Source: Alphaproteobacteria bacterium (GTDB taxonomy: Bacteria; Pseudomonadota; Alphaproteobacteria; UBA7985; JAUIBT01). From it: a DNA stretch of 64,000 bases. A model generated the notes under the pieces. The model was given only the letters and a program-made list of their open reading frames with translations, was not told the DNA's origin and ran no database searches. The first letter of the stretch is position 1. Every line of letters starts with the position of its first letter. A program made the translations under genes and the position numbers. Shown here piece after piece: positions 1 to 64,000 of this stretch. The stretch is from assembly GCA_030428255.1 (NCBI GenBank), contig JAUIBT010000019.1:1-64000 (forward strand). Direction: 5' to 3'.

Positions 1-113
1 TGTTCTGCCGCCTCAAGGATTTCCGCAGAATAGCAACGCGCTATGACAAACGGGCAGACGTCTTCCTCTCCGCTGTCTATCTCGTGGCGGCCGTGGTCTG
101 GTGGGCCAATTGA
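1..113 (+). mobile_element. IS5-family transposase, C-terminal fragment (cut by window edge)
   Basis: Reading frame 3 is open from the left edge to a TGA at 111-113 and encodes 36 residues. They include the segments RLKDFRRIATRYDK and FLSAVYLVAAVVWW. This matches the C-terminal end of DDE transposases of the IS5 family (IS1031/IS427-type ORFB), where a conserved RIATRYDK box is followed by a hydrophobic tail ending in VVWW. Only the 3' end is in view, so completeness and activity cannot be judged. The element's right end should lie within a few tens of bases of the stop, close to a CTAG at 123-126. That CTAG also supplies the stop codon of the next, opposing ORF. Family assignment is from recalled similarity. 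Confidence 0.8.
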
Positions 114-122
114 GTCCGAACC

Positions 123-773
123 CTAGTTGGCACCCTGGGCATCTATGTGGTCAACCGCCGCTTGTAGCCATGCCTGAATGAACGCTTCTGCCTCGATGAA
201 TGTCATCGGGTTCTTGTGGGGTGGCCTGACACTTGGGTCGTCATGGTGGCGTTCGCGGTTCGCTGTTTGAGAGAAACGGTCTATTTTTTTCTTTGTGCTG
301 AATTTTACGACCGTTTGTAGACACTCATGCGCTTTGAACAAGCCAATCCAACCTACGTCCTCCGACAAATGGCGGATGGCCTCGGCTAGTTTTGGTGATC
401 GCGCTGCTGCTGCCATTACGATTTGCACTCTGCTGGGCTGGGGAGGCTGTACGGTCGCGACACCAGAGGAGTCAGTGATCTTGATCGAGGGGCGCCCCAT
501 CGTTAGGCGAAACGACCCGGGCTCAGCATTTAAGATGTGATGCACTTTTGGGCTTGAGTTCGCATCATCAAATTCGAATACAGCCCCGAGTGTAACCGCG
601 CTAGATTGACCGGAAAGCCTCATTGCCGAGCTGAGCGTTGCAAAGATCTCTGATGCTCTGTTGTGAGCGTCATTGTTGCCTGTAGCGCTGTCGATGCTGG
701 TTGACACAAGCAGGTAGTATTCCTGTCCTTTAAGCGAAGTCTTCTCCATGTAGGGATCTGCACAGTCGGGCAT
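123..773 (-). CDS. Orphan protein of unknown function next to an IS element
   Basis: An ORF of about 216 codons from an ATG at 773; a TTG at 785 and an ATG at 749 are alternatives, and none has a clear ribosome binding site. No signal peptide or membrane segment is visible. The middle contains LAEAIRHLSEDVGWIGLFKAHE, a helical stretch with Trp and Lys/His positions seen in small uncharacterised accessory proteins. The C-terminus carries a basic, His-rich patch (RERHHDD) before a last amphipathic helix. I do not recognise the family. Base composition looks lower in GC than the neighbouring core genes, and the stop codon lies in the CTAG beside the IS fragment. It may be a recently acquired gene, or one truncated by the IS insertion. 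Confidence 0.5.
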   Translation of the reverse strand: MPDCADPYMEKTSLKGQEYYLLVSTSIDSATGNNDAHNRASEIFATLSSAMRLSGQSSAVTLGAVFEFDDANSSPKVHHILNAEPGSFRLTMGRPSIKITDSSGVATVQPPQPSRVQIVMAAAARSPKLAEAIRHLSEDVGWIGLFKAHECLQTVVKFSTKKKIDRFSQTANRERHHDDPSVRPPHKNPMTFIEAEAFIQAWLQAAVDHIDAQGAN

Positions 774-1298
774 CTGTTGGGCCAAGCTTCAAGATCGGCT
801 GTGGCGCCTTGGAGGCAGGCCGCCCAGCGGCGTTTGTTGTTTGGTACATCAGTCATTGTTCTTTGCCCCAGCAGTCATGCGTATAGTGGTATCCGTCACA
901 CTCGCTCCTAGCGTGCTGGCGAGAAACGTAGCACGCCTATTGCGAGCTACACCAATCCAAACGCGGTGCTGCAAAACACTCGCGAAGCGCGGCAGCAAAT
1001 CCCTGAGACAACAAAGCAGCATTCGTCTGTGGCATGGGCGCTCGGGCTGAAACAGCGCCAGCGCTCAACCCCGCGAGCGGGATGCCAGCTCATCGTCGCC
1101 ACCCACGACCGCCGACCGCCTTATGTTCGTGCCAGCGGGTCTAGGCATAGCAATTTGCTGTCGGCACCGCCTAAGCGTCGGGTTTCTGCACCCTTGGGCA
1201 ATCTAAAACTTTTGTCTTGTGCGACTCTGCGCTAAGCATGTGGGCCTTTCCCCTAATGTTGCAGTTAAACGCCAGCCCGACGCGGCAGAACGAAGCTT
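774..1298. other. Intergenic region upstream of pheS with no recognisable gene
   Basis: About 525 bases without a convincing gene. Short ORFs here lack ribosome binding sites and family signals. One hairpin is visible: GCGTGCT at 911-917 pairs with AGCACGC at 930-936, but no T-run follows it. In many alphaproteobacteria rpmI and rplT lie directly upstream of pheS; neither is present. I saw no tRNA, no Phe-rich leader peptide and no T-box. The pheS promoter presumably lies in the last 150 bases, but I could not assign it. Confidence 0.4.
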
Positions 1299-2378
1299 AT
1301 GAGCGAATTACAAAGTCTTAGAACCGATACTCTACAGGCCATCGAAGCGGCCTCTAGTCTGACCGCCCTGGACGAGGTGCGGGTCGCCACCTTGGGCAAA
1401 AAGGGCGCGATCACCGCTCTGATGAAGACCATGGGCAAAATGGCGCCTGACGAGCGCAAGGCCTTTGGCCAGGAAGCCAACCAGGTCAAGGACGAGATCG
1501 CTGCCGCGCTGGATCAGCGCAAGGGTGTGCTGGAAGACGCGGAGCTCGACGCGCAGTTGGCGCAAGAGGTCGTTGATGTCAGTCAGCCCGCACGGCCTGC
1601 TCTGCGCGGCTCGATCCACCCGGTCAGCCAGGTCATGGACGAAGCCATCGCCATCTTCGGTGAGATGGGCTTCGCGGTCGCCGAAGGCCCCGAGATCGAG
1701 ACCGATAAATATTGCTTCGATGATCTCAACATTCCGACTGACCATCCGGCGCGGCAGATGCAAGACACTTTCTATATGCACGGACACTCAGGCGATGCGG
1801 GCTCGCTGGTGCTGCGGACCCATACCTCACCCGTGCAAGTGCGCACCATGTTGAGCCAGACGCCGCCTATCCGCATCATCTGCCCCGGTCGCACCTTCCG
1901 GTCAGACTACGACGCGACCCACACGCCCATGTTCCACCAGATCGAGGGCTTGGTGATCGATGAGACCGCTCACATGGGTCACTTGAAGGGCGTGCTGATG
2001 GACTTCCTGGCCGCCTACTTTGAGGTGGATGCGGTCAAGATCCAGTTGCGGCCCTCCTATTTCCCCTTCACCGAACCCAGCGCTGAGGTGGACATCGGCT
2101 ATGAGAATGTCGGCGGGGAGCTGAAAATCGGCCAGGGCGACAAGTGGATGGAGATCTTGGGCTGCGGCATGGTCAACAGCCGGGTGCTGGAAAACTGCGG
2201 CATCGACAGCAGCAAGTATCAGGGCTTTGCCTTCGGTATGGGCGTTGAGCGCTTGTCCATGTTGAAGTACGGCATGCCGGATTTGCGTCCTTACTTTGAT
2301 TCAGATGTGCGGTGGCTGAAACACTACGCCTTCGATCCTCTTCTTATTCCCTCTATGGTTCGGGGGTTGCACGCATGA
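1299..2378 (+). CDS. pheS: Phenylalanine--tRNA ligase alpha subunit
   Basis: The catalytic subunit of the alpha2beta2 cytoplasmic enzyme that charges tRNA-Phe. The protein is 359 residues, normal for bacterial PheS. The N-terminal coiled-coil arm (about 1-90) is followed by the class II synthetase core. Class II motifs are visible: the RTHTSPVQVR segment (motif 1 region), FRSDYDATHTPMFHQIEG (motif 2), and GFAFGMGVERLSMLKYG near the C-terminus (motif 3). The ATG at 1299 gives the usual N-terminus; its ribosome binding site is weak. The stop overlaps the pheT start as ATGA, so the two subunits are translationally coupled. Confidence 0.97.
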   Translation: MSELQSLRTDTLQAIEAASSLTALDEVRVATLGKKGAITALMKTMGKMAPDERKAFGQEANQVKDEIAAALDQRKGVLEDAELDAQLAQEVVDVSQPARPALRGSIHPVSQVMDEAIAIFGEMGFAVAEGPEIETDKYCFDDLNIPTDHPARQMQDTFYMHGHSGDAGSLVLRTHTSPVQVRTMLSQTPPIRIICPGRTFRSDYDATHTPMFHQIEGLVIDETAHMGHLKGVLMDFLAAYFEVDAVKIQLRPSYFPFTEPSAEVDIGYENVGGELKIGQGDKWMEILGCGMVNSRVLENCGIDSSKYQGFAFGMGVERLSMLKYGMPDLRPYFDSDVRWLKHYAFDPLLIPSMVRGLHA

Positions 2379-4792
2379 AGTTCACCTTAAGCTGGCTCAA
2401 AGAGCACCTGGAAACCGACGCAAGTCTGGACGAGATCGTTGCCAAGCTGACTGCTATCGGCTTAGAGCTGGAAGACCTGGAGCGTCCGGCGGACAAGTAC
2501 CAAGGCTTCAAAGTGGCCGAGGTGGCCGAGGCCGTACCGCACCCCGACGCTGACAAACTGCGCATTTGCCAGGTCAACGACGGCACGGGCGCGTTGCGCC
2601 AGGTGATTTGTGGCGCTCCCAACGCGCGCGCAGGCATCAAGGTGGTGCTGGCCACGCCTGGCACGGTCATGCCGCTGCCCGATAGCGACGGCAACCCAAT
2701 CACCATCAAGGTTGGCAAGATCCGCGGCACTGAGAGCCAAGGCATGATGTGCTCGAATGCCGAAATGGGCATGGGCGATGACCACGACGGCATTATCGAG
2801 CTGCCGAGCGATGCGCCTGTTGGCCAGGACTTTATTGCCTATCGCAAGGATCTGGATGATCCGGTGATCGAGATCAACGTCACCCCGAACCGCCCGGATG
2901 CTCTGGGCGTGCGCGGTGTGGCGCGCGATCTGGCTGCTGCGGGCCTGGGCACCTTAAAGGCCAACCGTCCGCAGTTTGATGGTCAAACCAGCGGGCCTGC
3001 GGGCTTGGCGGTCAGCATCGAGACGCCGGAAAACTGCCCAGCTTTCGCCTATCGCCTTATTCGCGGCGTTAAGAACGGACCGTCGCCGATTTGGATGCAA
3101 AAGAAACTGGAAGCCATCGGGCTGCGGCCCATCTCGGCTCTGGTGGATGTCACCAACTGGATGACTTTCGACCAAGCGCGCCCCATGCACGTGTTCGACG
3201 CAGGCAAGGTCAGTGGTAACTTGGTGGTACGGCTGGCTAAGCCCAGCGAAACCCTGCTGGCCTTGGACGAGAAGACCTATAGCTTCGACGATCAGATGAC
3301 AGTGATCGCTGACGACAAGGGCGTCGAGTCGATTGCAGGCATCATGGGTGGCGAAGAATCGGGCTGCTCGGATGACACGGTGGACGTGGTGGTCGAGGCC
3401 GCCTTGTGGAACCAGGTCAACATTGCCCGCACCGGCCGCAAGCTTCAGGTCAACTCTGATGCGCGCTATCGCTTTGAGCGCGGCGTGGACCCCAGCACAA
3501 CCGTTGAAGGCATGCAGATCGCCACCCAGTATATCTTGGATATCTGCGGCGGTCAGGCCTCAGAGTTGGTGGTTGCGGGCCAGATCCCAAGCGAACGCAA
3601 GGTCTTGGATTTCGACTATGGCCTGGTCGCCAGCCATGGCGGTTTGGATCTGCCGCGTGCGCAGGGCATCGCTATCCTGGAACGCTTGGGCTTTGAAGTC
3701 AGCGGCGAGGCCAACGCGCTGAAAGTCAGCGTACCGCTGTCGCGCCCCGACATTGATCGCCAGTGGGATTTCGTCGAAGAAATCTTGCGCATTCATGGCT
3801 ATGACCAGATCCCAGCGGTTAGCCTGCCGCGCCCCAGTGTCTTTCCGGCGCTGGCGCTGAATGACCAGCAACGCAAGCGCTCGGCGGCCAAACGCGCCAT
3901 GGCCGCGCGTGGCATGCACGAGTGTGTCACCTGGTCCTTTACGGCCTCGCAAGTCACGCCGCTGTTTGGCGGCGGTGTCCAAGAACTGCGGATCGCCAAC
4001 CCCATCATCTCAGAGCTGGACGAGATGCGGCCGTCGCTGTTGATCAACCTGTTGATGGCAGCCGCACGCAACGCCAATCGCTCCTTTGGCTCGGTCAGTT
4101 TGTTTGAGCAGGGCGCAATTTTCACAGGGGTCACGCCCGAACAAGAGCATCAAGCCATTGGCGGCCTGCGCACTGGACAGCAGCACGGAAAACATTGGAG
4201 CGGCGAAGGCCGCGCGTGGGACACGTTTGATGCCAAGGCCGACGCTTTGGCGGCGCTTGATGCCCTGGGCATGGCGACGGACAATCTCCAGGTTGCGAGC
4301 CCTGCGCCTGGTTGGTATCACCCGGGACGGTCTGGGGCGCTGATGCTGGGACCCAAGACGGTCTTAGCGCACTTCGGGGAGCTGCACCCCAAGGTCCTTA
4401 AGGCGTTGGATGTCAAAGGGCGCGCGGTCGGCTTTGAGGTCTTTATCGACACTCTGCCCAAGCCAAAGCGCAAGGCCAGCACCTCGCGACCAGCCTTCTC
4501 ACCGTCGCCCTTCAACCCCATCACGCGTGACTTCGCGTTTGTGGTCGATGCAAAGGTGGAGGCTCAGGCCCTGATCCGCGCCGCCAAAGGGGCTGACAAA
4601 GCTTTGATCACCGATGTGCAGCTGTTCGACGTGTATCAGGGGCAGGGTATGGCCGAGGGGCAGAAGTCACTGGCGATTACCGTGACATTGCAACCCAGCA
4701 AGGCCTCGATGACCGATGAGCAAATCGATGTGGTGAGCCAGAAAATTATCGCACTGGTAACCAAGGCGACCGGGGCTACGCTGCGCGCCTAG
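2375..4792 (+). CDS. pheT: Phenylalanine--tRNA ligase beta subunit
   Basis: The 805-residue beta subunit, which binds tRNA-Phe and edits misacylated Tyr-tRNA. The start at 2375 (MKFTLSWLKEHL) matches PheT proteins and overlaps the pheS stop by 4 bases; the open frame extends further upstream inside pheS but is not used. Domains in order are an OB-fold tRNA-binding domain (about 40-150), the B3/B4 editing domain (about 210-385), the B5 domain (about 400-475), the catalytically inert synthetase-like core, and the C-terminal anticodon-binding ferredoxin-fold domain (about 710-805, starting near FNPITRDFAF). A strong terminator follows 29 bases after the stop. Confidence 0.97.
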   Translation: MKFTLSWLKEHLETDASLDEIVAKLTAIGLELEDLERPADKYQGFKVAEVAEAVPHPDADKLRICQVNDGTGALRQVICGAPNARAGIKVVLATPGTVMPLPDSDGNPITIKVGKIRGTESQGMMCSNAEMGMGDDHDGIIELPSDAPVGQDFIAYRKDLDDPVIEINVTPNRPDALGVRGVARDLAAAGLGTLKANRPQFDGQTSGPAGLAVSIETPENCPAFAYRLIRGVKNGPSPIWMQKKLEAIGLRPISALVDVTNWMTFDQARPMHVFDAGKVSGNLVVRLAKPSETLLALDEKTYSFDDQMTVIADDKGVESIAGIMGGEESGCSDDTVDVVVEAALWNQVNIARTGRKLQVNSDARYRFERGVDPSTTVEGMQIATQYILDICGGQASELVVAGQIPSERKVLDFDYGLVASHGGLDLPRAQGIAILERLGFEVSGEANALKVSVPLSRPDIDRQWDFVEEILRIHGYDQIPAVSLPRPSVFPALALNDQQRKRSAAKRAMAARGMHECVTWSFTASQVTPLFGGGVQELRIANPIISELDEMRPSLLINLLMAAARNANRSFGSVSLFEQGAIFTGVTPEQEHQAIGGLRTGQQHGKHWSGEGRAWDTFDAKADALAALDALGMATDNLQVASPAPGWYHPGRSGALMLGPKTVLAHFGELHPKVLKALDVKGRAVGFEVFIDTLPKPKRKASTSRPAFSPSPFNPITRDFAFVVDAKVEAQALIRAAKGADKALITDVQLFDVYQGQGMAEGQKSLAITVTLQPSKASMTDEQIDVVSQKIIALVTKATGATLRA

Positions 4793-4820
4793 GGCAAGCC
4801 GCGCGCTTGAACAAACAATT

Positions 4821-4853
4821 GGGCGCCTGGCTGGCACAGCGAGGCGCCCTTTT
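4821..4853 (+). terminator. Rho-independent terminator of pheST
   Basis: GGGCGCCT (4821-4828) pairs perfectly with AGGCGCCC (4842-4849) across a 13-base loop and is followed by TTTT. It ends the pheS-pheT transcript. Confidence 0.9.
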
Positions 4854-5020
4854 CGTTTGGGCGCCTGCCTGGCCTGCAAGCTTGTTTGCCTGGCTCGCTG
4901 CGAGCACTGGACACGGGGCGTTGCCCGCTCTAAGATACTAATCGGTGTGTGCGGCGAGTTTGCAACTAAGAGTGGGTGATTGAGCGCGCAAAGCGACAAC
5001 GAGTGCGAGGAGAGAAGGAA

Positions 5021-5662
5021 ATGGTGCGCAAGGTGGCGTCGAAGGACCCAAGTTTGAGGCCGGCTGCGCGCTGGCAATATCTCGCTTGGCTGCCCGTCAA
5101 CTTATTTGGCCTAATGGGAATGGTACTGGCGAGCGCTCAGGCCAGTGCACAGGAGACCGCCAGCGATTACTACGCAGCCAATTTTGGCAATGAGATTATC
5201 GCGGTGTCGATCCCTGTGGGTTTTTCCAAGGCATTTGAAGATTGGCAACTGGAGCAGAGCATCGCCGAGTTCCTGCCAGGACAACAAACCCTGGAGTCTT
5301 GGAGTGAAATGGTGACCGTCACAACGGCCACGTCCGCACAAATGACGCCTGAGGGGTTCTTGGCAGGCATAGCCGCCGGACTGGAACAAGCCTGCCTTGG
5401 GCCAAGTTCAGCCGAGCTCATGATGGACTCAAGGGTGGATGGCCACGAGGTACTGGTAGCCTACGTCTCTTGCGCGCAATCTCCTGGCACCAGGGTTGCG
5501 GCAAGCGAGTCCTTTGTCGCCATCGCAATCGCGGGAACCGGCAGCATCGCAACCCTACAATGGGCAGTTCGGGCCCAGGCGACCGGGGCACCTCGCCCCT
5601 ACGATGAAGGCTTTTGGCAGGCCCGCTTGCAGCAATTGCGCTTCAGCTTCCAACCGCTGTAA
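5021..5662 (+). CDS. Putative secreted periplasmic protein, unknown function
   Basis: The ATG at 5021 has a strong purine-rich ribosome binding site (GGAGAGAAGGA, 5009-5019), so I prefer it to a GTG at 4976. The 213-residue product has a basic N-terminus, a hydrophobic stretch (WLPVNLFGLMGMVLA) and a likely signal peptidase site after ASAQASA, before QETASDYY. The mature part (~170 residues) is mixed alpha/beta, with two Cys (CLGPSS and VSCAQS) that could form a disulfide. I do not recognise the family. The gene stands alone after the pheT terminator and converges on the DUF1638 gene. Confidence 0.75.
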   Translation: MVRKVASKDPSLRPAARWQYLAWLPVNLFGLMGMVLASAQASAQETASDYYAANFGNEIIAVSIPVGFSKAFEDWQLEQSIAEFLPGQQTLESWSEMVTVTTATSAQMTPEGFLAGIAAGLEQACLGPSSAELMMDSRVDGHEVLVAYVSCAQSPGTRVAASESFVAIAIAGTGSIATLQWAVRAQATGAPRPYDEGFWQARLQQLRFSFQPL

Positions 5663-5692
5663 GCGATGACGTCACTGGCTCTTGAAACAGCA

Positions 5693-6295
5693 TTAGCCTC
5701 GGGCAGCCTGGGCAACGAACTCACCCAACTCACCATAGCCTGTAAGATGGCGCTCATAGGTCAACCCGCCGAGCTTTTCCGCCGCCTCACGCGCCAGGGC
5801 GTCCAGCTTGGGATCGTCGATTTGGGCTAGGTAGACCAGCTTGCTGTAGTGGCCGAACATCATAGGCAACAGCTCGGGGTGGGTATCAAGCTTATAACCT
5901 TGAATGATCAGCCGATCAAAGTGGCGGGCCAGGTAGTCGGTCAGATAGAAGGTCCCAAGCTCCTGCTCAAACAGCTCGGCGAACTTCGCTTGGCCCGCAT
6001 AGAATGCATAGCAGTGATCGCCAGCGATCCGCTCAAGGCCTTCGTCCGCGATATAGCGGTCCAGCAGCCCGCCGGTGCCGCAGTCCGCATAGCCGATGTA
6101 GATCGTGTCGTAGCGACCGCTTTGCTGCGCCGCGGTGACCTTTTCCTTCAATCCCGGCAAGATTTTTTCTGGCGTATTGTGCCAGATGGCGGGCAGGGCA
6201 GTGACCTCTAGGCGCTGCTCCAGGCCGTTGGCCTTAATGAGTGCCACCAGTTCTTGCGCGATGGCTCCGCATCCAATGACAAGATTGGGCTTCAT
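5693..6295 (-). CDS. DUF1638 domain protein linked to corrinoid methyl transfer
   Basis: A 200-residue cytoplasmic protein from the ATG at 6295 (MKPNLVIGCGAIAQEL); a TTG 15 bases upstream is possible. Features of the DUF1638 family as I know it are the N-terminal GCGAIAQEL, the IYIGYADCGTGG segment, and a Cys/His-rich middle (GDHCYAFYAG). Its biochemical role is not established in the literature I know. Genes of this family are often found beside corrinoid-protein methyltransferases in Rhodobacterales-like bacteria. Here it lies 89 bases after a corrinoid protein gene on the same strand, with a hairpin/T-run between them that probably lowers its expression. Confidence 0.8.
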   Translation of the reverse strand: MKPNLVIGCGAIAQELVALIKANGLEQRLEVTALPAIWHNTPEKILPGLKEKVTAAQQSGRYDTIYIGYADCGTGGLLDRYIADEGLERIAGDHCYAFYAGQAKFAELFEQELGTFYLTDYLARHFDRLIIQGYKLDTHPELLPMMFGHYSKLVYLAQIDDPKLDALAREAAEKLGGLTYERHLTGYGELGEFVAQAARG

Positions 6296-6318
6296 GGGTG
6301 ATGGTTCCAAAGCTCAGC

Positions 6319-6355
6319 AAAAGAAAAGCGCGCCCTTCTTTGCAAAAAGGCGCGC
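6319..6355 (-). terminator. Intergenic terminator/attenuator between corrinoid and DUF1638 genes
   Basis: Read leftward, GCGCGCC (6355-6349) pairs with GGCGCGC (6334-6328) around a loop of about 14 bases and is followed by TTTTCTTTT (6327-6319). It sits inside a same-strand gene pair, so it probably stops a fraction of transcripts and lets some continue into the DUF1638 gene. Confidence 0.75.
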
Positions 6356-6384
6356 CGCATCAGGTTCGTAGAGCCTGTATTCGG

Positions 6385-7086
6385 TTAGGCCGACGCACGG
6401 CGGTTGTGCATCTTTGCAACCCACTCCTTGGCGGTCTCAACCGCCACGGCTGCGTCACGGCAATAAGCGTCAGCGCCCACGCTTTCGGCGAATTCTTCGT
6501 TCAAGGGGGCGCCGCCGACCAAGATGATATAGTCATCGCGAACGCCTTTTTCTACCAGCGTTTCAACCACAACCTTCATATATGGCATGGTGGTGGTCAA
6601 CAGAGCTGACATGCCCAAGATCTCGGGCTTGTGCTCTTCCAAGGCTTCCAGGTAGTTCTCAACCGGGTTGTTGATGCCGATGTCATAGACCTCAAAGCCC
6701 GCGCCTTCCATCATCATGGAAACCAGGTTCTTGCCGATGTCGTGGATGTCGCCCTTAACGGTGCCGATGACCATAGAGCCGATTTTGGGCGCGCCAGTTT
6801 CAGCCAACAGGGGCTTCAAAATGCCCATGCCCGCCTTCATCGCATTGGCGGCCATCAAGACCTCAGGGACATAAAGAATGCCGTCGCGGAAATCGATTCC
6901 GACGATGGTCATACCGGCGACCAGCGCTTTAGTCAGAACATCGTAGGGTGTCCAACCGCGATCCAATAGAATCTCGACACCTTCGACCACTTCTTCCTTT
7001 AGGCCTTCGTAAAGGTCGTCATGCATTTGCTGAACGAGTTCCTCATCGTTCAACTCTGCCAAGATGATTTCGTCTTCGTCTGACAT
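6385..7086 (-). CDS. Corrinoid (B12-binding) methyl-carrier protein, MtbC/MtgC type
   Basis: A 233-residue cobalamin-binding protein that carries a methyl group on cobalt between a substrate methyltransferase and a THF methyltransferase. Residues 10-95 form the helical B12-binding cap (PF02607-type) and 100-225 the Rossmann B12 domain. The cobalt-ligating DxHxxG motif is D113-I-H115-D-I-G118, followed by an ALLTTTM segment (161-167) and a VGGAP segment near 190. The ATG at 7086 has an AGGGAG ribosome binding site. Relatives serve methylamine, glycine betaine or methoxy-aromatic demethylation. No MttB-type methyltransferase or pterin-binding partner lies in the window, so the substrate is open. 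Confidence 0.9.
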   Translation of the reverse strand: MSDEDEIILAELNDEELVQQMHDDLYEGLKEEVVEGVEILLDRGWTPYDVLTKALVAGMTIVGIDFRDGILYVPEVLMAANAMKAGMGILKPLLAETGAPKIGSMVIGTVKGDIHDIGKNLVSMMMEGAGFEVYDIGINNPVENYLEALEEHKPEILGMSALLTTTMPYMKVVVETLVEKGVRDDYIILVGGAPLNEEFAESVGADAYCRDAAVAVETAKEWVAKMHNRRASA

Positions 7087-7146
7087 GGGCGACTCCCTAA
7101 ACGGCTAATATGTCGTTGCGCTTCGCTTGCTCATAAGCGCGAAAAC

Positions 7147-7159
7147 CGTCACAGTGACG
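7147..7159. promoter_or_regulatory. Palindrome in the divergent corrinoid / Fe-S protein promoter region
   Basis: CGTCACAGTGACG is a perfect 13-base palindrome with a single central base, placed between two divergent genes (starts at 7086 and 7231). The position suits a dimeric repressor or activator site controlling both. No cognate regulator is adjacent, so this is inference from symmetry and position. Confidence 0.4.
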
Positions 7160-7230
7160 CGCCTTTGTGCGACTTTTCGCGCCGTAAACGCGACCGAAGC
7201 GCTAAGGCACGGCGCGATAAGGGGCAGTGT

Positions 7231-7947
7231 GTGACGAGTTTTACGCTAAAATCAATTCAAAACGGTATCGGTGCCTGGGGCTGGAAGATCTTGGGAGTCG
7301 TGCCCTTCACTCCTGCCAAGGACCAGGCGCAAGTGATTTTGCTGGGCAACGCCGGACCCGACTGGTGGCGCTATTTCAAAACCTGTCCAGAATCCCAAGA
7401 TGGCGCGCCGCACCCCATGGATCGCGCCTCCAGGCGTTTGGGTGACGCGCTCGCGGCCAAGTATGATTGTGAGGTCGCATATCCGTCAGATGGACCGCCA
7501 TACGCACCCTTTCTCAAGTGGGCGCGGGCCAGTGGTCAGGCTTTTGCCTCGCCTTTGGGGCCCTTAGTTCACGCCCGATATGGGCTTTGGCACGCCTATC
7601 GCGCCGCCTTGTTGGTTCGCGACCCAGAGCGCATCACCGATCTAAGCCCGCCGCTGGGCGCGGTAGTCGCACGCGCGCTTAGCCCCTGTGAACTTTGTCA
7701 GGATCGCCCCTGCTTGAGCGCTTGTCCTGTGAGCGCTATCGGTCAAGGTGTCTACGACATTCCTGCGTGCTTGGACTATCTAAGCCGCGTGCCTGAGGAT
7801 TGCTTGTCACTTGGTTGTGCCGCGCGGCGCGCCTGTCCTGTGGGCCGCGACTATCTCTATGCACCGGAGCAAGCCGGGTTTCATATGAGCGCATTTTACC
7901 TGACACAAAGCCAGAAAGTGGCTAAAGAGCCCTCCAAACGACGCTGA
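7231..7947 (+). CDS. Iron-sulfur (4Fe-4S) protein beside C1 genes
   Basis: A 238-residue protein. The GTG at 7231 is chosen because AAGGGG sits 7 bases upstream, although the frame is open from 7165. The C-terminal third has two Cys clusters: [14 protein letters not shown], and later [15 protein letters not shown], enough for one or two 4Fe-4S clusters. The N-terminal part ([15 protein letters not shown], then PMDRASRR and a GGPPYxPF-like SDGPPYAPF) resembles uncharacterised alphaproteobacterial ferredoxin-like proteins distantly related to QueG/CmeAB-type Fe-S domains. It lacks a clear cobalamin domain. It lies between the corrinoid gene and fhs, so a role in reducing or reactivating the corrinoid is a reasonable hypothesis, not shown. 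Confidence 0.75.
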
Positions 7948-7975
7948 GCTCTTTAATCATGTCTTTTTCGCAACA

Positions 7976-7991
7976 GTCGCGAAGCCGCGAC
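7976..7991 (+). other. Small hairpin in the fhs 5' region
   Basis: GTCGCG-AAGC-CGCGAC is a perfect 6-bp stem with a tetraloop, about 65 bases before the fhs start and with no T-run. It could be part of the fhs leader or a weak transcript end for the upstream Fe-S gene. No known riboswitch pattern was recognised. Confidence 0.25.
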
Positions 7992-8056
7992 GGTTTATAC
8001 CTGCCAGAGCGTTGAAGCGGCGCCATGCCAACCCCGAAAAAAATGGATCCAAGGCC

Positions 8057-9724
8057 ATGAGTGACATCGATATTGCACGCGATGCTAAGATGAAAAAGAT
8101 CGTCGAGATTGCAGACAAACTCGGCATCCCCGAGGAGATGATCGAGCCCTACGGCCACTACAAGGCGAAGATCAAGCTCGACTACATTGACTCAGTAAAG
8201 GACCTGCCGAACGGTAAAATGATCCTGGTGACTGCGATCAACCCGACCCCCGCGGGCGAGGGCAAGACCACCACGACCGTCGGTCTGGGCGACGCCCTGA
8301 ACCGTATTGGCAAGAAGGCCATGATCGCGCTGCGTGAACCCTCTTTGGGCCCATGTTTCGGCGTTAAGGGCGGCGCTGCTGGTGGCGGTTACGCTCAGGT
8401 TGTTCCCATGGAGGACATCAACCTGCACTTTACGGGTGACTTCCACGCCATCACCTCGGCACACAACCTGTTGGCTGCGCTGATCGACAACCACATCTAT
8501 TGGGGCAACAAACTGGACATCGACGAGCGTCGCATCCAGTGGCGTCGCGTTGTTGACATGAACGACCGCGCACTGCGTTCGATCGTCAACTCGCTGGGCG
8601 GTGTCGCGAACGGCTTCCCGCGTGAGAGCGGCTTTGACATCACCGTGGCCTCAGAGATCATGGCGATCTTCTGCTTGGCCACCGACCTGGCAGACCTCGA
8701 GCGCCGCTTGGGCCAAATGGTCGTTGCCTACACCCGCAGTCGTGAGCCCGTGTATGCGCGCGACCTGGGCGGCGTTGGTGCGATGGTCGTTCTGCTGAAG
8801 GACGCTATGCAGCCCAACTTGGTGCAGACGCTTGAAAACAACCCGGCCTTCATTCACGGCGGCCCGTTTGCCAACATTGCACACGGCTGTAACTCGGTCA
8901 TGGCCACCACGACTGCCTTGAAGCTGACCGACTACGTTGTGACAGAAGCTGGCTTTGGCGCGGATCTGGGTGCCGAGAAATTCCTGGACATCAAGTGTCG
9001 CAAGACCGGTTTGGCGCCGTCAGCTGTTGTCATCGTAGCCACCGTGCGTGCGCTGAAAATGAACGGCGGTGTCGCTAAGGACGCGCTGGGCACTGAGAAT
9101 GTCGAAGCCGTCGAGCGCGGCGTTGCCAACCTCATCCGCCACATTGAAAATATGAAAGGCTATGGCCTGCCCGTGGTGGTCGCCATCAACCGCTTCATCA
9201 CCGATACCGATGCAGAGGTCGCAGCGATCCAAGCTGGCATTTCTGATTACAATGTTGAAGCGATCGTGTGTACGCACTGGGCTGATGGCTCTGCGGGTAC
9301 TGAAGCGCTGGCGAACAAGGTTGTTGAGCTGTGTGACAGCGATGCAGCGCAGTTCCACACGCTCTACCCCGATGACATGGCGCTGTGGGACAAGATGAAG
9401 ACCATTGCAACCCGCATCTATCGCGCTTCGGACATTACGGCTGATGCTAAGGTGCGCAAGCAGTTCAAGGATCTGGAAGAGGCTGGCTACGGCCATCTGC
9501 CGATCTGTGTCGCTAAGACTCAGTACAGCTTCTCGACAGATCCATCGTTGCGCGGCGCGCCCACCGATCACGTTGTAAACGTCCGTGAAGTTCGCTTGTC
9601 GGCTGGCGCGGAGTTTGTCGTCGCGATCTGCGGTGACATCATGACTATGCCAGGTCTGCCGTCGGTACCGTCGGCGAACCACATCCACTTGGACGGTGAA
9701 GGCTTGATCCAGGGGCTTTTCTAA
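8057..9724 (+). CDS. fhs: Formate--tetrahydrofolate ligase
   Basis: Makes 10-formyl-THF from formate, THF and ATP, or runs in reverse to recover ATP when C1 units are oxidised. The start at 8057 ([15 protein letters not shown]) gives 555 residues, the family's usual length; the longer upstream frame is not expected. The P-loop [15 protein letters not shown] is at 62-76. The following [18 protein letters not shown] and [10 protein letters not shown] boxes are FTHFS signatures. Codon use is strongly biased, suggesting high expression. The gene follows the Fe-S protein by 109 bases and is closed by a perfect terminator. Confidence 0.97.
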
Positions 9725-9753
9725 ATTCGGGCAAAGACTTGAATCAAGCGAAA

Positions 9754-9780
9754 GGGCGAGCCAGTCGGCTCGCCCTTTTT
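9754..9780 (+). terminator. Rho-independent terminator of fhs
   Basis: GGGCGAGCC-AGTC-GGCTCGCCC is a perfect 9-bp stem followed by TTTTT (9776-9780). Confidence 0.92.
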
Positions 9781-9826
9781 GCGTTTCTTCCTCAGGGGTA
9801 CGCGCCAAACAATCAGCGCCTGACGA

Positions 9827-10228
9827 TCAGCGCCTGACGATCAGGCCTTGGCTCAAGGCTGCAATCACCAGGCCCACCAGAATATAGCCGCCGTCGATCC
9901 ACACCAGGCCGGCGCCGCGACCACCAAAGAAGGTGCTCAACACGACTGAGACCATCGCACCGCCGAGCCAAACCATGACGCTGCAGGTCAGCAAGGAGCG
10001 CAAGCTGGTATCGGCCAGCCGATCAAACAAGAAATTCAAGACCAGCCCTGCCACCAGCCAAGCGCAGAGCGGCAGCAAGAAGACCAGATAGGCGGGCGTT
10101 GCGCTGGCTTGTTCCATGGTAACGCCCGAAGCGGCCATCCATGGCGCTTGCAAAACCATGTACCAAACGGCTCCCAGCAAGTTGGCTACGAAAGCCCCGA
10201 CTACAACGGCAATGATACGACGCGTCAT
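9827..10228 (-). CDS. DUF1761-like small membrane protein
   Basis: 133 residues from the ATG at 10228, preceded by the strong ribosome binding site AAGGGGAG. Four hydrophobic segments are visible (about 5-25, 48-70, 78-100 and 110-130). The N-terminal pattern GAFVANLLGAVWYMVL resembles DUF1761 inner-membrane proteins, whose function is unknown. It follows the sulfatase gene on the same strand by about 80 bases and may be co-transcribed. Confidence 0.65.
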   Translation of the reverse strand: MTRRIIAVVVGAFVANLLGAVWYMVLQAPWMAASGVTMEQASATPAYLVFLLPLCAWLVAGLVLNFLFDRLADTSLRSLLTCSVMVWLGGAMVSVVLSTFFGGRGAGLVWIDGGYILVGLVIAALSQGLIVRR

Positions 10229-10311
10229 GTGCTCCCCTTTCATGTTCGCTCGGTTTCGAGGACCCAGGCTGGCGGGAAGTCGCGAAGCCGTCAAGCCCAG
10301 ATGACCAGGCG

Positions 10312-11808
10312 TTACTCGCTGGTGCGCCTGGCGTCCTCGACGCTGCGGGCCTGTTCGCTGGGTGTCGGGGTGTGATTGAAGGCATAGGCGGTAGCGCAAG
10401 CCTCCCGTCCTCCCAGAGCGTCGATCTTGGCGGTCTGATCGGCAAAGGCCTGCGCATTGACGGCTTCTGGGTCGCAAATCGCGCGCAAGCGGCGCTCGCC
10501 TTCCGCCAGCGCCGTAGTTTGCTCCTCGGTCATAGTCCCGGCGGCGACCAAGTCACAGAGTTCCTGCGGGTCCGCGAATAGGTCAAACAACTGCGGGGCT
10601 TGCCCGACAAAATAGACATATTTCCAGCGATCCCAGCGCAGCATGAAGGTGCCGGTCGTCGAGCCGCCATCGTGGTACTCGCTGAAGGCCGCGCGGTTGG
10701 GGTCATCGTCCCTTTGGGCCAGACCGCAAAGCGAAGCACCAGGCAGGCCAGAGGTCTCGGCAGCGTCATCGCTCGGCCGCATCACATCCAGCGCGGTCGG
10801 TGCGATATCCAGCAGACTGGCGGCGGTTGTACAGCGGTGTCCCTGAGGCACGCCCGGACCGGACAGGATCATAGGGACGCCCGCGGACGCCTCGTACATG
10901 ACCTGCTTGGTCCAAAACCCTTGATCGCCCATCATGTCCCCATGGTCAGACACGTAAAGAATAACGGTATTCTGGGTCTGGCCGCTCTGCGCTAGGGCGC
11001 GCAAAATGCGGCCGACGCAGTCATCCATGAAGCTGATCAAGCCATAGTAGGCCGCTTTGGCTTCGCGGGTCTTCGCCTCGTCAAAGTAGCGGTCGTAGTC
11101 GAAGAAGCTGACGACCTGCTGCAGCTCGGGATGCTGCGGGCGCTGGCCGGACGCATAGCCGATGGGCAGATCCATTTGCGCTGGATCGTAGAGATCAAAA
11201 AAGGCCTTGGGAGCGGTCAGCGGATAGTGCGGACTGACCAGAGAAACAAAAGCCGCCCAAGGCGCGTCTTTGCGATCCGGGGCCGTCAACCAGGCTTGTG
11301 CGGCTGCGGTAATGTCCTCGTCGTACCGGGTATAGCTGCTGCTGCCAAAGCCCACATCCTGGGCCAACTCTGCGGCGGAATCGTAGGGCGGTGGATCTTT
11401 GCGCAGCAAACCGACGGTCCAGCCGATGCCGCCAACGACATGCATGGGTAGGATTTGTTCGCTGAAGCCAGTGTCGTCCTCGCCGGAGCGGAAATGCAGC
11501 TTGCCGATCGAGGTTACCTCGACCCCGACATCACGCAGCCGGTGCATCCAAGAGCGCGGCTCACCGGCATAGGGCGTCGCGCTGTCCCAATGGCCGCTGC
11601 GGTGGAGGTACTGTCCGGTTGCCAGAGCGGCGCGGGTCGGCACGCACATGGGTGAGGGGGTGTAGGCCCGTTCGAAGACCGTGCCGCGCGCGGCCAACGC
11701 ATCCAGGTTTGGCGTCTTGACAAGGGGATGGCCCATGCATCCCATTGCGTCGCGACGATGCTCATCGGAGATAAGTATTAGGAAATTGCGTGTTTCGCTC
11801 TGGCTCAT
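10312..11808 (-). CDS. Type I sulfatase / arylsulfatase-family hydrolase
   Basis: A 498-residue alkaline-phosphatase-superfamily enzyme without a signal peptide, so likely cytoplasmic. The formylglycine motif C-x-P-x-R is C55-V-P-T-R59. Metal ligands are suggested by SDEHRRD near the N-terminus and SDHGDMMGD in the second half. The latter context (VMYEASAGVPMILSGPG) is shared with choline-sulfatase and phosphonate monoesterase subfamilies. The substrate is a sulfate or phosphonate ester that I cannot specify. The gene follows the LysR gene by 45 bases on the same strand, linking it to the TRAP and oxidase island. Activity needs a formylglycine-generating enzyme encoded elsewhere. Confidence 0.85.
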   Translation of the reverse strand: MSQSETRNFLILISDEHRRDAMGCMGHPLVKTPNLDALAARGTVFERAYTPSPMCVPTRAALATGQYLHRSGHWDSATPYAGEPRSWMHRLRDVGVEVTSIGKLHFRSGEDDTGFSEQILPMHVVGGIGWTVGLLRKDPPPYDSAAELAQDVGFGSSSYTRYDEDITAAAQAWLTAPDRKDAPWAAFVSLVSPHYPLTAPKAFFDLYDPAQMDLPIGYASGQRPQHPELQQVVSFFDYDRYFDEAKTREAKAAYYGLISFMDDCVGRILRALAQSGQTQNTVILYVSDHGDMMGDQGFWTKQVMYEASAGVPMILSGPGVPQGHRCTTAASLLDIAPTALDVMRPSDDAAETSGLPGASLCGLAQRDDDPNRAAFSEYHDGGSTTGTFMLRWDRWKYVYFVGQAPQLFDLFADPQELCDLVAAGTMTEEQTTALAEGERRLRAICDPEAVNAQAFADQTAKIDALGGREACATAYAFNHTPTPSEQARSVEDARRTSE

Positions 11809-11853
11809 GGCAGGGGGCTTCTTTTGCTAGCGGGTCGATGGGCGCGGGGTGGA

Positions 11854-12816
11854 TCACCTCACGGTTTCGCCAAGGCGCCTATTTGGAGCGTCTAGGACCG
11901 CATCGATTTCATCCTGCATGGTCCGTGTCGCCGCGTCCAGTCGCGCGATGAAGGCCTTGGCGTTGAGCGATTGGGGGGTATAGCCGGGGGTCAGGATCGA
12001 CACGCCAATGCTGATCTTGGGGCGAAAGCGCCTGATGGTCAGTTGGGAGGCATTGGGGCTCAGCATCAAGTGACTGTAAGCGGTGATCATATCGCAGACC
12101 ATATAACACAGACCTTCAGCTACAAATTGCAGCCCCGGCAGGAAGGTCCGCAGCTCGATGCGCTTATTGAGGCGGCGACCGGCGGCATGAAAGCTCGCTT
12201 CGGTGCGGATGGCGGAGGCGTGGCTGTCGAACAGCATGGCCATGGGCTTGCCGTCCAGCTCGTCGGGCGTAATGACCGCATGGGCCGCCAGCGGGTCGTC
12301 GGCAGGCATAACACACACACATTCAAGCTCATAGTCGCGCTGCTCGATGGAATCACGCGGCGCAGGCGTCTCTGAAAAACCGATGTCGTATTGCTGGGAG
12401 GCGATCAAATCTTCGATCACGTCAGACGAGCGCATAATCAAGGCAACTTCAAGCCTGGCTTTGTCCTTGAGAAAGTTGGTCAGCAGGCGCGGCAGGAACA
12501 GGCTGGAGGCCGCCGGGTGGCAGGCGATGCGCAGCGTACCGGATTCCAGCGCGCGGATGCGATCTACGGTTCGCTCGGTGCGTTCTAGGCGTTGCAAGAT
12601 GTCTTCGCACTCTTCTAGGAAAAAGCGCGCTTCGGGGGTCGGCGTCAGCTTGCCATGCTCGCGCAAGAAAAGGCCAAAGCCCAACTCGGCTTCTAAGGTC
12701 GAGATCATAGTGCTGACGGCGGGTTGCGTTCGCCCAACGGTTTTGGCCGCGCGCGATATGGAGCCGCTGCGCATGACCTCGCGAAAGGTAATGATCTGGC
12801 GCAATGAAAGGTTCAT
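11854..12816 (-). CDS. LysR-family transcriptional regulator of the TRAP/oxidase island
   Basis: 320 residues. The N-terminal winged helix-turn-helix (about 1-65: LRQIITFREVMRSGSISRAAKTVGRTQPAVSTMI) is followed by a LysR substrate-binding domain (about 90-300). It is divergent from the dctQMP genes, the usual geometry for a LysR regulator and its target, and the sulfatase lies directly downstream. The ligand is probably the transported substrate or a breakdown product. The ribosome binding site is weak. Confidence 0.92.
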   Translation of the reverse strand: MNLSLRQIITFREVMRSGSISRAAKTVGRTQPAVSTMISTLEAELGFGLFLREHGKLTPTPEARFFLEECEDILQRLERTERTVDRIRALESGTLRIACHPAASSLFLPRLLTNFLKDKARLEVALIMRSSDVIEDLIASQQYDIGFSETPAPRDSIEQRDYELECVCVMPADDPLAAHAVITPDELDGKPMAMLFDSHASAIRTEASFHAAGRRLNKRIELRTFLPGLQFVAEGLCYMVCDMITAYSHLMLSPNASQLTIRRFRPKISIGVSILTPGYTPQSLNAKAFIARLDAATRTMQDEIDAVLDAPNRRLGETVR

Positions 12817-12824
12817 CGTAACCT

Positions 12825-12834
12825 ATAAATTTAT
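12825..12834. promoter_or_regulatory. AT-rich palindrome between lysR and dctQ
   Basis: ATAAATTTAT is a perfect palindrome just upstream of the LysR start, in a locally AT-rich stretch of an otherwise GC-rich region. It may be part of the LysR box or the divergent promoters. Evidence is symmetry and position only. Confidence 0.3.
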
Positions 12835-12983
12835 CTTAAGGAGTTAGAGGAAATTTGAATTTGATTTTATAGGGAATGTCCAGTGAAATCCGCCTCACTG
12901 ACGCGCCGGCCTTTCCGGGCTGGGTGAACGGCCACTCGCCACTCGGGCGGTATTGACGGCTGCCTTTGTCGGACGGAGGACCC

Positions 12984-13454
12984 ATGAACACGCTCGCCAA
13001 GTATCTGCTGACGGCGCTCATCCTGATCGTTGCCCTGGGGCAATTTGTACAGGTTATCACGCGCTATGTCTTGCAAGTTCCGGTGATGGGGCTGGAAGAG
13101 ACCATGCTGTATCCTACGGTCTGGCTGTACATCTTTGGCGCGGTCAATGCCTCACGAGAGAACTCCCACATCCGTGCCAACGTGTTGGAAATCTTCCTGA
13201 CAACTGACCAGCAACACAAGGTCTTGGCCATCATCGGGGAGATTATCAGCCTGATCGTTGGCCTTTGGTTGATGAGCTGGGCCTGGGATTTTACGCGCTA
13301 CGCCTGGCGCGTGTGGCGCGAGAGCCCAACGCTCTACATTCCCACGTTTTATTCCGATATCGCGCTGGTCACCGGGCTGGCATGCATGATGGCTTACACC
13401 GCTTGGCACCTTGTGGTCCACGTCCGCAGCCTGTTCAAAGGATCACCACAATGA
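12984..13454 (+). CDS. dctQ: TRAP transporter small permease (DctQ type)
   Basis: 156 residues from the ATG at 12984, preceded by GGAGGA. Four transmembrane segments are visible. The conserved N-terminal pattern of the family, RYVLQVPVMGLEETMLYPTVWLYIFGA, is present. Together with DctM and DctP it forms a sodium-driven tripartite importer for an organic acid or amino-acid-like solute. Its stop overlaps the dctM start as ATGA. Confidence 0.93.
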   Translation: MNTLAKYLLTALILIVALGQFVQVITRYVLQVPVMGLEETMLYPTVWLYIFGAVNASRENSHIRANVLEIFLTTDQQHKVLAIIGEIISLIVGLWLMSWAWDFTRYAWRVWRESPTLYIPTFYSDIALVTGLACMMAYTAWHLVVHVRSLFKGSPQ

Positions 13455-14749
13455 TTGAAATCGCGCTGTTGGCCATCGCCGTACTTGTGCTGACCTTAAC
13501 CCTTGGCGTGCCGCTGCCTTACTGTTTTGGTGCCGCTCTGATGGTCATGTACTTCATCGGCGATGTGACCATGAAAGGCATGATGCTGTGGGGCTTTCAA
13601 CAACTCGGCAATCCGGTGCTGCTGGCCATTCCGCTGTTCGTCTTGGCGGGTACCATCATGTCAGAGAGCGGCATTGCGGCCTCCTTGTTGCGCTTCGTCA
13701 ACGCCTTTATCGGCCATGTACGCGGTGGGCTCGGCGTTGTGGCCGCGGTGAGCTGTGCCATCATCGGTGCGATTTCTGGCTCGGGTCTGACCGGCATTGC
13801 GGCCATCGGCCCGCTGTTGATCCCTGAGATGGAAAAGCGCGGCTATCCCCGCGAATACGCCACCGCTTTGATTGCCAATTCCTCCATTCTCGGCCTGCTG
13901 ATCCCGCCTTCGGTGACCATGATCGTCTATGGCTGGGTCACCGACACCTCGATCTTGGCCTGCTTCCTGGCGACCTTGGGGCCCGGCCTGTTCATCATGT
14001 TCAACTTTTCGGTCGTCAATCTTTGGATGTCGCGCAAGTTCGATCTCAAGCTGGACGACAAACCCAACTTGGCGCAACTGACCGGCGAGGCCACCAAGCG
14101 CGGAATCCATGCTTTTCCCGCCTTGTTGATGCCAGTCATCATTCTGGGCGGAATTTATGGGGGCGTCATGACCCCGACCGAGGCCGCAGCCATCTCTGTA
14201 ATTTACGCCATTCCGGTGGGCTTCTTCATCTACCGGGGCCTGCGCTGGGACAACTTCCTGGCTGCGGGTAAAGAGGCGGCCACTGCCGTCGGCGGAATTA
14301 TGATCATGATCTTGTTTTCGATGATCTTGGGGCAGATGTACGTCTATGAGAGCATCCCTCAGCAGCTGGTCAGCTCAATCTTTGATATCACGCAAAACAA
14401 AGTCATCCTGCTGATTTTGATCAATATCCTGCTGTTCCTGGTTGGCATGGTGGTCAACGATGTCACGGCCATCATCTTGATCGCACCGCTGCTGTTGCCG
14501 CTGATGCAGGCGATTGGCGTAAGCCCGATCCAGTTTGCAGCCATCATGGGGGTCAATACCGCCATGGGTGGCGTGACCCCGCCCTATGCCTCGATCCTGT
14601 ATCTGGGCGCGCGGATCGGCAATGTGAAAGTCACCAAGGTGATCCCACCGGCCATGATTTTGATCCTAACGGGCTATGTGCCAGTGGTCTTCTTGACCTC
14701 CCTTTGGCCCGATCTTTCGCTCTTCTTGCCCCGGCTGTTCGGCTACTAG
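13451..14749 (+). CDS. dctM: TRAP transporter large permease (DctM type)
   Basis: 432 residues with about 12 transmembrane helices. The start at 13451 overlaps the dctQ stop. Family signatures are present: GLLIPPSVTMIVYG in the first half, GVMTPTEAAAISV in the middle and GVNTAMGGVTPPYAS in the last third. It forms the substrate and sodium channel of the importer. Confidence 0.95.
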   Translation: MIEIALLAIAVLVLTLTLGVPLPYCFGAALMVMYFIGDVTMKGMMLWGFQQLGNPVLLAIPLFVLAGTIMSESGIAASLLRFVNAFIGHVRGGLGVVAAVSCAIIGAISGSGLTGIAAIGPLLIPEMEKRGYPREYATALIANSSILGLLIPPSVTMIVYGWVTDTSILACFLATLGPGLFIMFNFSVVNLWMSRKFDLKLDDKPNLAQLTGEATKRGIHAFPALLMPVIILGGIYGGVMTPTEAAAISVIYAIPVGFFIYRGLRWDNFLAAGKEAATAVGGIMIMILFSMILGQMYVYESIPQQLVSSIFDITQNKVILLILINILLFLVGMVVNDVTAIILIAPLLLPLMQAIGVSPIQFAAIMGVNTAMGGVTPPYASILYLGARIGNVKVTKVIPPAMILILTGYVPVVFLTSLWPDLSLFLPRLFGY

Positions 14750-14872
14750 CCGGGCCAGGAGTAGAAACCACGCAAAACCAATGGATTAAGGCTGGCCAAT
14801 GCGCTGGAAGCGCCCGAGCTGCGCCTTGATCCTTCCCCTTAACCAATCTTGTTTCAACCGAGGAGACCAATC

Positions 14873-15865
14873 ATGAAACATGTTTTGACCGGAACGGCTG
14901 CGGCCGTCCTTATCGCCGTCGCAGGTGTAGCTTCAGCCGCAAGCCTGAAGATGAGCCACGTGCGTCCACAAGGCGCCACCATCGACGTTGAGCTGCGCGC
15001 CTTTGCTGAGAAGGTTTCGGCTGCCACCGGTGGTGATGTTGACATCAAGCTGTTCCCCGCCTCAGCGCTGGGCGACTACACCACCGTGCAAGAGCGCATC
15101 AGCGTGGGCGCGGTTGACATGGCAACCCAGCCCGCAGCCACCGCAGCGGACCGCCGCATGCAGATCAGCTCTTTTCCCTACATCGCTGGCAACTGGGAGC
15201 AGGCGCGCGCGATCTATGGTCCCGACGGCCCGGTGCGTGAAGTTATGGTCGGCCTCTATGCCGAACAAGACATCACCATGCTGGCGGCCTATCCGGTCTA
15301 TTTCGGCGGCATTTCTTTGAACACTGACCCTGTAACTCCTGGCGATCCGTCGAAGTCAAACGGCATCAAGGTGCGCGTGCCGGGCATCAAGAGCTTTCAG
15401 ATGACCGGTGAAGCGCTGGGCTACATCCCGTCACCCATTCCCTTCTCAGAGGCGTTCACCGCCATTCAGACCGGCGTGGTTGATGGCGTAATCGGCTCTG
15501 GTGCGGAAGGCTACTACGCTTCATTCCGCGATGTGACGAAAGCCTTCATTCCTGCTAACACACACTTTGAAGTGTGGTACATGATCATCTCAAACGAGTC
15601 TCTGGCTGAGCTGGATGCCGAGGACCAAGCGGCCTTGCGGGCTGCCGCCGAGGCGTTCGAAGCACAGCGCTGGGCGGTTGCCGAAGAAGACCAGGGCAAG
15701 TGGGAACAGCGTTTGGCTGATGAGCTTGGTACAAACGTAGTCCGCTTGTCTGCTGACGAGCTGGCTGCCATGGCCGCCAAGGTGCGCGCCGACGTTTGGC
15801 CAGAAGTTCTTAAGGACGTTGGCGTCGAATGGGGCCAGGGTATCTTGGACCAGATCGGCAACTAA
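14873..15865 (+). CDS. dctP: TRAP transporter periplasmic solute-binding protein (DctP type)
   Basis: 330 residues from the ATG at 14873 (ribosome binding site GAGGAG). A signal peptide ends after GVASA, leaving a mature protein starting ASLKMSHVRPQG. The DctP fold signature is seen in GIKVRVPGIKSFQMTGEALG (specificity Arg in VRVPG) and in PFSEAFTAIQTGVVDGVIG. The solute cannot be named from the sequence. The following oxidase genes suggest an amino-acid-like compound. Confidence 0.93.
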   Translation: MKHVLTGTAAAVLIAVAGVASAASLKMSHVRPQGATIDVELRAFAEKVSAATGGDVDIKLFPASALGDYTTVQERISVGAVDMATQPAATAADRRMQISSFPYIAGNWEQARAIYGPDGPVREVMVGLYAEQDITMLAAYPVYFGGISLNTDPVTPGDPSKSNGIKVRVPGIKSFQMTGEALGYIPSPIPFSEAFTAIQTGVVDGVIGSGAEGYYASFRDVTKAFIPANTHFEVWYMIISNESLAELDAEDQAALRAAAEAFEAQRWAVAEEDQGKWEQRLADELGTNVVRLSADELAAMAAKVRADVWPEVLKDVGVEWGQGILDQIGN

Positions 15866-15947
15866 CCCAATCGCAGGGGAGGCGGTGGCGCGTGCTGCCG
15901 CCTCCGTGCGAGATCACTTTTGGTATGAATGCGAGGCAGGCCTTCCC

Positions 15948-17045
15948 ATGGATGCGGATTATGTCCTTGTCGGCGGCGGTATCGTCGGCCTCTCGATCGC
16001 TTGGGGGCTTGTAAAGCGCGGCAAGCGGGTAATCGTCCTCGACGGCGAAGACGGTAGCTTTCGCGCCAGCCGAGGAAATTTTGGTCTGGTCTGGGTCCAG
16101 TCAAAGGGCATGAACCAGCCACGCTATGCCCAGTGGTCACAGGAGTCCGCTGCAGCTTGGGGCGACTTTGCTCAGGAGCTGGGCGAGGCGACCGGCCGCG
16201 ATCTGGGTCTGGAGCAAAAAGGCGGCTATGACTTTCATTTCTCCGAGCAGAGCTTAGAAGAGACCGTCGCCAAATACGAAGTTCTAAAGCAGGCGCTTGG
16301 CGGCAATTATCCCTATGAAGTCCTACGCGGGAACGCCTTGCGTAACGAGGAACCCGAGCTTGGCTCAAGCGTTGTAGGGGCCATCCTTCACCACCAGGAC
16401 GGGCACGTAAACCCGCTGCATTTGCTGCAAGCACTGGCGCAGGATCTGCGCCGATTGGGCGGCCAGGTGCTGGTCGGCAAGACTGGGGTTGATGTTAAAA
16501 AATCAGATGTATTCACGGTGCTATGCGACGACGGCACGCGCGTTGAAGCCAGCAAGGTCGTCCTGTCTGCCGGGCTAGGCGCGGCGCAGCTTGGCCCCAA
16601 GATGGGCTTTCTCGCTCCGGTCACTCCGGTGCGCGGACAGAATTTGATTACCGAAAAACTGCCCCGGCTGATCAACCGCCCGTCGCTTTATGCGCGCCAG
16701 GTGAAGGAGGGCGGCATTCAGATCGGCTACAGCACAGAGCTATCGGGATTCGATGACGCGGTGACGGTCGATTCCTTGTCCTCAATTGCGACTAAGGCCA
16801 TTCATGTCTATCCCTGCTTGCAGCATGTCCAAGTGGTGCGCAGCTGGGCGGCGCTGCGAATCATGTCGCCCGATGGCTTGCCCATCTACCAGGAAAGCCC
16901 GCGCATGCCGGGCGCATTTCTGGTGACTTGCCACAGTGGCGTTTCGTTGGCCGCAGCGCATGCGCGGTTTTTGCCGAACTGGCTGGAAGGGCGCGATGAC
17001 GCCCCCGATTTGGAGGTGTTCCGTGAAGACCGCTTCGCCGTTTGA
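15948..17045 (+). CDS. FAD-dependent oxidoreductase, opine-oxidase B / HcnC-like subunit
   Basis: 365 residues from the ATG at 15948; the frame is open further upstream and the ribosome binding site is poor, so the start is moderately sure. The N-terminal FAD-binding GGGIVGLS (9-16) and the DAO fold resemble glycine/D-amino-acid oxidases and the OoxB, HcnC and SoxB beta subunits. It is the first of three overlapping genes (flavoprotein, 2Fe-2S protein, FAD/NAD protein with a BFD domain), the arrangement of octopine/nopaline oxidase and hydrogen cyanide synthase. The likely job is oxidative C-N bond cleavage of an N-substituted amino acid delivered by the upstream TRAP system. Confidence 0.85.
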   Translation: MDADYVLVGGGIVGLSIAWGLVKRGKRVIVLDGEDGSFRASRGNFGLVWVQSKGMNQPRYAQWSQESAAAWGDFAQELGEATGRDLGLEQKGGYDFHFSEQSLEETVAKYEVLKQALGGNYPYEVLRGNALRNEEPELGSSVVGAILHHQDGHVNPLHLLQALAQDLRRLGGQVLVGKTGVDVKKSDVFTVLCDDGTRVEASKVVLSAGLGAAQLGPKMGFLAPVTPVRGQNLITEKLPRLINRPSLYARQVKEGGIQIGYSTELSGFDDAVTVDSLSSIATKAIHVYPCLQHVQVVRSWAALRIMSPDGLPIYQESPRMPGAFLVTCHSGVSLAAAHARFLPNWLEGRDDAPDLEVFREDRFAV

Positions 17046-17334
17046 GTATCTCGCCCAGCCGACAAACTTGGTCGCAGTGCGTTTTGATGGTCAAACCTAC
17101 CAGTTGCCGAAGGGTGAAAACCTGGCCGCAGCGCTGTTGGCCGCTGGTGTGCGCAGCACGCGCGAAAACCCTGGCTCGAACGCGCCCCGGGCGGCGTTCT
17201 GCATGATGGGGGCCTGCTATGAGTGCCGCGTGCGCATCGATGGTGCCAGCGTTCAGGCTTGCATGATCCAGGTGCGTGACGGCCTGGTGGTTGAAAAAAT
17301 GCAGCCAATCGGAGGGCAAAGCTATGAGCGCTAA
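17023..17334 (+). CDS. 2Fe-2S ferredoxin-like subunit of the oxidase trio (HcnA/OoxC-like)
   Basis: 103 residues from a GTG at 17023 that overlaps the preceding gene by 23 bases and has TGGAGG upstream. Four Cys fit a plant-type 2Fe-2S site: C60-x4-C65-x2-C68 with C80 distal. It should transfer electrons between the two flavoproteins. The small size and tight overlap support a stoichiometric complex. Confidence 0.88.
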   Translation: MKTASPFEYLAQPTNLVAVRFDGQTYQLPKGENLAAALLAAGVRSTRENPGSNAPRAAFCMMGACYECRVRIDGASVQACMIQVRDGLVVEKMQPIGGQSYER

Positions 17335-18748
17335 TGATCGGCGGGACTTTGACCTAGCCATCATCGGGGCAGGGCCTGCGGGCATGGCTGCGGCCGCCCA
17401 AGCCGCGAGCGCGGGCCTCTCGGTGCTGCTGCTGGACGAACAGGCGCGCCTTGGTGGGCAAATCTATCGCGACATAGAACGCACCAGCGAACAGCGCGGG
17501 CGCATCCTAGGCAAGGACTATCTTGCTGGGCGGGCCTTGGTCGATGACCTGGTCAAGTCTTCAATCACTTATGTCCCGCAGGCCAGCGTTTGGCAGGCCG
17601 ATCAGGACGGCCACTTGTGCTATACGGTCGAAGGGCTGGCAACGCAGACCAAAGCGCATCGGGTATTGCTTGCAACCGGCGCCCTGGAGCGCCCGGTGCC
17701 TATTCCAGGATGGACCTTGCCAGGGGTCATGATGGCTGGAGCCGGTCAAATCTTACTCAAGCAATCGGGCCTAGTCGCCAAGCGCGCGGTGATCGCTGGC
17801 AGCGGTCCGCTGATCTACCTGATCGCCGCGCAAATGGTCCGTGCTGGCAACCCGCCGCTGGCCTTGATCGAAACCCAAACAGCCGCAGATTTTTGGCAAG
17901 CCCAACACCACCTCGCGGGCGCACTGCGCGGCTGGCGCTATCTGATCAAAGGCCTGGGATTGATTGGCGAGCTGCGTCGCGCGGGCGTCAAGCGGTATCG
18001 GGGAGCGTCGGACTTGCAGGCTGAGGGCCAAGAGCGGGCCGAAGCTTTGCGCTTTTCTCACCGCGGCAAGCAGCAGTGGCTTGCTTGCGAGACGATCTTC
18101 TTGCACATGGGTGTGGTTCCCAACACGCAGCTCAGCCGTGCCATGAATTTGGACCATTACTGGAGCGCCGCTCAGCACTGCTTTCATCCTAAAACCGATG
18201 GCTGGGGCCGCAGTTCTGCGGCTGCGATCTTCATTGCAGGCGATGGCGCTGGGATCGCCGGTGCCAAAGGGGCCGAGCTGGCCGGGCGCATCGCGGCGCT
18301 TAGGATTGCTGCCGATCTTGGACGTTTGGACGAAGCGACTATGGCCCAGAGCGCCACGCCGCTTCACCGTGAACTGGCACGCGAGCGCGCCGCGCGTCCC
18401 TTCTTGGATCGCGCCTATCCGGCGTCTAGCCAAGTGCTTGCTCCCGACGATGCCACCATGGTTTGCCGCTGCGAGGAGGTGAGCGCAGGCGATATTCGTC
18501 GCTATGCCGCCATGGGCTGCGATGGACCCAATCAGGCCAAGGCCTTTGGCCGTGCAGGGATGGGGCCCTGCCAGGGGCGCTATTGCGGGCTCACCGTCTC
18601 GATGCTGTTGGCCAGTGTCAACCAGCGGTCTTTGGACGAGACAGGCTATTTTCGAATCCGCCCGCCAATAAAACCGTTAACCCTGGGGGAAATCGCTCAG
18701 TTGGATGATCCCGATGCAGGTGCAAAAGAGGTGATGGACCTCGGCTGA
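17324..18748 (+). CDS. FAD/NAD-binding oxidoreductase with BFD-type Fe-S domain (OoxA/HcnB-like)
   Basis: 474 residues from the ATG at 17324, overlapping the 2Fe-2S gene by 11 bases; GGAGGG lies 9 bases upstream. The FAD-binding GAGPAG is at 15-20. A second dinucleotide motif (VIAGSGPLIYLIAAQM) lies near 155-170. The C-terminus has a BFD-like 2Fe-2S domain with CRCEEV and, about 35 residues later, GPCQGRYCG. Its architecture matches alpha subunits of opine oxidases and heteromeric amino-acid dehydrogenases. No terminator is visible after it. Confidence 0.88.
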   Translation: MSANDRRDFDLAIIGAGPAGMAAAAQAASAGLSVLLLDEQARLGGQIYRDIERTSEQRGRILGKDYLAGRALVDDLVKSSITYVPQASVWQADQDGHLCYTVEGLATQTKAHRVLLATGALERPVPIPGWTLPGVMMAGAGQILLKQSGLVAKRAVIAGSGPLIYLIAAQMVRAGNPPLALIETQTAADFWQAQHHLAGALRGWRYLIKGLGLIGELRRAGVKRYRGASDLQAEGQERAEALRFSHRGKQQWLACETIFLHMGVVPNTQLSRAMNLDHYWSAAQHCFHPKTDGWGRSSAAAIFIAGDGAGIAGAKGAELAGRIAALRIAADLGRLDEATMAQSATPLHRELARERAARPFLDRAYPASSQVLAPDDATMVCRCEEVSAGDIRRYAAMGCDGPNQAKAFGRAGMGPCQGRYCGLTVSMLLASVNQRSLDETGYFRIRPPIKPLTLGEIAQLDDPDAGAKEVMDLG

Positions 18749-18889
18749 CCGGGAAAAACCGCCAGGCCTAGCCGCTTGCATTGGTCTTGATTTGCTAGGT
18801 TTCTCTTTCCTCAAACCGCTGGGCGAGCTATGGCCTGTCTGGCGGCGCGGGGCGCTGTTGGGATGTTCCTGGCTTTTGGAGAGGCGGCG

Positions 18890-19231
18890 ATGAAACTCGA
18901 TGTTTGGGAATATGTGCGCTTGATGGTGGCGCTTGAGGGCATGCCGCGTTCGCTTCTGTTGGCACGCGAGAAGGATGCCTGGCAGGAACTGGACCAGGAA
19001 CTCTCGCGCTTAGCTGAAGACGACTACACCGCCTATTCTGACATGATGCTCAACGCCACTGCAGACCTGGGCGAGTTGTCACCGGCTGAACGCGGCGAGG
19101 CCAAGGCTGCTTTGAGCAGTGTGATTGACGAGCTTCGTCAGGCCGAGGTCGGAGCGGACACAGAATTGAGGCAGGCCTTGTCTCTCGAGCGCAAAGCGCT
19201 CGCCAAGCGCCTTAAGGCTCTGGCGGCCTAG
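18890..19231 (+). CDS. Small helical protein, unknown function
   Basis: 113 residues from the ATG at 18890, with GGAGAGGCGG upstream. The sequence is rich in Ala, Leu, Glu and Arg and should be almost all helix. The C-terminal half (LRQAEVGADTELRQALSLERKALAKRLKAL) has coiled-coil character. There is no signal peptide and no Cys. Not recognised. It converges on the carbonic anhydrase gene. Confidence 0.65.
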   Translation: MKLDVWEYVRLMVALEGMPRSLLLAREKDAWQELDQELSRLAEDDYTAYSDMMLNATADLGELSPAERGEAKAALSSVIDELRQAEVGADTELRQALSLERKALAKRLKALAA

Positions 19232-19285
19232 CAAACAAGCGCTCCACACGATTTCACCCCTTAGGAGCTTCAAGCAGCACTCGCT

Positions 19286-19972
19286 TTAAGCACGGGTAGT
19301 CGGATAAAGCTCTTCTACCGGTTCAAAATCGCCGCTTTGCTCATCCATGATCCAAAGCTCGCCCTTGGCGATATCGAACCAAGCGCCATGCAATTGCAGG
19401 CGGCCCTTCTCGTGCAGGATCTGAACGCAAGGGAAGGTCTTGAGGTTCTCGATCGAACGACGCACAGAGATGCGCTCGAGCATGGTTTGACGCTCGCCTT
19501 GGGTTAGATGGGCGTACTTGCCCACCTCCTCGGATACCGGCCCCAACATTTCCAGCCACTTGCCGATAAAGTCTCCAGGCGACAGAGGCTCGCTGCTGGG
19601 GTCCAGCGCGGCCTTGATGCCACCGCAGCGCCCATGGCCCAGGACGACAATGTGTTGGACTTTCAAGGCTTGGACGGCAAATTCAAGCGCTGCGGAGGCC
19701 GAGTGATACTCGCCCGTCGGCTTGTAGGGAGGCACCAAGTTGGCGACGTTGCGCGCGACAAACATCTCGCCGGGCGCAGTGCCAAAAATGGTTTCCGGTG
19801 CCGCACGAGAATCGCAACAAGCGATCATCATAACCGCTGGGCTTTGGCCTTCCTTTGCTAGCTGAAGATATTGCTCCCGCGCCGCAGGCATAACATCGCC
19901 GCGGAACCGCGCGTATCCTTCAAGTAAGAAGGCTGGGAAGCCAGCGGGCACATCAGGGCGCTTTTGGGTCAT
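19286..19972 (-). CDS. can: Beta-class carbonic anhydrase
   Basis: 228 residues from the ATG at 19972; an upstream in-frame start exists but adds a tail not usual for the family. Zinc ligands are C53 (in ACCDSR), H113 and C116 (in GHGRCGG). The catalytic Asp/Arg pair is D54-x-R56. It interconverts CO2 and bicarbonate in the cytoplasm, supplying bicarbonate to carboxylases. The gene appears monocistronic. Confidence 0.95.
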   Translation of the reverse strand: MTQKRPDVPAGFPAFLLEGYARFRGDVMPAAREQYLQLAKEGQSPAVMMIACCDSRAAPETIFGTAPGEMFVARNVANLVPPYKPTGEYHSASAALEFAVQALKVQHIVVLGHGRCGGIKAALDPSSEPLSPGDFIGKWLEMLGPVSEEVGKYAHLTQGERQTMLERISVRRSIENLKTFPCVQILHEKGRLQLHGAWFDIAKGELWIMDEQSGDFEPVEELYPTTRA

Positions 19973-20168
19973 GGTCGTTAATCCAAGGTCAAGATGTTGC
20001 AATCGAAAATCGCGGCGGCCGGGCCAAGCCCAGCAAGCGATGCTTGCCTAGCCTTCAGCTAGCCTAAAGACAAGTCCTGTTGCAAGCAAGCCAGCCGGTC
20101 GCGGGCTTGACTTCGGTGCGGGCTGCCGTCATGTCAAGGCCTTGGCAAAGCTTGGAGCAGGAACGAAC

Positions 20169-20759
20169 ATGACCGATGGTTTGCAAGACATGCGCACGCG
20201 CCAGGCGCTGCCCGAAGCCTTGCGGGTGCTCGCGGCGCACTATCCGCGAGACGCCTGGGACAAGCAGCAACCCTTGGGGCAACTGACCCGGTTTTGGCTC
20301 GATCGCCACCTCATGTTTCGCAAGCTCCTTGGCCAGCTTGGCAGCGAGGCACAGGCTTTGGCCGATGACACGGCCCAAGCTGCGGCCTTTCGTCAGCGAT
20401 TGCCGCGCATGGGCGGGTTCCTGGTGCAAAATCTTCATGGCCACCACCAAGTCGAAGATCACCACTATTTCCCGCTGCTCAAGGGCTACGACGAGCGCTT
20501 GGTACGCGGCTTTGAACTGCTGGACCTGGATCATCACGCTCTGGACGAGGCCCTGGCGGGTTTCGTGTCGTCCGCTCAGGCATTGCTCGGCGATCTGCAA
20601 ACGCAAGCCGAGGCAGGTCGTGCTGAAGCTTTGCCCACCAGTTTGGCCCACTATCAAGCCACAGTCGCCAGTCTGCAAACTTGGATCGAGCGGCACTTGT
20701 TCGACGAAGAAGAATTGGTGGTGCCCATTTTGCTGCGATACGGCGAGCCCGCCATGTGA
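20169..20759 (+). CDS. Hemerythrin HHE-domain protein
   Basis: 196 residues from the ATG at 20169. His and Glu residues sit in the four-helix pattern of HHE domains: W-x2-RH near the first helix, HGHHQVEDHHYFPLL in the second, DLDHHALDEAL in the third, and WIERHLFDEEELVVP in the last. Such domains bind a non-heme diiron centre and act in oxygen or NO sensing, iron handling or repair. The role here is undetermined. It ends 10 bases before the converging nudC gene. Confidence 0.85.
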   Translation: MTDGLQDMRTRQALPEALRVLAAHYPRDAWDKQQPLGQLTRFWLDRHLMFRKLLGQLGSEAQALADDTAQAAAFRQRLPRMGGFLVQNLHGHHQVEDHHYFPLLKGYDERLVRGFELLDLDHHALDEALAGFVSSAQALLGDLQTQAEAGRAEALPTSLAHYQATVASLQTWIERHLFDEEELVVPILLRYGEPAM

Positions 20760-20769
20760 TCACTGAGGA

Positions 20770-21711
20770 CTAGCCTTCCTTGAGCCAGTCCTCCATCAAG
20801 ATGCGCGCAAGCGCTGTCTTAAATGGCGCCTGATAGCCTTCACCCTTGCCCGCGATGATGCGGCCAAGTTCGCGGCGTGAGAACCAGCGGGCGTCCTCCA
20901 ACTCGGTTTCGTCGATCTTCAAGTCGTCATGCAGAGCATCGGCTTGGAAGCCCAACATGACCGCGCCCGACAGCGGCCAAGGCTGCGAGCGGCGATAGCG
21001 CGGGTCGTGGACCCTCAGGCCGACTTCCTCAAAGGCTTCGCGCTCAACGCATTCTTCCAGCGTTTCGCCAGGCTCCAGGTAGCCCGCAAGGCAAGAATAG
21101 ACACCCTCAGGGAACTGAGGCTGACGCCCCAATACCACATAGTCGCCTTTGGTGATCAGCATCAGCACGGCCGGATCAGTACGCGGATAGCGCGCAAGGC
21201 CGCAAGCCTCATCTAAGCATTGACGCCGCCATCCGCCTTCGCGCGCTTCTGTCGGGCCGCCACAGGCCGGGCAGTGCGGCTCTTGCAAGTGCCAACGGAT
21301 CAAGACTTGCGCAAGCCCAGCTTTTGCGACCTGGCTGGCGGGAAGCAGTAGGCTGAGGCTGCGCAGATCGGCATGACTTGGGGTTGTGCCGGACATGGTA
21401 CCCGACATGGCACCAGACAGGGCACCAGACAGGGCGGCGGGCAGGGCAGCGGAGAAGTGCGGAATGCCGTCTTTGAGACCCAAAAAGTGCGCATCCTTGG
21501 CAGGCAGACCCGCCTTCAGCGCCAGGCTGAGATCGACCCACGCCAGTTCTGGCTGGTCAGGGTCGCTGACAGGGATGCCGTGTGCAAGAGCCTCGACGGG
21601 CATCAGCAAGACTTGGGCACGCGGGTCAGCCCGCAGCGCGTCAATAGCTGCCTCGTCGTTACGCAAGGCAGCGGCGCGATCCAGCGGGCTACCGGCAAAG
21701 GGGATGCTCAT
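20770..21711 (-). CDS. nudC: NAD+ diphosphatase (Nudix, zinc-ribbon)
   Basis: 313 residues. A zinc ribbon is formed by C147, C150, C165 and C170. The Nudix box runs from G210 to L232, with the REAFEEVG core at 224-231. The SQPWP motif that marks NADH pyrophosphatases is at 242-246, but the usual following Phe-Pro is Leu-Ser here. It hydrolyses NAD(H) to NMN(H) and AMP and can decap NAD-capped RNA. An in-frame 12-base tandem repeat inserts a Ser-Gly-rich linker (LSGALSGAMSGTMSGT, about 94-109) between the N-terminal domain and the zinc ribbon. The gene may share a transcript with the upstream dmdA-like gene. Confidence 0.9.
   Translation of the reverse strand: MSIPFAGSPLDRAAALRNDEAAIDALRADPRAQVLLMPVEALAHGIPVSDPDQPELAWVDLSLALKAGLPAKDAHFLGLKDGIPHFSAALPAALSGALSGAMSGTMSGTTPSHADLRSLSLLLPASQVAKAGLAQVLIRWHLQEPHCPACGGPTEAREGGWRRQCLDEACGLARYPRTDPAVLMLITKGDYVVLGRQPQFPEGVYSCLAGYLEPGETLEECVEREAFEEVGLRVHDPRYRRSQPWPLSGAVMLGFQADALHDDLKIDETELEDARWFSRRELGRIIAGKGEGYQAPFKTALARILMEDWLKEG
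21388..21447 (-). repeat. Five-unit 12-base tandem repeat inside nudC
   Basis: Consecutive 12-mers on the plus strand (GCCGGACATGGT, ACCCGACATGGC, ACCAGACAGGGC twice, GGCGGGCAGGGC) encode four-residue Ala/Thr-Leu/Met-Ser-Gly units on the minus strand. The two central copies are identical, which suggests recent slippage. Copy changes would keep the frame. Confidence 0.85.
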
Positions 21712-21823
21712 ATCAGGCGACCTTTAGTTCGCAAGTTTGGGCCGCCACAGTGGCCCAAAGCCTTGCCGAGGTCCAGCGCTTAGGGCAGTCGATCAGCCTG
21801 CTTTCAGGCCTAGGGCTTCGGGC

Positions 21824-22948
21824 CTAGGCTTTCGGGAAAGGCAGCTCACAGACCTCGGCTTGACGCCAGCCTGCTGGGGTCTCCACAGAGATTGTAGTGC
21901 CAGGCTCACAGGCCTCGATCGCCAACATGGCAAAGCCGATGTTGCTACCCATGTCGTGGGAGTGCACCGCTGAAGTGACAATCCCCGCAGAGCGCTCGTT
22001 GAGTTTGGTGGCAAAAGGGAAGGCCAAAGGCGCAATCGGATCGCCAGCGATTCTTACCCCAACCAGAGCTTGCTTCAGGCCTTCATCGCGCTGGCGCAGC
22101 AAAGCGTCCTTGCCCATGAATGCCGAGCCTTCAACGTCCAGAGCCAAGAAGCGGTCCAATCGACACTCCAGCGGTGTGTTGCTGCGGTTCATGTCGTTAC
22201 CATAGGACAGCAAACCGCCCTCGATGCGCTCAATCAGGTTCGGGCCACCGGCGCGAATCTGGAACTCAGGCGTATTGCCTTCCTCCCAAATGCGATCCCA
22301 TAGAGCCAGGCCCAGATCAAAGCGCGGCAGATAGATTTCAAACCCGCCCTGCTTTGACCAGCCCGAGCGCTGAATGATCATTGGCGTGCCTTGGAACTCA
22401 AAGGTTTGGAAGCGGAACATGCGAATGTCGCGTACCTCTTCGCCAAACACCTTGGCCATCAGGTCCTCGGCTTTGGGACCCTGGATTGCCAGCGGCGAAA
22501 CATCGGGCTCGCAAATCTGAACGTCCAGATCCAGCGCAGTCGCCAGGCCCAAGGCCCACAGCTCTACGTCGCTGTCAGCGATGGAGAACCAGAAGTGATC
22601 GGGTGCCAAGCACAGGGCGATAGGGTCGTTAATCATGCCGCCCTTGGCGTCGCACAAGGGCGCATAGTAACCGCGACCCGGAACCGCCTTGCTCAAGTCG
22701 CGGGCGGACATGAGGCAGGCCAGCTTGTGCGCGTCTTTACCCTTGATCTCAACTTGGCGTTCGGCGGCCACGTCCCAAATCTGCACATGCTGCTTCAGGT
22801 GGGCGCAGTCTTCAGCCAGCGAGGTGAAAGCCGCAGGCAACAGCATGTGGTTGTAGGTTGTGTAGGCACTCAGGCCAGAAGCCTCGACCCGCGCACTGTA
22901 GGGCGTCTTGCGAATGCGGCGAGAGGCGAAGATCGGAAAGGCTGCCAT
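21824..22948 (-). CDS. dmdA: DmdA-like dimethylsulfoniopropionate demethylase (GcvT family)
   Basis: 374 residues from the ATG at 22948, with AAGGA upstream. It is a THF-dependent aminomethyltransferase-fold protein. From recalled DmdA sequences, the stretches YNHMLLP (near 35), HVQIWDVAAERQVEI, GGMINDPIALCL, EPDVSPLAIQGPKAEDLM, RSGWSKQGGFEIYL and LIERIEGGLLSYGNDM correspond closely to roseobacter DmdA and less well to glycine-cleavage GcvT. The predicted reaction is DMSP + THF to methylmercaptopropionate + 5-methyl-THF. No dmdB or dmdC is in the window. A related but distinct demethylase specificity is possible. It is divergent from metY. Confidence 0.72.
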   Translation of the reverse strand: MAAFPIFASRRIRKTPYSARVEASGLSAYTTYNHMLLPAAFTSLAEDCAHLKQHVQIWDVAAERQVEIKGKDAHKLACLMSARDLSKAVPGRGYYAPLCDAKGGMINDPIALCLAPDHFWFSIADSDVELWALGLATALDLDVQICEPDVSPLAIQGPKAEDLMAKVFGEEVRDIRMFRFQTFEFQGTPMIIQRSGWSKQGGFEIYLPRFDLGLALWDRIWEEGNTPEFQIRAGGPNLIERIEGGLLSYGNDMNRSNTPLECRLDRFLALDVEGSAFMGKDALLRQRDEGLKQALVGVRIAGDPIAPLAFPFATKLNERSAGIVTSAVHSHDMGSNIGFAMLAIEACEPGTTISVETPAGWRQAEVCELPFPKA

Positions 22949-23053
22949 GGGTCGAGGTCCTTGCAAGGGCAAAAGGGAATGGTTGCAGGTATAGCGCAGA
23001 ACGCCCAGACCTCCGTCCAATGTCCGTCGAAAAATAACACATTTGAGCCGCGC

Positions 23054-23068
23054 TTAGGGTTTCCCTAA
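23054..23068. promoter_or_regulatory. Palindrome between divergent dmdA and metY
   Basis: TTAGGGTTTCCCTAA is a perfect inverted repeat with a 3-base centre, between the starts at 22948 and 23144. It could be an operator shared by both genes. I looked for a SAM-II riboswitch, common upstream of met genes in this class, and did not see its conserved parts. Confidence 0.4.
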
Positions 23069-23143
23069 ACGTCAAGCTCTGGCACAAGTCAAAACTATGG
23101 CGTTGCGCCGCCTCCCGCGTTCGACAAAAGGACCGCTGCTTCT

Positions 23144-24454
23144 ATGAGCTATAAATTTGACACGCTGAGCCTGCATGCAGGCCAGACCCCCGATGCCGGG
23201 TTTGGTTCGCGGGCGGTTCCGATCCATCAAACCACCTCCTATGTCTTTGACAGCGCCGAGCAAGCTGCCGCGCGCTTCAACATGGAAGAAGGCGGACACA
23301 TCTATTCGCGCCTAACCAATCCGACCGTTGCGGTGCTGGAACAACGCGTTGCGGCTTTGGACGGTGGTGTGGGCGCGGTGGCTATGTCCTCGGGCATGGC
23401 GGCGATCTTTATGACTGCTATGGCGCTGACCTCAGCGGGCGATCACTGCTTGGTGTCGTCGCAAATGTACGGCGCTGCCATCAACTTGTTTGAACATACA
23501 CTCAAGCGATTTGGCGTTGAGACGACCTTTGTCAAGCCCAACGATCTGGACGCGATCAAGGCTGCCATCCGCCCCAATACCAAGTTGTTCTTTGGCGAGC
23601 TTATCGGCAATCCGGGCTTGGACATTATGGATATCCCCGCCGTTGCAAACATCACGCGCGAGGCTGGAATTCCGCTGATTGTCGATAGCACCTTCAACAC
23701 GCCTTATCTCAATCGCCCCTTGGAACATGGCGCCAATATCGTCATTCACTCGTTGACCAAGTGGATGGGCGGCCATGGCATTGCGCTGGGGGGCGCGGTG
23801 GTCGATGGCGGCAATTTCGACTGGGGACAGACTGACAAATTCCCCACCTTGACCCAACCGCACTACGCCTATGAGGGTGTTAACCTTTGGGAAGAGTTTG
23901 GACCGGCCGCCTTCACTATGCGCTTGCGTTCGGAGGGCATGCTGAACTTTGGCCCCTGCATGGCTCCGCAAACAGCCTTTTACCTTTTGCAAGGCATCGA
24001 GACCTTACCGCTGCGCATGGAGCGGCACATCGCGAACACCGCCAAGATGCTGGGTTTCTTGCAAAACCACGAGCTGGTAGCATGGGTCAATCACCCCGAC
24101 TTGCCCGAGCATCCCGATAACGCCACCGCCAAGCGCATGCTGCCCAAGGGCGCGGGGTCTATCATCACCTGCGGTGTCAAGGGTGGCCGCGATGCGGGGC
24201 GCGCCTTTATCGAAAATGTCGAACTCGCCAGCCACTTGGCAAACGTAGGCGACGCCAAGACCTTGGTGATTCACCCCGGTTCCACTACCCACTCGCACCT
24301 TACGCCTGAGGCAATGGAGGCGGCGGGCTTGACCGACGATTTGCTGCGCATTTCGGTCGGTTTGGAAGATTTCGACGATATCGCCGCCGATTTCGATCGG
24401 GCGCTGAAAATCGCAGCCAAGATCGTCGCGCGCAAACAAGGAGGCCAGGCATGA
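23144..24454 (+). CDS. metY: O-acetylhomoserine aminocarboxypropyltransferase (sulfhydrylase)
   Basis: 436 residues. A PLP enzyme of the Cys/Met metabolism family. The PLP lysine is K206 in HSLTKWMGG, and the N-terminal TLSLHAGQTPD and SRLTNPT segments are typical. It joins sulfide or methanethiol to O-acetylhomoserine, giving homocysteine or methionine. The ATG at 23144 gives the standard N-terminus. The stop overlaps the next start (ATGA), making an operon with the hydrolase and the FadN-like gene. Being opposite dmdA suggests capture of methanethiol from DMSP breakdown. Confidence 0.93.
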   Translation: MSYKFDTLSLHAGQTPDAGFGSRAVPIHQTTSYVFDSAEQAAARFNMEEGGHIYSRLTNPTVAVLEQRVAALDGGVGAVAMSSGMAAIFMTAMALTSAGDHCLVSSQMYGAAINLFEHTLKRFGVETTFVKPNDLDAIKAAIRPNTKLFFGELIGNPGLDIMDIPAVANITREAGIPLIVDSTFNTPYLNRPLEHGANIVIHSLTKWMGGHGIALGGAVVDGGNFDWGQTDKFPTLTQPHYAYEGVNLWEEFGPAAFTMRLRSEGMLNFGPCMAPQTAFYLLQGIETLPLRMERHIANTAKMLGFLQNHELVAWVNHPDLPEHPDNATAKRMLPKGAGSIITCGVKGGRDAGRAFIENVELASHLANVGDAKTLVIHPGSTTHSHLTPEAMEAAGLTDDLLRISVGLEDFDDIAADFDRALKIAAKIVARKQGGQA

Positions 24455-25254
24455 AACTAACCGTCAACGGTGCATCGGCCTTTGTTTCGACCGGTGGCCG
24501 CGCTTTCGATCCTCAGGGCGAGGTCTTGTTGTTTCTTCACGGATCTGGGCAAAGCCACCTAACCTGGTTGCTGCAAGCGCGATTTATGGCCAATCGCGGC
24601 TATCAGGTCTTGGCGCCGGACCTGCCGGGCCACGGCCATTCTGAGGGCGCACCGCTGAGCAGTATTCAGGAGATGGCCGAATGGTGCCAGGCCTTGCTTG
24701 AGGCTTCAGGCGTCAGCTCGGCAACCGTCGTTGGGCACAGCCAGGGCTGCTTGGTCGCGCTGGAATTGGCGCGTCGTCATCCTGCAAGTGTCGCCAAATT
24801 GGCGCTGATCGCAGGCGCGATGGCCATTCCAGTCAACGATTGGCTGGTGACAAATGCGCGCGACAAAACCGACCGCGCTATTGGTGCCATGATGGAGTGG
24901 GGCTTCGGGCTGCCGGGCGATTTTCACGCCAACACTGTGCCAGGCATGAGCCACGTCAATTTCGGCGCCGCGCTGATGCGTGGCAACGCCAAGACCGCGC
25001 TCTACGCCGACCTGTCGGCCTGTCAGGCCTATGACGAAGGCGAGAAGGCGGCCTCCAGTATTGACTGCCCCAGCCTGTGCATCTTGGCGGAAAGGGACAA
25101 AATGACACCCATGAAGGCAGGCCGCGCCATGGCGACTGCGCTGAGGTCCCAGGACTGCGTGATCGTCCCAGGAGCAGGCCATATGCTACCCGCCGAGGAA
25201 CCCCAGGCCGTCAACGCCGCATTGCGTGCATTTTTCAATCCCGTAGCTCATTAG
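24451..25254 (+). CDS. Alpha/beta hydrolase
   Basis: 267 residues. The oxyanion HGSGQS motif is at 30-35, the nucleophile elbow GHSQG has S97, the likely acid is in ERDKMTP (about 213-219) and the His is in GAGHMLP near the C-terminus. No signal peptide is present. It is translationally coupled to metY. Family members include esterases, lactonases and thioesterases; the substrate is unknown. The location between metY and an acyl-CoA enzyme allows a thioesterase or O-acyl-homoserine-related role, which is speculation. Confidence 0.85.
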   Translation: MKLTVNGASAFVSTGGRAFDPQGEVLLFLHGSGQSHLTWLLQARFMANRGYQVLAPDLPGHGHSEGAPLSSIQEMAEWCQALLEASGVSSATVVGHSQGCLVALELARRHPASVAKLALIAGAMAIPVNDWLVTNARDKTDRAIGAMMEWGFGLPGDFHANTVPGMSHVNFGAALMRGNAKTALYADLSACQAYDEGEKAASSIDCPSLCILAERDKMTPMKAGRAMATALRSQDCVIVPGAGHMLPAEEPQAVNAALRAFFNPVAH

Positions 25255-25266
25255 GAGTGCGCTTGC

Positions 25267-27615
25267 ATGTCAGACCTTGCATTTAAGAAGATTGCCGTTA
25301 TTGGCTCAGGAACCATGGGCAGCGCGATTGCCGGACAAATCGCCAACGCGGGGCACGCGGTGCTGTTGCTCGACCTGCCCGCCCGCGAGGGGCAGGACAA
25401 GAGCCCGGCTGAAGCCGCGATTGACCGTTTGCTGGCTTCCGATCCGCCAGCACTGATGCACAAGGGTAGAGCCAAGCTGATCGCAACCGGCGATATCGAA
25501 AACGACTTTGACCAGCTGGCCGACTGTGACTGGATCATCGAGGCCATCGTCGAGCGCTTGCCGCTGAAGAAGTCGCTCTATCAGCGCCTTGATGCGGTCA
25601 TCAAGCCCGACTGTATCGTGACCTCTAACACCTCGACCATCCCGATCAAGCTGCTGGTTGAGGACATGCCCAGCAGCTTCCGCCAACGTTTTGCCATCAC
25701 CCACTACTTCAACCCGGTGCGCTACATGCGCTTGCTGGAGCTGGTGAGCGGTGAGGAGACCTCGCCCGCCATCATCGACAAGCTGGCGGCCTTCAACGAC
25801 CAGGAACTGGGTAAAGGTGTAGTGGTCTGCGCTGACACACCCGGCTTTTTGGGCAACCGCGTCGGCGTTTTTGCTCTGCAAGTGGGGCTGGATGAGGCCG
25901 CCCGCCAGGGCCTGGATATCGAGGATGCGGACGCTTTGGCGGGCCGTCCCTTGGGGATTCCGAAAACCGGCGTCTTCGGACTCTATGATTTGATTGGCGT
26001 GGACCTCATGTCCGACGTGGTGGATACGCTGGAGGATATCTTGCCCGATGGCGATGCCTTCTTCGAGGTTGGAAAAAAGGGGCCCGTGCGCGCCTTGATC
26101 TCGACCATGATCGCCGAGGGATTCACGGGTGAAAAGTCTGGCAAAGGCGGCTTCTTCCGCAAGGACGAGGCTGGGGGCAAGCTGGCCATCGACCTTGCAA
26201 CCGGCCAAGCCCGCAGCGCTAAGACCGATCTGCCGCTCAAGGCTCTGCGTGCAGCAGAGTTGACCGCAGAAGGTGGCGAGCCGCTGGAGGCTTTGATTGC
26301 CCCGCTGGACAACAGCGAAGGTGAGGCCGTCGCAACCCGCTTCTGTCGCCGCTATTTGGCGCGAGTGCTGGCCTATGCCGCCAGCCTCATTCCGGCCGTG
26401 ACCCGCTCTCCGCAAGACATCGACGACGCCTTGAAGCTCGGCTTTAACTGGCAGCGCGGCCCCTTCGAAATGATGGATGCCATCGGCGCGGCCCGCTTGC
26501 TGCCCATGATCGAAGAAGCTGGTCTGGAGATTCCTGAGGCACTGCGCTCTGGGCAACCCTTCTATCAGCCTGCAAACGGCGCGCTGTCGGTGCGCGTCGA
26601 GGGCGCCTACCAGCCGATCAAGTTGCCCGAAAACACCATCCGCTTTTCCATGCTGCGGCGGGCTCTGACGCCGTTGAAGACCAATCGAGCCGCGAGCCTT
26701 TGGGCGTTAGACGGCGACCTGCGCTTGGTCGAATTCCACTCTAAGGCCAATGCACTGACTGCCGACTCGATGGCGATTGTGCGCGCGGCCGCCCAAGATC
26801 ATGGCCGAGGAATCCTGGTACACAACGATGCTCAGCACTTTTCGGCTGGTGTCGATCTGAACGCTTTTCGTCGTCTAATCGAAGCGCAAGATTGGGGCGG
26901 GATCGACGCCTTCTTGAACGACTTTCAACAAGCGGTTGCGGCGTTAAAGGCTTGTCCTGTGCCTGTCGTCGGCGCGCCTTCGGGCCTTGCACTGGGCGGC
27001 GGATTTGAAGTGCTGGCGCACTGTGACAAGCTGGTTTGCCATGCTAACTCCGTGCTGGGGTTGGTCGAGTGCGGCGTCGGCTTGGTCCCTGGCGGTGGTG
27101 GCGTCAAAGAGGCCATGGCACGTTGGCTCGAGGCTAGCGGCGGTGACGCTGAGGAGGCAGCCTGGCAAGCCTGGATGCAGCTTGGCTATTCGAAGACCGG
27201 CTCTAGCCCCGAGATGGCGGCCAAGCTGCAGTATTTTCTGCCAGATCGCGATGAGAGCGTCATGAACCGCGATAAGCTGATCCACCAAGGCAGCTTGGCG
27301 ATAGAGGCTTTGGCCCCTGGCTACCAAGCGCCAGCGCCGCGCAGCCTGACCTTGCCCGGTCGCGCAATCCTGGCGCGCATGGAAAGCTTCATGGACGATG
27401 GCATTGCCAAAGGCTGGTTCTTTGCGCACGACAAGACCACGGCCATGGGCATTGCCAGCATTGTGGTCAACACTGAGGGCGACGCACCGCTGGTTGTCAG
27501 CGAACAAGACATGTATGACCGTGAGCGTGCAGCCTTTATTCGCTTGGCGCAAACGCCTCAAACGCATGCCCGCATAGCGGCGCTGTTGGACGATGGCCAG
27601 GCTTTGCGCAATTAG
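25267..27615 (+). CDS. 3-hydroxyacyl-CoA dehydrogenase / enoyl-CoA hydratase (FadN type)
   Basis: 782 residues with a TAGGAG ribosome binding site, 12 bases after the hydrolase. The NAD-binding GSGTMG is at 13-18, followed by the HAD N-domain to about 185 (catalytic His in ITHYFNP) and a HAD C-domain to about 290. A second HAD C-terminal half lies at about 350-430 and a crotonase domain at about 480-680 (GLALGGGFEVLAHCD and a GLVECGVGLVPGGGG segment). Dehydrogenase first and hydratase second is the FadN order, the reverse of FadB/FadJ. It acts in beta-oxidation; see findings for a possible link to methylthio-acyl-CoA. Confidence 0.9.
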   Translation: MSDLAFKKIAVIGSGTMGSAIAGQIANAGHAVLLLDLPAREGQDKSPAEAAIDRLLASDPPALMHKGRAKLIATGDIENDFDQLADCDWIIEAIVERLPLKKSLYQRLDAVIKPDCIVTSNTSTIPIKLLVEDMPSSFRQRFAITHYFNPVRYMRLLELVSGEETSPAIIDKLAAFNDQELGKGVVVCADTPGFLGNRVGVFALQVGLDEAARQGLDIEDADALAGRPLGIPKTGVFGLYDLIGVDLMSDVVDTLEDILPDGDAFFEVGKKGPVRALISTMIAEGFTGEKSGKGGFFRKDEAGGKLAIDLATGQARSAKTDLPLKALRAAELTAEGGEPLEALIAPLDNSEGEAVATRFCRRYLARVLAYAASLIPAVTRSPQDIDDALKLGFNWQRGPFEMMDAIGAARLLPMIEEAGLEIPEALRSGQPFYQPANGALSVRVEGAYQPIKLPENTIRFSMLRRALTPLKTNRAASLWALDGDLRLVEFHSKANALTADSMAIVRAAAQDHGRGILVHNDAQHFSAGVDLNAFRRLIEAQDWGGIDAFLNDFQQAVAALKACPVPVVGAPSGLALGGGFEVLAHCDKLVCHANSVLGLVECGVGLVPGGGGVKEAMARWLEASGGDAEEAAWQAWMQLGYSKTGSSPEMAAKLQYFLPDRDESVMNRDKLIHQGSLAIEALAPGYQAPAPRSLTLPGRAILARMESFMDDGIAKGWFFAHDKTTAMGIASIVVNTEGDAPLVVSEQDMYDRERAAFIRLAQTPQTHARIAALLDDGQALRN

Positions 27616-27679
27616 CGCGCCTGCCTTCTGGTGTGCGCGATGAGGCCTTGGACAACACGAAGGCTCTAAGGGGGCAGGC

Positions 27680-28741
27680 ATGGCACAGACCGATCCGAAC
27701 GCAGCGCGTGCTGAGCAGGATCGCATTTATATGCGTCAGGCCATTGCCCTGGCCCACGAAGGTTTGGGTGCGACGGCCGAAAATCCAAGCGTCGGTTGTG
27801 TTTTGGTGGCCGATGGCGAAGTTGTGGGCCAAGCCCGCACGGCTGATGGCGGACGCCCGCACGCAGAGACCCAGGCCCTGGCGCAAGCAGGGCCAAGGGC
27901 AAGAGGAGCCACAGCTTACGTCACTCTGGAGCCCTGCAGTCACCTCGGCCAGACACCGCCTTGCAGTCAGGCCCTGTTGGACGCGGGAATCGCGCGCTTG
28001 GTGGTTGCTTGTCAGGACCCAGATGCGCGCGTGGCGGGGCGCGGGCTGCGTGCTTTGGAAGCCGCAGGCATCGAGGTTGAATGCGGCTGTTTGAGCGAGG
28101 AAGCTCAGCGCGATCTGGCGGGTTATCTTTGCCGACAAAAGCGTGGGCGTCCGTTGGTAACGCTCAAAGTGGCCGCCAGCTTAGACGGCAAAATCGCACT
28201 GGCCAATGGGGCGAGCCAGTGGATCACAGGACCCGAAGCACGCGAGCAGGGACACCGCTTGCGGGCGCAAAGCAACCTCATCATCACGGGGTCGGGCACT
28301 ATTCTGGCTGACGACGCCAAGCTGACGTGCCGGCTTGCTGGTCTTGAGGCGCGCTCGCCACGGCGTCTAGTGCTGGATCGCAGGGCACGGGTGCCCAAGT
28401 CCGCTTCCGTGTTCGATGATCAGGACCTAGCAGAAACGCTGCATTTGGTCGGTGCGGAGGCCGAGGACTTGACCGCTTTAATGCAAGCTCTTGGCGGCCA
28501 AGGGCACAACGCCGCCTTGCTTGAGGCTGGCCCCGGCCTCGCGACCGCATTCCTAGAATGCGGGCTGGTGGATCGCCTGGCTTGGTTCGTTGCCCCTAAG
28601 ATTATGGGCGGCGATGCCCGTTCCGCGCTGGGCGCTCTTGGCTTGGAGACCATGCAGGCGGTGCAGGCTTGGGATGTGCTTGAAGAAAGACGCTTGGGAC
28701 AAGACTGGTTTTTCTTGTTGCAGAGGCCCGCTTCGTCCTAA
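27680..28741 (+). CDS. ribD: Bifunctional riboflavin deaminase/reductase
   Basis: 353 residues. The N-terminal deaminase domain has H61-A-E63 and the zinc ligands C86 (EPCSH) and C95 (PPCS); the reductase domain starts near 150 (VTLKVAASLDGKIA). It converts the pyrimidinone product of GTP cyclohydrolase II to the ribitylamino form. The ATG at 27680 follows AAGGGGGCAGG. It heads the rib-nusB-thiL run. Confidence 0.95.
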   Translation: MAQTDPNAARAEQDRIYMRQAIALAHEGLGATAENPSVGCVLVADGEVVGQARTADGGRPHAETQALAQAGPRARGATAYVTLEPCSHLGQTPPCSQALLDAGIARLVVACQDPDARVAGRGLRALEAAGIEVECGCLSEEAQRDLAGYLCRQKRGRPLVTLKVAASLDGKIALANGASQWITGPEAREQGHRLRAQSNLIITGSGTILADDAKLTCRLAGLEARSPRRLVLDRRARVPKSASVFDDQDLAETLHLVGAEAEDLTALMQALGGQGHNAALLEAGPGLATAFLECGLVDRLAWFVAPKIMGGDARSALGALGLETMQAVQAWDVLEERRLGQDWFFLLQRPASS

Positions 28742-28779
28742 CCTTGGTGCAGCGCAATTTTGGCTTAGGAAACAAAAGA

Positions 28780-29388
28780 TTGTTTACAGGGATCGTTCAG
28801 ACCGTCGGGCGTGTCGTTGATGTCCAGGAGCAAGGCGGACGCCGCTTTACCATTCAGTCCGGCCTGAAGATGGCCGAGCTGAGCTTGGGAGCCTCCGTGT
28901 CACACTCGGGCTGTTGCTTGACAATCGAGTCGGCACAATCCCTGGACGAGGATCTGACGCAGCACACCGTTTTTGCCACCAACGAGACCCTGAGCTTGAC
29001 CACATTGGCAAACTGGGGCGTTGATACTGAAATCAATCTGGAACCGTCTTTGTGCCTGGGAGATGAGCTTGGCGGGCATCTGGTCTTTAGCCACGTTGAC
29101 GGCCTGGCGCAGCTTCAGTCCATTGCCCGCGATGGCGACGGCTGGCGGTTTCGATTTGCTCTGCCGCAAGCGCTTGCGGGCCTGGTGGCGGGCAAGGGCT
29201 CGGTGGCGCTGGACGGCATATCGCTGACCGTGACCGACGTTGATGCGGCCAGTTTTGGCATTGCGGTGATCCCCCATACCTATGAAGTGACCACCTTGCG
29301 GCACCGCAAAGTCGGTGATTTCTTGAATTTTGAGGCGGATATGCTGGCGCGCTATGTCCAGCGGCAGCTTTCCTTCTTGCAGAACTAG
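28780..29388 (+). CDS. ribE: Riboflavin synthase alpha subunit
   Basis: I place the start at a TTG at 28780. It gives the invariant N-terminus MFTGIVQ of the enzyme and has AGGA nine bases upstream; a longer frame from 28744 would add 12 foreign residues. The 202-residue product has two lumazine-binding repeats (1-97 and 98-195) with the pairs FTGIVQTVG and GHLVFSHVDG. It dismutates two lumazines to riboflavin. It is also called ribC in some species. Confidence 0.93.
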   Translation: MFTGIVQTVGRVVDVQEQGGRRFTIQSGLKMAELSLGASVSHSGCCLTIESAQSLDEDLTQHTVFATNETLSLTTLANWGVDTEINLEPSLCLGDELGGHLVFSHVDGLAQLQSIARDGDGWRFRFALPQALAGLVAGKGSVALDGISLTVTDVDAASFGIAVIPHTYEVTTLRHRKVGDFLNFEADMLARYVQRQLSFLQN

Positions 29389-29474
29389 GCAAAACCTGCC
29401 ACCTCCAGCGGAAGAAACCCAACGCGCATCGCCGCTATGGGCTTTGGCCATTTGAAGAAAGAAATGTGGAAACC

Positions 29475-29963
29475 ATGGAAGAACCTGCACGCGTCCTGAT
29501 CGTTGAAGCGCGGTTTTACGATGATTTGGCGGACGAACTGGCCGCGGGTGCCATCGAAGCCTTGCAAGAAGCAGGCGTTGAAATCGAACGCTTGCCGGTG
29601 CCGGGCGTCCTTGAGGTTCCGTCTGCAATTTCCTTGGCCGAAGGATCGGCGGAATACGATGCTTATGTAGCGCTGGGCGTCGTCATTCGTGGCGAGACCT
29701 CCCACTACGACATCGTTGCGATTGAGTCTGCGCGGGCGCTGCAAACCTTGGCCATCGAGTTTGATTGCTGCATCGGCAATGGTATTTTGACGGTGGAGAA
29801 CGGCGACCAAGCCTGGGCGCGTGCGCGCCGTAGCGAGAAGAACAAGGGACGTGACGCGGCGATTGCGGCTTTGCGCATGCTGGAGATTAAAAACCGCTTT
29901 TCCCCGAACCTTGAAGAGGTGCTGGCGGAGAGCAAACTGACCATCACCAGCGAACGAGATTAA
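29475..29963 (+). CDS. ribH: 6,7-dimethyl-8-ribityllumazine synthase
   Basis: 162 residues from the ATG at 29475; a GTG at 29466 is an alternative. Motifs include EARFYDDL (ring-binding aromatic), VPGVLEVP, the GVVIRGETSHYD phosphate/substrate loop with catalytic His, and GILTVEN. It supplies lumazine to riboflavin synthase. No ribA or ribB is between ribE and ribH; those activities must be encoded elsewhere. Confidence 0.95.
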   Translation: MEEPARVLIVEARFYDDLADELAAGAIEALQEAGVEIERLPVPGVLEVPSAISLAEGSAEYDAYVALGVVIRGETSHYDIVAIESARALQTLAIEFDCCIGNGILTVENGDQAWARARRSEKNKGRDAAIAALRMLEIKNRFSPNLEEVLAESKLTITSERD

Positions 29964-29967
29964 GAGC

Positions 29968-30477
29968 ATGCCTGGCGAACGACGCGCGAAAGACGCCAAA
30001 CAGGGCGGCGGCTCCTCCTTTTCAGACCGACGCCACGCGGCTCGATTTGCGGCCATTCAGGCCCTCTACGAACTGGATCAATCCACAGCTCCCAATTTGA
30101 ACGCCGTGTTGCGTGACTTCGTTCTGTTTCGTGCCCGCGAGGATCTGGAGGGCCTGCGGTTGGGCAAGTTCGACCGGAACCTGTTTCAAGAATTGGTGGC
30201 ACAGGTCTGGGAAGAGCGCGCGGACTTGGATGACATGGTCTCAGCCGTGCTGCCGCCCGACTGGAACTTGGAACGCATCGATCCGGTGCTGAAGGCGATA
30301 CTGCGCAGCGGCATTTGTGAATTGGCCAACAAACTCGATCTGCCCAAGGCGGTGGTGAACGCCGAATACGTGGCCCTAGCGCATCACTTTTTTGAGGGCA
30401 GTGAGCCCAAGATTGTCAATGCCGCACTGGAGACGATTGCCGCTACACTGCGCGATGGCGAGGCTTTTCCGCTTTAG
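29968..30477 (+). CDS. nusB: Transcription antitermination factor NusB
   Basis: 169 residues beginning 4 bases after the ribH stop. The N-terminal RRHAARFAAIQALYEL and the C-terminal LDLPKAVVNAEYVALAHHF are NusB signatures. With NusE it binds boxA RNA and supports rRNA antitermination. The ribH-nusB-thiL order is common in this class. Confidence 0.95.
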   Translation: MPGERRAKDAKQGGGSSFSDRRHAARFAAIQALYELDQSTAPNLNAVLRDFVLFRAREDLEGLRLGKFDRNLFQELVAQVWEERADLDDMVSAVLPPDWNLERIDPVLKAILRSGICELANKLDLPKAVVNAEYVALAHHFFEGSEPKIVNAALETIAATLRDGEAFPL

Positions 30478-30601
30478 AATCAAGACTTAGGCATGCGTGT
30501 TGGTGGATTGGCAGGAAGTGACTTACTGAGCCCGCGCCTTGGCCATCGCACGAGCGAGGCCAAGCGGGCTTGAGCACCAGGAAACGGCAAGAAGGGCTTC
30601 C

Positions 30602-31576
30602 ATGGTCGCAGAATTTGACCTGATTGATCGCTATTTTCGTCCTTTGGTTGCCGACGGCGATTTCGGCCAGCTCCTACGCGACGACTGCGCGCATCTGCCG
30701 TTGCGCGCGCTTGCTTCTGATTTGGTGCTGACCGTCGATACGCTGATCGAAGGGGTGCATTTCTTAGCCAGCGATCCGCCCGAGACTGTGGCCCGCAAAG
30801 CGCTGAGGGTCAACTTGTCCGACTTGGCTGCCAAGGGCGCGAGCCCTGTCGGCTGCCTGTTAGCCCTCAGCTTGCCCAGTTCAGCGCATGCACTCAAATC
30901 TGAAGCTTGGCTTGCCGATTTTGCGCGTGGCCTGGCGCTGGATTTGCAGCAGTTCGATTTGCAGCTCCTGGGCGGCGATACCACCAGCGGGCCGGGGCCT
31001 TTGAGCATTAGCATCACGGCGCTGGGACACGCCACGGGGGCGGCGGCTTCACAGCCTCCCATGTTGCGCGGTGCAGGACGCGCGGGGGATCTGCTCTGCG
31101 TTACGGGGCCGATTGGCTGGGGCTATCTGGGCCTTCAAGTCCTGCAAGGCGGGCTCGATCTGCCCGAGGCCACCAAGCGCCAAGCCATCCAGCACTATCG
31201 CTTGCCCGAGCCGCGCTTGCGAGAGGGGGCGTTGCTGCGCGGCAGCGGCACGGTTCATGCCTGCATGGATATTTCTGATGGCCTAGTCGCCGACGCGCGC
31301 CACCTGGCCGATGCGGCGGGGCTGGCCTGCCTCTTGGACTTGGCCAAGATACCGCTTGCTGAGCCGAAGTTGGACCCCGTGGCGCAAATCACCGGCGGCG
31401 ACGACTATCAATTGCTGTTTGCATGCCCGGGCGAAGCCGCAGAGGCGATCATGACGCAACTGGAGCAGGGCGCGATCATCGGTCGCTTGACGCAGGGCCA
31501 GGGATTGACCTTGTTAGATGCCGACGGCAACGCGCTTCGCCTTGCCAAGGAAGGATACGTTCATGCCAAGCCCTAA
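30602..31576 (+). CDS. thiL: Thiamine-monophosphate kinase
   Basis: 324 residues from the ATG at 30602 (AAGAAGGG upstream). Features of the PurM/ThiL fold are RDDCAHLPL, the VDTLIEGVHF substrate/metal site, RVNLSDLAAKGASP, GGDTTSGPG and MDISDGLVADARHL. It phosphorylates TMP to TPP. Its 3' end overlaps the MFS gene by 14 bases. Confidence 0.95.
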   Translation: MVAEFDLIDRYFRPLVADGDFGQLLRDDCAHLPLRALASDLVLTVDTLIEGVHFLASDPPETVARKALRVNLSDLAAKGASPVGCLLALSLPSSAHALKSEAWLADFARGLALDLQQFDLQLLGGDTTSGPGPLSISITALGHATGAAASQPPMLRGAGRAGDLLCVTGPIGWGYLGLQVLQGGLDLPEATKRQAIQHYRLPEPRLREGALLRGSGTVHACMDISDGLVADARHLADAAGLACLLDLAKIPLAEPKLDPVAQITGGDDYQLLFACPGEAAEAIMTQLEQGAIIGRLTQGQGLTLLDADGNALRLAKEGYVHAKP

Positions 31577-32795
31577 CGCGCCCACCACTTTGCTCTTGCG
31601 CCTCTTTCCAGGTATGAACCGCAATATAGCGTTGTTGATCGTGGCTCTGGCCTTTGGTCAATCGACCTTGGTTATGCTCATCGCCACCTCGACCTTGGCC
31701 GCCGTCTACATCGTTGACGACAAGTCTATGGCCTTCTTGCCCACGGCCTTGCAGTTCTTCGGCATGTTTGTGGCGACCATCCCAGCCGCCTATTTGATGA
31801 AGCTGATTGGGCGGCGCTGGGGCACCAGCATCGGCGCTTTGGCGGGTATCGTTGCTGGGGGCTTGTCATGCTACGCGGTCTTGATAGGCAGTTTTTGGCT
31901 GCTGTGCGTTGGTGGCTTTTTGTTCGGCCTGCATTCGATCGTCATCAATCAGATGCGCTTTGCGGCCGTTGAGGCAGCGACGCCCGGCTTTCAGGCCAAC
32001 GCCATATCTTACGTCATGATCGGCGGCGTTGTGGCCGCGGTCATGGGGCCCATGCTGGCCACAGCGGCCAAGGACTGGCTTGCACCTATCAGCTTTGCAG
32101 GGGTCTACTTGGCGGTCATGCTGCTGATGATCGCAGCCCTGGTCATCGTGCAGTTCACCGACATTCCGGCACCAAAGCCCGAAGGGCGCGCCGATGATGT
32201 GCGCAGCCTGCCAGCCTTGGTGTTCAGACCTCGATTCTTGGTTGCCATGGTCTCAGCTATGGTCGGCTATGGCGTGATGAACTTCATGATGGTTCCGACG
32301 CCTTTGGCGATGGCCGCCTGTGGATTTGAAGCCAGCGACTCCAACACCGTTGTGTCCCTGCACGTCTTGGGGATGTTTGTGCCATCATTCTTTACGGGCC
32401 GCCTGATTACCCGTTACGGGGTCGAGCGCATCATCTTGATCGGCGCACTGCTGCTGCTCGCGGCGGCGGGGGTTGCCCTCAGCGGCATCGGGTTTGGGCA
32501 CTTCTCTGTCGCTTTGATCGCGCTCGGCATTGGCTGGAATTTCACCTTCATCGGTGGCACGGCCATGTTGGCCCAAGAATACCGCCCCCAGGAGCGCGCA
32601 AAAGCCCAATCTGTCAATGATTTAGCCGTGTTCAGCCTGGTCTCCATCTCCTCCATGACCGCGGGGCGCGTTCTGGAAGCAGGCGGTTGGGTTAGCGTTG
32701 CCTTGACCGTGGTGCCGGTGACGGCGCTGATCTTCGTGGCCTTGCTGGTTGGATTCATGGTCAAGAAATCGGAGCACAGCGCCGCAGGCTCTTGA
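31563..32795 (+). CDS. MFS transporter, unknown substrate
   Basis: 410 residues with about 12 hydrophobic helices and AAGGA upstream of the ATG at 31563. The helix 2-3 loop IGRRWGTSIGALAG matches the MFS A-motif region. The protein resembles YcaD/RhtX-like single-component transporters, but no substrate can be read from the sequence. Overlap with thiL suggests co-transcription, which hints weakly at vitamin or cofactor transport. Confidence 0.85.
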   Translation: MPSPNAPTTLLLRLFPGMNRNIALLIVALAFGQSTLVMLIATSTLAAVYIVDDKSMAFLPTALQFFGMFVATIPAAYLMKLIGRRWGTSIGALAGIVAGGLSCYAVLIGSFWLLCVGGFLFGLHSIVINQMRFAAVEAATPGFQANAISYVMIGGVVAAVMGPMLATAAKDWLAPISFAGVYLAVMLLMIAALVIVQFTDIPAPKPEGRADDVRSLPALVFRPRFLVAMVSAMVGYGVMNFMMVPTPLAMAACGFEASDSNTVVSLHVLGMFVPSFFTGRLITRYGVERIILIGALLLLAAAGVALSGIGFGHFSVALIALGIGWNFTFIGGTAMLAQEYRPQERAKAQSVNDLAVFSLVSISSMTAGRVLEAGGWVSVALTVVPVTALIFVALLVGFMVKKSEHSAAGS

Positions 32796-32854
32796 GCCAG
32801 CCAGCCAGCTTTGCCATAAGGCGGCGACTTCATTGAACCTGAAAGGATCCCGGC

Positions 32855-33382
32855 GTGGACATTTCTAAGATCTCCATGGGCAAAGACGCCCCGCGTGACA
32901 TCAATGTGATTATCGAGGTTCCGGCCAATGCCGATCCCGTCAAATACGAGTTTGACAAGGACGCGGGTGCCATCATCGTTGATCGCATCATTCACACGCC
33001 CATGTTCTACCCCTGCAACTACGGCTTCATGCCCCACACCCTGTCTGAAGACGGCGACCCGGTGGACGTGTTGGTCGTTGGCCGTCACCAGTTGATGCCC
33101 GGCTCGGTCATCCGCACGGTTCCTGTTGGTGTGCTGGTGATGGAAGACGACGGCGGCAAGGACGAGAAAATCCTGGCGGTGCCGCACACTAAGATCGACC
33201 CCTTTTACAAGGGCATCGAGTCATACGAGCAACTGCCAGAAAACCTGATCGCGCAGATCAAGCACTTCTTTGAGCACTACAAGGATTTGGAGCCAGGCAA
33301 GTGGGTGCGTGTGGAAGGCTGGAAAGGCCGCGAGGACGCTGAGCGTTTGATTCAAGAAGCCATCGAGCGAGCTGCTAAGTGA
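32855..33382 (+). CDS. ppa: Inorganic pyrophosphatase (family I)
   Basis: 175 residues from a GTG at 32855 with GAAAGGAT upstream. The family signature D66-G-D68-P-V-D71 is present along with NYGFMPHTL. It hydrolyses pyrophosphate in the cytoplasm and pulls biosynthetic reactions forward. Confidence 0.96.
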   Translation: MDISKISMGKDAPRDINVIIEVPANADPVKYEFDKDAGAIIVDRIIHTPMFYPCNYGFMPHTLSEDGDPVDVLVVGRHQLMPGSVIRTVPVGVLVMEDDGGKDEKILAVPHTKIDPFYKGIESYEQLPENLIAQIKHFFEHYKDLEPGKWVRVEGWKGREDAERLIQEAIERAAK

Positions 33383-33452
33383 AACCTGGGCAGCGTCGGC
33401 TTGACTGGTGCTGAGGCTGCCATGACCGGCGGTGACAACCCCTATGTGTCCG

Positions 33453-33485
33453 CAAAAAAAGGGGGGAGGCAAAAGCTGCCTCCCC
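33453..33485 (-). terminator. Terminator of the leftward metallopeptidase-like gene
   Basis: Read leftward, GGGGAGGCA (33485-33477) pairs with TGCCTCCCC (33471-33463) around a 5-base loop and is followed by CC and seven T. It also marks the 3' boundary of ppa. Confidence 0.88.
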
Positions 33486-33518
33486 AGTCGGACACCCTCA
33501 TTCAGTATCTGTTAGGGT

Positions 33519-34370
33519 TCAAAGGCTAGCGCGAATGTGCGCACGCAGTTGGACCATTTCGGGATACTGATAGAAGAACTGGATTTTCTGCGCCGACAGG
33601 CTGTTGTCCTGTGGTGTTGGGCGCAGAATGAAAGCGGTAAAGGTCTCGACCATATCCTCAACGGGGTGGGTCGAGGCGTAGCCGGAGACGAAGCCCTGGG
33701 GGTGCGACTCCATAAAGCTGCGACGCGCCATTTGGGTCTGGCCGGACTGAACCCAAGCGGTCAGCATGGGCTGCCAATAGGCGTACATGTAGTGGTAGAG
33801 GTAAGAGGTCGGCTCGGCGCAGGCGTCGAAGGTAAAGAAGGTCTGGCACGAGGCACGTGCTGCCTGAACTTCGCGCTGGTAAGCGGGTGTCTTTAGGGCA
33901 GCAAAGGCGCGGCGCGAGTGCTGCATCTGGCCAACGCGCTGAAACAAGATGTGCCCGAATTCGTGGATCAGGGAAGCGTCAAGCTCGGCTTTGTCTAGTC
34001 GGCCACCAGGAAAGACATCGGCTGGATCAATGCCCAAAACCCAGGCGCCGAACTGACGATCAGAAAGGCCAGAATAGGCCGTGATATTGCCATGGCCGTC
34101 AGACGCGATTTCGAACTCTTTGACCAAGGCGCTGTAGGAGGCAGGAAAGAGCTGATTGAAGCGCTGCCAGACGTAGGCATGGATTTGGCTGTCGCTTGTG
34201 AAGGCAGGCGTCGTGCTTGAACCACGGCCCCGCGACGCGAGCCACAGACCCGTCGGCCTTGCCTGGTAAGAGGCGATCAGCATTTGGGAGTCGATCGCAT
34301 AGCTTGGAAAACAGCAAGCGGATGCGATGATCAGCGCAGCAAAAATCTTGCGCACAAATCGGCTGGTCAT
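33519..34370 (-). CDS. Secreted HExxH zinc-metallopeptidase-like protein
   Basis: 283 residues. A signal peptide (hydrophobic 9-20) is followed by a likely cleavage site after PSYA. A zincin motif H136-E-F-G-H140 sits in LIHEFGHILFQ. About 100 residues later HPVEDMVETF (E238, E242) provides a candidate third zinc ligand, a pattern seen in putative zinc-binding metallopeptidase families with gluzincin character. Two Cys (near 175 and 184) could pair. The substrate is unknown. The gene is monocistronic with its own terminator. Confidence 0.75.
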   Translation of the reverse strand: MTSRFVRKIFAALIIASACCFPSYAIDSQMLIASYQARPTGLWLASRGRGSSTTPAFTSDSQIHAYVWQRFNQLFPASYSALVKEFEIASDGHGNITAYSGLSDRQFGAWVLGIDPADVFPGGRLDKAELDASLIHEFGHILFQRVGQMQHSRRAFAALKTPAYQREVQAARASCQTFFTFDACAEPTSYLYHYMYAYWQPMLTAWVQSGQTQMARRSFMESHPQGFVSGYASTHPVEDMVETFTAFILRPTPQDNSLSAQKIQFFYQYPEMVQLRAHIRASL

Positions 34371-34533
34371 TGAAATACCTAAAAAATTGGTATCGGCGCT
34401 CTTCTTTTGCGTCGCCTTGTTTTATCGAAATCATCAGAATACAGGTGACGGTCCAAGCGCCTTGCAAGAAGCAAAACTGCAGCGGAAAAACCCTAAGAGG
34501 CGAAAAATTTCCCCTTGCCGTTGCGGTAGCTGG

Positions 34534-35022
34534 TTAGCGTCCGCCGGGCTTGCCCGGGACGCTGCCCGGACTTGATTTTTTGCTGCCAAAGCGGCCAATT
34601 GAGCCCAATATCTCTTCCAACAAGGTCGCGTTGCGTCCAAAGGTGACAGTTTTGTCATCTGAGGGAACAACCCGGACCCCGTCGACCAAAGAGTAGGCCT
34701 GCATGGTCTGCAAGATGCCTTGATCGTCGAAGCCCAGTTCTAGAACCACTTGTTGTGACTTTTTTGATCGAAATTTGATTGTTTCGTCGCGAGTTTGGCT
34801 AACGTAGTACCACTGGCTATCGTTAAAGTTGCTCAGGTGAGATGGGGTTCCCAAAATGCGAACCACATCGCCGCGGCTGTGAACCTGCGGTTTCAGCTCG
34901 GCGACCTCTTCTTTGGTCGGAAATTGACCGTAGACTGTCATGGTCTTTTGGCAGGCTGAGAGCGCCAAGAGCGCGAGGAAAACCACGGCAAGTTGGCGCA
35001 GAACTGGCAAAACAGATGACAT
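34534..35022 (-). CDS. bamE: Outer-membrane assembly lipoprotein BamE (SmpA/OmlA)
   Basis: 162 residues. The lipobox LSAC (cysteine at residue 24) follows a hydrophobic signal. The SmpA/OmlA fold is seen in YGQFPTKEEVAELKPQVHSRGDVVRILGTPSHL and QWYYVSQTRDE. It stabilises the BAM complex that inserts outer-membrane barrels. The C-terminus has a Ser/Gly/Pro-rich tail. It is divergent from the CBP3-type gene, a common alphaproteobacterial arrangement. Confidence 0.93.
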   Translation of the reverse strand: MSSVLPVLRQLAVVFLALLALSACQKTMTVYGQFPTKEEVAELKPQVHSRGDVVRILGTPSHLSNFNDSQWYYVSQTRDETIKFRSKKSQQVVLELGFDDQGILQTMQAYSLVDGVRVVPSDDKTVTFGRNATLLEEILGSIGRFGSKKSSPGSVPGKPGGR

Positions 35023-35074
35023 GAGGCTCGTGCTTACTTAGATCGAAGACTAATCGGATGGAGGTACGCATCGC

Positions 35075-35665
35075 ATGTTTGACATTGCAAGGGCTTGGAT
35101 ACAAGGGCGTCGTGATCGCAAAGCGGTTGAAGCTGTGTATGAATTGCTAACAGTGCAGGCTTTAAGCCCTTGGTTTTATGATGAAATCGGTGTGGCTAGC
35201 AGCTTTACAGGCCGCTTTGACGTCGCAGTTCTACACGCACATTTTATGTTTGAGCGGTTGAAATCTGACGCCAGCATCCCGAAGAGATTCTCGCAAAAGT
35301 TGTTCGATTGCTTCATGGGGAATTGGGATTTTGCCCTGCGTGAGAGCGGGGTTGGGGATATGTCCATGTCCAAGCACATCAAGCGCGTGACCCAGGGCTT
35401 TTTCGGGCGCGCAAGCGCCTATGCCGATGCCATCGCTGCGGCGGATCCCGACGCCCGCCGTGATGCTCTGGCCGAGGCCCTGACCCGCAACCTCAATCTT
35501 GGCCATTTGCAAGACCAGCAAATGGGGCAGCTGATATCTTACGTTGTAGGTTTGCAGCGAATTTTTGCTGAATGTTCCAGCGAAGCGCTGCGATCTGCCC
35601 AGTTCGAGCTTGGCAAACCCGAGGAGATTGCCCAGATTGGGGCGGAAATATTGGGGGACGCATGA
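35075..35665 (+). CDS. Ubiquinol-cytochrome c chaperone (CBP3) family protein
   Basis: 196 residues. The segments ALSPWFYDEIGVASSFTGRFD, FDCFMGNWDFALRESGVGD and SKHIKRVTQGFFGRASAY are characteristic of the CBP3/UQCC1 family (PF03981). The family helps assemble cytochrome b of complex III. Its stop overlaps the yceD start as ATGA. Confidence 0.92.
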   Translation: MFDIARAWIQGRRDRKAVEAVYELLTVQALSPWFYDEIGVASSFTGRFDVAVLHAHFMFERLKSDASIPKRFSQKLFDCFMGNWDFALRESGVGDMSMSKHIKRVTQGFFGRASAYADAIAAADPDARRDALAEALTRNLNLGHLQDQQMGQLISYVVGLQRIFAECSSEALRSAQFELGKPEEIAQIGAEILGDA

Positions 35666-36207
35666 GCGAACAGTTTAATGATGCGGCAGAGTTGATCTTT
35701 GATCCGGTCGACCTGAATGAGCCCATTGACTTCCGGCTGCAGGTCGAGAGCGACGCGGTCAAGAGCGCGCTTGCCCAGCGGTTTGACCTGGAGGCGGTGG
35801 GGGATCTGGTTGGCGAAGGCCGATTAGAATTGCGCCACGGTCTGGCTCATCTCAAGGCCAAAGCGACGGCCAAGGTGACTATGGTTTGTGCTGTAAGCTT
35901 GGAAAATTTTACACAGGACTTTGAGCTGGCGCTTGAAACCTACTTCTTGCCAGAAGGCGAATTGCCAGCGCTGCAAGACGATGAAAGCATGAACGAGCCC
36001 TTGACTGAGGATGGGCGCGCGGATGTGGGCGAGTTTCTGCTCCAATCTCTAAGTCTGGCCCTGCCCGATATTCCGCGCAAGCCAGGCCTTGAGCCCATGG
36101 TTAAAAGCTTTGGCCCCCAACTGGAAGCGGAAGAAAAGCCCAATCCATTTGCAGCTTTGGCAGACCTCAAGCTGGCAGCCAAATCGGGCGATGAGGGTGA
36201 GGGCTGA
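35662..36207 (+). CDS. yceD: YceD / DUF177 family protein
   Basis: 181 residues from the ATG at 35662, coupled to the CBP3-type gene. YceD-family proteins are linked to 23S rRNA accumulation and L32. The region VCAVSLENFTQDFELALETYFL corresponds to the conserved core, though the usual Cys pair is reduced to one Cys. In many bacteria yceD precedes rpmF and plsX; here plsX follows after 382 bases and rpmF is absent. Confidence 0.9.
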   Translation: MSEQFNDAAELIFDPVDLNEPIDFRLQVESDAVKSALAQRFDLEAVGDLVGEGRLELRHGLAHLKAKATAKVTMVCAVSLENFTQDFELALETYFLPEGELPALQDDESMNEPLTEDGRADVGEFLLQSLSLALPDIPRKPGLEPMVKSFGPQLEAEEKPNPFAALADLKLAAKSGDEGEG

Positions 36208-36589
36208 GCCTACCTACGGCCCATTTGACCGCTCTATCTTGTGATGCGCTTGCGATTTGCTTCTTTTCCCGAAACACGTCAGCATTGCCGCCTAGAGTTT
36301 AATCGCCTTGCTTGATCTGAGCTGGCATGCGAAGTGTGGCATGACAAAGAGCATAGCGTCAGCGGCAAAGCTGGCGTATCCTTTCGCGATGTGGCTCGCC
36401 AACGCACGAAAGGCAGGCTGCAATAACGGACCGGTTTTGTCCGTCACATTGGCTTGGACTTTGTTGAAACGCGAGTGAGCTTGCCTGTAACCTAACCTAC
36501 CGTGCGGCTTAGGCCTTTGGCCCGGAAGCGCAACCCAAAAGCAAACCAAAACACCAACCCCAACTTACACGACATCGAGACTAGGACAT
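36208..36589. other. Intergenic region between yceD and plsX
   Basis: About 380 bases. No rpmF (L32) gene is present in any frame. An 85-codon leftward ORF at 36292-36549 has no ribosome binding site or family signal. No tRNA or strong terminator was seen. The region presumably holds the plsX promoter. Confidence 0.4.
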
Positions 36590-37693
36590 ATGACCCAAAG
36601 CCTGACGATCGCTCTGGACGCCATGGGGGGCGACAAGGCCCCTGATTTGGTGATTGAGGGTGCCGCTCGCTTTGCGCGCAAAGATCGCCAAATCCAATTC
36701 TTGATATTTGGCGATGAACAAGTGGTTCGCCCCTTGATGGATCGCTTTCCAGGCTTGGCTGACCGCTGGCAACTGGAGCACACAGAGGTCAAGATCGACT
36801 CTGGTGCGCGCGCGCGTGATGCATTTCGCGTGCGCAACCGGCGCTCGTCTATGCGTCTGGCTTTGGAGGCAGTGGCTGACGGGCGTGCCCATGCCAGCGT
36901 TTCGGCGGGCAACACCGGCGCTCTGATGGGGCTTTCCAAGCATGTATTGGGCATGGTGCCGGGGATCGACCGGCCTGCGATCGTTTCCGCCTTGCCGACG
37001 CTCAATCGCGGCAGTTCAGTCTTGCTTGATCTGGGCGCTAATGTCACCTGTACGGCCGAGAATCTGAGCCAGTTCGCGGTTATGGGCGCAGCCTATGCCT
37101 CAACCTCGCTGGATATTCCCTCACCAAGCGTTGGCCTGCTCAACGTGGGCTCAGAGGACCTGAAGGGCAATGACGTGGTGCAAGAAGCGCACCGCATCAT
37201 GAAAGACCTGCCGCTGGGCAGCGGTGAGTACATCGGCTTTGTGGAAGGCGACGACATCCAAAAGGGAGCCTGCGATGTCATCGTTACCGATGGTTTTACT
37301 GGCAATGTGGCGCTGAAGACCACCGAAGGCTTGGCGCGTCTAATTCAAGAATACATACGCCGGGCATTTCGCGGGTCGATTTTCGGCATGTTGGCCTACG
37401 CGATCGGATTCAACCGGCTGCGCATGTTGCGCGCACAGCTTGATCCGCGGCGATACAACGGCGCGGTGCTGGTCGGATTGAACGCAATTTCAGTAAAAAG
37501 TCATGGCGGAACAGACGCTTTGGGCTTCGCCAATGCCATTGGCGTAGCGGCGAATTTGTATCGACATCACTTCCTTGATACGATAAGCCAGAGACTAGAA
37601 GTAGCAAATGCTCAGATCATAAAGACCCAGGAGCTTGCCTCAGAGGTCTTAGAGGGGACTGGAGATGACGGAACAGACGCTGACACGCGCTGA
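36590..37693 (+). CDS. plsX: Phosphate acyltransferase PlsX
   Basis: 367 residues. Makes acyl-phosphate from acyl-ACP for phospholipid synthesis. Signatures include [39 protein letters not shown] and [18 protein letters not shown]. The ihfA start lies inside its 3' end with a 29-base overlap. The fabH gene that usually follows plsX in this class is missing. Confidence 0.96.
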
Positions 37694-37961
37694 TCTCGCG
37701 GAGGCGGTTTGCAACAAGATTGGCTTGTCACGGCAAGAATCAGCCGACCTGATCGAACAGGTTCTGGAGGAAATTTGCCACGCATTGATTGAAGAGGAGA
37801 GCGTGAAGATCTCCTCATTTGGCAGCCTGAACGTGCGAGCCAAGGCAGAGCGTATCGGGCGTAATCCGAAAACAGGTGTCGAAGCTGCCATTTCACCGCG
37901 GCGGGTGCTCAGCTTTAAAGCGAGCCAACTGTTGAAAGACCGTATCAACGGCAAGTCCTAA
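37665..37961 (+). CDS. ihfA: Integration host factor alpha subunit
   Basis: 98 residues with GGGGACTGGAG directly upstream. HU/IHF fold signatures are [20 protein letters not shown] and the DNA-intercalating Pro arm. The N-terminal [22 protein letters not shown] matches IhfA. It bends DNA in recombination and transcription. Confidence 0.96.
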
Positions 37962-38020
37962 GTGCGCTGCAAAGCATTACACAGGCAGTTCCAGCACCGC
38001 TGTAGAGCAGGAGCTTGACG

Positions 38021-38473
38021 GTGGCACGTCGCAGCAAAGACCCCCAAGCCTATCGCACCATCTCAGAAATCTCTGAAGAATTGGAGGTGCCCCAGCATGT
38101 GTTGCGCTTTTGGGAAAGCAAGTTTCCCCAACTTGAACCCCTTAAACGAAACGGTCGGCGGCGCTATTATCGCCCCGAAGACAAGGCCTTGTTGATCGGC
38201 ATTCGCGACCTCTTGTATGTTGAAGGCTATACGATCCGTGGGGTGCAAAAGCTGCTGGAGCAAGGCATCACCAGCCCTGAGGCGCTCAAAAGCCGCCTAA
38301 CCGGCAGCGCGCCCGAAGCGGACGCAGCCGCTGGCTCCAGCGGTGCTGCACTGCCAAGCCTGGATCTGCCAGAGCCCGACAGCAGCCTATCTGCCTCTAA
38401 AGCTGCGCAATTTCGACTCAAGTCCGCCCGCGCAGCCGTGCAACATTTGATTAAGGCGCTGTCTCCTCTATAA
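38021..38473 (+). CDS. MerR-family transcriptional regulator downstream of ihfA
   Basis: 150 residues. I choose the GTG at 38021 because GCAGGAG lies 7 bases upstream; a TTG at 38015 is too close to it. The MerR HTH ([28 protein letters not shown], about 10-40) is followed by the RRYYRPED wing. The C-terminal half is Ala/Ser-rich with a final amphipathic helix and no Cys-based effector site. This MerR is conserved after ihfA in alphaproteobacteria; its targets are unknown to me. Confidence 0.92.
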
Positions 38474-38541
38474 GGAGGCCGCGATAGGCTGGCAGCTCCC
38501 TCGCCAGGCTCACGATTTATTTAGGCACAAGCATAGGCCCC

Positions 38542-40140
38542 ATGTCCTCCGGCTACATCCATCTATTCGATACCACCTTGCGCGATGGTCAGCAGACCCG
38601 CGGCATTGATTTTACCGTCAACCAAAAGCGCAGCATCGCAGATGCGCTGGACGGTTTGGGCTTGGACTATGTCGAGGGCGGCTGGCCAGGAGCCAACGCC
38701 ACCGACGAAGAGTTCTTTGCAACGCCTCCCAAGCTCAACCATGCGAAATTTGTCGCCTTTGGTATGACCCGACGCCCTGGCTATAGCGCGGATAATGACC
38801 CGGTTTTGGCGGGGCTGCGTCAGGCGCAGTGCGATGCCTATTGTGTGGTCGGCAAGGCTTGGGATTTTCATGTCACCGAGGCGCTGAATACCGAATTGGA
38901 TGAAAACCTGGCTATGATTGAAGATAGCCTGCGCCACCTTGGCAATCATGCAGGCGAGGTGCTGTACGACGCTGAGCACTTCTTTGACGGCTATAAGAAC
39001 AACAAAGACTATGCCCTGGCTTGCCTTGAGGCCGCGCGCACAGCAGGCGCACGTTGGATTGTCTTGTGCGACACCAACGGCGGAACCTTGCCCGGCGAAG
39101 TCTATGACATCGTGCGCGAGGTCGAGCAGATCATTCCAGGCAACCAACTGGGCATTCACTGCCACGATGACACCGGCAATGCCGTGGCCAACTCGCTGGC
39201 AGCGGTCGAGGCGGGCGTTCGCCAAATCCAGGGCACTTTGAACGGTATTGGTGAGCGCTGCGGCAACGCCGATCTGGTCTCTATTATACCGACCTTGAAG
39301 CTGAAGACCAACTTTGAGATCGGCGTCACCGATGAAGCGCTGCAAGGACTGACCTTGACCTCGCGCTTGTTGGACGAAATCGTAGGACGCTCGCCACGGG
39401 CCAATGCGCCCTATGTTGGAGCCAGCGCTTTTGCCCACAAGGCTGGGCTGCACGTCTCCGGCATCGCGCGCAATCCGGCCAGCTACGAACACATCGACCC
39501 GCAGAAGGTGGGCAATGACCGGCAGGTTGTGGTCTCAGATCAGTCCGGGCGCGCCAACATTAAGATGATGCTGGCCAAGACCAAGCTGGGCATGGAGCTG
39601 AGCAACGATCAGGTCGGTCGCCTGCTGGAAGGGGTCAAGGAAAAGGAAGCGCAAGGCTTGACCTTTGACGGGGCCGAGGCCTCGTTTGAGCTTCTCGCTC
39701 GCCAAGTCGCTATGCCCTTTAGGCCCTTCTTTAAACTGGACCGCTTCCGGGTCATCGACGAGCGCCGCCATAATGTACACGGCGATATCGTGGTTGAGGC
39801 CGTGGCACTGGTCACTTTGTGGGTCGGTGAGAGCTCGCACATGGAGGCCGAGTCCGGTAATGGCCCTGTCAACGCCCTGGATCGCGCAATGCGCAAGGCC
39901 TTGCTCAATCATTATCCCTGCTTAGAAGACATGACTTTGTCGGATTATAAGGTGCGGATCTTGGACTCGAAATCCGGCACCCAGGCTGTAACCCGCGTGA
40001 TGATCGAAAGCCACGATGGCAAGGGGCGGACCTGGCACACCGTGGGAATCTCGGCCAACATAATCGACGCCTCCTATATGGCCTTACACGACGCCATTAC
40101 CTGGAAGTTGTTGCAAGAAGGCGCACGCGCCCTTGTCTGA
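38542..40140 (+). CDS. cimA: Citramalate synthase
   Basis: 532 residues. The HMGL-like TIM barrel starts with LFDTTLRDGQQ, has the metal site HCHDDTGNAVAN and is followed by a LeuA-type C-terminal regulatory domain (about 380-530). It condenses acetyl-CoA and pyruvate to citramalate, a threonine-independent route to isoleucine. The ~530-residue length and the KNNKDYALACL segment separate it from homocitrate and isopropylmalate synthases. Confidence 0.92.
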   Translation: MSSGYIHLFDTTLRDGQQTRGIDFTVNQKRSIADALDGLGLDYVEGGWPGANATDEEFFATPPKLNHAKFVAFGMTRRPGYSADNDPVLAGLRQAQCDAYCVVGKAWDFHVTEALNTELDENLAMIEDSLRHLGNHAGEVLYDAEHFFDGYKNNKDYALACLEAARTAGARWIVLCDTNGGTLPGEVYDIVREVEQIIPGNQLGIHCHDDTGNAVANSLAAVEAGVRQIQGTLNGIGERCGNADLVSIIPTLKLKTNFEIGVTDEALQGLTLTSRLLDEIVGRSPRANAPYVGASAFAHKAGLHVSGIARNPASYEHIDPQKVGNDRQVVVSDQSGRANIKMMLAKTKLGMELSNDQVGRLLEGVKEKEAQGLTFDGAEASFELLARQVAMPFRPFFKLDRFRVIDERRHNVHGDIVVEAVALVTLWVGESSHMEAESGNGPVNALDRAMRKALLNHYPCLEDMTLSDYKVRILDSKSGTQAVTRVMIESHDGKGRTWHTVGISANIIDASYMALHDAITWKLLQEGARALV

Positions 40141-40879
40141 GCGCGATGAGTTGGGGCGCCACGACTCCGGGCTGGTGGTGATATTGGTGCGCCCACAATT
40201 GGCGCAAAACATCGGCTTTTGCGCGCGCGCTATGGGGAACTTCGCCTTGAATGAGCTGCGGCTGGTCGCGCCGCGAGATGGTTGGCCCCACAGCGACGCC
40301 GAGGCCCCGGCATCGGGCGCAACCTGGATTCTAGAGCAAGCGCAGGTCTTCGACAGCCTGCATGAAGCGGTGGCAGATTGCCATCTTGTTGCCGCGACCA
40401 CGGCTCGCGAGCGCGGCCTCAGTCTGCCGGTTGCGACGCCCGCAAAGCTGCCCGGGCTGGCTCAAGAGCGCGGCTCAGCAAAGACCGCCGTAGTGTTTGG
40501 GCCGGAAGCCTCGGGTTTGAGCAATGAGGATCTGAGCGTCGCCAATGCCTTGATTCGCGTGCCCTTAAACCCGAATTTCAGCTCCTTGAACCTGGCGCAA
40601 GCGGTTCTGCTGGTGGCCTACGAATGGTTTCAAGCCAAGGGGACAGCGGTGCCCCTCGCGCAGGATCAACCGCGCTTGGCCGATCGCCAGGCGGTAGACA
40701 ACCTCATGCGGCGGCTGACTGTCATGTTGGAGGAGAGCCGCTTCTTTGCCGTGACTGACAAGCGTCCAACGGTCGAAGCGCATCTCTACTCGCTGTTCGG
40801 CAAGGCGCAACTCAGCCCTGGAGAGGTCGGCATGCTGCACGGTTTGTTCAAAGCCCTGCACGAATCAGGCCGCACGTAA
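40133..40879 (+). CDS. TrmH/SpoU-family RNA 2'-O-methyltransferase (TrmJ-like)
   Basis: 248 residues from a TTG at 40133 that overlaps cimA by 8 bases; AGAAGG lies 10 bases upstream. The SPOUT knot motifs are visible: VRPQLAQNIGFCARAMGNF (motif 1), FGPEASGLSNED (motif 2), and IRVPLNPNFSSLNLAQAVLLVAYE (motif 3). The C-terminal extension fits TrmJ, which modifies position 32 of tRNAs, although an rRNA target is possible. Confidence 0.88.
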   Translation: MSERDELGRHDSGLVVILVRPQLAQNIGFCARAMGNFALNELRLVAPRDGWPHSDAEAPASGATWILEQAQVFDSLHEAVADCHLVAATTARERGLSLPVATPAKLPGLAQERGSAKTAVVFGPEASGLSNEDLSVANALIRVPLNPNFSSLNLAQAVLLVAYEWFQAKGTAVPLAQDQPRLADRQAVDNLMRRLTVMLEESRFFAVTDKRPTVEAHLYSLFGKAQLSPGEVGMLHGLFKALHESGRT

Positions 40880-40924
40880 ACGGTGCCGTGGTTTTGCCGC
40901 AGCTCCTTTTTGCGCTCTAAAGGC

Positions 40925-40953
40925 TTTACAAGCCGTGTCAGCTTGGCTAGATA
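40925..40953 (+). promoter_or_regulatory. Sigma70-type promoter of rpsD
   Basis: TTTACA (40925-40930), a 17-base spacer, and TAGATA (40948-40953). The start of transcription would be near 40960, leaving a leader of about 85 bases before rpsD, long enough for S4 autoregulation. Confidence 0.6.
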
Positions 40954-41045
40954 AGCGCTCCATTTCCGGTCGTAAGGCGCTTTGCGTCTTGGCTCCGCCG
41001 TGCGCGGATGTCCAGCCGGGACAACAAACACATCGAGAGTAACTC

Positions 41046-41663
41046 ATGTCAAAGCGTATTGCGTCGAAGTATAAAATCGACCGCCGTTTGGGCGTCAACC
41101 TTTGGGGTCGCCCTAAGTCTCCTTTCAACCGCCGCAGCTACGGCCCTGGTCAACACGGCCAGAACCGCCGTAAGAAGCCGACCGACTTCGGCATTCAGTT
41201 GATGGCGAAGCAGAAGCTGAAGGGCTACTACGGCAACATCAGCGAAAAGCAATTCCTGCGCTACTTCAAAGAAGCTGTGCGTCGCAAGGGTGACACCTCG
41301 CAGAACCTGATCGAGATTCTTGAGCGTCGCCTGGACGCGGTGGTATACCGCGCTAAACTGGTTCCCACAGTGTTTGCCGCGCGCCAATTCGTTAGCCACG
41401 GTCACGTGTTGGTCAATGGCCGCCGTGTCAACATTCCGTCATACATGGTCAAAGACGGCGATGTGATCGAAGTACGCCAGAAGAGCCGTGAAATGGCGAT
41501 GGTTCTGGAAGCCCTGGTCTCTGCCGAGCGCGATGTTCCCGACTACATTGAATTGGACCCCAAGAAGTTGACCGCCAGCTTCCTGCGCGGCCCCAAGCTG
41601 GAAGACGTACCATACCCGGTTCAAATGGAACCCAACCTGGTGATCGAATTCTACAGCCGCTAA
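41046..41663 (+). CDS. rpsD: 30S ribosomal protein S4
   Basis: 205 residues. The [21 protein letters not shown]-terminus and the S4 RNA-binding domain (about 94-155: [32 protein letters not shown]) are typical. The protein lacks the N-terminal zinc-binding Cys cluster, as usual for this class. It is a monocistronic gene with its own promoter and terminator. Confidence 0.97.
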
Positions 41664-41684
41664 TCGCAACGGCTGGATCCAAAC

Positions 41685-41721
41685 AAAAAACGGCTCCCAG
41701 AGATTTCGGAGCCGTTTTTTT
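41685..41721. terminator. Bidirectional terminator between rpsD and a converging MFS gene
   Basis: CGGCTCC (41691-41697) pairs with GGAGCCG (41708-41714). A T-run follows at 41715-41721 and an A-run precedes at 41685-41690, so it can end rpsD rightward and the transporter gene leftward. Confidence 0.9.
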
Positions 41722-41747
41722 GTGGCTGGATGCAGCACTGCCAGTGG

Positions 41748-42935
41748 CTATTGCAGTGGCGCGGCGCTGGTATTCTTGCGGCGGGTGGCCCACAGCAGGG
41801 CGGCCAAGAGCAGCCAGACAATGCCCAGCGCGGCCAAACTGCGATAACCAAAGGGAATGTAGAGCCGCCCGATCAAGCCCGAGCCGATCAAGCTTGAGAC
41901 ATAGGTGAGGCTGGAATTGATTCCCAGCGTCTCGCCCATGGCCTCAGGGTTGGCCTTGGCCAACAGGCTGACGAGCAAATTCAGTACGAAGTGGTTGAAA
42001 AACCCCCAGGTGCCAACCAGCAGAAACGTGGGCCAAAAGCCAAACGGACCCAAGGTCATGATGCAATAGAGACCCGCGATTATCAGCAACAGCGGGGTGA
42101 AGACCCGCTCCTCGCCCCAGCGGTCAATCACCGGTGACACAAAACTGGCGACCCCAAAGAACGCACCATAGGCCAGCACAAAGTAGGCGGCCTCTGTCGC
42201 GCTGAGGTCCATGGTCTGGCGCACATAGGTGCCCAAGAAAGCGTAGCAGGTGTAGAAGGCGAGCATAAAGACGAAGCCGATGCTCAACACCCGGGCGACG
42301 CGTGGGATCTTCAGAACCTCCAGACTAAGCCGCGCGGCACGCTTGCCTTGCGGTCCCAGGCTGGTCGGCAAAAGCCACAGGCTGGCCGCGAGCGCCAAGG
42401 CGGCCAGAGCGACCATAAGCGCGAATGCCATGCGCCAGGAGGCCAAGTCAGCGATGAAAGCGGCGATGGGCACGCCGGCGACCATGGCCACGGACCAGCC
42501 GAACAAGACCCGCCCCAAGACAGCAGAGCGTTGGCCTGGCGGCGCAACAACCGACGCCAAGTTATAGGCCGCTGGCATCAACAGTCCTGCGGCCAGGCCC
42601 GACACGCCTTGACCAATCAACAGCCAGTAAAGGCGTGGTGCCAAGCCCGCAAGCGCCAGGCCGCCGATCAAAACCAACAGCCCAAGGCGAATGATCCGAC
42701 CCGCCCCAAAGACATCGATGTAGCGCGCGAGGAAGAAGGCGGACAGGGCGGTCGCGCCAGCGTAGGCGGCAATGCCGCGCGCGGCCTCGGCCTCGTTGAC
42801 ACCATAGGTCTCTCCCAGGTTCAACAGCAAGGGGCTCAGCAGCAGCGTCTGTGCGCCGACAACGCAAACGATCAGCGCTAGGACCAGCGTTTGCAGGTGG
42901 AAATCGAGGCGCTGTGAGCGGTTGGCTTGGGACAT
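41748..42935 (-). CDS. MFS transporter, drug/arabinose efflux-like
   Basis: 395 residues from the ATG at 42935; a longer frame upstream would overlap the intergenic region and is not supported by a ribosome binding site. Twelve hydrophobic helices are visible. The segments ARYIDVFGAGRIIRLGL (loop 2-3) and GRVLFGWSVAMVAGVPIAAFIAD (motif C region of 12-TM drug antiporters) suggest a DHA1-type exporter. The substrate is unknown. It lies 37 bases after the TauE/SafE gene on the same strand. Confidence 0.85.
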   Translation of the reverse strand: MSQANRSQRLDFHLQTLVLALIVCVVGAQTLLLSPLLLNLGETYGVNEAEAARGIAAYAGATALSAFFLARYIDVFGAGRIIRLGLLVLIGGLALAGLAPRLYWLLIGQGVSGLAAGLLMPAAYNLASVVAPPGQRSAVLGRVLFGWSVAMVAGVPIAAFIADLASWRMAFALMVALAALALAASLWLLPTSLGPQGKRAARLSLEVLKIPRVARVLSIGFVFMLAFYTCYAFLGTYVRQTMDLSATEAAYFVLAYGAFFGVASFVSPVIDRWGEERVFTPLLLIIAGLYCIMTLGPFGFWPTFLLVGTWGFFNHFVLNLLVSLLAKANPEAMGETLGINSSLTYVSSLIGSGLIGRLYIPFGYRSLAALGIVWLLLAALLWATRRKNTSAAPLQ

Positions 42936-42972
42936 GGGCAACACGGTTTGAGGATAGAGGGAGGAGCGTGAG

Positions 42973-43818
42973 CTAGCCAAAGGCCGCCAGGAGGCTCTTG
43001 ACCAGCAGCACAAAGCCGGTGGCCATTAAGACTAAGGTCGCCAAGGGTCGAAAGAAACGCGGCTCCAGTCGACGGTAAAGAGATTTGCCAGCCTCAAAGC
43101 CAAAGAGCATGGCGGGCAGCAAGCTGAGTCCAAGCACGAGGTTTTGGGCGTCAATGGCCCCAGCCAAGCGCATGGAAATGATGGCGACCCAGGCCACCAG
43201 GGCGTAGAGCGCGAACAAGGTGGCCCGCGCCCGGTCAGGATCGGTTTGGCTGGCAAGCAGCATGAAGATCGCAGGCGGCCCAGACATGGCCGCCGCACTG
43301 TGGGCAAAACCGCAAACCACGCCGGTCGCGAGCTGCGCGCGCGGACCCGCACGGCGTTTGAGCTGGAACCCGCGGAGAAGGGCGTAGGCGGCAACTATGA
43401 TCGCAAGGCCCAACAGCATCCGAAGAAAGACCTCAGGCAGATACACCAAAATCAGCACCCCCAGCGGGGCGCCAAGCAGACTGCCCAGCACCACCCTGGA
43501 CAACAGCGGCCAATCCGCCTGACGCCGGATGCGTGCCAGGTCTATGACGCCAAAGCTGGCTTGCAAAATGACCACCAGCGGCACCACGAAAGCCGGCGGG
43601 TAGAGCAAGGCCAAGATCGACACCAACACCAGCGGAAAGCCGAATCCCGCCAAGCCACGGACCAGGGCGGCGATGAAGACCAGAACGGCGATCACGCCAA
43701 AGCTGACACCTGGGTCAAACGCGGTGGCGCTCGCAGCCTGCAGGGCCTGCAACGGGCCAAGCGCCGCGCCCAGCCACGTGCCGAGCCACGCGCTCAAGAG
43801 GTTGGTAATTGCATCCAT
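42973..43818 (-). CDS. TauE/SafE-family sulfite/organosulfonate permease
   Basis: 281 residues with eight or nine hydrophobic helices. The N-terminal duplicated motif LAGFGFPLVLV, followed by PPAFVVPLVV, and the second-half GFAHSAAAMSGPPAIFMLL are family hallmarks. Members export sulfite, sulfoacetate or related anions; the substrate is not readable here. Co-oriented with the downstream MFS gene. Confidence 0.85.
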   Translation of the reverse strand: MDAITNLLSAWLGTWLGAALGPLQALQAASATAFDPGVSFGVIAVLVFIAALVRGLAGFGFPLVLVSILALLYPPAFVVPLVVILQASFGVIDLARIRRQADWPLLSRVVLGSLLGAPLGVLILVYLPEVFLRMLLGLAIIVAAYALLRGFQLKRRAGPRAQLATGVVCGFAHSAAAMSGPPAIFMLLASQTDPDRARATLFALYALVAWVAIISMRLAGAIDAQNLVLGLSLLPAMLFGFEAGKSLYRRLEPRFFRPLATLVLMATGFVLLVKSLLAAFG

Positions 43819-44034
43819 CCTTGAGGATTAGCCCCAGTTGTAACGGCGAACAAGCCAGGCAGCGCCGAGGCCGGTCGCAAGTGGCGCATTCGGTTGACCC
43901 GACATCGAGCGACTCCAGCCGATTCATCCGAGGTCGCAGGGCTCTCGTTCGACTACAACTGCGCCGAGTGCGGATAGATTGTGATTCAATTATGTGAAAT
44001 ATGAATTGCTTATGACAATTATCTAATTTTTGAG

Positions 44035-44063
44035 TTGCGTTACATCTTAAGGTTTAGTATATC
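44035..44063 (+). promoter_or_regulatory. Putative promoter of the outer-membrane protein gene
   Basis: TTGCGT (44035-44040), a 17-base spacer and TATATC (44058-44063), in a markedly AT-rich stretch (about 43975-44110). The remaining part of the 300-base gap upstream (43819-44034) shows no gene. Confidence 0.5.
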
Positions 44064-44119
44064 GGTTTGCATTCAATTCGGCACTTTTTGTGTCCGCCTA
44101 TTTTTTTAAGGATAGACCC

Positions 44120-44815
44120 ATGGCCCGCACATTTTTGCTGGCAGCCTTGCTGGTGTCCTCCGCTTCGGTGGCCAGCGCGCAGCTTTCGACTCCCAGTCCC
44201 TTTGTCGATGCGGGCGTGGGTGCGCAGTTCATTACAGATCTCAATACCAATACCTCAAATGCGCAGTTTGGTGCCTTTAAGGAAAAGGTGAACTTTACCA
44301 CCGGCGTTGCGGGATTTGGCGAGCTGGGCATGACCACGGACATCAATCCCATCGTAAAGGGATTGGGCTTCGTTGGCGTATCGTTTGGCGATACCAAGTT
44401 TGACTATGATGTCACCGCGACCGATGGCGATTATCGTCGTTCCTTGGCCACTGTGGATGGTTCGCTGATTACCTACTATGCGGGCGTTGGAGCCGGTTTT
44501 GAGATTGGCTCGCGCTTTGAAGTGGGCGCGAATGCTAAGCTGGGTGGATCACGCTTCGCTTACAATTCATTCGCCGCAACACAGCTTGACACTGCCCAGA
44601 GCCCGACGGCGACGACGATCTTGATCGCGTCGGACGAGATTAACTCCTTCATGGCAGGCCCCGAGCTCAAGGTGTCCTTCGACATCAATCCTCAGATCGA
44701 GTTTGTTGCGACCGGCAACACCATGATCCACTTTAATGATGCCAATGTTTTTGAAGCCGAACGAGCCCATAGCTACTACGTCGGCGGCGGGGTGCGCTTT
44801 AAGCTGATGCCCTAA
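44120..44815 (+). CDS. Outer-membrane beta-barrel protein, OmpW/Omp25-like size
   Basis: 231 residues from the ATG at 44120 (AAGGATAGA upstream). The signal peptide is cleaved after SVASA. The mature part alternates hydrophobic and polar residues in about eight strands (for example FVGVSFGDTKFDYDVTA, TYYAGVGAGFEIG, RFEVGANAKLGG and SYYVGGGVRFKL). It ends in RFKLMP rather than a terminal Phe. A small porin-like or adhesin-like barrel is likely; the family is not identified. Confidence 0.75.
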   Translation: MARTFLLAALLVSSASVASAQLSTPSPFVDAGVGAQFITDLNTNTSNAQFGAFKEKVNFTTGVAGFGELGMTTDINPIVKGLGFVGVSFGDTKFDYDVTATDGDYRRSLATVDGSLITYYAGVGAGFEIGSRFEVGANAKLGGSRFAYNSFAATQLDTAQSPTATTILIASDEINSFMAGPELKVSFDINPQIEFVATGNTMIHFNDANVFEAERAHSYYVGGGVRFKLMP

Positions 44816-44842
44816 TCTGCGTGGCTACTGTAGCCGCCGCGA

Positions 44843-45112
44843 CAGGCGCAAGCGCCTGGTCTTCTGGCGGTGAGCCCTTGCGGCGGTGGCACATTTCGCT
44901 CTGCCTGAGAGCGTCAGGCTTGACGTTTGGCTCTCTCCGCCCCAGATTTCCCCTAATACCTCCAGCCAGGCTGCACGCCCTTGTGTTGCGGTAGCAACAG
45001 ATCTGAACAGCGCTTGGTGATCCCTGCGCTCGACGTGCTGGAGTAACCTATGTCGGCTGCCCTTGTGGCTTTCGGCGTTGAGCAGAAGGGCTAGTTGGCG
45101 CTAGCCCTTTTT
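44843..45112 (+). ncRNA. Candidate structured non-coding RNA or long structured 3' UTR
   Basis: About 270 bases without a coding frame but with a series of stable hairpins: CAGGCG-CAAG-CGCCTG (44843-44858), CGCTCT-GCCTG-AGAGCG (44897-44913), TGTTGC-GGTA-GCAACA (44984-44999), and a perfect terminator hairpin at 45088-45112. It lies 27 bases after the barrel gene and is not followed by a rightward gene. It may be an independent small RNA, a processed 3' UTR product, or a 6S-like RNA. I could not match it to tmRNA, SRP RNA, RNase P RNA or a known riboswitch. Confidence 0.45.
45088..45112 (+). terminator. Rho-independent terminator ending the 44.8-45.1 kb region
   Basis: GGGCTAG-TTGGCG-CTAGCCC is a perfect 7-bp stem followed by TTTTT (45108-45112). 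Confidence 0.9.
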
Positions 45113-45161
45113 CTCGTTTGGCCTCAAGTGTTTTGCTGAGCGTTTGGCTATGCCTTTGGTG

Positions 45162-45950
45162 TTAAGCGGCCACCGCGCGTTGATCCTCGCGCGCAAAGAT
45201 CCAGGTGTTGCCGCGCGAGGCCTCTGGATCAAACCGATAGCCTTCAATCTGAAACTCCTTCAAATCCTCGGGCTTGCGCACATCGTTAACCAGCATGTAG
45301 CGGGCCATGAGCCCGCGGGCGCGCTTGGCGGAAAACGAGATACTGGTCAACCGTCCGTCGCGCCACTCTTTGAAGTCCGGCGTGACTACAGGGACGCTTA
45401 GTTCCTGAGGCTTGACGGCCTTAAAGTACTCCTGGCTCGCCAAATTGATGACGAAGGCGCTGTTGGTCGTCTGGACGTCTTGCTCCAGAAGCTGGGTAAT
45501 GCGCGAACCCCAAAAGGCGTACAGAGTCTTTCCTCTTGTGGTTGTTAAGCTGCGTCCCATTTCTAGCCGATAGGGTTGAATGCCATCCAGAGGGCGCAGC
45601 AGGCCGTAGAGGCCAGACAGGATGCGCAATCGGTCCTGGGCGGCTAGGAGCTGTGGCAGCTCAAGGCTGTTTGCGTCCAGACCGACATAGACATCCCCAG
45701 CGAAGGCCAGGATCGCCGACTTCTGACCATCGGCATCTGGAGCCAGATCAAGCGTTTGGAAACGCTGGTAATTTAGCTCTGCCAGCGCCTCGGACAAAGA
45801 CATCATCGCTGCGATTTTTTTGCGCGAGAGGGTCCTCAGCTTGCGGGCCAACATGGCGCTTTGATCCAGCAACCGGGCTTGGCTCATCAAGGAAAGATCG
45901 AACGGCGTTTCAAAGTCGAGCGATTTTGCCGGGGATAGAAGGGCCAACAT
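45162..45950 (-). CDS. yaaA: Peroxide-stress protein YaaA (DUF328)
   Basis: 262 residues from the ATG at 45950, with AAAAAAGGA upstream; an upstream in-frame Met is less likely. The signatures LLSPAKSLDFETP at the N-terminus, ILSGLYGLLRPLDGIQPYRLEMG and INLASQEYFKAV identify the family. YaaA limits free iron under peroxide stress. It converges on the terminator at 45112. Confidence 0.94.
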   Translation of the reverse strand: MLALLSPAKSLDFETPFDLSLMSQARLLDQSAMLARKLRTLSRKKIAAMMSLSEALAELNYQRFQTLDLAPDADGQKSAILAFAGDVYVGLDANSLELPQLLAAQDRLRILSGLYGLLRPLDGIQPYRLEMGRSLTTTRGKTLYAFWGSRITQLLEQDVQTTNSAFVINLASQEYFKAVKPQELSVPVVTPDFKEWRDGRLTSISFSAKRARGLMARYMLVNDVRKPEDLKEFQIEGYRFDPEASRGNTWIFAREDQRAVAA

Positions 45951-46132
45951 GCGGCAGTCCTTTTTTGATTTCAAAGCTCACTTGCTAACCTAGGTAAGAC
46001 AGTCACCGCTCAATTGAAAGTGGGTGGGACAAATCGAAAGGCCGCGCTGGCAAAACCGCACAAGACGGCTGCCGATCGGCACCGGCGCTTGGGCCACGGG
46101 AACGAACGAACTGCGTTGTTAAAGGACACGGC

Positions 46133-46810
46133 ATGCACGGAAAACTCACGCTGCTTTGCGGCCCCATGTTCTCAGGCAAGACCACCGAGCTGTTGAAGCG
46201 GCTGCTGTGGGCCTCGAATGGGCAGGGCAAGAAGGTTGCTGCCTTCAAACCGGCCTACGACCAGCGCTATGCCAAAATGAAAGTCGTCAGTCACGAGGGC
46301 CTGTCGGCCGAGGCCGAGGCCATCTATCACTGGGGCACCACCAACCAGCATCTTCGTGACGCCAAAGTCAGCGCCGTCTTCTTTGACGAGGTACAGTTTT
46401 TCACGCCGCCGAACTTTCGCGGCGACATCGTCGCGATCGTGCAAGATCTGCTGGATGCGGGCATCGATGTGGTGGCCTCTGGCCTGGACATGGACTGGCA
46501 GGGCAAGCCGTTTACCGCCAGCGCCATGCTCGCAGCTATGGCTGAGGAAATCCACAAGCAAAAGGCGATCTGCGCGGTGTGCGGACGCCCAGCCAGCCGC
46601 ACCTATAAGAAGGGCGGCAGCCATGCCAAGGTCGAGATTGGCGGCAACGACCTCTACGAGGCGCGTTGCCTACGCCACTGGTCTATGCCCGAAGATCAAC
46701 AGGTCGATCTTTTCGATGCCTTTGAAGAACTGCGCCCGATCCGGGTGGTCGAAACCACGCGCCTGAATTCAAACGGCGACAGCGACGAGGAACGCGCGGC
46801 GGCTGGCTGA
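46133..46810 (+). CDS. tdk: Thymidine kinase
   Basis: 225 residues with AAAGGA upstream. Walker A is G10-PMFSGKTT. FFDEVQFF (83-90) holds the catalytic Glu. A zinc site is suggested by C147-x2-C150 and C179-x2-H182. It salvages thymidine to dTMP. It converges on the flavin-reductase gene, with the 16-base repeat between them. Confidence 0.95.
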   Translation: MHGKLTLLCGPMFSGKTTELLKRLLWASNGQGKKVAAFKPAYDQRYAKMKVVSHEGLSAEAEAIYHWGTTNQHLRDAKVSAVFFDEVQFFTPPNFRGDIVAIVQDLLDAGIDVVASGLDMDWQGKPFTASAMLAAMAEEIHKQKAICAVCGRPASRTYKKGGSHAKVEIGGNDLYEARCLRHWSMPEDQQVDLFDAFEELRPIRVVETTRLNSNGDSDEERAAAG

Positions 46811-46812
46811 TC

Positions 46813-46858
46813 CTCTAGTCGTCTGGTTCTCTAGTCGTCTGGTTCTCTAGTCGTCTGG
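46813..46858. repeat. 16-base tandem repeat at the 3' end of the flavin-reductase gene
   Basis: The unit CTCTAGTCGTCTGGTT occurs twice exactly (46813-46828, 46829-46844) and a third time truncated to 14 bases. On the minus strand the first-read copy carries the last codons and stop (Pro-Asp-Asp-stop) of the flavin-reductase gene, so the extra copies duplicate a gene terminus. Confidence 0.9.
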
Positions 46859-47446
46859 ACGGCCGATCTCAAACACACGCTCGACCGTGGCATAATCGCG
46901 ATAGCCGCAGCGCGCCAACATCTGCATGGCCTCTTGATCTACCATGCCGTCCTTGATGTAGGCGTCGTCGATAAACACACCCGTCACCAGGCCCAGAACC
47001 ATGGCGTTGCGGCGCCCAGGCTGGCTTGACGGCAATTCGATGATATCATGCAGCTTGCACTCTAAGGCTGCGGGGGCGTCCTTGACCCGCGGGGCCTTGA
47101 CGCTGTGGCTCGCAATGGCTTGAAGGCCAGCAAGCTGAAACTCGTCCACCTCAGAAGGCACGGCGGTTGAGGAGATGTTCATGGCTTTGGTTTGGCGCGC
47201 GCTGACCAGATTGGCGACGAATTCTCCGGTCTCTTGGCAATTGCGTAAGCTGTCTTTTTCGCCAGAAGACGAGAACATCACCATAGCCGGGGCATCGCAG
47301 ACGACGTTAAAGAAGCTGTAGGGGGCCAGGTTTGGGCGACCTTGAGCGTCAAGGGTTGAAATCCAGCCGATTGGGCGCGGAATCACCAGCGCCTTAATCG
47401 GCGAGTGGCGCAAGCCATGGTCTTGGGTCAGGGGCTGGTAGTACAT
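46847..47446 (-). CDS. Flavin reductase-like FMN-binding protein
   Basis: 199 residues from the ATG at 47446; the longer frame upstream is opposite selO and unlikely. The segments KALVIPRPIGWISTLDAQGRPNLAPYSFFN and MVMFSSSGEKDSLRN fit the split-barrel flavin reductase domain (PF01613). It may reduce flavin for a monooxygenase or bind FMN directly. It is divergent from selO, whose start is 49 bases away. Confidence 0.9.
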   Translation of the reverse strand: MYYQPLTQDHGLRHSPIKALVIPRPIGWISTLDAQGRPNLAPYSFFNVVCDAPAMVMFSSSGEKDSLRNCQETGEFVANLVSARQTKAMNISSTAVPSEVDEFQLAGLQAIASHSVKAPRVKDAPAALECKLHDIIELPSSQPGRRNAMVLGLVTGVFIDDAYIKDGMVDQEAMQMLARCGYRDYATVERVFEIGRPDD

Positions 47447-47494
47447 ATCAAAACTCAATTGCAAACTGGAAGCCGATAGGGGCGGGGCCACTAT

Positions 47495-48922
47495 ATGATC
47501 GAATTTACCAATGTCTACCGTCCGGCGCGTGCCTTTGAAGCGCTGGGCCCAAACTTTAGCGACCCCGTTGCGCCAAAGGCCTTTGCCCAGCCGCGTTTGC
47601 GATGGAGCAATCAACGCGCCGCTGACAGCCTAGGGCTGGTGCAGCTTGACGAGCAAGACTGGCTGAAACACTTCTGCCGCTTTGAGGCCTTGCCGGATGG
47701 CATGCCGCAACCGCGTGCTATGCGCTACCACGGGCATCAGTTTCAGGTCTATAACCCCGATCTTGGCGACGGTCGTGGCTTCCTGTTTGCTCAGCTCTAC
47801 GAGGCGGGCAGCGGGAGACTGCTGGACTTGGCCACCAAGGGGTCGGGCAAGACACCCTATGCGCGCGGCGCAGATGGCTGCCTGACGCTCAAAGGAGGTG
47901 TGCGCGAGGTGCTGGCAGCCGAAATGCTGGAAGCGCTGGGCGTACCAACCTCGCGCGCCTTCTGCTTGATCGAGACCGGCGAGCCCCTGCAGCGCCATGA
48001 CGAACCCAGCCCAGCGCGGGGCTCGGTGCTGACCCGGCTCGGGCACAGTCACATCCGGTTCGGCACCTTCCAACGCCATGCCTTCGAGCGCGCTCCAGAT
48101 CGCTTGGAGGCGCTGGTCGATCACAGCCTGATCCACTACTACCCGCAACTTTTTGGCGGCGAAGCGACAAGCCTGGCGACCATTGGGCTTGAGGAGCGGA
48201 CCACCGCCGTCCTGACGGCTGTCACGCGTTCCGCGGCCAAGCTGACGGCGCGCTGGATGATGGCGGGCTTTGTGCATGGGGTGCTCAATACCGACAACAT
48301 GAACATCACGGGCGAGAGTTTCGACTATGGCCCCTACCGGTTTTTGCCGACCTTTGAGCCTGGGTTTACCGCTGCCTATTTTGATCGCCAGGGGCTCTAC
48401 GCCTTCGGCCGTCAGCCCGATGCGGTGGTCTGGAACCTGTCGCGCTTGGTGGGAGCTTTGGGGCTGTTGGTGGACGATCTAGAAGGCCTTGCGGCGGTGC
48501 TGCAGGGCTTCGGACCGGTCTTTCAAGCCGAGCTACGGCGGCATTTTTTCTGGCATCTTGGGCGCAGCGGCGAGGCTCAAACCCTGCACTCGGGCCAGAC
48601 AGCAGACCAGCAAGACCAACTTATGCAAAGCAGTTTTCAAGCCTTGGCCAGCACAGGCTTTGGCTTCGAAGCCTTTTTCCATGCGGCTGGCTATGGCGAT
48701 CAACCCGAGCGCCTGCCGGATGCCTTTGCCTCTGTGATCGCGGACCTGCAACGCTACCCACGCCGCACGGCCAGTCTTAGCGATGCGCCGGTCAGCCTGC
48801 TGTATGACGAGATCGAAGCCATTTGGGCCGCGATTGCAGAGCGCGACGACTGGCAAGCCTTTGAGGATAAGATCGCGGCCATTCGGGCGTTTGGGGCAGG
48901 GCTGGCGGGTCGCGCGGCATAA
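47495..48922 (+). CDS. selO: Protein adenylyltransferase SelO (YdiU family)
   Basis: 475 residues. A pseudokinase-fold enzyme that AMPylates proteins on Ser, Thr or Tyr. The signatures YHGHQF, LATKGSGKTPYARGADG, the GVLNTDNMNITGES catalytic/metal loop and DYGPYRFLPTFEPGF are intact, so it should be active. Redox-stress roles are known in E. coli. Length is normal for the bacterial form. Confidence 0.94.
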   Translation: MIEFTNVYRPARAFEALGPNFSDPVAPKAFAQPRLRWSNQRAADSLGLVQLDEQDWLKHFCRFEALPDGMPQPRAMRYHGHQFQVYNPDLGDGRGFLFAQLYEAGSGRLLDLATKGSGKTPYARGADGCLTLKGGVREVLAAEMLEALGVPTSRAFCLIETGEPLQRHDEPSPARGSVLTRLGHSHIRFGTFQRHAFERAPDRLEALVDHSLIHYYPQLFGGEATSLATIGLEERTTAVLTAVTRSAAKLTARWMMAGFVHGVLNTDNMNITGESFDYGPYRFLPTFEPGFTAAYFDRQGLYAFGRQPDAVVWNLSRLVGALGLLVDDLEGLAAVLQGFGPVFQAELRRHFFWHLGRSGEAQTLHSGQTADQQDQLMQSSFQALASTGFGFEAFFHAAGYGDQPERLPDAFASVIADLQRYPRRTASLSDAPVSLLYDEIEAIWAAIAERDDWQAFEDKIAAIRAFGAGLAGRAA

Positions 48923-49022
48923 GCGGGCCCTAAGAGGCCATGGTGGGCCCAATTTGGCTCCCCATTATCGTCCCAATTGCGCACTAGAACCGAAGGGATT
49001 TTAGCGGAAATTTATTCGATTT

Positions 49023-50450
49023 ATGCGCATTTTACAAACCATAGCCTGGGGCCTTGTCTGCCTCAGCGCCGTTGTTGCAGGCGGCTTCTTGGCCTCAAAT
49101 TTGGCGGCGACGCGCTCGGAAAGCTGGGGTGGCGCTGGGCATTCAGTGCTTCAGACAGCAACGGCCCCACGCACCGAGTTTCTCGCGCAACCGCAAGGCC
49201 GGTTGGGTGCGCTGGCCGCCAACGAGCCGCCCGCCTTGCGCCTCTTACCTCCGCCGAACCAGGCCAACGTACAGGCCAACGTTCAGGCCGGGAGCGAAGC
49301 AGGCTTGGTGCTGGCAAACTTCAATGAAGACGACCAAGCGATGCCAGCGCTGAGCGCTTCGTCTTTTGATCATGCAGGATCTGATAGTGCAGGGTCTCTG
49401 GCTTCTGGGGTCAGCTTCGCCAACGCTGATGCCACGCGCCCCGTCTTAGCCCCTCCGAGCCTCAAAACCGGCAAACTGAGCGGACTGCCAGGCTTGAATG
49501 CCCGCGCTCCTGCACTGAGCGCGCCCTATGTCACGCCTGCGGCGCGCCCGTTATCCGACCTAGGGGGCGATCTAGAAAGGCTGCAGGCAAGTGCGTTTGA
49601 CGCAATCCCGCAGGCCCCAGACAGCATGCGCGGGCTTAAGGCGGAAGGGCGTTCTTTGAGCCTGTCTTTGTTCGGCCACACCCAAGCAAACGGTGAGCCC
49701 AAGCGGGACCCAATCGCTGGAGGGGATCAAGACGCCAAATCGCGCGAAAGGAATGTGGACATGCAAGACCCTAGCCGTACGGTGACGAGCACGCCACCCA
49801 AGGCCCAAACCACGAACCTTGCGGCAGTAGACGCGCCCGTCGCTGCTGATGCGACCCCTCGGCCAAGCGCGGCGCTGATCGATCCCGATCTGCAGGTCGC
49901 CAGTCTCAACGATGATGTTGGCCTGCTGCCAAACTTCCAAGCGCCACAGTCCAAGGGCACCAGTCACAGCTTTCCGCGACTGGATATCAGCGTTGCGCTG
50001 TATCAGATGAATGAGCCCTTGCCCAAGTCCCAGGGCGCGGACAGAATTTTGGTTGAGAAGGGCGCGCGCTTGTTGCACCTGTTTGAAGGCGATCAATTGG
50101 TGAAATCCTACCGCATCGACTTGGGCTTTAGTCCGGTCGGCCACAAGCTGGTCGAGGGCGATGGCAAGACCCCTGAGGGCGACTATCGCATTGATTGGCG
50201 CAAGAAAGATTCGGAGTTCTACCGCGCGCTGCATATCTCCTATCCCAACGAACAGGACGCGAGCATTGCCAAGTTTTCGGGCCGCGATCCGGGCGGTGCC
50301 ATCATGATTCATGGTCGCCCGAACGGCTTTAGCGATAGCGATCCCTTGGCTGCCGACTGGACGGCGGGCTGTATCGCCGTTCTGAACGCCGCGATTGAAG
50401 AGATTTGGGCCGCTGTCGGCGACGGTGCACCGATCCGCATTCAGCCCTAG
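49023..50450 (+). CDS. L,D-transpeptidase (YkuD) with long disordered region
   Basis: 475 residues. An N-terminal signal or anchor (about 5-25) is followed by some 290 residues rich in Ala, Ser, Pro and Gln, including a doubled ANVQ. The YkuD domain occupies about 340-475, with H430 in IMIHGRP and catalytic C450 in WTAGCIAV. The spacing and KTPEGDYRIDW segment are typical of the YafK-like branch. It probably makes 3-3 crosslinks or attaches or removes peptidoglycan-linked proteins. The start at 49023 has a weak ribosome binding site. Confidence 0.88.
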   Translation: MRILQTIAWGLVCLSAVVAGGFLASNLAATRSESWGGAGHSVLQTATAPRTEFLAQPQGRLGALAANEPPALRLLPPPNQANVQANVQAGSEAGLVLANFNEDDQAMPALSASSFDHAGSDSAGSLASGVSFANADATRPVLAPPSLKTGKLSGLPGLNARAPALSAPYVTPAARPLSDLGGDLERLQASAFDAIPQAPDSMRGLKAEGRSLSLSLFGHTQANGEPKRDPIAGGDQDAKSRERNVDMQDPSRTVTSTPPKAQTTNLAAVDAPVAADATPRPSAALIDPDLQVASLNDDVGLLPNFQAPQSKGTSHSFPRLDISVALYQMNEPLPKSQGADRILVEKGARLLHLFEGDQLVKSYRIDLGFSPVGHKLVEGDGKTPEGDYRIDWRKKDSEFYRALHISYPNEQDASIAKFSGRDPGGAIMIHGRPNGFSDSDPLAADWTAGCIAVLNAAIEEIWAAVGDGAPIRIQP

Positions 50451-50461
50451 CGGCGTGCGTG

Positions 50462-51316
50462 TCAGTCCAGTGAAAAGATAACGTTGGTCTGACCGGTGCC
50501 TGAGCTTGGGAAGTAAGGGGTCACAACCTCGCCACGGCCCTTGTATTGATCCCAGCCCAGAGCTGCGAACAGCATAACCGTGTCGTGCATGTCGCCTTCG
50601 CCGTCACAATAGTGCGCGTAGTCGGGCAGCATCTTCAAGAAGCGCTCGGTCTCCCCGTTCTGCCACAACTCGAGCACTCGTTCGTCAACCACGCGATTGA
50701 ATTCGCTGGATATAGTGAAGGTGCCGTTGTTCTCGGCATAGATGTCGTTTGGCCAGATCTTATGCGACAGGGAGCCAGAAGCAATCAGTGCGACTTTGCT
50801 GTCGCTCTCATCTATCGCCTTGCGAATGGCTTCGCCTAACTTGCGGGTCGATGCGTGGCTGTGGACTGTGCACCAAGCGGCGACCGACACCACTTTCAGC
50901 GCTGCGTCTTCGTTCATGTAGCGCATGGGAACCAAAGTCCCGTACTCTAACTCCAAGTGCTCGACCTGATGAGACAAGGCGTAGACGCCGTCTTCTTGAG
51001 CCTTAGCTGCGATCAGATTGCCCAGTTCAGGATTGCCCCGGTAGTCATAGGGCAGGTCTTGAATAAACTGCGGAAATTCGTTGCTGGCGTAGTTGCCCTT
51101 GAAGTGCGGCTTAGCGTTGATGTGGTAGGCGGCGTTCACCAGCCAGTGGGTGTCGAGCACCAGGAAGGTATCGGCTCCGGCCGCGCGAGCCCGGCGCCCG
51201 ACTTCGCGGTGGCCATCGATAGCGGCCTGGCGGCAGCCCTTCAAGGGACCATCCATCTCGGACAATAGCATGGTGGGAACGTGCGTTGTTTTCGCGGCTA
51301 AGACCAATTCGCCCAT
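50462..51316 (-). CDS. hpaD: Class III extradiol dioxygenase, homoprotocatechuate 2,3-dioxygenase-like
   Basis: 284 residues from the ATG at 51316 (AGGAG upstream). The metal ligands H12 (KTTHVPTM) and H57 (VLDTHWLVN) are present. Close agreement with HpaD over GCRQAAIDGH, NAAYHIN, LEYGTLVPMRYM, IASGSLSHK and GEGDMHDTVMLFAALGWD supports the meta cleavage of 3,4-dihydroxyphenylacetate. The other hpa genes are not in the window, so a related catechol is possible. The gene is divergent from a LysR regulator. Confidence 0.88.
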   Translation of the reverse strand: MGELVLAAKTTHVPTMLLSEMDGPLKGCRQAAIDGHREVGRRARAAGADTFLVLDTHWLVNAAYHINAKPHFKGNYASNEFPQFIQDLPYDYRGNPELGNLIAAKAQEDGVYALSHQVEHLELEYGTLVPMRYMNEDAALKVVSVAAWCTVHSHASTRKLGEAIRKAIDESDSKVALIASGSLSHKIWPNDIYAENNGTFTISSEFNRVVDERVLELWQNGETERFLKMLPDYAHYCDGEGDMHDTVMLFAALGWDQYKGRGEVVTPYFPSSGTGQTNVIFSLD

Positions 51317-51379
51317 ATCACAAACTCCTGTGTTTTGCGGCAAGCTCTCATGGTCTGGCGCATGCGGCAATCCTATGAT

Positions 51380-51398
51380 ATCCATAGTTGCTATGGAT
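51380..51398. promoter_or_regulatory. Perfect palindromic operator candidate between hpaD and lysR
   Basis: ATCCATAG-TTG-CTATGGAT (8-base arms, 3-base centre) spans the likely LysR start codon and lies 64 bases from the hpaD start. It is a good candidate for the LysR binding site with autoregulation. Confidence 0.55.
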
Positions 51399-52325
51399 AA
51401 ATTCGATGTATGGAAGCTTGAACTTCACGCTCTGCGCGTGCTGGTGATGATCCACGAGCTGGGGACCTTCACCGCGGTCGCGGAACGCTTAGACCTCAAT
51501 CAGTCCACCGTGTCCTATACGGTTGACCGCTTGCGGCAGATCTTTGGGGACGAGCTGTTTGTGCGCCAGGGGCGGGGCATCGCACCGACTGCGCGCTGCC
51601 AGGAGCTGGTGAGTCAAGCGCGCAGTCTGCTGCGCCAATACGAGGGCATGACCAAACCGTCCCAGTTCGATCCAGCGAGCTTTGACGGCCGTTTTGTCGT
51701 CTCTTGCAATCCCTACGAGGAGTCTGTGGTACTGCCAGCGCTTTGGGCTTTGCTGCGCCGGACGGCCCCGCGTGCTCAACTTTCCGTGGTGCGCACGCGC
51801 AGCTTGGGCGGACAGCAGGTGCTGGATGGCCAAGCCGACGTGCTGATCTCGCCCCAAGAGCTGGGAGACGCGGGCTTGCAAAGGCGCTGGCTCTTCGAAG
51901 ATCGCTATGTCTGCTTCTATTTGGGAGAACAGTCGCCTGGGAGCCTGTCTTGGAAGCGCTATCAACGCGCCAACCACATTCGCCTGCGCTATGACGAGAG
52001 CTGGTTTCCGCTCTACCGCGATATGCTACGGCAAAAGGGCATGGAGTTGGAAACGAGCCTGGAACTGCCGGGGCTCTCGAGTTTGCCTGCGATCTTGGCC
52101 CTGTGTGCCCGCGAACAAGACCGAGGCATTGAGACGATCTTTACTGCGCCAGAGCGCTTGGAGGGCAGCTTGATGGGGGCCAGGCCACTTGGGCTCCACA
52201 AAGCCCCTGCGCCCTTTGATTGCAGGTTCGATGTCTATCTCTATTGGCCGAGCCGTGAGAAAACTGCCGCGCGAAGCCAGTGGTTGCGCGATCTCATCGT
52301 CACCTCCGCGCGCAACTTGGTCTAG
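51393..52325 (+). CDS. LysR-family regulator next to hpaD
   Basis: 310 residues from the ATG at 51393; an ATG at 51375 is an alternative, and neither has a strong ribosome binding site. The HTH is at about 10-55 (LHALRVLVMIHELGTFTAVAERLDLNQSTVSYTVDRLRQIFGDELFVR). The effector domain follows (about 85-295). It likely controls the divergent dioxygenase in response to an aromatic metabolite. Confidence 0.9.
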   Translation: MDKFDVWKLELHALRVLVMIHELGTFTAVAERLDLNQSTVSYTVDRLRQIFGDELFVRQGRGIAPTARCQELVSQARSLLRQYEGMTKPSQFDPASFDGRFVVSCNPYEESVVLPALWALLRRTAPRAQLSVVRTRSLGGQQVLDGQADVLISPQELGDAGLQRRWLFEDRYVCFYLGEQSPGSLSWKRYQRANHIRLRYDESWFPLYRDMLRQKGMELETSLELPGLSSLPAILALCAREQDRGIETIFTAPERLEGSLMGARPLGLHKAPAPFDCRFDVYLYWPSREKTAARSQWLRDLIVTSARNLV

Positions 52326-52862
52326 CGCGCTTGAACTCGCCAGCGGGCGGTGGGCAGATTTGCCTGCGCGGGCGTATCGCAAGAAGGCTGCAAAAACAGC
52401 GATCTAACCTGTGACTGGTGCAGGGCAAAAGCTCAAACCAGGGCTCGAGTCGCAATTGTGGCTGCATTTTGACTTACTCACTGGCAAAAGGCTCTCCAGC
52501 AGGCTTGCGAACTGCGAAAATGGGAAACTTGGTCTGAAAAGTATCCATCATGCAATTTAAGGTAGAAACCTCTTATTTATTTTTGTATGTATGAGACCTA
52601 GTATAGGCCCGAAGAGGCTTCTCGCTCAAAAAATTTATTAAGACATTTGGCATTCTATGGTCCTGCGACCGCTGACATATTTTGAGACCCGTGTCTCTTT
52701 GCTGGGCTTAGCACGGCAGGAGGGCTGGGAATTGACCCGCAAGCCGCACTGCTCAGTCGGCCTGGTCGGCAAGCGGCGCTTGGCTGTTGGGCGCGCGCAG
52801 ACTCATTGCGCGATGCAAATGAGGAAAATCAGCGAAAAATGCGAATATGGAGGGCTGAACGC
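52326..52862. other. Intergenic region upstream of the large secreted-protein operon
   Basis: About 540 bases with no convincing gene. A short ORF at 52657-52866 has no family signal. The middle (52555-52650) is AT-rich and includes a dyad GAAG-AGG-CTTC near 52612. It probably holds the promoter and control region for the two following genes. Confidence 0.4.
52576..52604 (+). promoter_or_regulatory. Weak sigma70-like promoter candidate
   Basis: TTTATT (52576-52581), a 17-base spacer and TAGTAT (52599-52604). The -35 match is poor; the position in the AT-rich part of the gap is the main support. Confidence 0.3.
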
Positions 52863-55800
52863 GTGACGACCTTCCGATTCGTGGCGATTCTTGGTAAGTT
52901 TGCCACATATTCAACGCAATTCCTTTTCCCCCTAGCCAAAACTTTTCGCCATTTCTGGCAAGGGGCGGCGCAGCCGATTTTGTTGCAACAATCCGCCCCT
53001 TACGCCGATTTTGCGGCCCGTCGGCCTTCCCCTACATCCTGGTTGCTGAAATCTTCGAGTACAGCGTTGTTGCTGGTGCTTGCGCTAGGCGGTGCTGCTG
53101 CAAACGCGCAAGACGCGGGAAGCTCAAGCGGTGCCGAAGTAGCCGCGTCAAGCACCGACGACCCAGTCGCTCAAGTGCTGCGCCAGCGTCTGCAAGCCTG
53201 GTCGCAAAAGAATTCGAGCGATGCCAAGGCGGTGTTTTCGGGGGCGGACCAAGATCAAGGGCGCGCAGCCTCTCAATCCTTGAGCCAGGCACAAACCCAA
53301 AATGAGAGCGCTCAGGCGGGCCCAGCACCACTGCAAAATGAGGATGGTAGTGCGTCCGATGAGGACGAATTGGGCCAAGTCCAGCTCAGCGCACCAGCCG
53401 GCAATGACGCCCCGGCCCCTGAACCAGCTGACGAGGCGCAAGGTGCCAACCAGCAAGATGAAGTCGTTGCTGCACCCAACGCTGTTGAAGCGCAATCGCT
53501 TACGGGTGATCGCGAGCTGGACGCTATGCTGAGCGACGCGCAGAAACTGCTTTTGGTGCAAGCGATCCAAACCCTGCAGGTCCTGCAAAAAGAAGACGAG
53601 CAAGCACGGGCGGTGGCGGCAACTCTGACTGACCGCCAGAAAACAGCCTTGCTTGGGCTTTTGCGCACCTTGGAGGAGGTGCAGGCCGACCAGGCCGAAG
53701 GGCAACGCGGCTTTAGTCCCGAGCAGCGCGAGGCCATAGTCGAGGTTCTGAGCACGCTGGAGTCCGAGCAACAGGCCATCGAACGCGCGCGCGCGCAGCA
53801 ACAGCGCGCCGCTGACCAGCAAGCCCGCGCGCCGCAAAGGCAGGCACAACCAGGGCAGGCACAACCAGGAACAACGCCCCGCCAGGGCACGGGCCAAACT
53901 GCCCAGAATTCCGCTTCAAGTGGGCTCGCACAGGGGCTCTTGACCCCTGAGCAAGAAGCAGCCTTGACTGCAGGGCTCGCCAAGCTGCGTGCGGCAGAGG
54001 CGGTTCAGGCCCAAGGCGGCGATGCGCAGGCCGCTCTGGATATGAGCGCTGAAGAACGTCAGGCGTTGCTCGCCGTTATTCAGATCATCCAACGCCTACA
54101 AAATGAGCTTGGAGCCAACGCCAACGTCGCCGAGCTTTCGGGTGCACAGAAGCAAGAGCTGGTCGCGGCTGTCACACGCCTGCAAACCGCGCAACAGCGG
54201 CGTGCCGCCGGGCTTACCTCGGCCCTTGCTGCGGCGGGCGATCAAGCAACAAGCGCGCCTGCACCGGGTGGCACCCAGACGGCGGCTCGTGGCCCGCTCA
54301 ACGGCGGCCTGAATGTCATCGCCGATGATCGCCGAGAGGTCAACGCAGATCTGGCGACCGCCAACCACTTGGCAGGCAGCGTCACCGCTGGGCGCAATTC
54401 TGTGATCTTATCGACGATTCTGCGGTCCTCCGGCCAGCTTGAAACCGGTTTGACCTATCGCTCTGGCACCATAAGCGCACCCAACTGGGAACTTGACTAC
54501 GGCGTGAATGTCGTCGGGACTTTGCGCAATATCGCTGAGCAAATCGCACCGCTCGACAGCTATAAAATCGCGCCTGATATCACTGTTGTACGTCGTCTGA
54601 CCGACCGGATCAATTTGAAGGTGACGGGGCAAGCCGAGTTTGTGCCCAACGCAGGCGCAATGCTGGCGACCGCTGGCTTGATCTACAGCCAAGGCATATA
54701 TGAGGCTGTCGGCAACGTGTCGGCCAAGTATGAGTATCTGGCCAATCCCGATCTACCGGCCAGCAATCCCTTGGCAGAAATTGATGCAACCACCTTTGGC
54801 CTCGATCTGGGTGTCGCAGCAACCGGTTATGAAATGGGACCAACGGAAACCGACGCCACTGCCAAGTTGACACTGTCTCAGGTCCTTGGCCAAGATCCGA
54901 CCGTGACCGCCAGCGCCAAGGTTGTCACTAAGTTGACCAGCGATTTGAGTTTGACCGAACGCATTGCCAAAGCGCGCGCCGATTATATTGAGCAGGCAGG
55001 GGCGAGCTTGGCGAGCGCAGCCTTCGGTCCGCGCCGTCAGCCAAACAAGGCCGCCCTTTTCTTCGACGATATTTTTTCAGCAGAGGGCCAAAGCCAGGCC
55101 CGTCAGGTGTCCAACCCCGCTGCACCCGTTTGGCCGAGCTTTGACGATATCTTCGCACCAGAAGGTGCCCAACACGCAAAGGCAGCAGGCCCAAGTGTGG
55201 ATGCGATCGCGGCCTTGGTGCCGGTTGACCCCGGCGCCTTGCCCTATGACCTGCGCGAGGCCACCGGCCGCAACTTCATCAGCCAGCTCACGCGTTTGGG
55301 TTATTCTGAGCAGAAGTCGGTTGAAGTCAGTTTGGATCGTAGCGCGAACGGTTTGGTGACGGGCCGCCTGAAAGCAAATGCCCCTCACATTTTGAGCCCA
55401 AGCCTGGTCGGCGAAGCGCGTTTGGCCTACGCGGGTCAATTTGTGCCGACGACGGTCTTTGGCACTGCAGATCCCATGTTCTTGCAAGAGCTGAACGCCC
55501 GGCTGATGGCCGCTTGGCAGGCGGGCGAGCGCACGACTTTGGCAGGGCGGGTCTCCGCCTCGCTGGACACGGATTTTGCGGTCAGTTCGACCGGGCTCAT
55601 GCTGGAAGCGACCCGAACCCTGGCACCCTACGCCGACACTTCGCTCAAGTTCACGAATACTAATACCTATCAGCAGGGCATCTACCAAGAAAGCCTCAAC
55701 GAGTTGCGCGCCAGCCTGCGCTATCGCGACGATCGCTATGGTGAGTTTTCGGGCAGCGTAGGACGACAGTTCGACCAAGATTTTCACCCTGGCGCCTACG

Positions 55801-55955
55801 TGGCAGCGGCTGCTTATGCCAAGGGCGTTGCCAATATTCTATCAAGCGGGCGCGATGCCCTGTTCGAGGCGGGCCTCGAGCTGCGCTATGACCCACAAAC
55901 TGATTCCGAAGCGGAGGTTGGCGCCTTCGTCAAGGCCACAATTGAGCTAAACTGA
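52863..55955 (+). CDS. Large secreted envelope protein: six helical repeats plus beta-rich barrel-like half
   Basis: 1030 residues from a GTG at 52863 with GGAGGG 8 bases upstream. A 60-residue amphipathic/basic extension precedes the hydrophobic signal (about 66-82), with cleavage after AANA. Then come an acidic/Gln-rich region, six ~30-residue helical repeats starting near 223, 255, 284, 360, 394 and 425 (pattern L-S/T-x-x-Q-K/R-x-x-L-L-x-x-I-x-x-L-Q), and a QAQPGQAQPG linker around 325-340. From about 460 on the sequence alternates like beta-strands. A motif FDDIFSAEG / FDDIFAPEG occurs at 734 and 760. It ends in IELN, not an aromatic residue. I do not recognise the family. The stop overlaps the frame of the next gene. 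Confidence 0.8.
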   Translation: MTTFRFVAILGKFATYSTQFLFPLAKTFRHFWQGAAQPILLQQSAPYADFAARRPSPTSWLLKSSSTALLLVLALGGAAANAQDAGSSSGAEVAASSTDDPVAQVLRQRLQAWSQKNSSDAKAVFSGADQDQGRAASQSLSQAQTQNESAQAGPAPLQNEDGSASDEDELGQVQLSAPAGNDAPAPEPADEAQGANQQDEVVAAPNAVEAQSLTGDRELDAMLSDAQKLLLVQAIQTLQVLQKEDEQARAVAATLTDRQKTALLGLLRTLEEVQADQAEGQRGFSPEQREAIVEVLSTLESEQQAIERARAQQQRAADQQARAPQRQAQPGQAQPGTTPRQGTGQTAQNSASSGLAQGLLTPEQEAALTAGLAKLRAAEAVQAQGGDAQAALDMSAEERQALLAVIQIIQRLQNELGANANVAELSGAQKQELVAAVTRLQTAQQRRAAGLTSALAAAGDQATSAPAPGGTQTAARGPLNGGLNVIADDRREVNADLATANHLAGSVTAGRNSVILSTILRSSGQLETGLTYRSGTISAPNWELDYGVNVVGTLRNIAEQIAPLDSYKIAPDITVVRRLTDRINLKVTGQAEFVPNAGAMLATAGLIYSQGIYEAVGNVSAKYEYLANPDLPASNPLAEIDATTFGLDLGVAATGYEMGPTETDATAKLTLSQVLGQDPTVTASAKVVTKLTSDLSLTERIAKARADYIEQAGASLASAAFGPRRQPNKAALFFDDIFSAEGQSQARQVSNPAAPVWPSFDDIFAPEGAQHAKAAGPSVDAIAALVPVDPGALPYDLREATGRNFISQLTRLGYSEQKSVEVSLDRSANGLVTGRLKANAPHILSPSLVGEARLAYAGQFVPTTVFGTADPMFLQELNARLMAAWQAGERTTLAGRVSASLDTDFAVSSTGLMLEATRTLAPYADTSLKFTNTNTYQQGIYQESLNELRASLRYRDDRYGEFSGSVGRQFDQDFHPGAYVAAAAYAKGVANILSSGRDALFEAGLELRYDPQTDSEAEVGAFVKATIELN

Positions 55956-56014
55956 TGCGTTATATTAAGTGTCGTCGCGATCCGTCGCGCCCGAATGCAA
56001 GAAGGAAAAGCCAA

Positions 56015-57190
56015 ATGTTCAACTTTGGTTTGTATAACAAAAGTGCCGTCCCAGACGCGCGAAAAGTCAGCGGCACGTTGCCGTATGGCTTGGCTGGCCC
56101 AAGCCCGGCTGCGAAAAGGGGAACACCCAGACTAGGGCTCCTCGCTGGTCTTTGGATGGCAATGTTGGCCGCGCTGCTGCCAGGTCTTGGTCAAGCCCAG
56201 GTGATCTTGCAGCTTGATTTGGCGTTGTGGACCCGCTTCCAGGGGACGGCGGTGGCTTTGTTGCAGGACGTACAACCGAGCAATGAAGGCTTGCTGCGCC
56301 AGAACAAGGCGAACGTGAATAACTACAACGCCAGTGATCAGATCGGGGCCGGATCCTGGTTGCGCCTGGCGACAATTGCGCGTGACCAAGACGCAATGCA
56401 AAAGGGCTTGCGCGCGATCGAGGTGACCTTAGCGGGCAACCTGCCCGACGGCAGCTTTGTGCATGTTGAACGTTTGGACGACTCACGAGTGCGCAGGGTC
56501 ACTGGCCTTCGCGGCAAGTATTTGGATGCAAGTTTGCTGGGCGATTTCTGCCTCGGATTGTTGGTCGCTGACGCGGGACAGCCCATTTCTGCGGAGTATG
56601 GGCGGCGGAATTCTCCGCCTTTAGCGCGCGCCTTGCGCTCGGTGAAGTTTCAGGCTCAGGCTTTGCTTCAGTTCGCCGCTTCACGCCCCGATCAGCTCAT
56701 GACGATCGCAGGCATGTTCCATTCTTGTGGGCTGTTGCTTAAAGACGCCAAGGCTCAGGCAATGGCGATTACGTTTGCTCAGCAGGCGACGCGCAACACC
56801 ACCTATGCCGGGATTTGGACCTTTGGCGGCAAGACCGACACCAGCCTAGCTGCAACCACCAACAAGGCCGCTTTGGATCTGTTATCGCTGAAGTACGACG
56901 ACACCTCCAAGCAACGGATCGAGGAAATCATAGGTATGACATCGAGCTGGCTGCTTGAGCGCATTGATGCCGACGGCGAGTTGAACTCGAAGGGGAATGC
57001 ATACAGCTGCGTCACCAAGCGGGCGGTCGACAACCAACTGTCCGGCATCAATCTGCGCGACCTGTTGTTCTCATTATTCCGCGGCGGCTTCTATTTCGAC
57101 CGGGGCGACATGCTCGGCGCGGCGGAAAAGGTCGTGGGCCGCTTGAACAGCAACAATATCCCAGACGGTTTCTGTTTCTTTAGGGCCTAG
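56015..57190 (+). CDS. Secreted helical protein, possible alpha/alpha-toroid fold, unknown function
   Basis: 391 residues from the ATG at 56015 (AAGGAAAAG upstream); an ATG at 55955, overlapping the previous stop, would add 20 residues. About 40 residues precede a hydrophobic segment (GLLAGLWMAMLAALL), with cleavage likely after LGQA. The mature part is mostly helical with recurring pairs such as GSWLRLATIARDQDAMQKGLRAIEVTLAGNLPDGSFV and IIGMTSSWLLERIDADGELNSKG. This looks like helical-hairpin toroids of polysaccharide lyases or hydrolases, but no catalytic signature could be confirmed. Three Cys are present in the mature part. It is in an apparent operon with the repeat protein. Confidence 0.75.
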   Translation: MFNFGLYNKSAVPDARKVSGTLPYGLAGPSPAAKRGTPRLGLLAGLWMAMLAALLPGLGQAQVILQLDLALWTRFQGTAVALLQDVQPSNEGLLRQNKANVNNYNASDQIGAGSWLRLATIARDQDAMQKGLRAIEVTLAGNLPDGSFVHVERLDDSRVRRVTGLRGKYLDASLLGDFCLGLLVADAGQPISAEYGRRNSPPLARALRSVKFQAQALLQFAASRPDQLMTIAGMFHSCGLLLKDAKAQAMAITFAQQATRNTTYAGIWTFGGKTDTSLAATTNKAALDLLSLKYDDTSKQRIEEIIGMTSSWLLERIDADGELNSKGNAYSCVTKRAVDNQLSGINLRDLLFSLFRGGFYFDRGDMLGAAEKVVGRLNSNNIPDGFCFFRA

Positions 57191-57363
57191 CGAAAATGCC
57201 TGCCTGTGAGGTGGGCAGATCGCGGTGAGGGTGATCGCTCGCTGAGCCTGCTGGGGGGGGGGCGAACTGCCCGTTTGCGCGACGGGAGCTGCGAGTTGCC
57301 CCAGGTCTGGGCGGAGAGCACCGGGCCCGCATTCTTGTGGGACTGCCTATCTGTGGAGGCGCC

Positions 57364-58992
57364 TTAGGCGAGCCGGTCCGCCTTGATCAGGTCTGCGCCC
57401 TTCTCACCAATCATGATGCTGGGGGCGTTGGTGTTGCCTGAGGTGATGGTGGGCATGATCGAAGCGTCAATTACCCGCAATCCTGCCAGGCCGTGGAGCC
57501 TTAAGCGGTCATCCACCACGGCCATAGCATCGCTGCCCATTTTGCAGGTGCCCACGGGATGGAAGATGGTGGTGCCCAGGTCTCCAGCAGCCTTGATCAG
57601 CTCCTCATCGCTTTGAGCCGCCGCCCCGGGGGCAACTTCTTCGGGCGTATAGGGCTGCAAGGCCGCCTGGCTGACGATGGTTCGGGTCAAACGGAAGCCG
57701 TCAATTGCAACTTGCTGGTCATCGTGAGTCGAAAGGTAGTTGGGAGCAATCACCGGCGCGCTGTTGGCGCCTGGGCCGTCCAGCGTCACCGCTCCGCGCG
57801 AGCTGGGACGTAGGTTGCAGAACGAGGCGGTAAAGGCCGGGAAGCTGTGCAGTGGATCGCCCAGCTTGTCGGTTGACAGCGGCTGAATGTGATATTCCAA
57901 GTTGGCGGTCGCGCGTGCGGGATCAGAGCGCGTGAAGATGCCCATGTGGCTCGCACCCATGGTCAGGGGGCCGCGACGCGTTACGGCCCATTGCAGGCCC
58001 ATGAGATAGCGCGTTAGGCGATTGTTGACCCTTTGATTGAGACTCGGCAGGCCGGTGACTTTGAAGATACTGCGGATTTGCAGGTGATCTTGAAGGTTTT
58101 GCCCCACCCCAGGAAGGTCGAGAACCGTCGTAACGCCGTTGGCCTGCAGATGGCCTGCGGGCCCGATGCCCGAACGCATCAGGATATGCGGCGAGCCGAT
58201 GGCCCCGGCGCTCAAAATCACGTCTTGCGTGCAAGACACGCTCTCGGTTGGACCACCGTCTACGCTCATCTCCAGGCCCGTGACGCGGCCTTGAACGATT
58301 GTTAAGTTGTTGACGTGGGCCTTTATGACCAAGTGCAGGTTGGGCCGATGCTTGATGGGATGCAAGAAGGCCCGCGCCGCTGACCAGCGCAGCCCGTTCT
58401 TTTGCGTGACCTGGAAGTAGTTCACGCCCTCGTTGTCGCCATCGTTGAAGTCCGCGCGAAACGGGATGCCCGCTTGCTGCGCAGCCTCGGCTACGGTGTC
58501 CAAAATCTTAAGGCGCGAGCGCATATTGGTCACTGCGAGCGGACCGCCCTGGCCGTGAAACTCGGACGCGCCGTTCTCTTGATCTTCAGATTTAAGAAAA
58601 TAGGGCAGTACGTCGTCCCAGCCCCAGCCGGTGTTGCCGAGCTGCGCCCAGGTGTCGAAGTCATGGGCCTGGCCACGCATGTAGATGTGGCCGTTGATCG
58701 ACGAACAGCCGCCCAAAGTCTTGCCGCGCGGATAGTTGATCGCTCGGCCATTTAATCCTGGCTCTTCAGCGGTCTTGAAACACCAATCCGTGCGCGGATT
58801 GTTCATAGTTTTGAAGTAGCCTACGGGAAAGTGAATCCAGAAGTAGTCATCCTTGCCCCCGGCTTCCAACAGCAGCACCCGGACGCTCGGGTCTTCGGTC
58901 AGGCGATTGGCCAACACGCAGCCCGCTGAGCCCGCACCTACGATGATATAATCGTAGTGCCCGAAGCGGCTTGAAGCTTTGTCCGCAGCCAT
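57364..58992 (-). CDS. GMC-family FAD oxidoreductase (choline/alcohol dehydrogenase type)
   Basis: 542 residues, with AGAGAGGA upstream of the ATG at 58992. The FAD-binding GAGSAG is at 19-24. GMC signatures follow: YPRGKTLGGCSSINGHIYMRG (about 88-108) and LSAGAIGSPHILMRSGIGP (about 265-283). The C-terminal catalytic His/Asn region is HPVGTCKMG and then SGNTNAPSIMIGEKGADLI. It oxidises an alcohol such as choline or a long-chain alcohol; the sequence alone does not tell which. No betaine-aldehyde dehydrogenase is adjacent. Confidence 0.92.
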   Translation of the reverse strand: MAADKASSRFGHYDYIIVGAGSAGCVLANRLTEDPSVRVLLLEAGGKDDYFWIHFPVGYFKTMNNPRTDWCFKTAEEPGLNGRAINYPRGKTLGGCSSINGHIYMRGQAHDFDTWAQLGNTGWGWDDVLPYFLKSEDQENGASEFHGQGGPLAVTNMRSRLKILDTVAEAAQQAGIPFRADFNDGDNEGVNYFQVTQKNGLRWSAARAFLHPIKHRPNLHLVIKAHVNNLTIVQGRVTGLEMSVDGGPTESVSCTQDVILSAGAIGSPHILMRSGIGPAGHLQANGVTTVLDLPGVGQNLQDHLQIRSIFKVTGLPSLNQRVNNRLTRYLMGLQWAVTRRGPLTMGASHMGIFTRSDPARATANLEYHIQPLSTDKLGDPLHSFPAFTASFCNLRPSSRGAVTLDGPGANSAPVIAPNYLSTHDDQQVAIDGFRLTRTIVSQAALQPYTPEEVAPGAAAQSDEELIKAAGDLGTTIFHPVGTCKMGSDAMAVVDDRLRLHGLAGLRVIDASIMPTITSGNTNAPSIMIGEKGADLIKADRLA

Positions 58993-59201
58993 GCTTGATC
59001 CTCTCTTTTATCTCAATCCCAGGTACCAGCTTGCGCGCTTTGCCGGGGATGGACTTGTTTTCTACCGGGCGACCGACCTGAGGCGCAGAGCGTAAATGTG
59101 TTGCAGAGAATGCAGCGTCCGCGCACTTTGACGGGTCTGAACTTAAGGTTTAGCGCCAACCCAGGTCTGCGCCAAGGCAAGAAACAGGCTTTGGGGACTT
59201 T

Positions 59202-59963
59202 TCAAGCGCGCTCTGATTTGCGCGCCCAGCAGAGGCGCTCTTCATTGCCATCGGGGCCCAAAATCGGGCTCGGTGCCGTGGCTAGCACAGGCCAGCCCTG
59301 GGTTTCCAGCCAGGTCACTAAGTCCGCCTGTACGTCCTCAACGACACTGGCGTCACGCACCACACCCCCTTTGCCCAAGCGCTCGCGGCCAGCTTCAAAC
59401 TGCGGCTTGATGAGCGCGAGGAGATGGCAACCAGCCGGTGCCAGGGCCAGGGCAGGCGGCAAAGCCAGCTTGAGCGATATAAACGACAAGTCGCAAACGA
59501 TGATCGCCAGATCGTCCAGCAGGCCTGTGGGCAAGTGCTCAGCGTTGAGCGCACGGCAATTGAGCCCCTCAAGCGATAGGACGCGCGGATCATTGCGCAG
59601 GCTGTCGTGAAGCTGCTGGCTGCCGACGTCGATGGAAGCGACCTGCGCAACGCCATGGGCCAGCAACACCTGTGTGAAGCCGCCGGTGGACGCGCCAAGA
59701 TCCATTGCCTTGTGCCCGGCAGACTGCGCGGCCAGGTCTGGCCAGCGCTCGAAGGCACCAGCGAGTTTGAGGCCCGCGCGCGAGACCCAGGGATGGTCCT
59801 CTATCACCAATGCTTGCCACTGCTCTTCGCTGAGCTTGGCGGTGGCTTTGGTTAGAGCTGCGTCGTTCAGCCGGATGCGCCCTTGCTTGATCAGATCTTG
59901 TGCCCGCAAGCGCGAAGCGACCAGGCCGCGCTCGACTAAGCCCTTATCGAGCCGCTGAGCCAT
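59202..59963 (-). CDS. tlyA: TlyA-family 23S/16S rRNA 2'-O-methyltransferase (hemolysin A family)
   Basis: 253 residues from the ATG at 59963, overlapping the dxs 3' end by 20 bases. An S4-like RNA-binding domain is at about 3-60 ([30 protein letters not shown]). The FtsJ-like methyltransferase domain has [15 protein letters not shown] as the SAM-binding loop and the KPQFE motif further on. It methylates rRNA cytidines in known members. It is the last gene of the xseB-ispA-dxs-tlyA run. Confidence 0.93.
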
Positions 59964-61905
59964 GACCGGGGCGCTCGCTTGCCTCGTTGGAGTCGTTGGC
60001 CAGCAGGCGCAGAGCAGTGTCGGCAATCGATTGAGCGTCCAAGCCCGCCTTGGCATTCTGTGCATCTTGGCTGGCGTGATCAAGGAAGGCATCGGGCATC
60101 GTCAGCGCACGCATCTTCAGCCCCTGGGCAAAGGCGTCGTTGTCGGTCAAAACGGTCATGACCTGAGCAGCAAATCCGCCGATGCTATTTTCTTCCACCG
60201 TGATCAGGACGCGGTGTTCAGCGGCCAGCTTAAGCACCAAAGCTTCGTCGATGGGCTTGGCGAACCGTGCATCTGCGACGGTCACGCTCCATCCTTGCGC
60301 CGCCAACATGTCAGCCGCGCGCAGGCAGGGCTGCAGCCGGGTGCCGATCGACAGCAGGGCCACTTGCTTGCCCTGGCGCACAACACGGCCCTTGCCGATT
60401 TCCAAGATTTCTGGCTGGCTGGGCAACTCAACGCCGACACCTTCGCCGCGCGGGTAGCGCAGAGCACTGGGGCCAGCGTCATAGGCGGCTTGGGTCGCTA
60501 CCATATGGCAAAGTTCGGCCTCATCTGCTGGGGCCATGATCACCATACCTGGCAGGCAGCCGAGATAGCTCAGGTCGAAGGAGCCGTGGTGGGTTTGCCC
60601 GTCAGCGCCTACAAATCCGGCTCGATCCAGAACAAACCGTACCGGCAGATTCTGGATCGCCACATCGTGGACGATCTGGTCATAAGCGCGCTGCAAGAAG
60701 GTCGAGTAAATGCAGACAAAGGGCTTCAGGCCCTCGCAGGCCATGCCCGCCGCAAAGGTCACTGCGTGTTGCTCAGCAATGCCCACGTCAAAGGTGCGGT
60801 CTGCGAATTGCTCGGCAAAGGTCGAAAGCCCTGTGCCCGAGGGCATAGCGGCGGTAATGGCGACAATCTTCTCGTCTTGTTGGGCGGCCTTGATCAGCGA
60901 TGAGGCAAAGACCGATGTGTAGCTGGGCGCATTGGATTTGGCCTTGATCTGGCGACCCGTGATGACATCGAATTTGGACACGCCGTGTAGTTTGTCCGGC
61001 GCTTCTTCAGCGAAGGGATAGCCTTTGCCTTTTTGCGTCACCAGGTGGATGAGGTAGGGCCCGTGCTCCTCGCCGTCGCGCACATTGCGTAGGATCGGCA
61101 GCAGATGGCGCAGGTTGTGGCCATCGACCGGGCCGACGTAATAGAAGCCCAGCTCCTCAAACAAGGTGCCGCCAGTCCACCAACCGCGCGCGTACTCTTC
61201 GGCCTTACGCAAGGAGTCCTCCAGGCGCTGTGGCAGGACCGACGCGATGGACTTGCCGAGCCCGCGCAAGGACCGATAGGGCTTGCCCGAAACAATGCGC
61301 GACAGGTGGTTCGAGACGGCCCCTACGGGCGGTGCAATCGACATATCGTTGTCGTTCAAAATGACGATCAAACGCTCTTTGTTCTTGCTGGCACCGGCGT
61401 TGTTCATCGCCTCATAGGCCATGCCCGCCGACATGGCACCATCGCCAATCACCGCGATGCAGTTGCGCTGAACTCCCTCAAGGCTTGAGGCGACTGCCAT
61501 GCCGTGCGCGGCTGAAATTGAGGTCGAACTGTGGGCGGTGCCAAAGGGGTCATATTCAGATTCGGCGCGCTTTACAAAGCCCGACAGGCCGCCTTCTTTG
61601 CGCAAACTGCGGATGCGCTCACGGCGCTCGGTCAGGATCTTGTGCGGGTAGGCTTGGTGCCCCACGTCCCAGATCAAGCGGTCATGAGGAGTGTCAAACA
61701 CGTAGTGTAGAGCCAAGGTCAGCTCGACCACACCTAGGCTTGACCCCAAATGGCCGCCGGTAACTGACACAGCATCGAGCATTTCTGCGCGCAGCTCAGC
61801 AGCCACGTCCGTGAGTTGGCTTTCCGCGAGTTGGCGCAAGTCCGCAGGCGATCTCACGGTGTCTAAGAGCGGCGTGACGGGCGGACTAACGACGGGCAGG
61901 GTCAC
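59944..61905 (-). CDS. dxs: 1-deoxy-D-xylulose-5-phosphate synthase
   Basis: 653 residues from a GTG at 61905, chosen because AAGGAG lies 7 bases upstream. Thiamine diphosphate signatures are [19 protein letters not shown] and [17 protein letters not shown]. The pyrimidine-domain [15 protein letters not shown] and the C-terminal transketolase domain are complete. It makes DXP from pyruvate and glyceraldehyde 3-phosphate, the first step of the MEP isoprenoid pathway. Confidence 0.97.
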
Positions 61906-62041
61906 AAGGGAACTCCTTAGGAGCGCGCAATCAAGCTGCGCATGGCGGGGCGGGAAGCGGGGCTCCCCAATCATGGTCTTGCATCAAAGCCCGAGCGGCA
62001 GGCCGACGATGGTCTGGCGCGGGGCCATGTAAGCTAGCCTA

Positions 62042-63010
62042 TCAGTGGTCTCGTTCAAAAACAAAGTCAGCCATGTGCAACAAAAAATGAGTTTCGATGC
62101 TGAGCGGCGCCAAGCAGAGTTTGGCTTCGCGCGCTAGGTCTTGAGCTTTGGCTTGTGCGCCTACCAGGCCGTAGTGGGTGATAAAGGTGGCTTTGCCCTT
62201 GGCTTCGTCTTGGCCGGAGGGCTTACCAAGGGTTGCCTCATCGGCCTGGGCATCCAGTAGGTCATCGGTAATCTGAAAGCAGAGCCCGATGCGGTCCGCA
62301 TAGCGGCGTAGCGCCTGGCGCTCCTCCACCGAGGCTTGCCCCAGTATAGCGCCAGACTCCACCGCAAAGGCAATCAGCGCGCCAGTCTTGCGCGCTTGCA
62401 GGCGGCGGGTGGTCATACGGTCAAAGCCAGGCTCAGATTCAGCGATCATGTCCAGCATTTGGCCGCCACACATGCCCTTGTAGCCACTAGCACACGCCAG
62501 TCCGAGGCAAAGCTCAGCGCGCACCTCGGCTTGTGCTGCGGTTTGCGGGTCAGCGAGAATCTCAAATGCCAGGGCCTGCAGAGCATCACCGGCCAACACC
62601 GCCGTAGCCTCATCGTGCAAGACATGCAGGGTCGGACGACCACGGCGCGTCTCGGCGTTGTCCATGGCGGGCAGGTCGTCATGGATCAGAGAGTAAGCGT
62701 GTAGCGCCTCCAAAGCGCAAGCCAACCGCAGCCCGCGTTCACGACCAACGCCATAAGCGCGCGCCGTTTGCAGAGCCAGTAGACCGCGCACGCGCTTGCC
62801 ACCACCGCCCAGGGCATAGCGCATGGCTTGCGGCAGGCGGTCTTCGATCAGACCCTCGTCGGGGCAAAGTGTGTCGAGCGCTTGCGATATGGCCGCGACA
62901 TCATCGGCCATGGTGGCGCGAAAGGCCTCGGTTTCTTCAGCGCCATTCGTGCTGGCTTCGAATTGTGGCGTCTGGCCCATAAAGCCACCGGAAGTCTGCT
63001 CAGGACTCAC
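62042..63010 (-). CDS. ispA: Farnesyl/geranyl diphosphate synthase (polyprenyl synthetase)
   Basis: 322 residues from a GTG at 63010 that abuts xseB, with GAGG upstream; an ATG at 62980 is an alternative. The first Asp-rich motif is HDDLPAMDNAETRRG and the second ITDDLLD. Upstream KRVRGLL binds diphosphate. The Met/Leu spacing before the first motif suits short-chain FPP synthases. It supplies farnesyl diphosphate. Confidence 0.94.
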   Translation of the reverse strand: MSPEQTSGGFMGQTPQFEASTNGAEETEAFRATMADDVAAISQALDTLCPDEGLIEDRLPQAMRYALGGGGKRVRGLLALQTARAYGVGRERGLRLACALEALHAYSLIHDDLPAMDNAETRRGRPTLHVLHDEATAVLAGDALQALAFEILADPQTAAQAEVRAELCLGLACASGYKGMCGGQMLDMIAESEPGFDRMTTRRLQARKTGALIAFAVESGAILGQASVEERQALRRYADRIGLCFQITDDLLDAQADEATLGKPSGQDEAKGKATFITHYGLVGAQAKAQDLAREAKLCLAPLSIETHFLLHMADFVFERDH

Positions 63011-63012
63011 CG

Positions 63013-63267
63013 TTAAGCCTCGCTATCAAAAGGCTCGGCGCGCGGGCTGCCATCAGGCCCCAAGCTGATTTGCTCGATCTTCATTTTCGCCTCTTTCAGC
63101 TTGGCCTCGCAGTGAGCGCGCAGCATGGCGCCGCGCTCATAGGCCGCTATGGCCTGGTCCAGTTTGGCGTCCCCGCGCTCCATGGAATCAACGATGCCGC
63201 GCAGTTCGTCCATAGCTTGCTCGAAGCTCATGGCTAGGATGTCGTCAGGAAGGGAAGGGGTGGTCAT
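63013..63267 (-). CDS. xseB: Exodeoxyribonuclease VII small subunit
   Basis: 84 residues. The XseB core FEQAMDELRGIVDSMERGDAKLDQAIAAYERGAML is present (about 15-48). It joins XseA in exonuclease VII. The next gene starts 3 bases after its stop, consistent with one operon. Confidence 0.95.
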   Translation of the reverse strand: MTTPSLPDDILAMSFEQAMDELRGIVDSMERGDAKLDQAIAAYERGAMLRAHCEAKLKEAKMKIEQISLGPDGSPRAEPFDSEA

Positions 63268-63305
63268 GCTTGGTCCGCAAATTTAAGGAGGTGATGGAGA
63301 AGGGC

Positions 63306-64000
63306 TCAGACATTCAGGAGGAGGTACTCGCGTTCCCAGCTTGAAACAACGCCTTGGTAGTGATCAAGCTCGGTTTCTTTCACCTGGTTGACGGCAACAA
63401 CAAAGGGTTCGCCCAATACCGCGTGCAGGCTTTTGGCCAAGTTAAAGCGCCAGAGTGCGTCGTAAAGGGTGCGCGGCAGCGTGTGGGCCTTGGAATAAGC
63501 ATCGCCATCAACGGGCGGCTGAGCGTCGATTTTCTCGATCAAGCCCAACAGGCCGCAAGCCAGAGTGGCGGCGGTGGCAAGATAGGGATTCGCGTCGGCA
63601 CCGGCCACCCGGTTTTCCACGCGCGTCGCCTGGGGATCGGACAAGGGAACCCGAAGACCAACAGTGCGGTTATCGCAGGCCCAGTGGGTATTGATGGGCG
63701 CGTCCAAGAACTTGCGAAAGCGGCGATAGGAGTTGACGTTGGGCGATAGCAGCGGCATGGCAGCGGCCATATAGTGCTGAAGGCCACCGATAAAGTGCAT
63801 GAATTCATCGGTAAAGGTTCCGCTGTCGGTAGCAAAGATATTGCGGCCTTCCTTGTTGATCACCGACACATGCAGGTGCAGCGCCGAGCCCGGCTGATCC
63901 TCGATGGGTTTGGCCATGAAGGTTGCGTAGATGTCGTGCTTCAAGGCTGCCTCACGTACCGTGCGCTTGAACAACATGGTCTGATCGGCGCGCTCAAGCG
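63306..64000 (-). CDS. Glutamine synthetase family protein, C-terminal part (cut by window edge)
   Basis: The frame stays open to position 64000; the residues just before the first internal Met read LERADQT. About 231 C-terminal residues are visible. The catalytic-domain signatures ATFMAKPIEDQPGSALHLHVS, PNVNSYRRF and RVENRVAGADANPYLATAATLA are present. The ending YQGVVSSWEREYLLLNV is more like PuuA/GlnT-type gamma-glutamyl-polyamine or -amine synthetases than housekeeping GlnA. The adenylylation loop of GlnA is absent in the visible part. Upstream sequence is needed to classify it. Confidence 0.9.
   Translation of the reverse strand, partial: LERADQTMLFKRTVREAALKHDIYATFMAKPIEDQPGSALHLHVSVINKEGRNIFATDSGTFTDEFMHFIGGLQHYMAAAMPLLSPNVNSYRRFRKFLDAPINTHWACDNRTVGLRVPLSDPQATRVENRVAGADANPYLATAATLACGLLGLIEKIDAQPPVDGDAYSKAHTLPRTLYDALWRFNLAKSLHAVLGEPFVVAVNQVKETELDHYQGVVSSWEREYLLLNV

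Follow-up and report, generated by a model that had tools for sequence, protein, structure and literature searches.

P1 and P2, two adjacent genes, quite possibly form a two-gene, genus-restricted operon of the cell envelope that is gated in translation by its own leader RNA, with P1 in the outer membrane and P2 as its soluble partner. Within the genomes searched the pair is restricted to one little-known genus of Alphaproteobacteria. The outer-membrane placement of P1, a complex of P1 with P2 and the translational gating are what we infer. What the initial annotation had observed on this DNA was largely real, and its interpretation was partly supported.

The gene pair and its distribution

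The window, the whole stretch of 64,000 nucleotides that was analyzed, belongs to an alphaproteobacterial genome of 3.5 Mb that is 99% complete. The P1 frame comprises 1030 aa from a GTG at 52863 and the P2 frame starts with an ATG at 55955 (Table 1). The overlapping arrangement of the two genes was recovered: one base is shared (TGATG), and this overlap is also kept in a second species of the genus. An alternative start of P1, TTG 53043, is located immediately 5' of the signal peptide.

Table 1. Features of the P1-P2 locus (positions in the window).
Feature	Position	Strand	Basis
Putative structured leader RNA (5' UTR and first ~50 codons of the P1 frame)	52803..53012	+	nucleotide conservation, consensus fold
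Shine-Dalgarno GGAGGG, conserved, 8 bases 5' of GTG 52863	52849..52854	+	alignment, fold
P1, predicted secreted envelope protein, GTG start and conserved Shine-Dalgarno	52863..55955	+	frame and orthologue alignment
Predicted anti-Shine-Dalgarno CCTTCC; hairpin loop encloses the GTG start	52870..52875	+	pairing probability, invariant helix
Predicted stem-loop GTGGCGA / TYGCCAC, variable 12-base loop	52881..52906	+	one G-C to G-U change, loop diverged
Predicted stem GGGCGG / CCGCCC and inner stem GCAG / YTGC	52961..53000	+	one compensatory, two G-C/G-U changes
P1 signal peptide LLKSSSTALLLVLALGGAAANAQ	53043..53111	+	hydropathy maximum, read from sequence
Helical repeats 1-3 (starts at residues 223, 255, 284)	53529..53802	+	consensus matches, repeat alignment
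Gln/Ala-rich linker between the triplets	53803..53939	+	repeat spacing; variable, gapped in orthologue alignment
Helical repeats 4-6 (starts at residues 360, 394, 425)	53940..54210	+	consensus matches, repeat alignment
First beta-rich segment; seven-strand meander in low-confidence model	54294..54962	+	sequence, AlphaFold
Non-beta insert with doubled DDIF[SA][AP]EG (DNA matches start at 55065 and 55143)	54963..55304	+	motif search
Second beta-rich segment, C-terminus ...FVKATIELN	55305..55952	+	orthologue alignment, model
P2, predicted secreted protein, 411 aa	55955..57190	+	frame and orthologue alignment

Upstream the pair is flanked by a LysR regulator and a 3,4-dihydroxyphenylacetate dioxygenase (HpaD), downstream by a GMC oxidoreductase on the opposite strand. 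Neither a polysaccharide synthase nor another functional partner gene was found beside P1-P2. The single cellulose-synthase-family match of the genome is located on another contig, next to a DUF3131 gene. The intergenic region 5' of P1, for which an AT-rich control region of more than 500 bases had been proposed, indeed comprises 537 bases but is only mildly AT-rich (53% GC over 52326-52800), with a core of about 120 bases (52540-52660) at 35% GC.

Two further observations concern other parts of the window. At 50462-52325 the HpaD-type extradiol dioxygenase gene is divergent from the LysR gene. The start listed for LysR overlaps the dioxygenase gene, and its true start probably lies downstream. 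The AT skew reaches 0.36 between 42001 and 44000, a stretch with minus-strand MFS and TauE genes, and stays within about 0.15 in all other parts of the window.

In the second species, represented by a metagenome-assembled alphaproteobacterial genome (record JAUIDR010000025), P1 and P2 keep both their order and their overlap. A third carrier of the genus, JAUIHE010000076, has P2 at a contig edge, the contig beginning inside the gene. The co-occurrence of both genes is thus borne out, as they are adjacent and overlapping in 2 of 2 complete loci. Since the genes 3' of the pair differ between the species, P1 and P2 represent the conserved unit. No relatives of P1 were found in 11 genomes of the order, and none of P1 or P2 in 337 genomes of the class, barring a few near-threshold matches to P1 fragments. 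Relatives of P2 were absent from 399 genomes of the phylum and from the plasmids searched. The Pfam, NCBIfam and PDB sequences gave no match to either protein except a sub-threshold match of P1 to PF10082. Both proteins had been described as unknown initially, and no full-length match to BcsC/PgaA/AlgE-type families was found.

The leader RNA of P1

The leader of 210 bases was about 72% identical between the two species without a single gap, and on both flanks the identity dropped to 20-40%. Substitutions were evenly spread over the three codon positions (16/14/12). Here, pS (0.246) was close to pN (0.231), whereas pS amounted to 0.62-0.77 in other parts of P1. Within the first 45 codons, 93% of the identical residues were encoded by identical codons; elsewhere this share averaged 41% and did not exceed 68%. 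Equal pS and pN together with the frozen codons indicate that the constraint on the leader acts on nucleotides; the frame is open in both species, so that a coding role is possible too. Of the long extension that had been described before the signal peptide, the open frame was confirmed, but it overlaps a leader that appears to evolve as RNA.

The consensus fold of the leader reached a z-score of -6.1 and none of 500 shuffles keeping the conserved blocks was as stable, with -2.4 for the antisense strand; a first score of -6.8 had been obtained by plain column shuffling. All 31 predicted pairs are standard in both genomes and include one compensatory double change and three G-C/G-U changes, in a comparison of two sequences only, with the structure chosen on the same alignment and with minimal covariation. 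Each leader alone was of ordinary stability (z -0.7). The Shine-Dalgarno and anti-Shine-Dalgarno sequences pair with a probability of 0.94-0.96 in both genomes and their helix is invariant. The GGGCGG / CCGCCC stem is weak in the second species taken alone (pair probability about 0.1). According to these predictions the leader mRNA appears to fold so as to hide its own ribosome-binding site. Rfam covariance models (e.g. ROSE, riboswitches) did not match the leader, the best hit having an E-value of 3.2 on the other strand. Additionally, no further copies were found in 13 genomes by DNA search or in 115 by model search.

Architecture of P1 and P2

P1 is 56% identical to its orthologue of the second species over its length. 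The six helical repeats of about 30 residues described initially were clearly recovered. A loosened repeat consensus gave 6 matches in P1 where 0.0005 are expected from shuffled sequence, and the repeat cores shared 31% pairwise identity versus 11% for random windows. According to their spacing (32, 29, 76, 34 and 31 residues) the repeats are arranged as two triplets. The Gln-rich linker is present as well, but it is located between repeats 3 and 4 and not after all six. The doubled FDDIF motif was found at residues 734-738 with the second copy about 26 residues further, and the second species carries FDDIF and GDDIF. A search for DDIF..EG at the DNA level gave exactly two matches per genome in these two species and no further ones among 11 genomes of the order.

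Residues 480-1030 of P1 are beta-rich and split by a non-beta insert which holds both motif copies. An internal duplication of the two beta segments was not significant. A C-terminal aromatic residue is usual for outer-membrane barrels; P1 ends without one. The AlphaFold model of P1 had a pLDDT of 28.9, the alignment being too shallow. Foldseek searches with this model returned mostly outer-membrane barrels, including FapF and intimin-type barrels, all with E-values above 0.1 and covering only part of the model. The PF10082 (BBP2_2) match comprised a C-terminal stretch of 51 residues (E 0.0084-0.035); it scored 15.5 bits against a curated cut-off of 23.7 and was not found with the orthologue. 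A hydrophobic strand-alternation score was useless as a barrel test: barrels scored no higher than HpaD or an MFS transporter, and P1 was not separated from cytoplasmic proteins. As described initially the C-terminal half is beta-rich, but a barrel is not visible in the sequence; an outer-membrane beta-barrel is plausible, not proven.

The mature part of P2, from about residue 81, was 90% identical between the species. Its dN was 0.074 with dS saturated, compared to a dN of 0.38 for P1. Four cysteines are invariant (199, 258, 352 and 407) and DG loops are present. The AlphaFold model was mostly helical with short hairpins, but its pLDDT was 34.9, again from too shallow an alignment, so that the structural check proposed for both proteins gave no usable model (pLDDT 35 and 29 for P2 and P1). 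Foldseek found nothing better than E 0.4 with this low-confidence P2 model. The suggestion that P2 is a polysaccharide-acting toroid was not supported by a sixfold periodicity of 45-65 residues (p 0.48) or by profile similarity to the two candidate families, PL5 and DUF3131.

PL5 alginate lyase (PF05426) was suggested by eye from NN...DGS...R and rejected after negative hhalign and HMM tests (hhalign probability below 1%). P2 has NNY where the NNH of PL5 would fall by eye, in an alignment which is itself unsupported. DUF3131 (PF11329) was considered because of a BLAST match and the DUF3131/GT2 locus of the genome. The match to the DUF3131 protein of the genome spans 40 residues without gaps (15/40, pairwise E 0.002). 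The family was ruled out by its profile, to which P2 fits no better than shuffled P2 sequences do, at a rank of about 125 among shuffles and decoys; hhalign gave a probability of 0.6%.

The DUF3131 gene lies beside a cellulose-synthase-like GT2 gene on another contig of the same genome (L038:7030-10277; G000:C7 about 17029-20276). DUF3131 was present in 4 of 142 genomes of the class, yet in both well-covered species of this genus. In public plasmids DUF3131 genes adjoin genes for cellulose-synthase-like transferases, OpgC and GH16. Near the DUF3131/GT2 genes an autotransporter of 848 aa is encoded (L038:3660-6206; G000:C7), with a passenger matching DUF285 at E 3e-73; Pfam describes DUF285 as a Mycoplasma family. 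Another alphaproteobacterium carries a PL5 alginate-lyase-family gene convergent to a BBP2_2 barrel porin gene (L031:3-2436), a lyase-barrel arrangement of the kind imagined in the initial annotation.

Proposed mechanism, alternatives and known systems

In the proposed mechanism, the most economical reading of the locus, the leader hairpin would hold the Shine-Dalgarno sequence and the GTG start of P1, and P1 would be translated once temperature, a ligand, a protein or an RNA opens this hairpin. P2 would be made along with P1 by coupling across the one-base overlap. P1, a secreted protein, would probably be placed in the outer membrane via its beta-rich C-terminal half, and its two repeat triplets would serve as a periplasmic spacer or docking arm. 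P2 would be the strongly constrained, probably disulfide-bearing soluble partner which does the chemistry or binding. That the substrate is an extracellular polymer would be a guess. It would likewise be a guess that P1 and P2 export or trim a polymer, made because the architecture compares with PgaA (PMC9384988) and FapF (PMC5557850).

A more far-reaching version seems rather doubtful to us. Here, two new protein families would form a genus-specific envelope machine. P1 would be a barrel with a periplasmic arm of two three-helix-repeat units and would dock through its duplicated DDIF motif, P2 would be the catalytic partner, ultra-conserved in sequence, and an undescribed translational RNA switch would control both by hiding ribosome-binding site and start codon.

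If the reading of a gated envelope pair is right, one compact unit would combine a new class of leader RNA with two envelope protein families not described before. For a locus that is otherwise genus-restricted, the near-frozen sequence of P2 points to a specific function of the lineage, and the RNA gate would point to tight regulation of this function. Even if the reading of the proteins were wrong, the apparent N-terminal extension would still be partly a conserved regulatory RNA.

A system for polymer export or trimming, in which P1 would be a PgaA/BcsC-type exporter of periplasmic helical arm and barrel and P2 a lyase or hydrolase of alpha/alpha-toroid fold, is unlikely. The order of helical arm and beta half in P1 resembles PgaA and BcsC (PMC9384988, PMC5638805), the predicted helices, short hairpins and DG loops of P2 would fit a toroid, and the genome does encode one cellulose-synthase-family glycosyltransferase next to the DUF3131 gene whose product matches P2. 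However, sequence matches in Pfam, NCBIfam and PDB are missing, the DUF3131 and PL5 comparisons stayed at the level of shuffles or below 1% and the periodicity was at chance, and a synthase does not adjoin the pair. The outer-membrane role proposed initially, in which a polymer is exported, anchored or trimmed, received no positive support. Still less probable is a role of P1 as a surface protein resembling autotransporters or FapF, with the repeats displayed or serving as a gate, P2 as passenger, subunit or chaperone and no polysaccharide involved. The order of a helical, Q/A-rich N-terminal part and a beta C-terminal part and the FapF and intimin-type barrels among the non-significant fold matches point in this direction, but neither the Autotransporter nor any other barrel family exceeded its cut-off and the fold matches cover the model in part only.

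For the leader, an ordinary coding extension without regulatory role, its nucleotides being conserved by a promoter, DNA-binding sites or recent local exchange, appears improbable. The frame is open in both species even across an in-frame insertion of about 75 bases, the Shine-Dalgarno sequence and the GTG are conserved at the same spacing, and the pN of the extension (0.23) is not above the P1 average (0.30). Against this, synonymous sites are as constrained as non-synonymous ones in the leader only, the sense strand yields a stronger consensus fold than its antisense counterpart, and the conservation ends abruptly on both sides.

Compared to known systems, P1-P2 shares with PgaA, BcsC and AlgK-AlgE the secretion, an N-terminal arm of helical repeats, a C-terminal beta-rich half and an adjoining gene for a soluble partner. 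Unlike these, P1 has no match to TPR, BcsC_C, Alginate_exp or any other family, its repeats of about 30 residues follow another consensus and no synthase or modification genes adjoin the pair. Models of export-porin barrels or TPR did not match P1 even at E 10, although HMMER filters drop most matches above 0.1. The putative beta-barrel porin family PF10082 resembles P1 in the 51-residue stretch alone, below the cut-off and not in the orthologue. The amyloid exporter FapF has a coiled coil besides its barrel (PMC5557850, PMC6173795). By analogy only, FapF is similar to P1 in the helical region before a barrel and in an operon with secreted partners; sequence similarity to P1 was not detected and no Fap-like gene set adjoins the pair. 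PL5 alginate lyases show the motif order NN...D...DGS.....R, like P2 by eye, but the profile tests were negative and, by eye, a tyrosine of P2 falls at the catalytic histidine of NNH. Of DUF3131, known beside cellulose-synthase-like transferases and OpgC, one member matches P2 over 40 residues and the family profile does not.

Cis-regulatory RNAs that sequester the Shine-Dalgarno sequence include RNA thermometers and translational riboswitches. The leader of P1 differs from these in having no Rfam match and in being known from two sequences. It resembles them in a predicted hairpin which pairs the Shine-Dalgarno sequence and keeps the start codon in its loop, and the conserved pairing with the anti-Shine-Dalgarno sequence that marks such RNAs is predicted at about 0.95 in both genomes.
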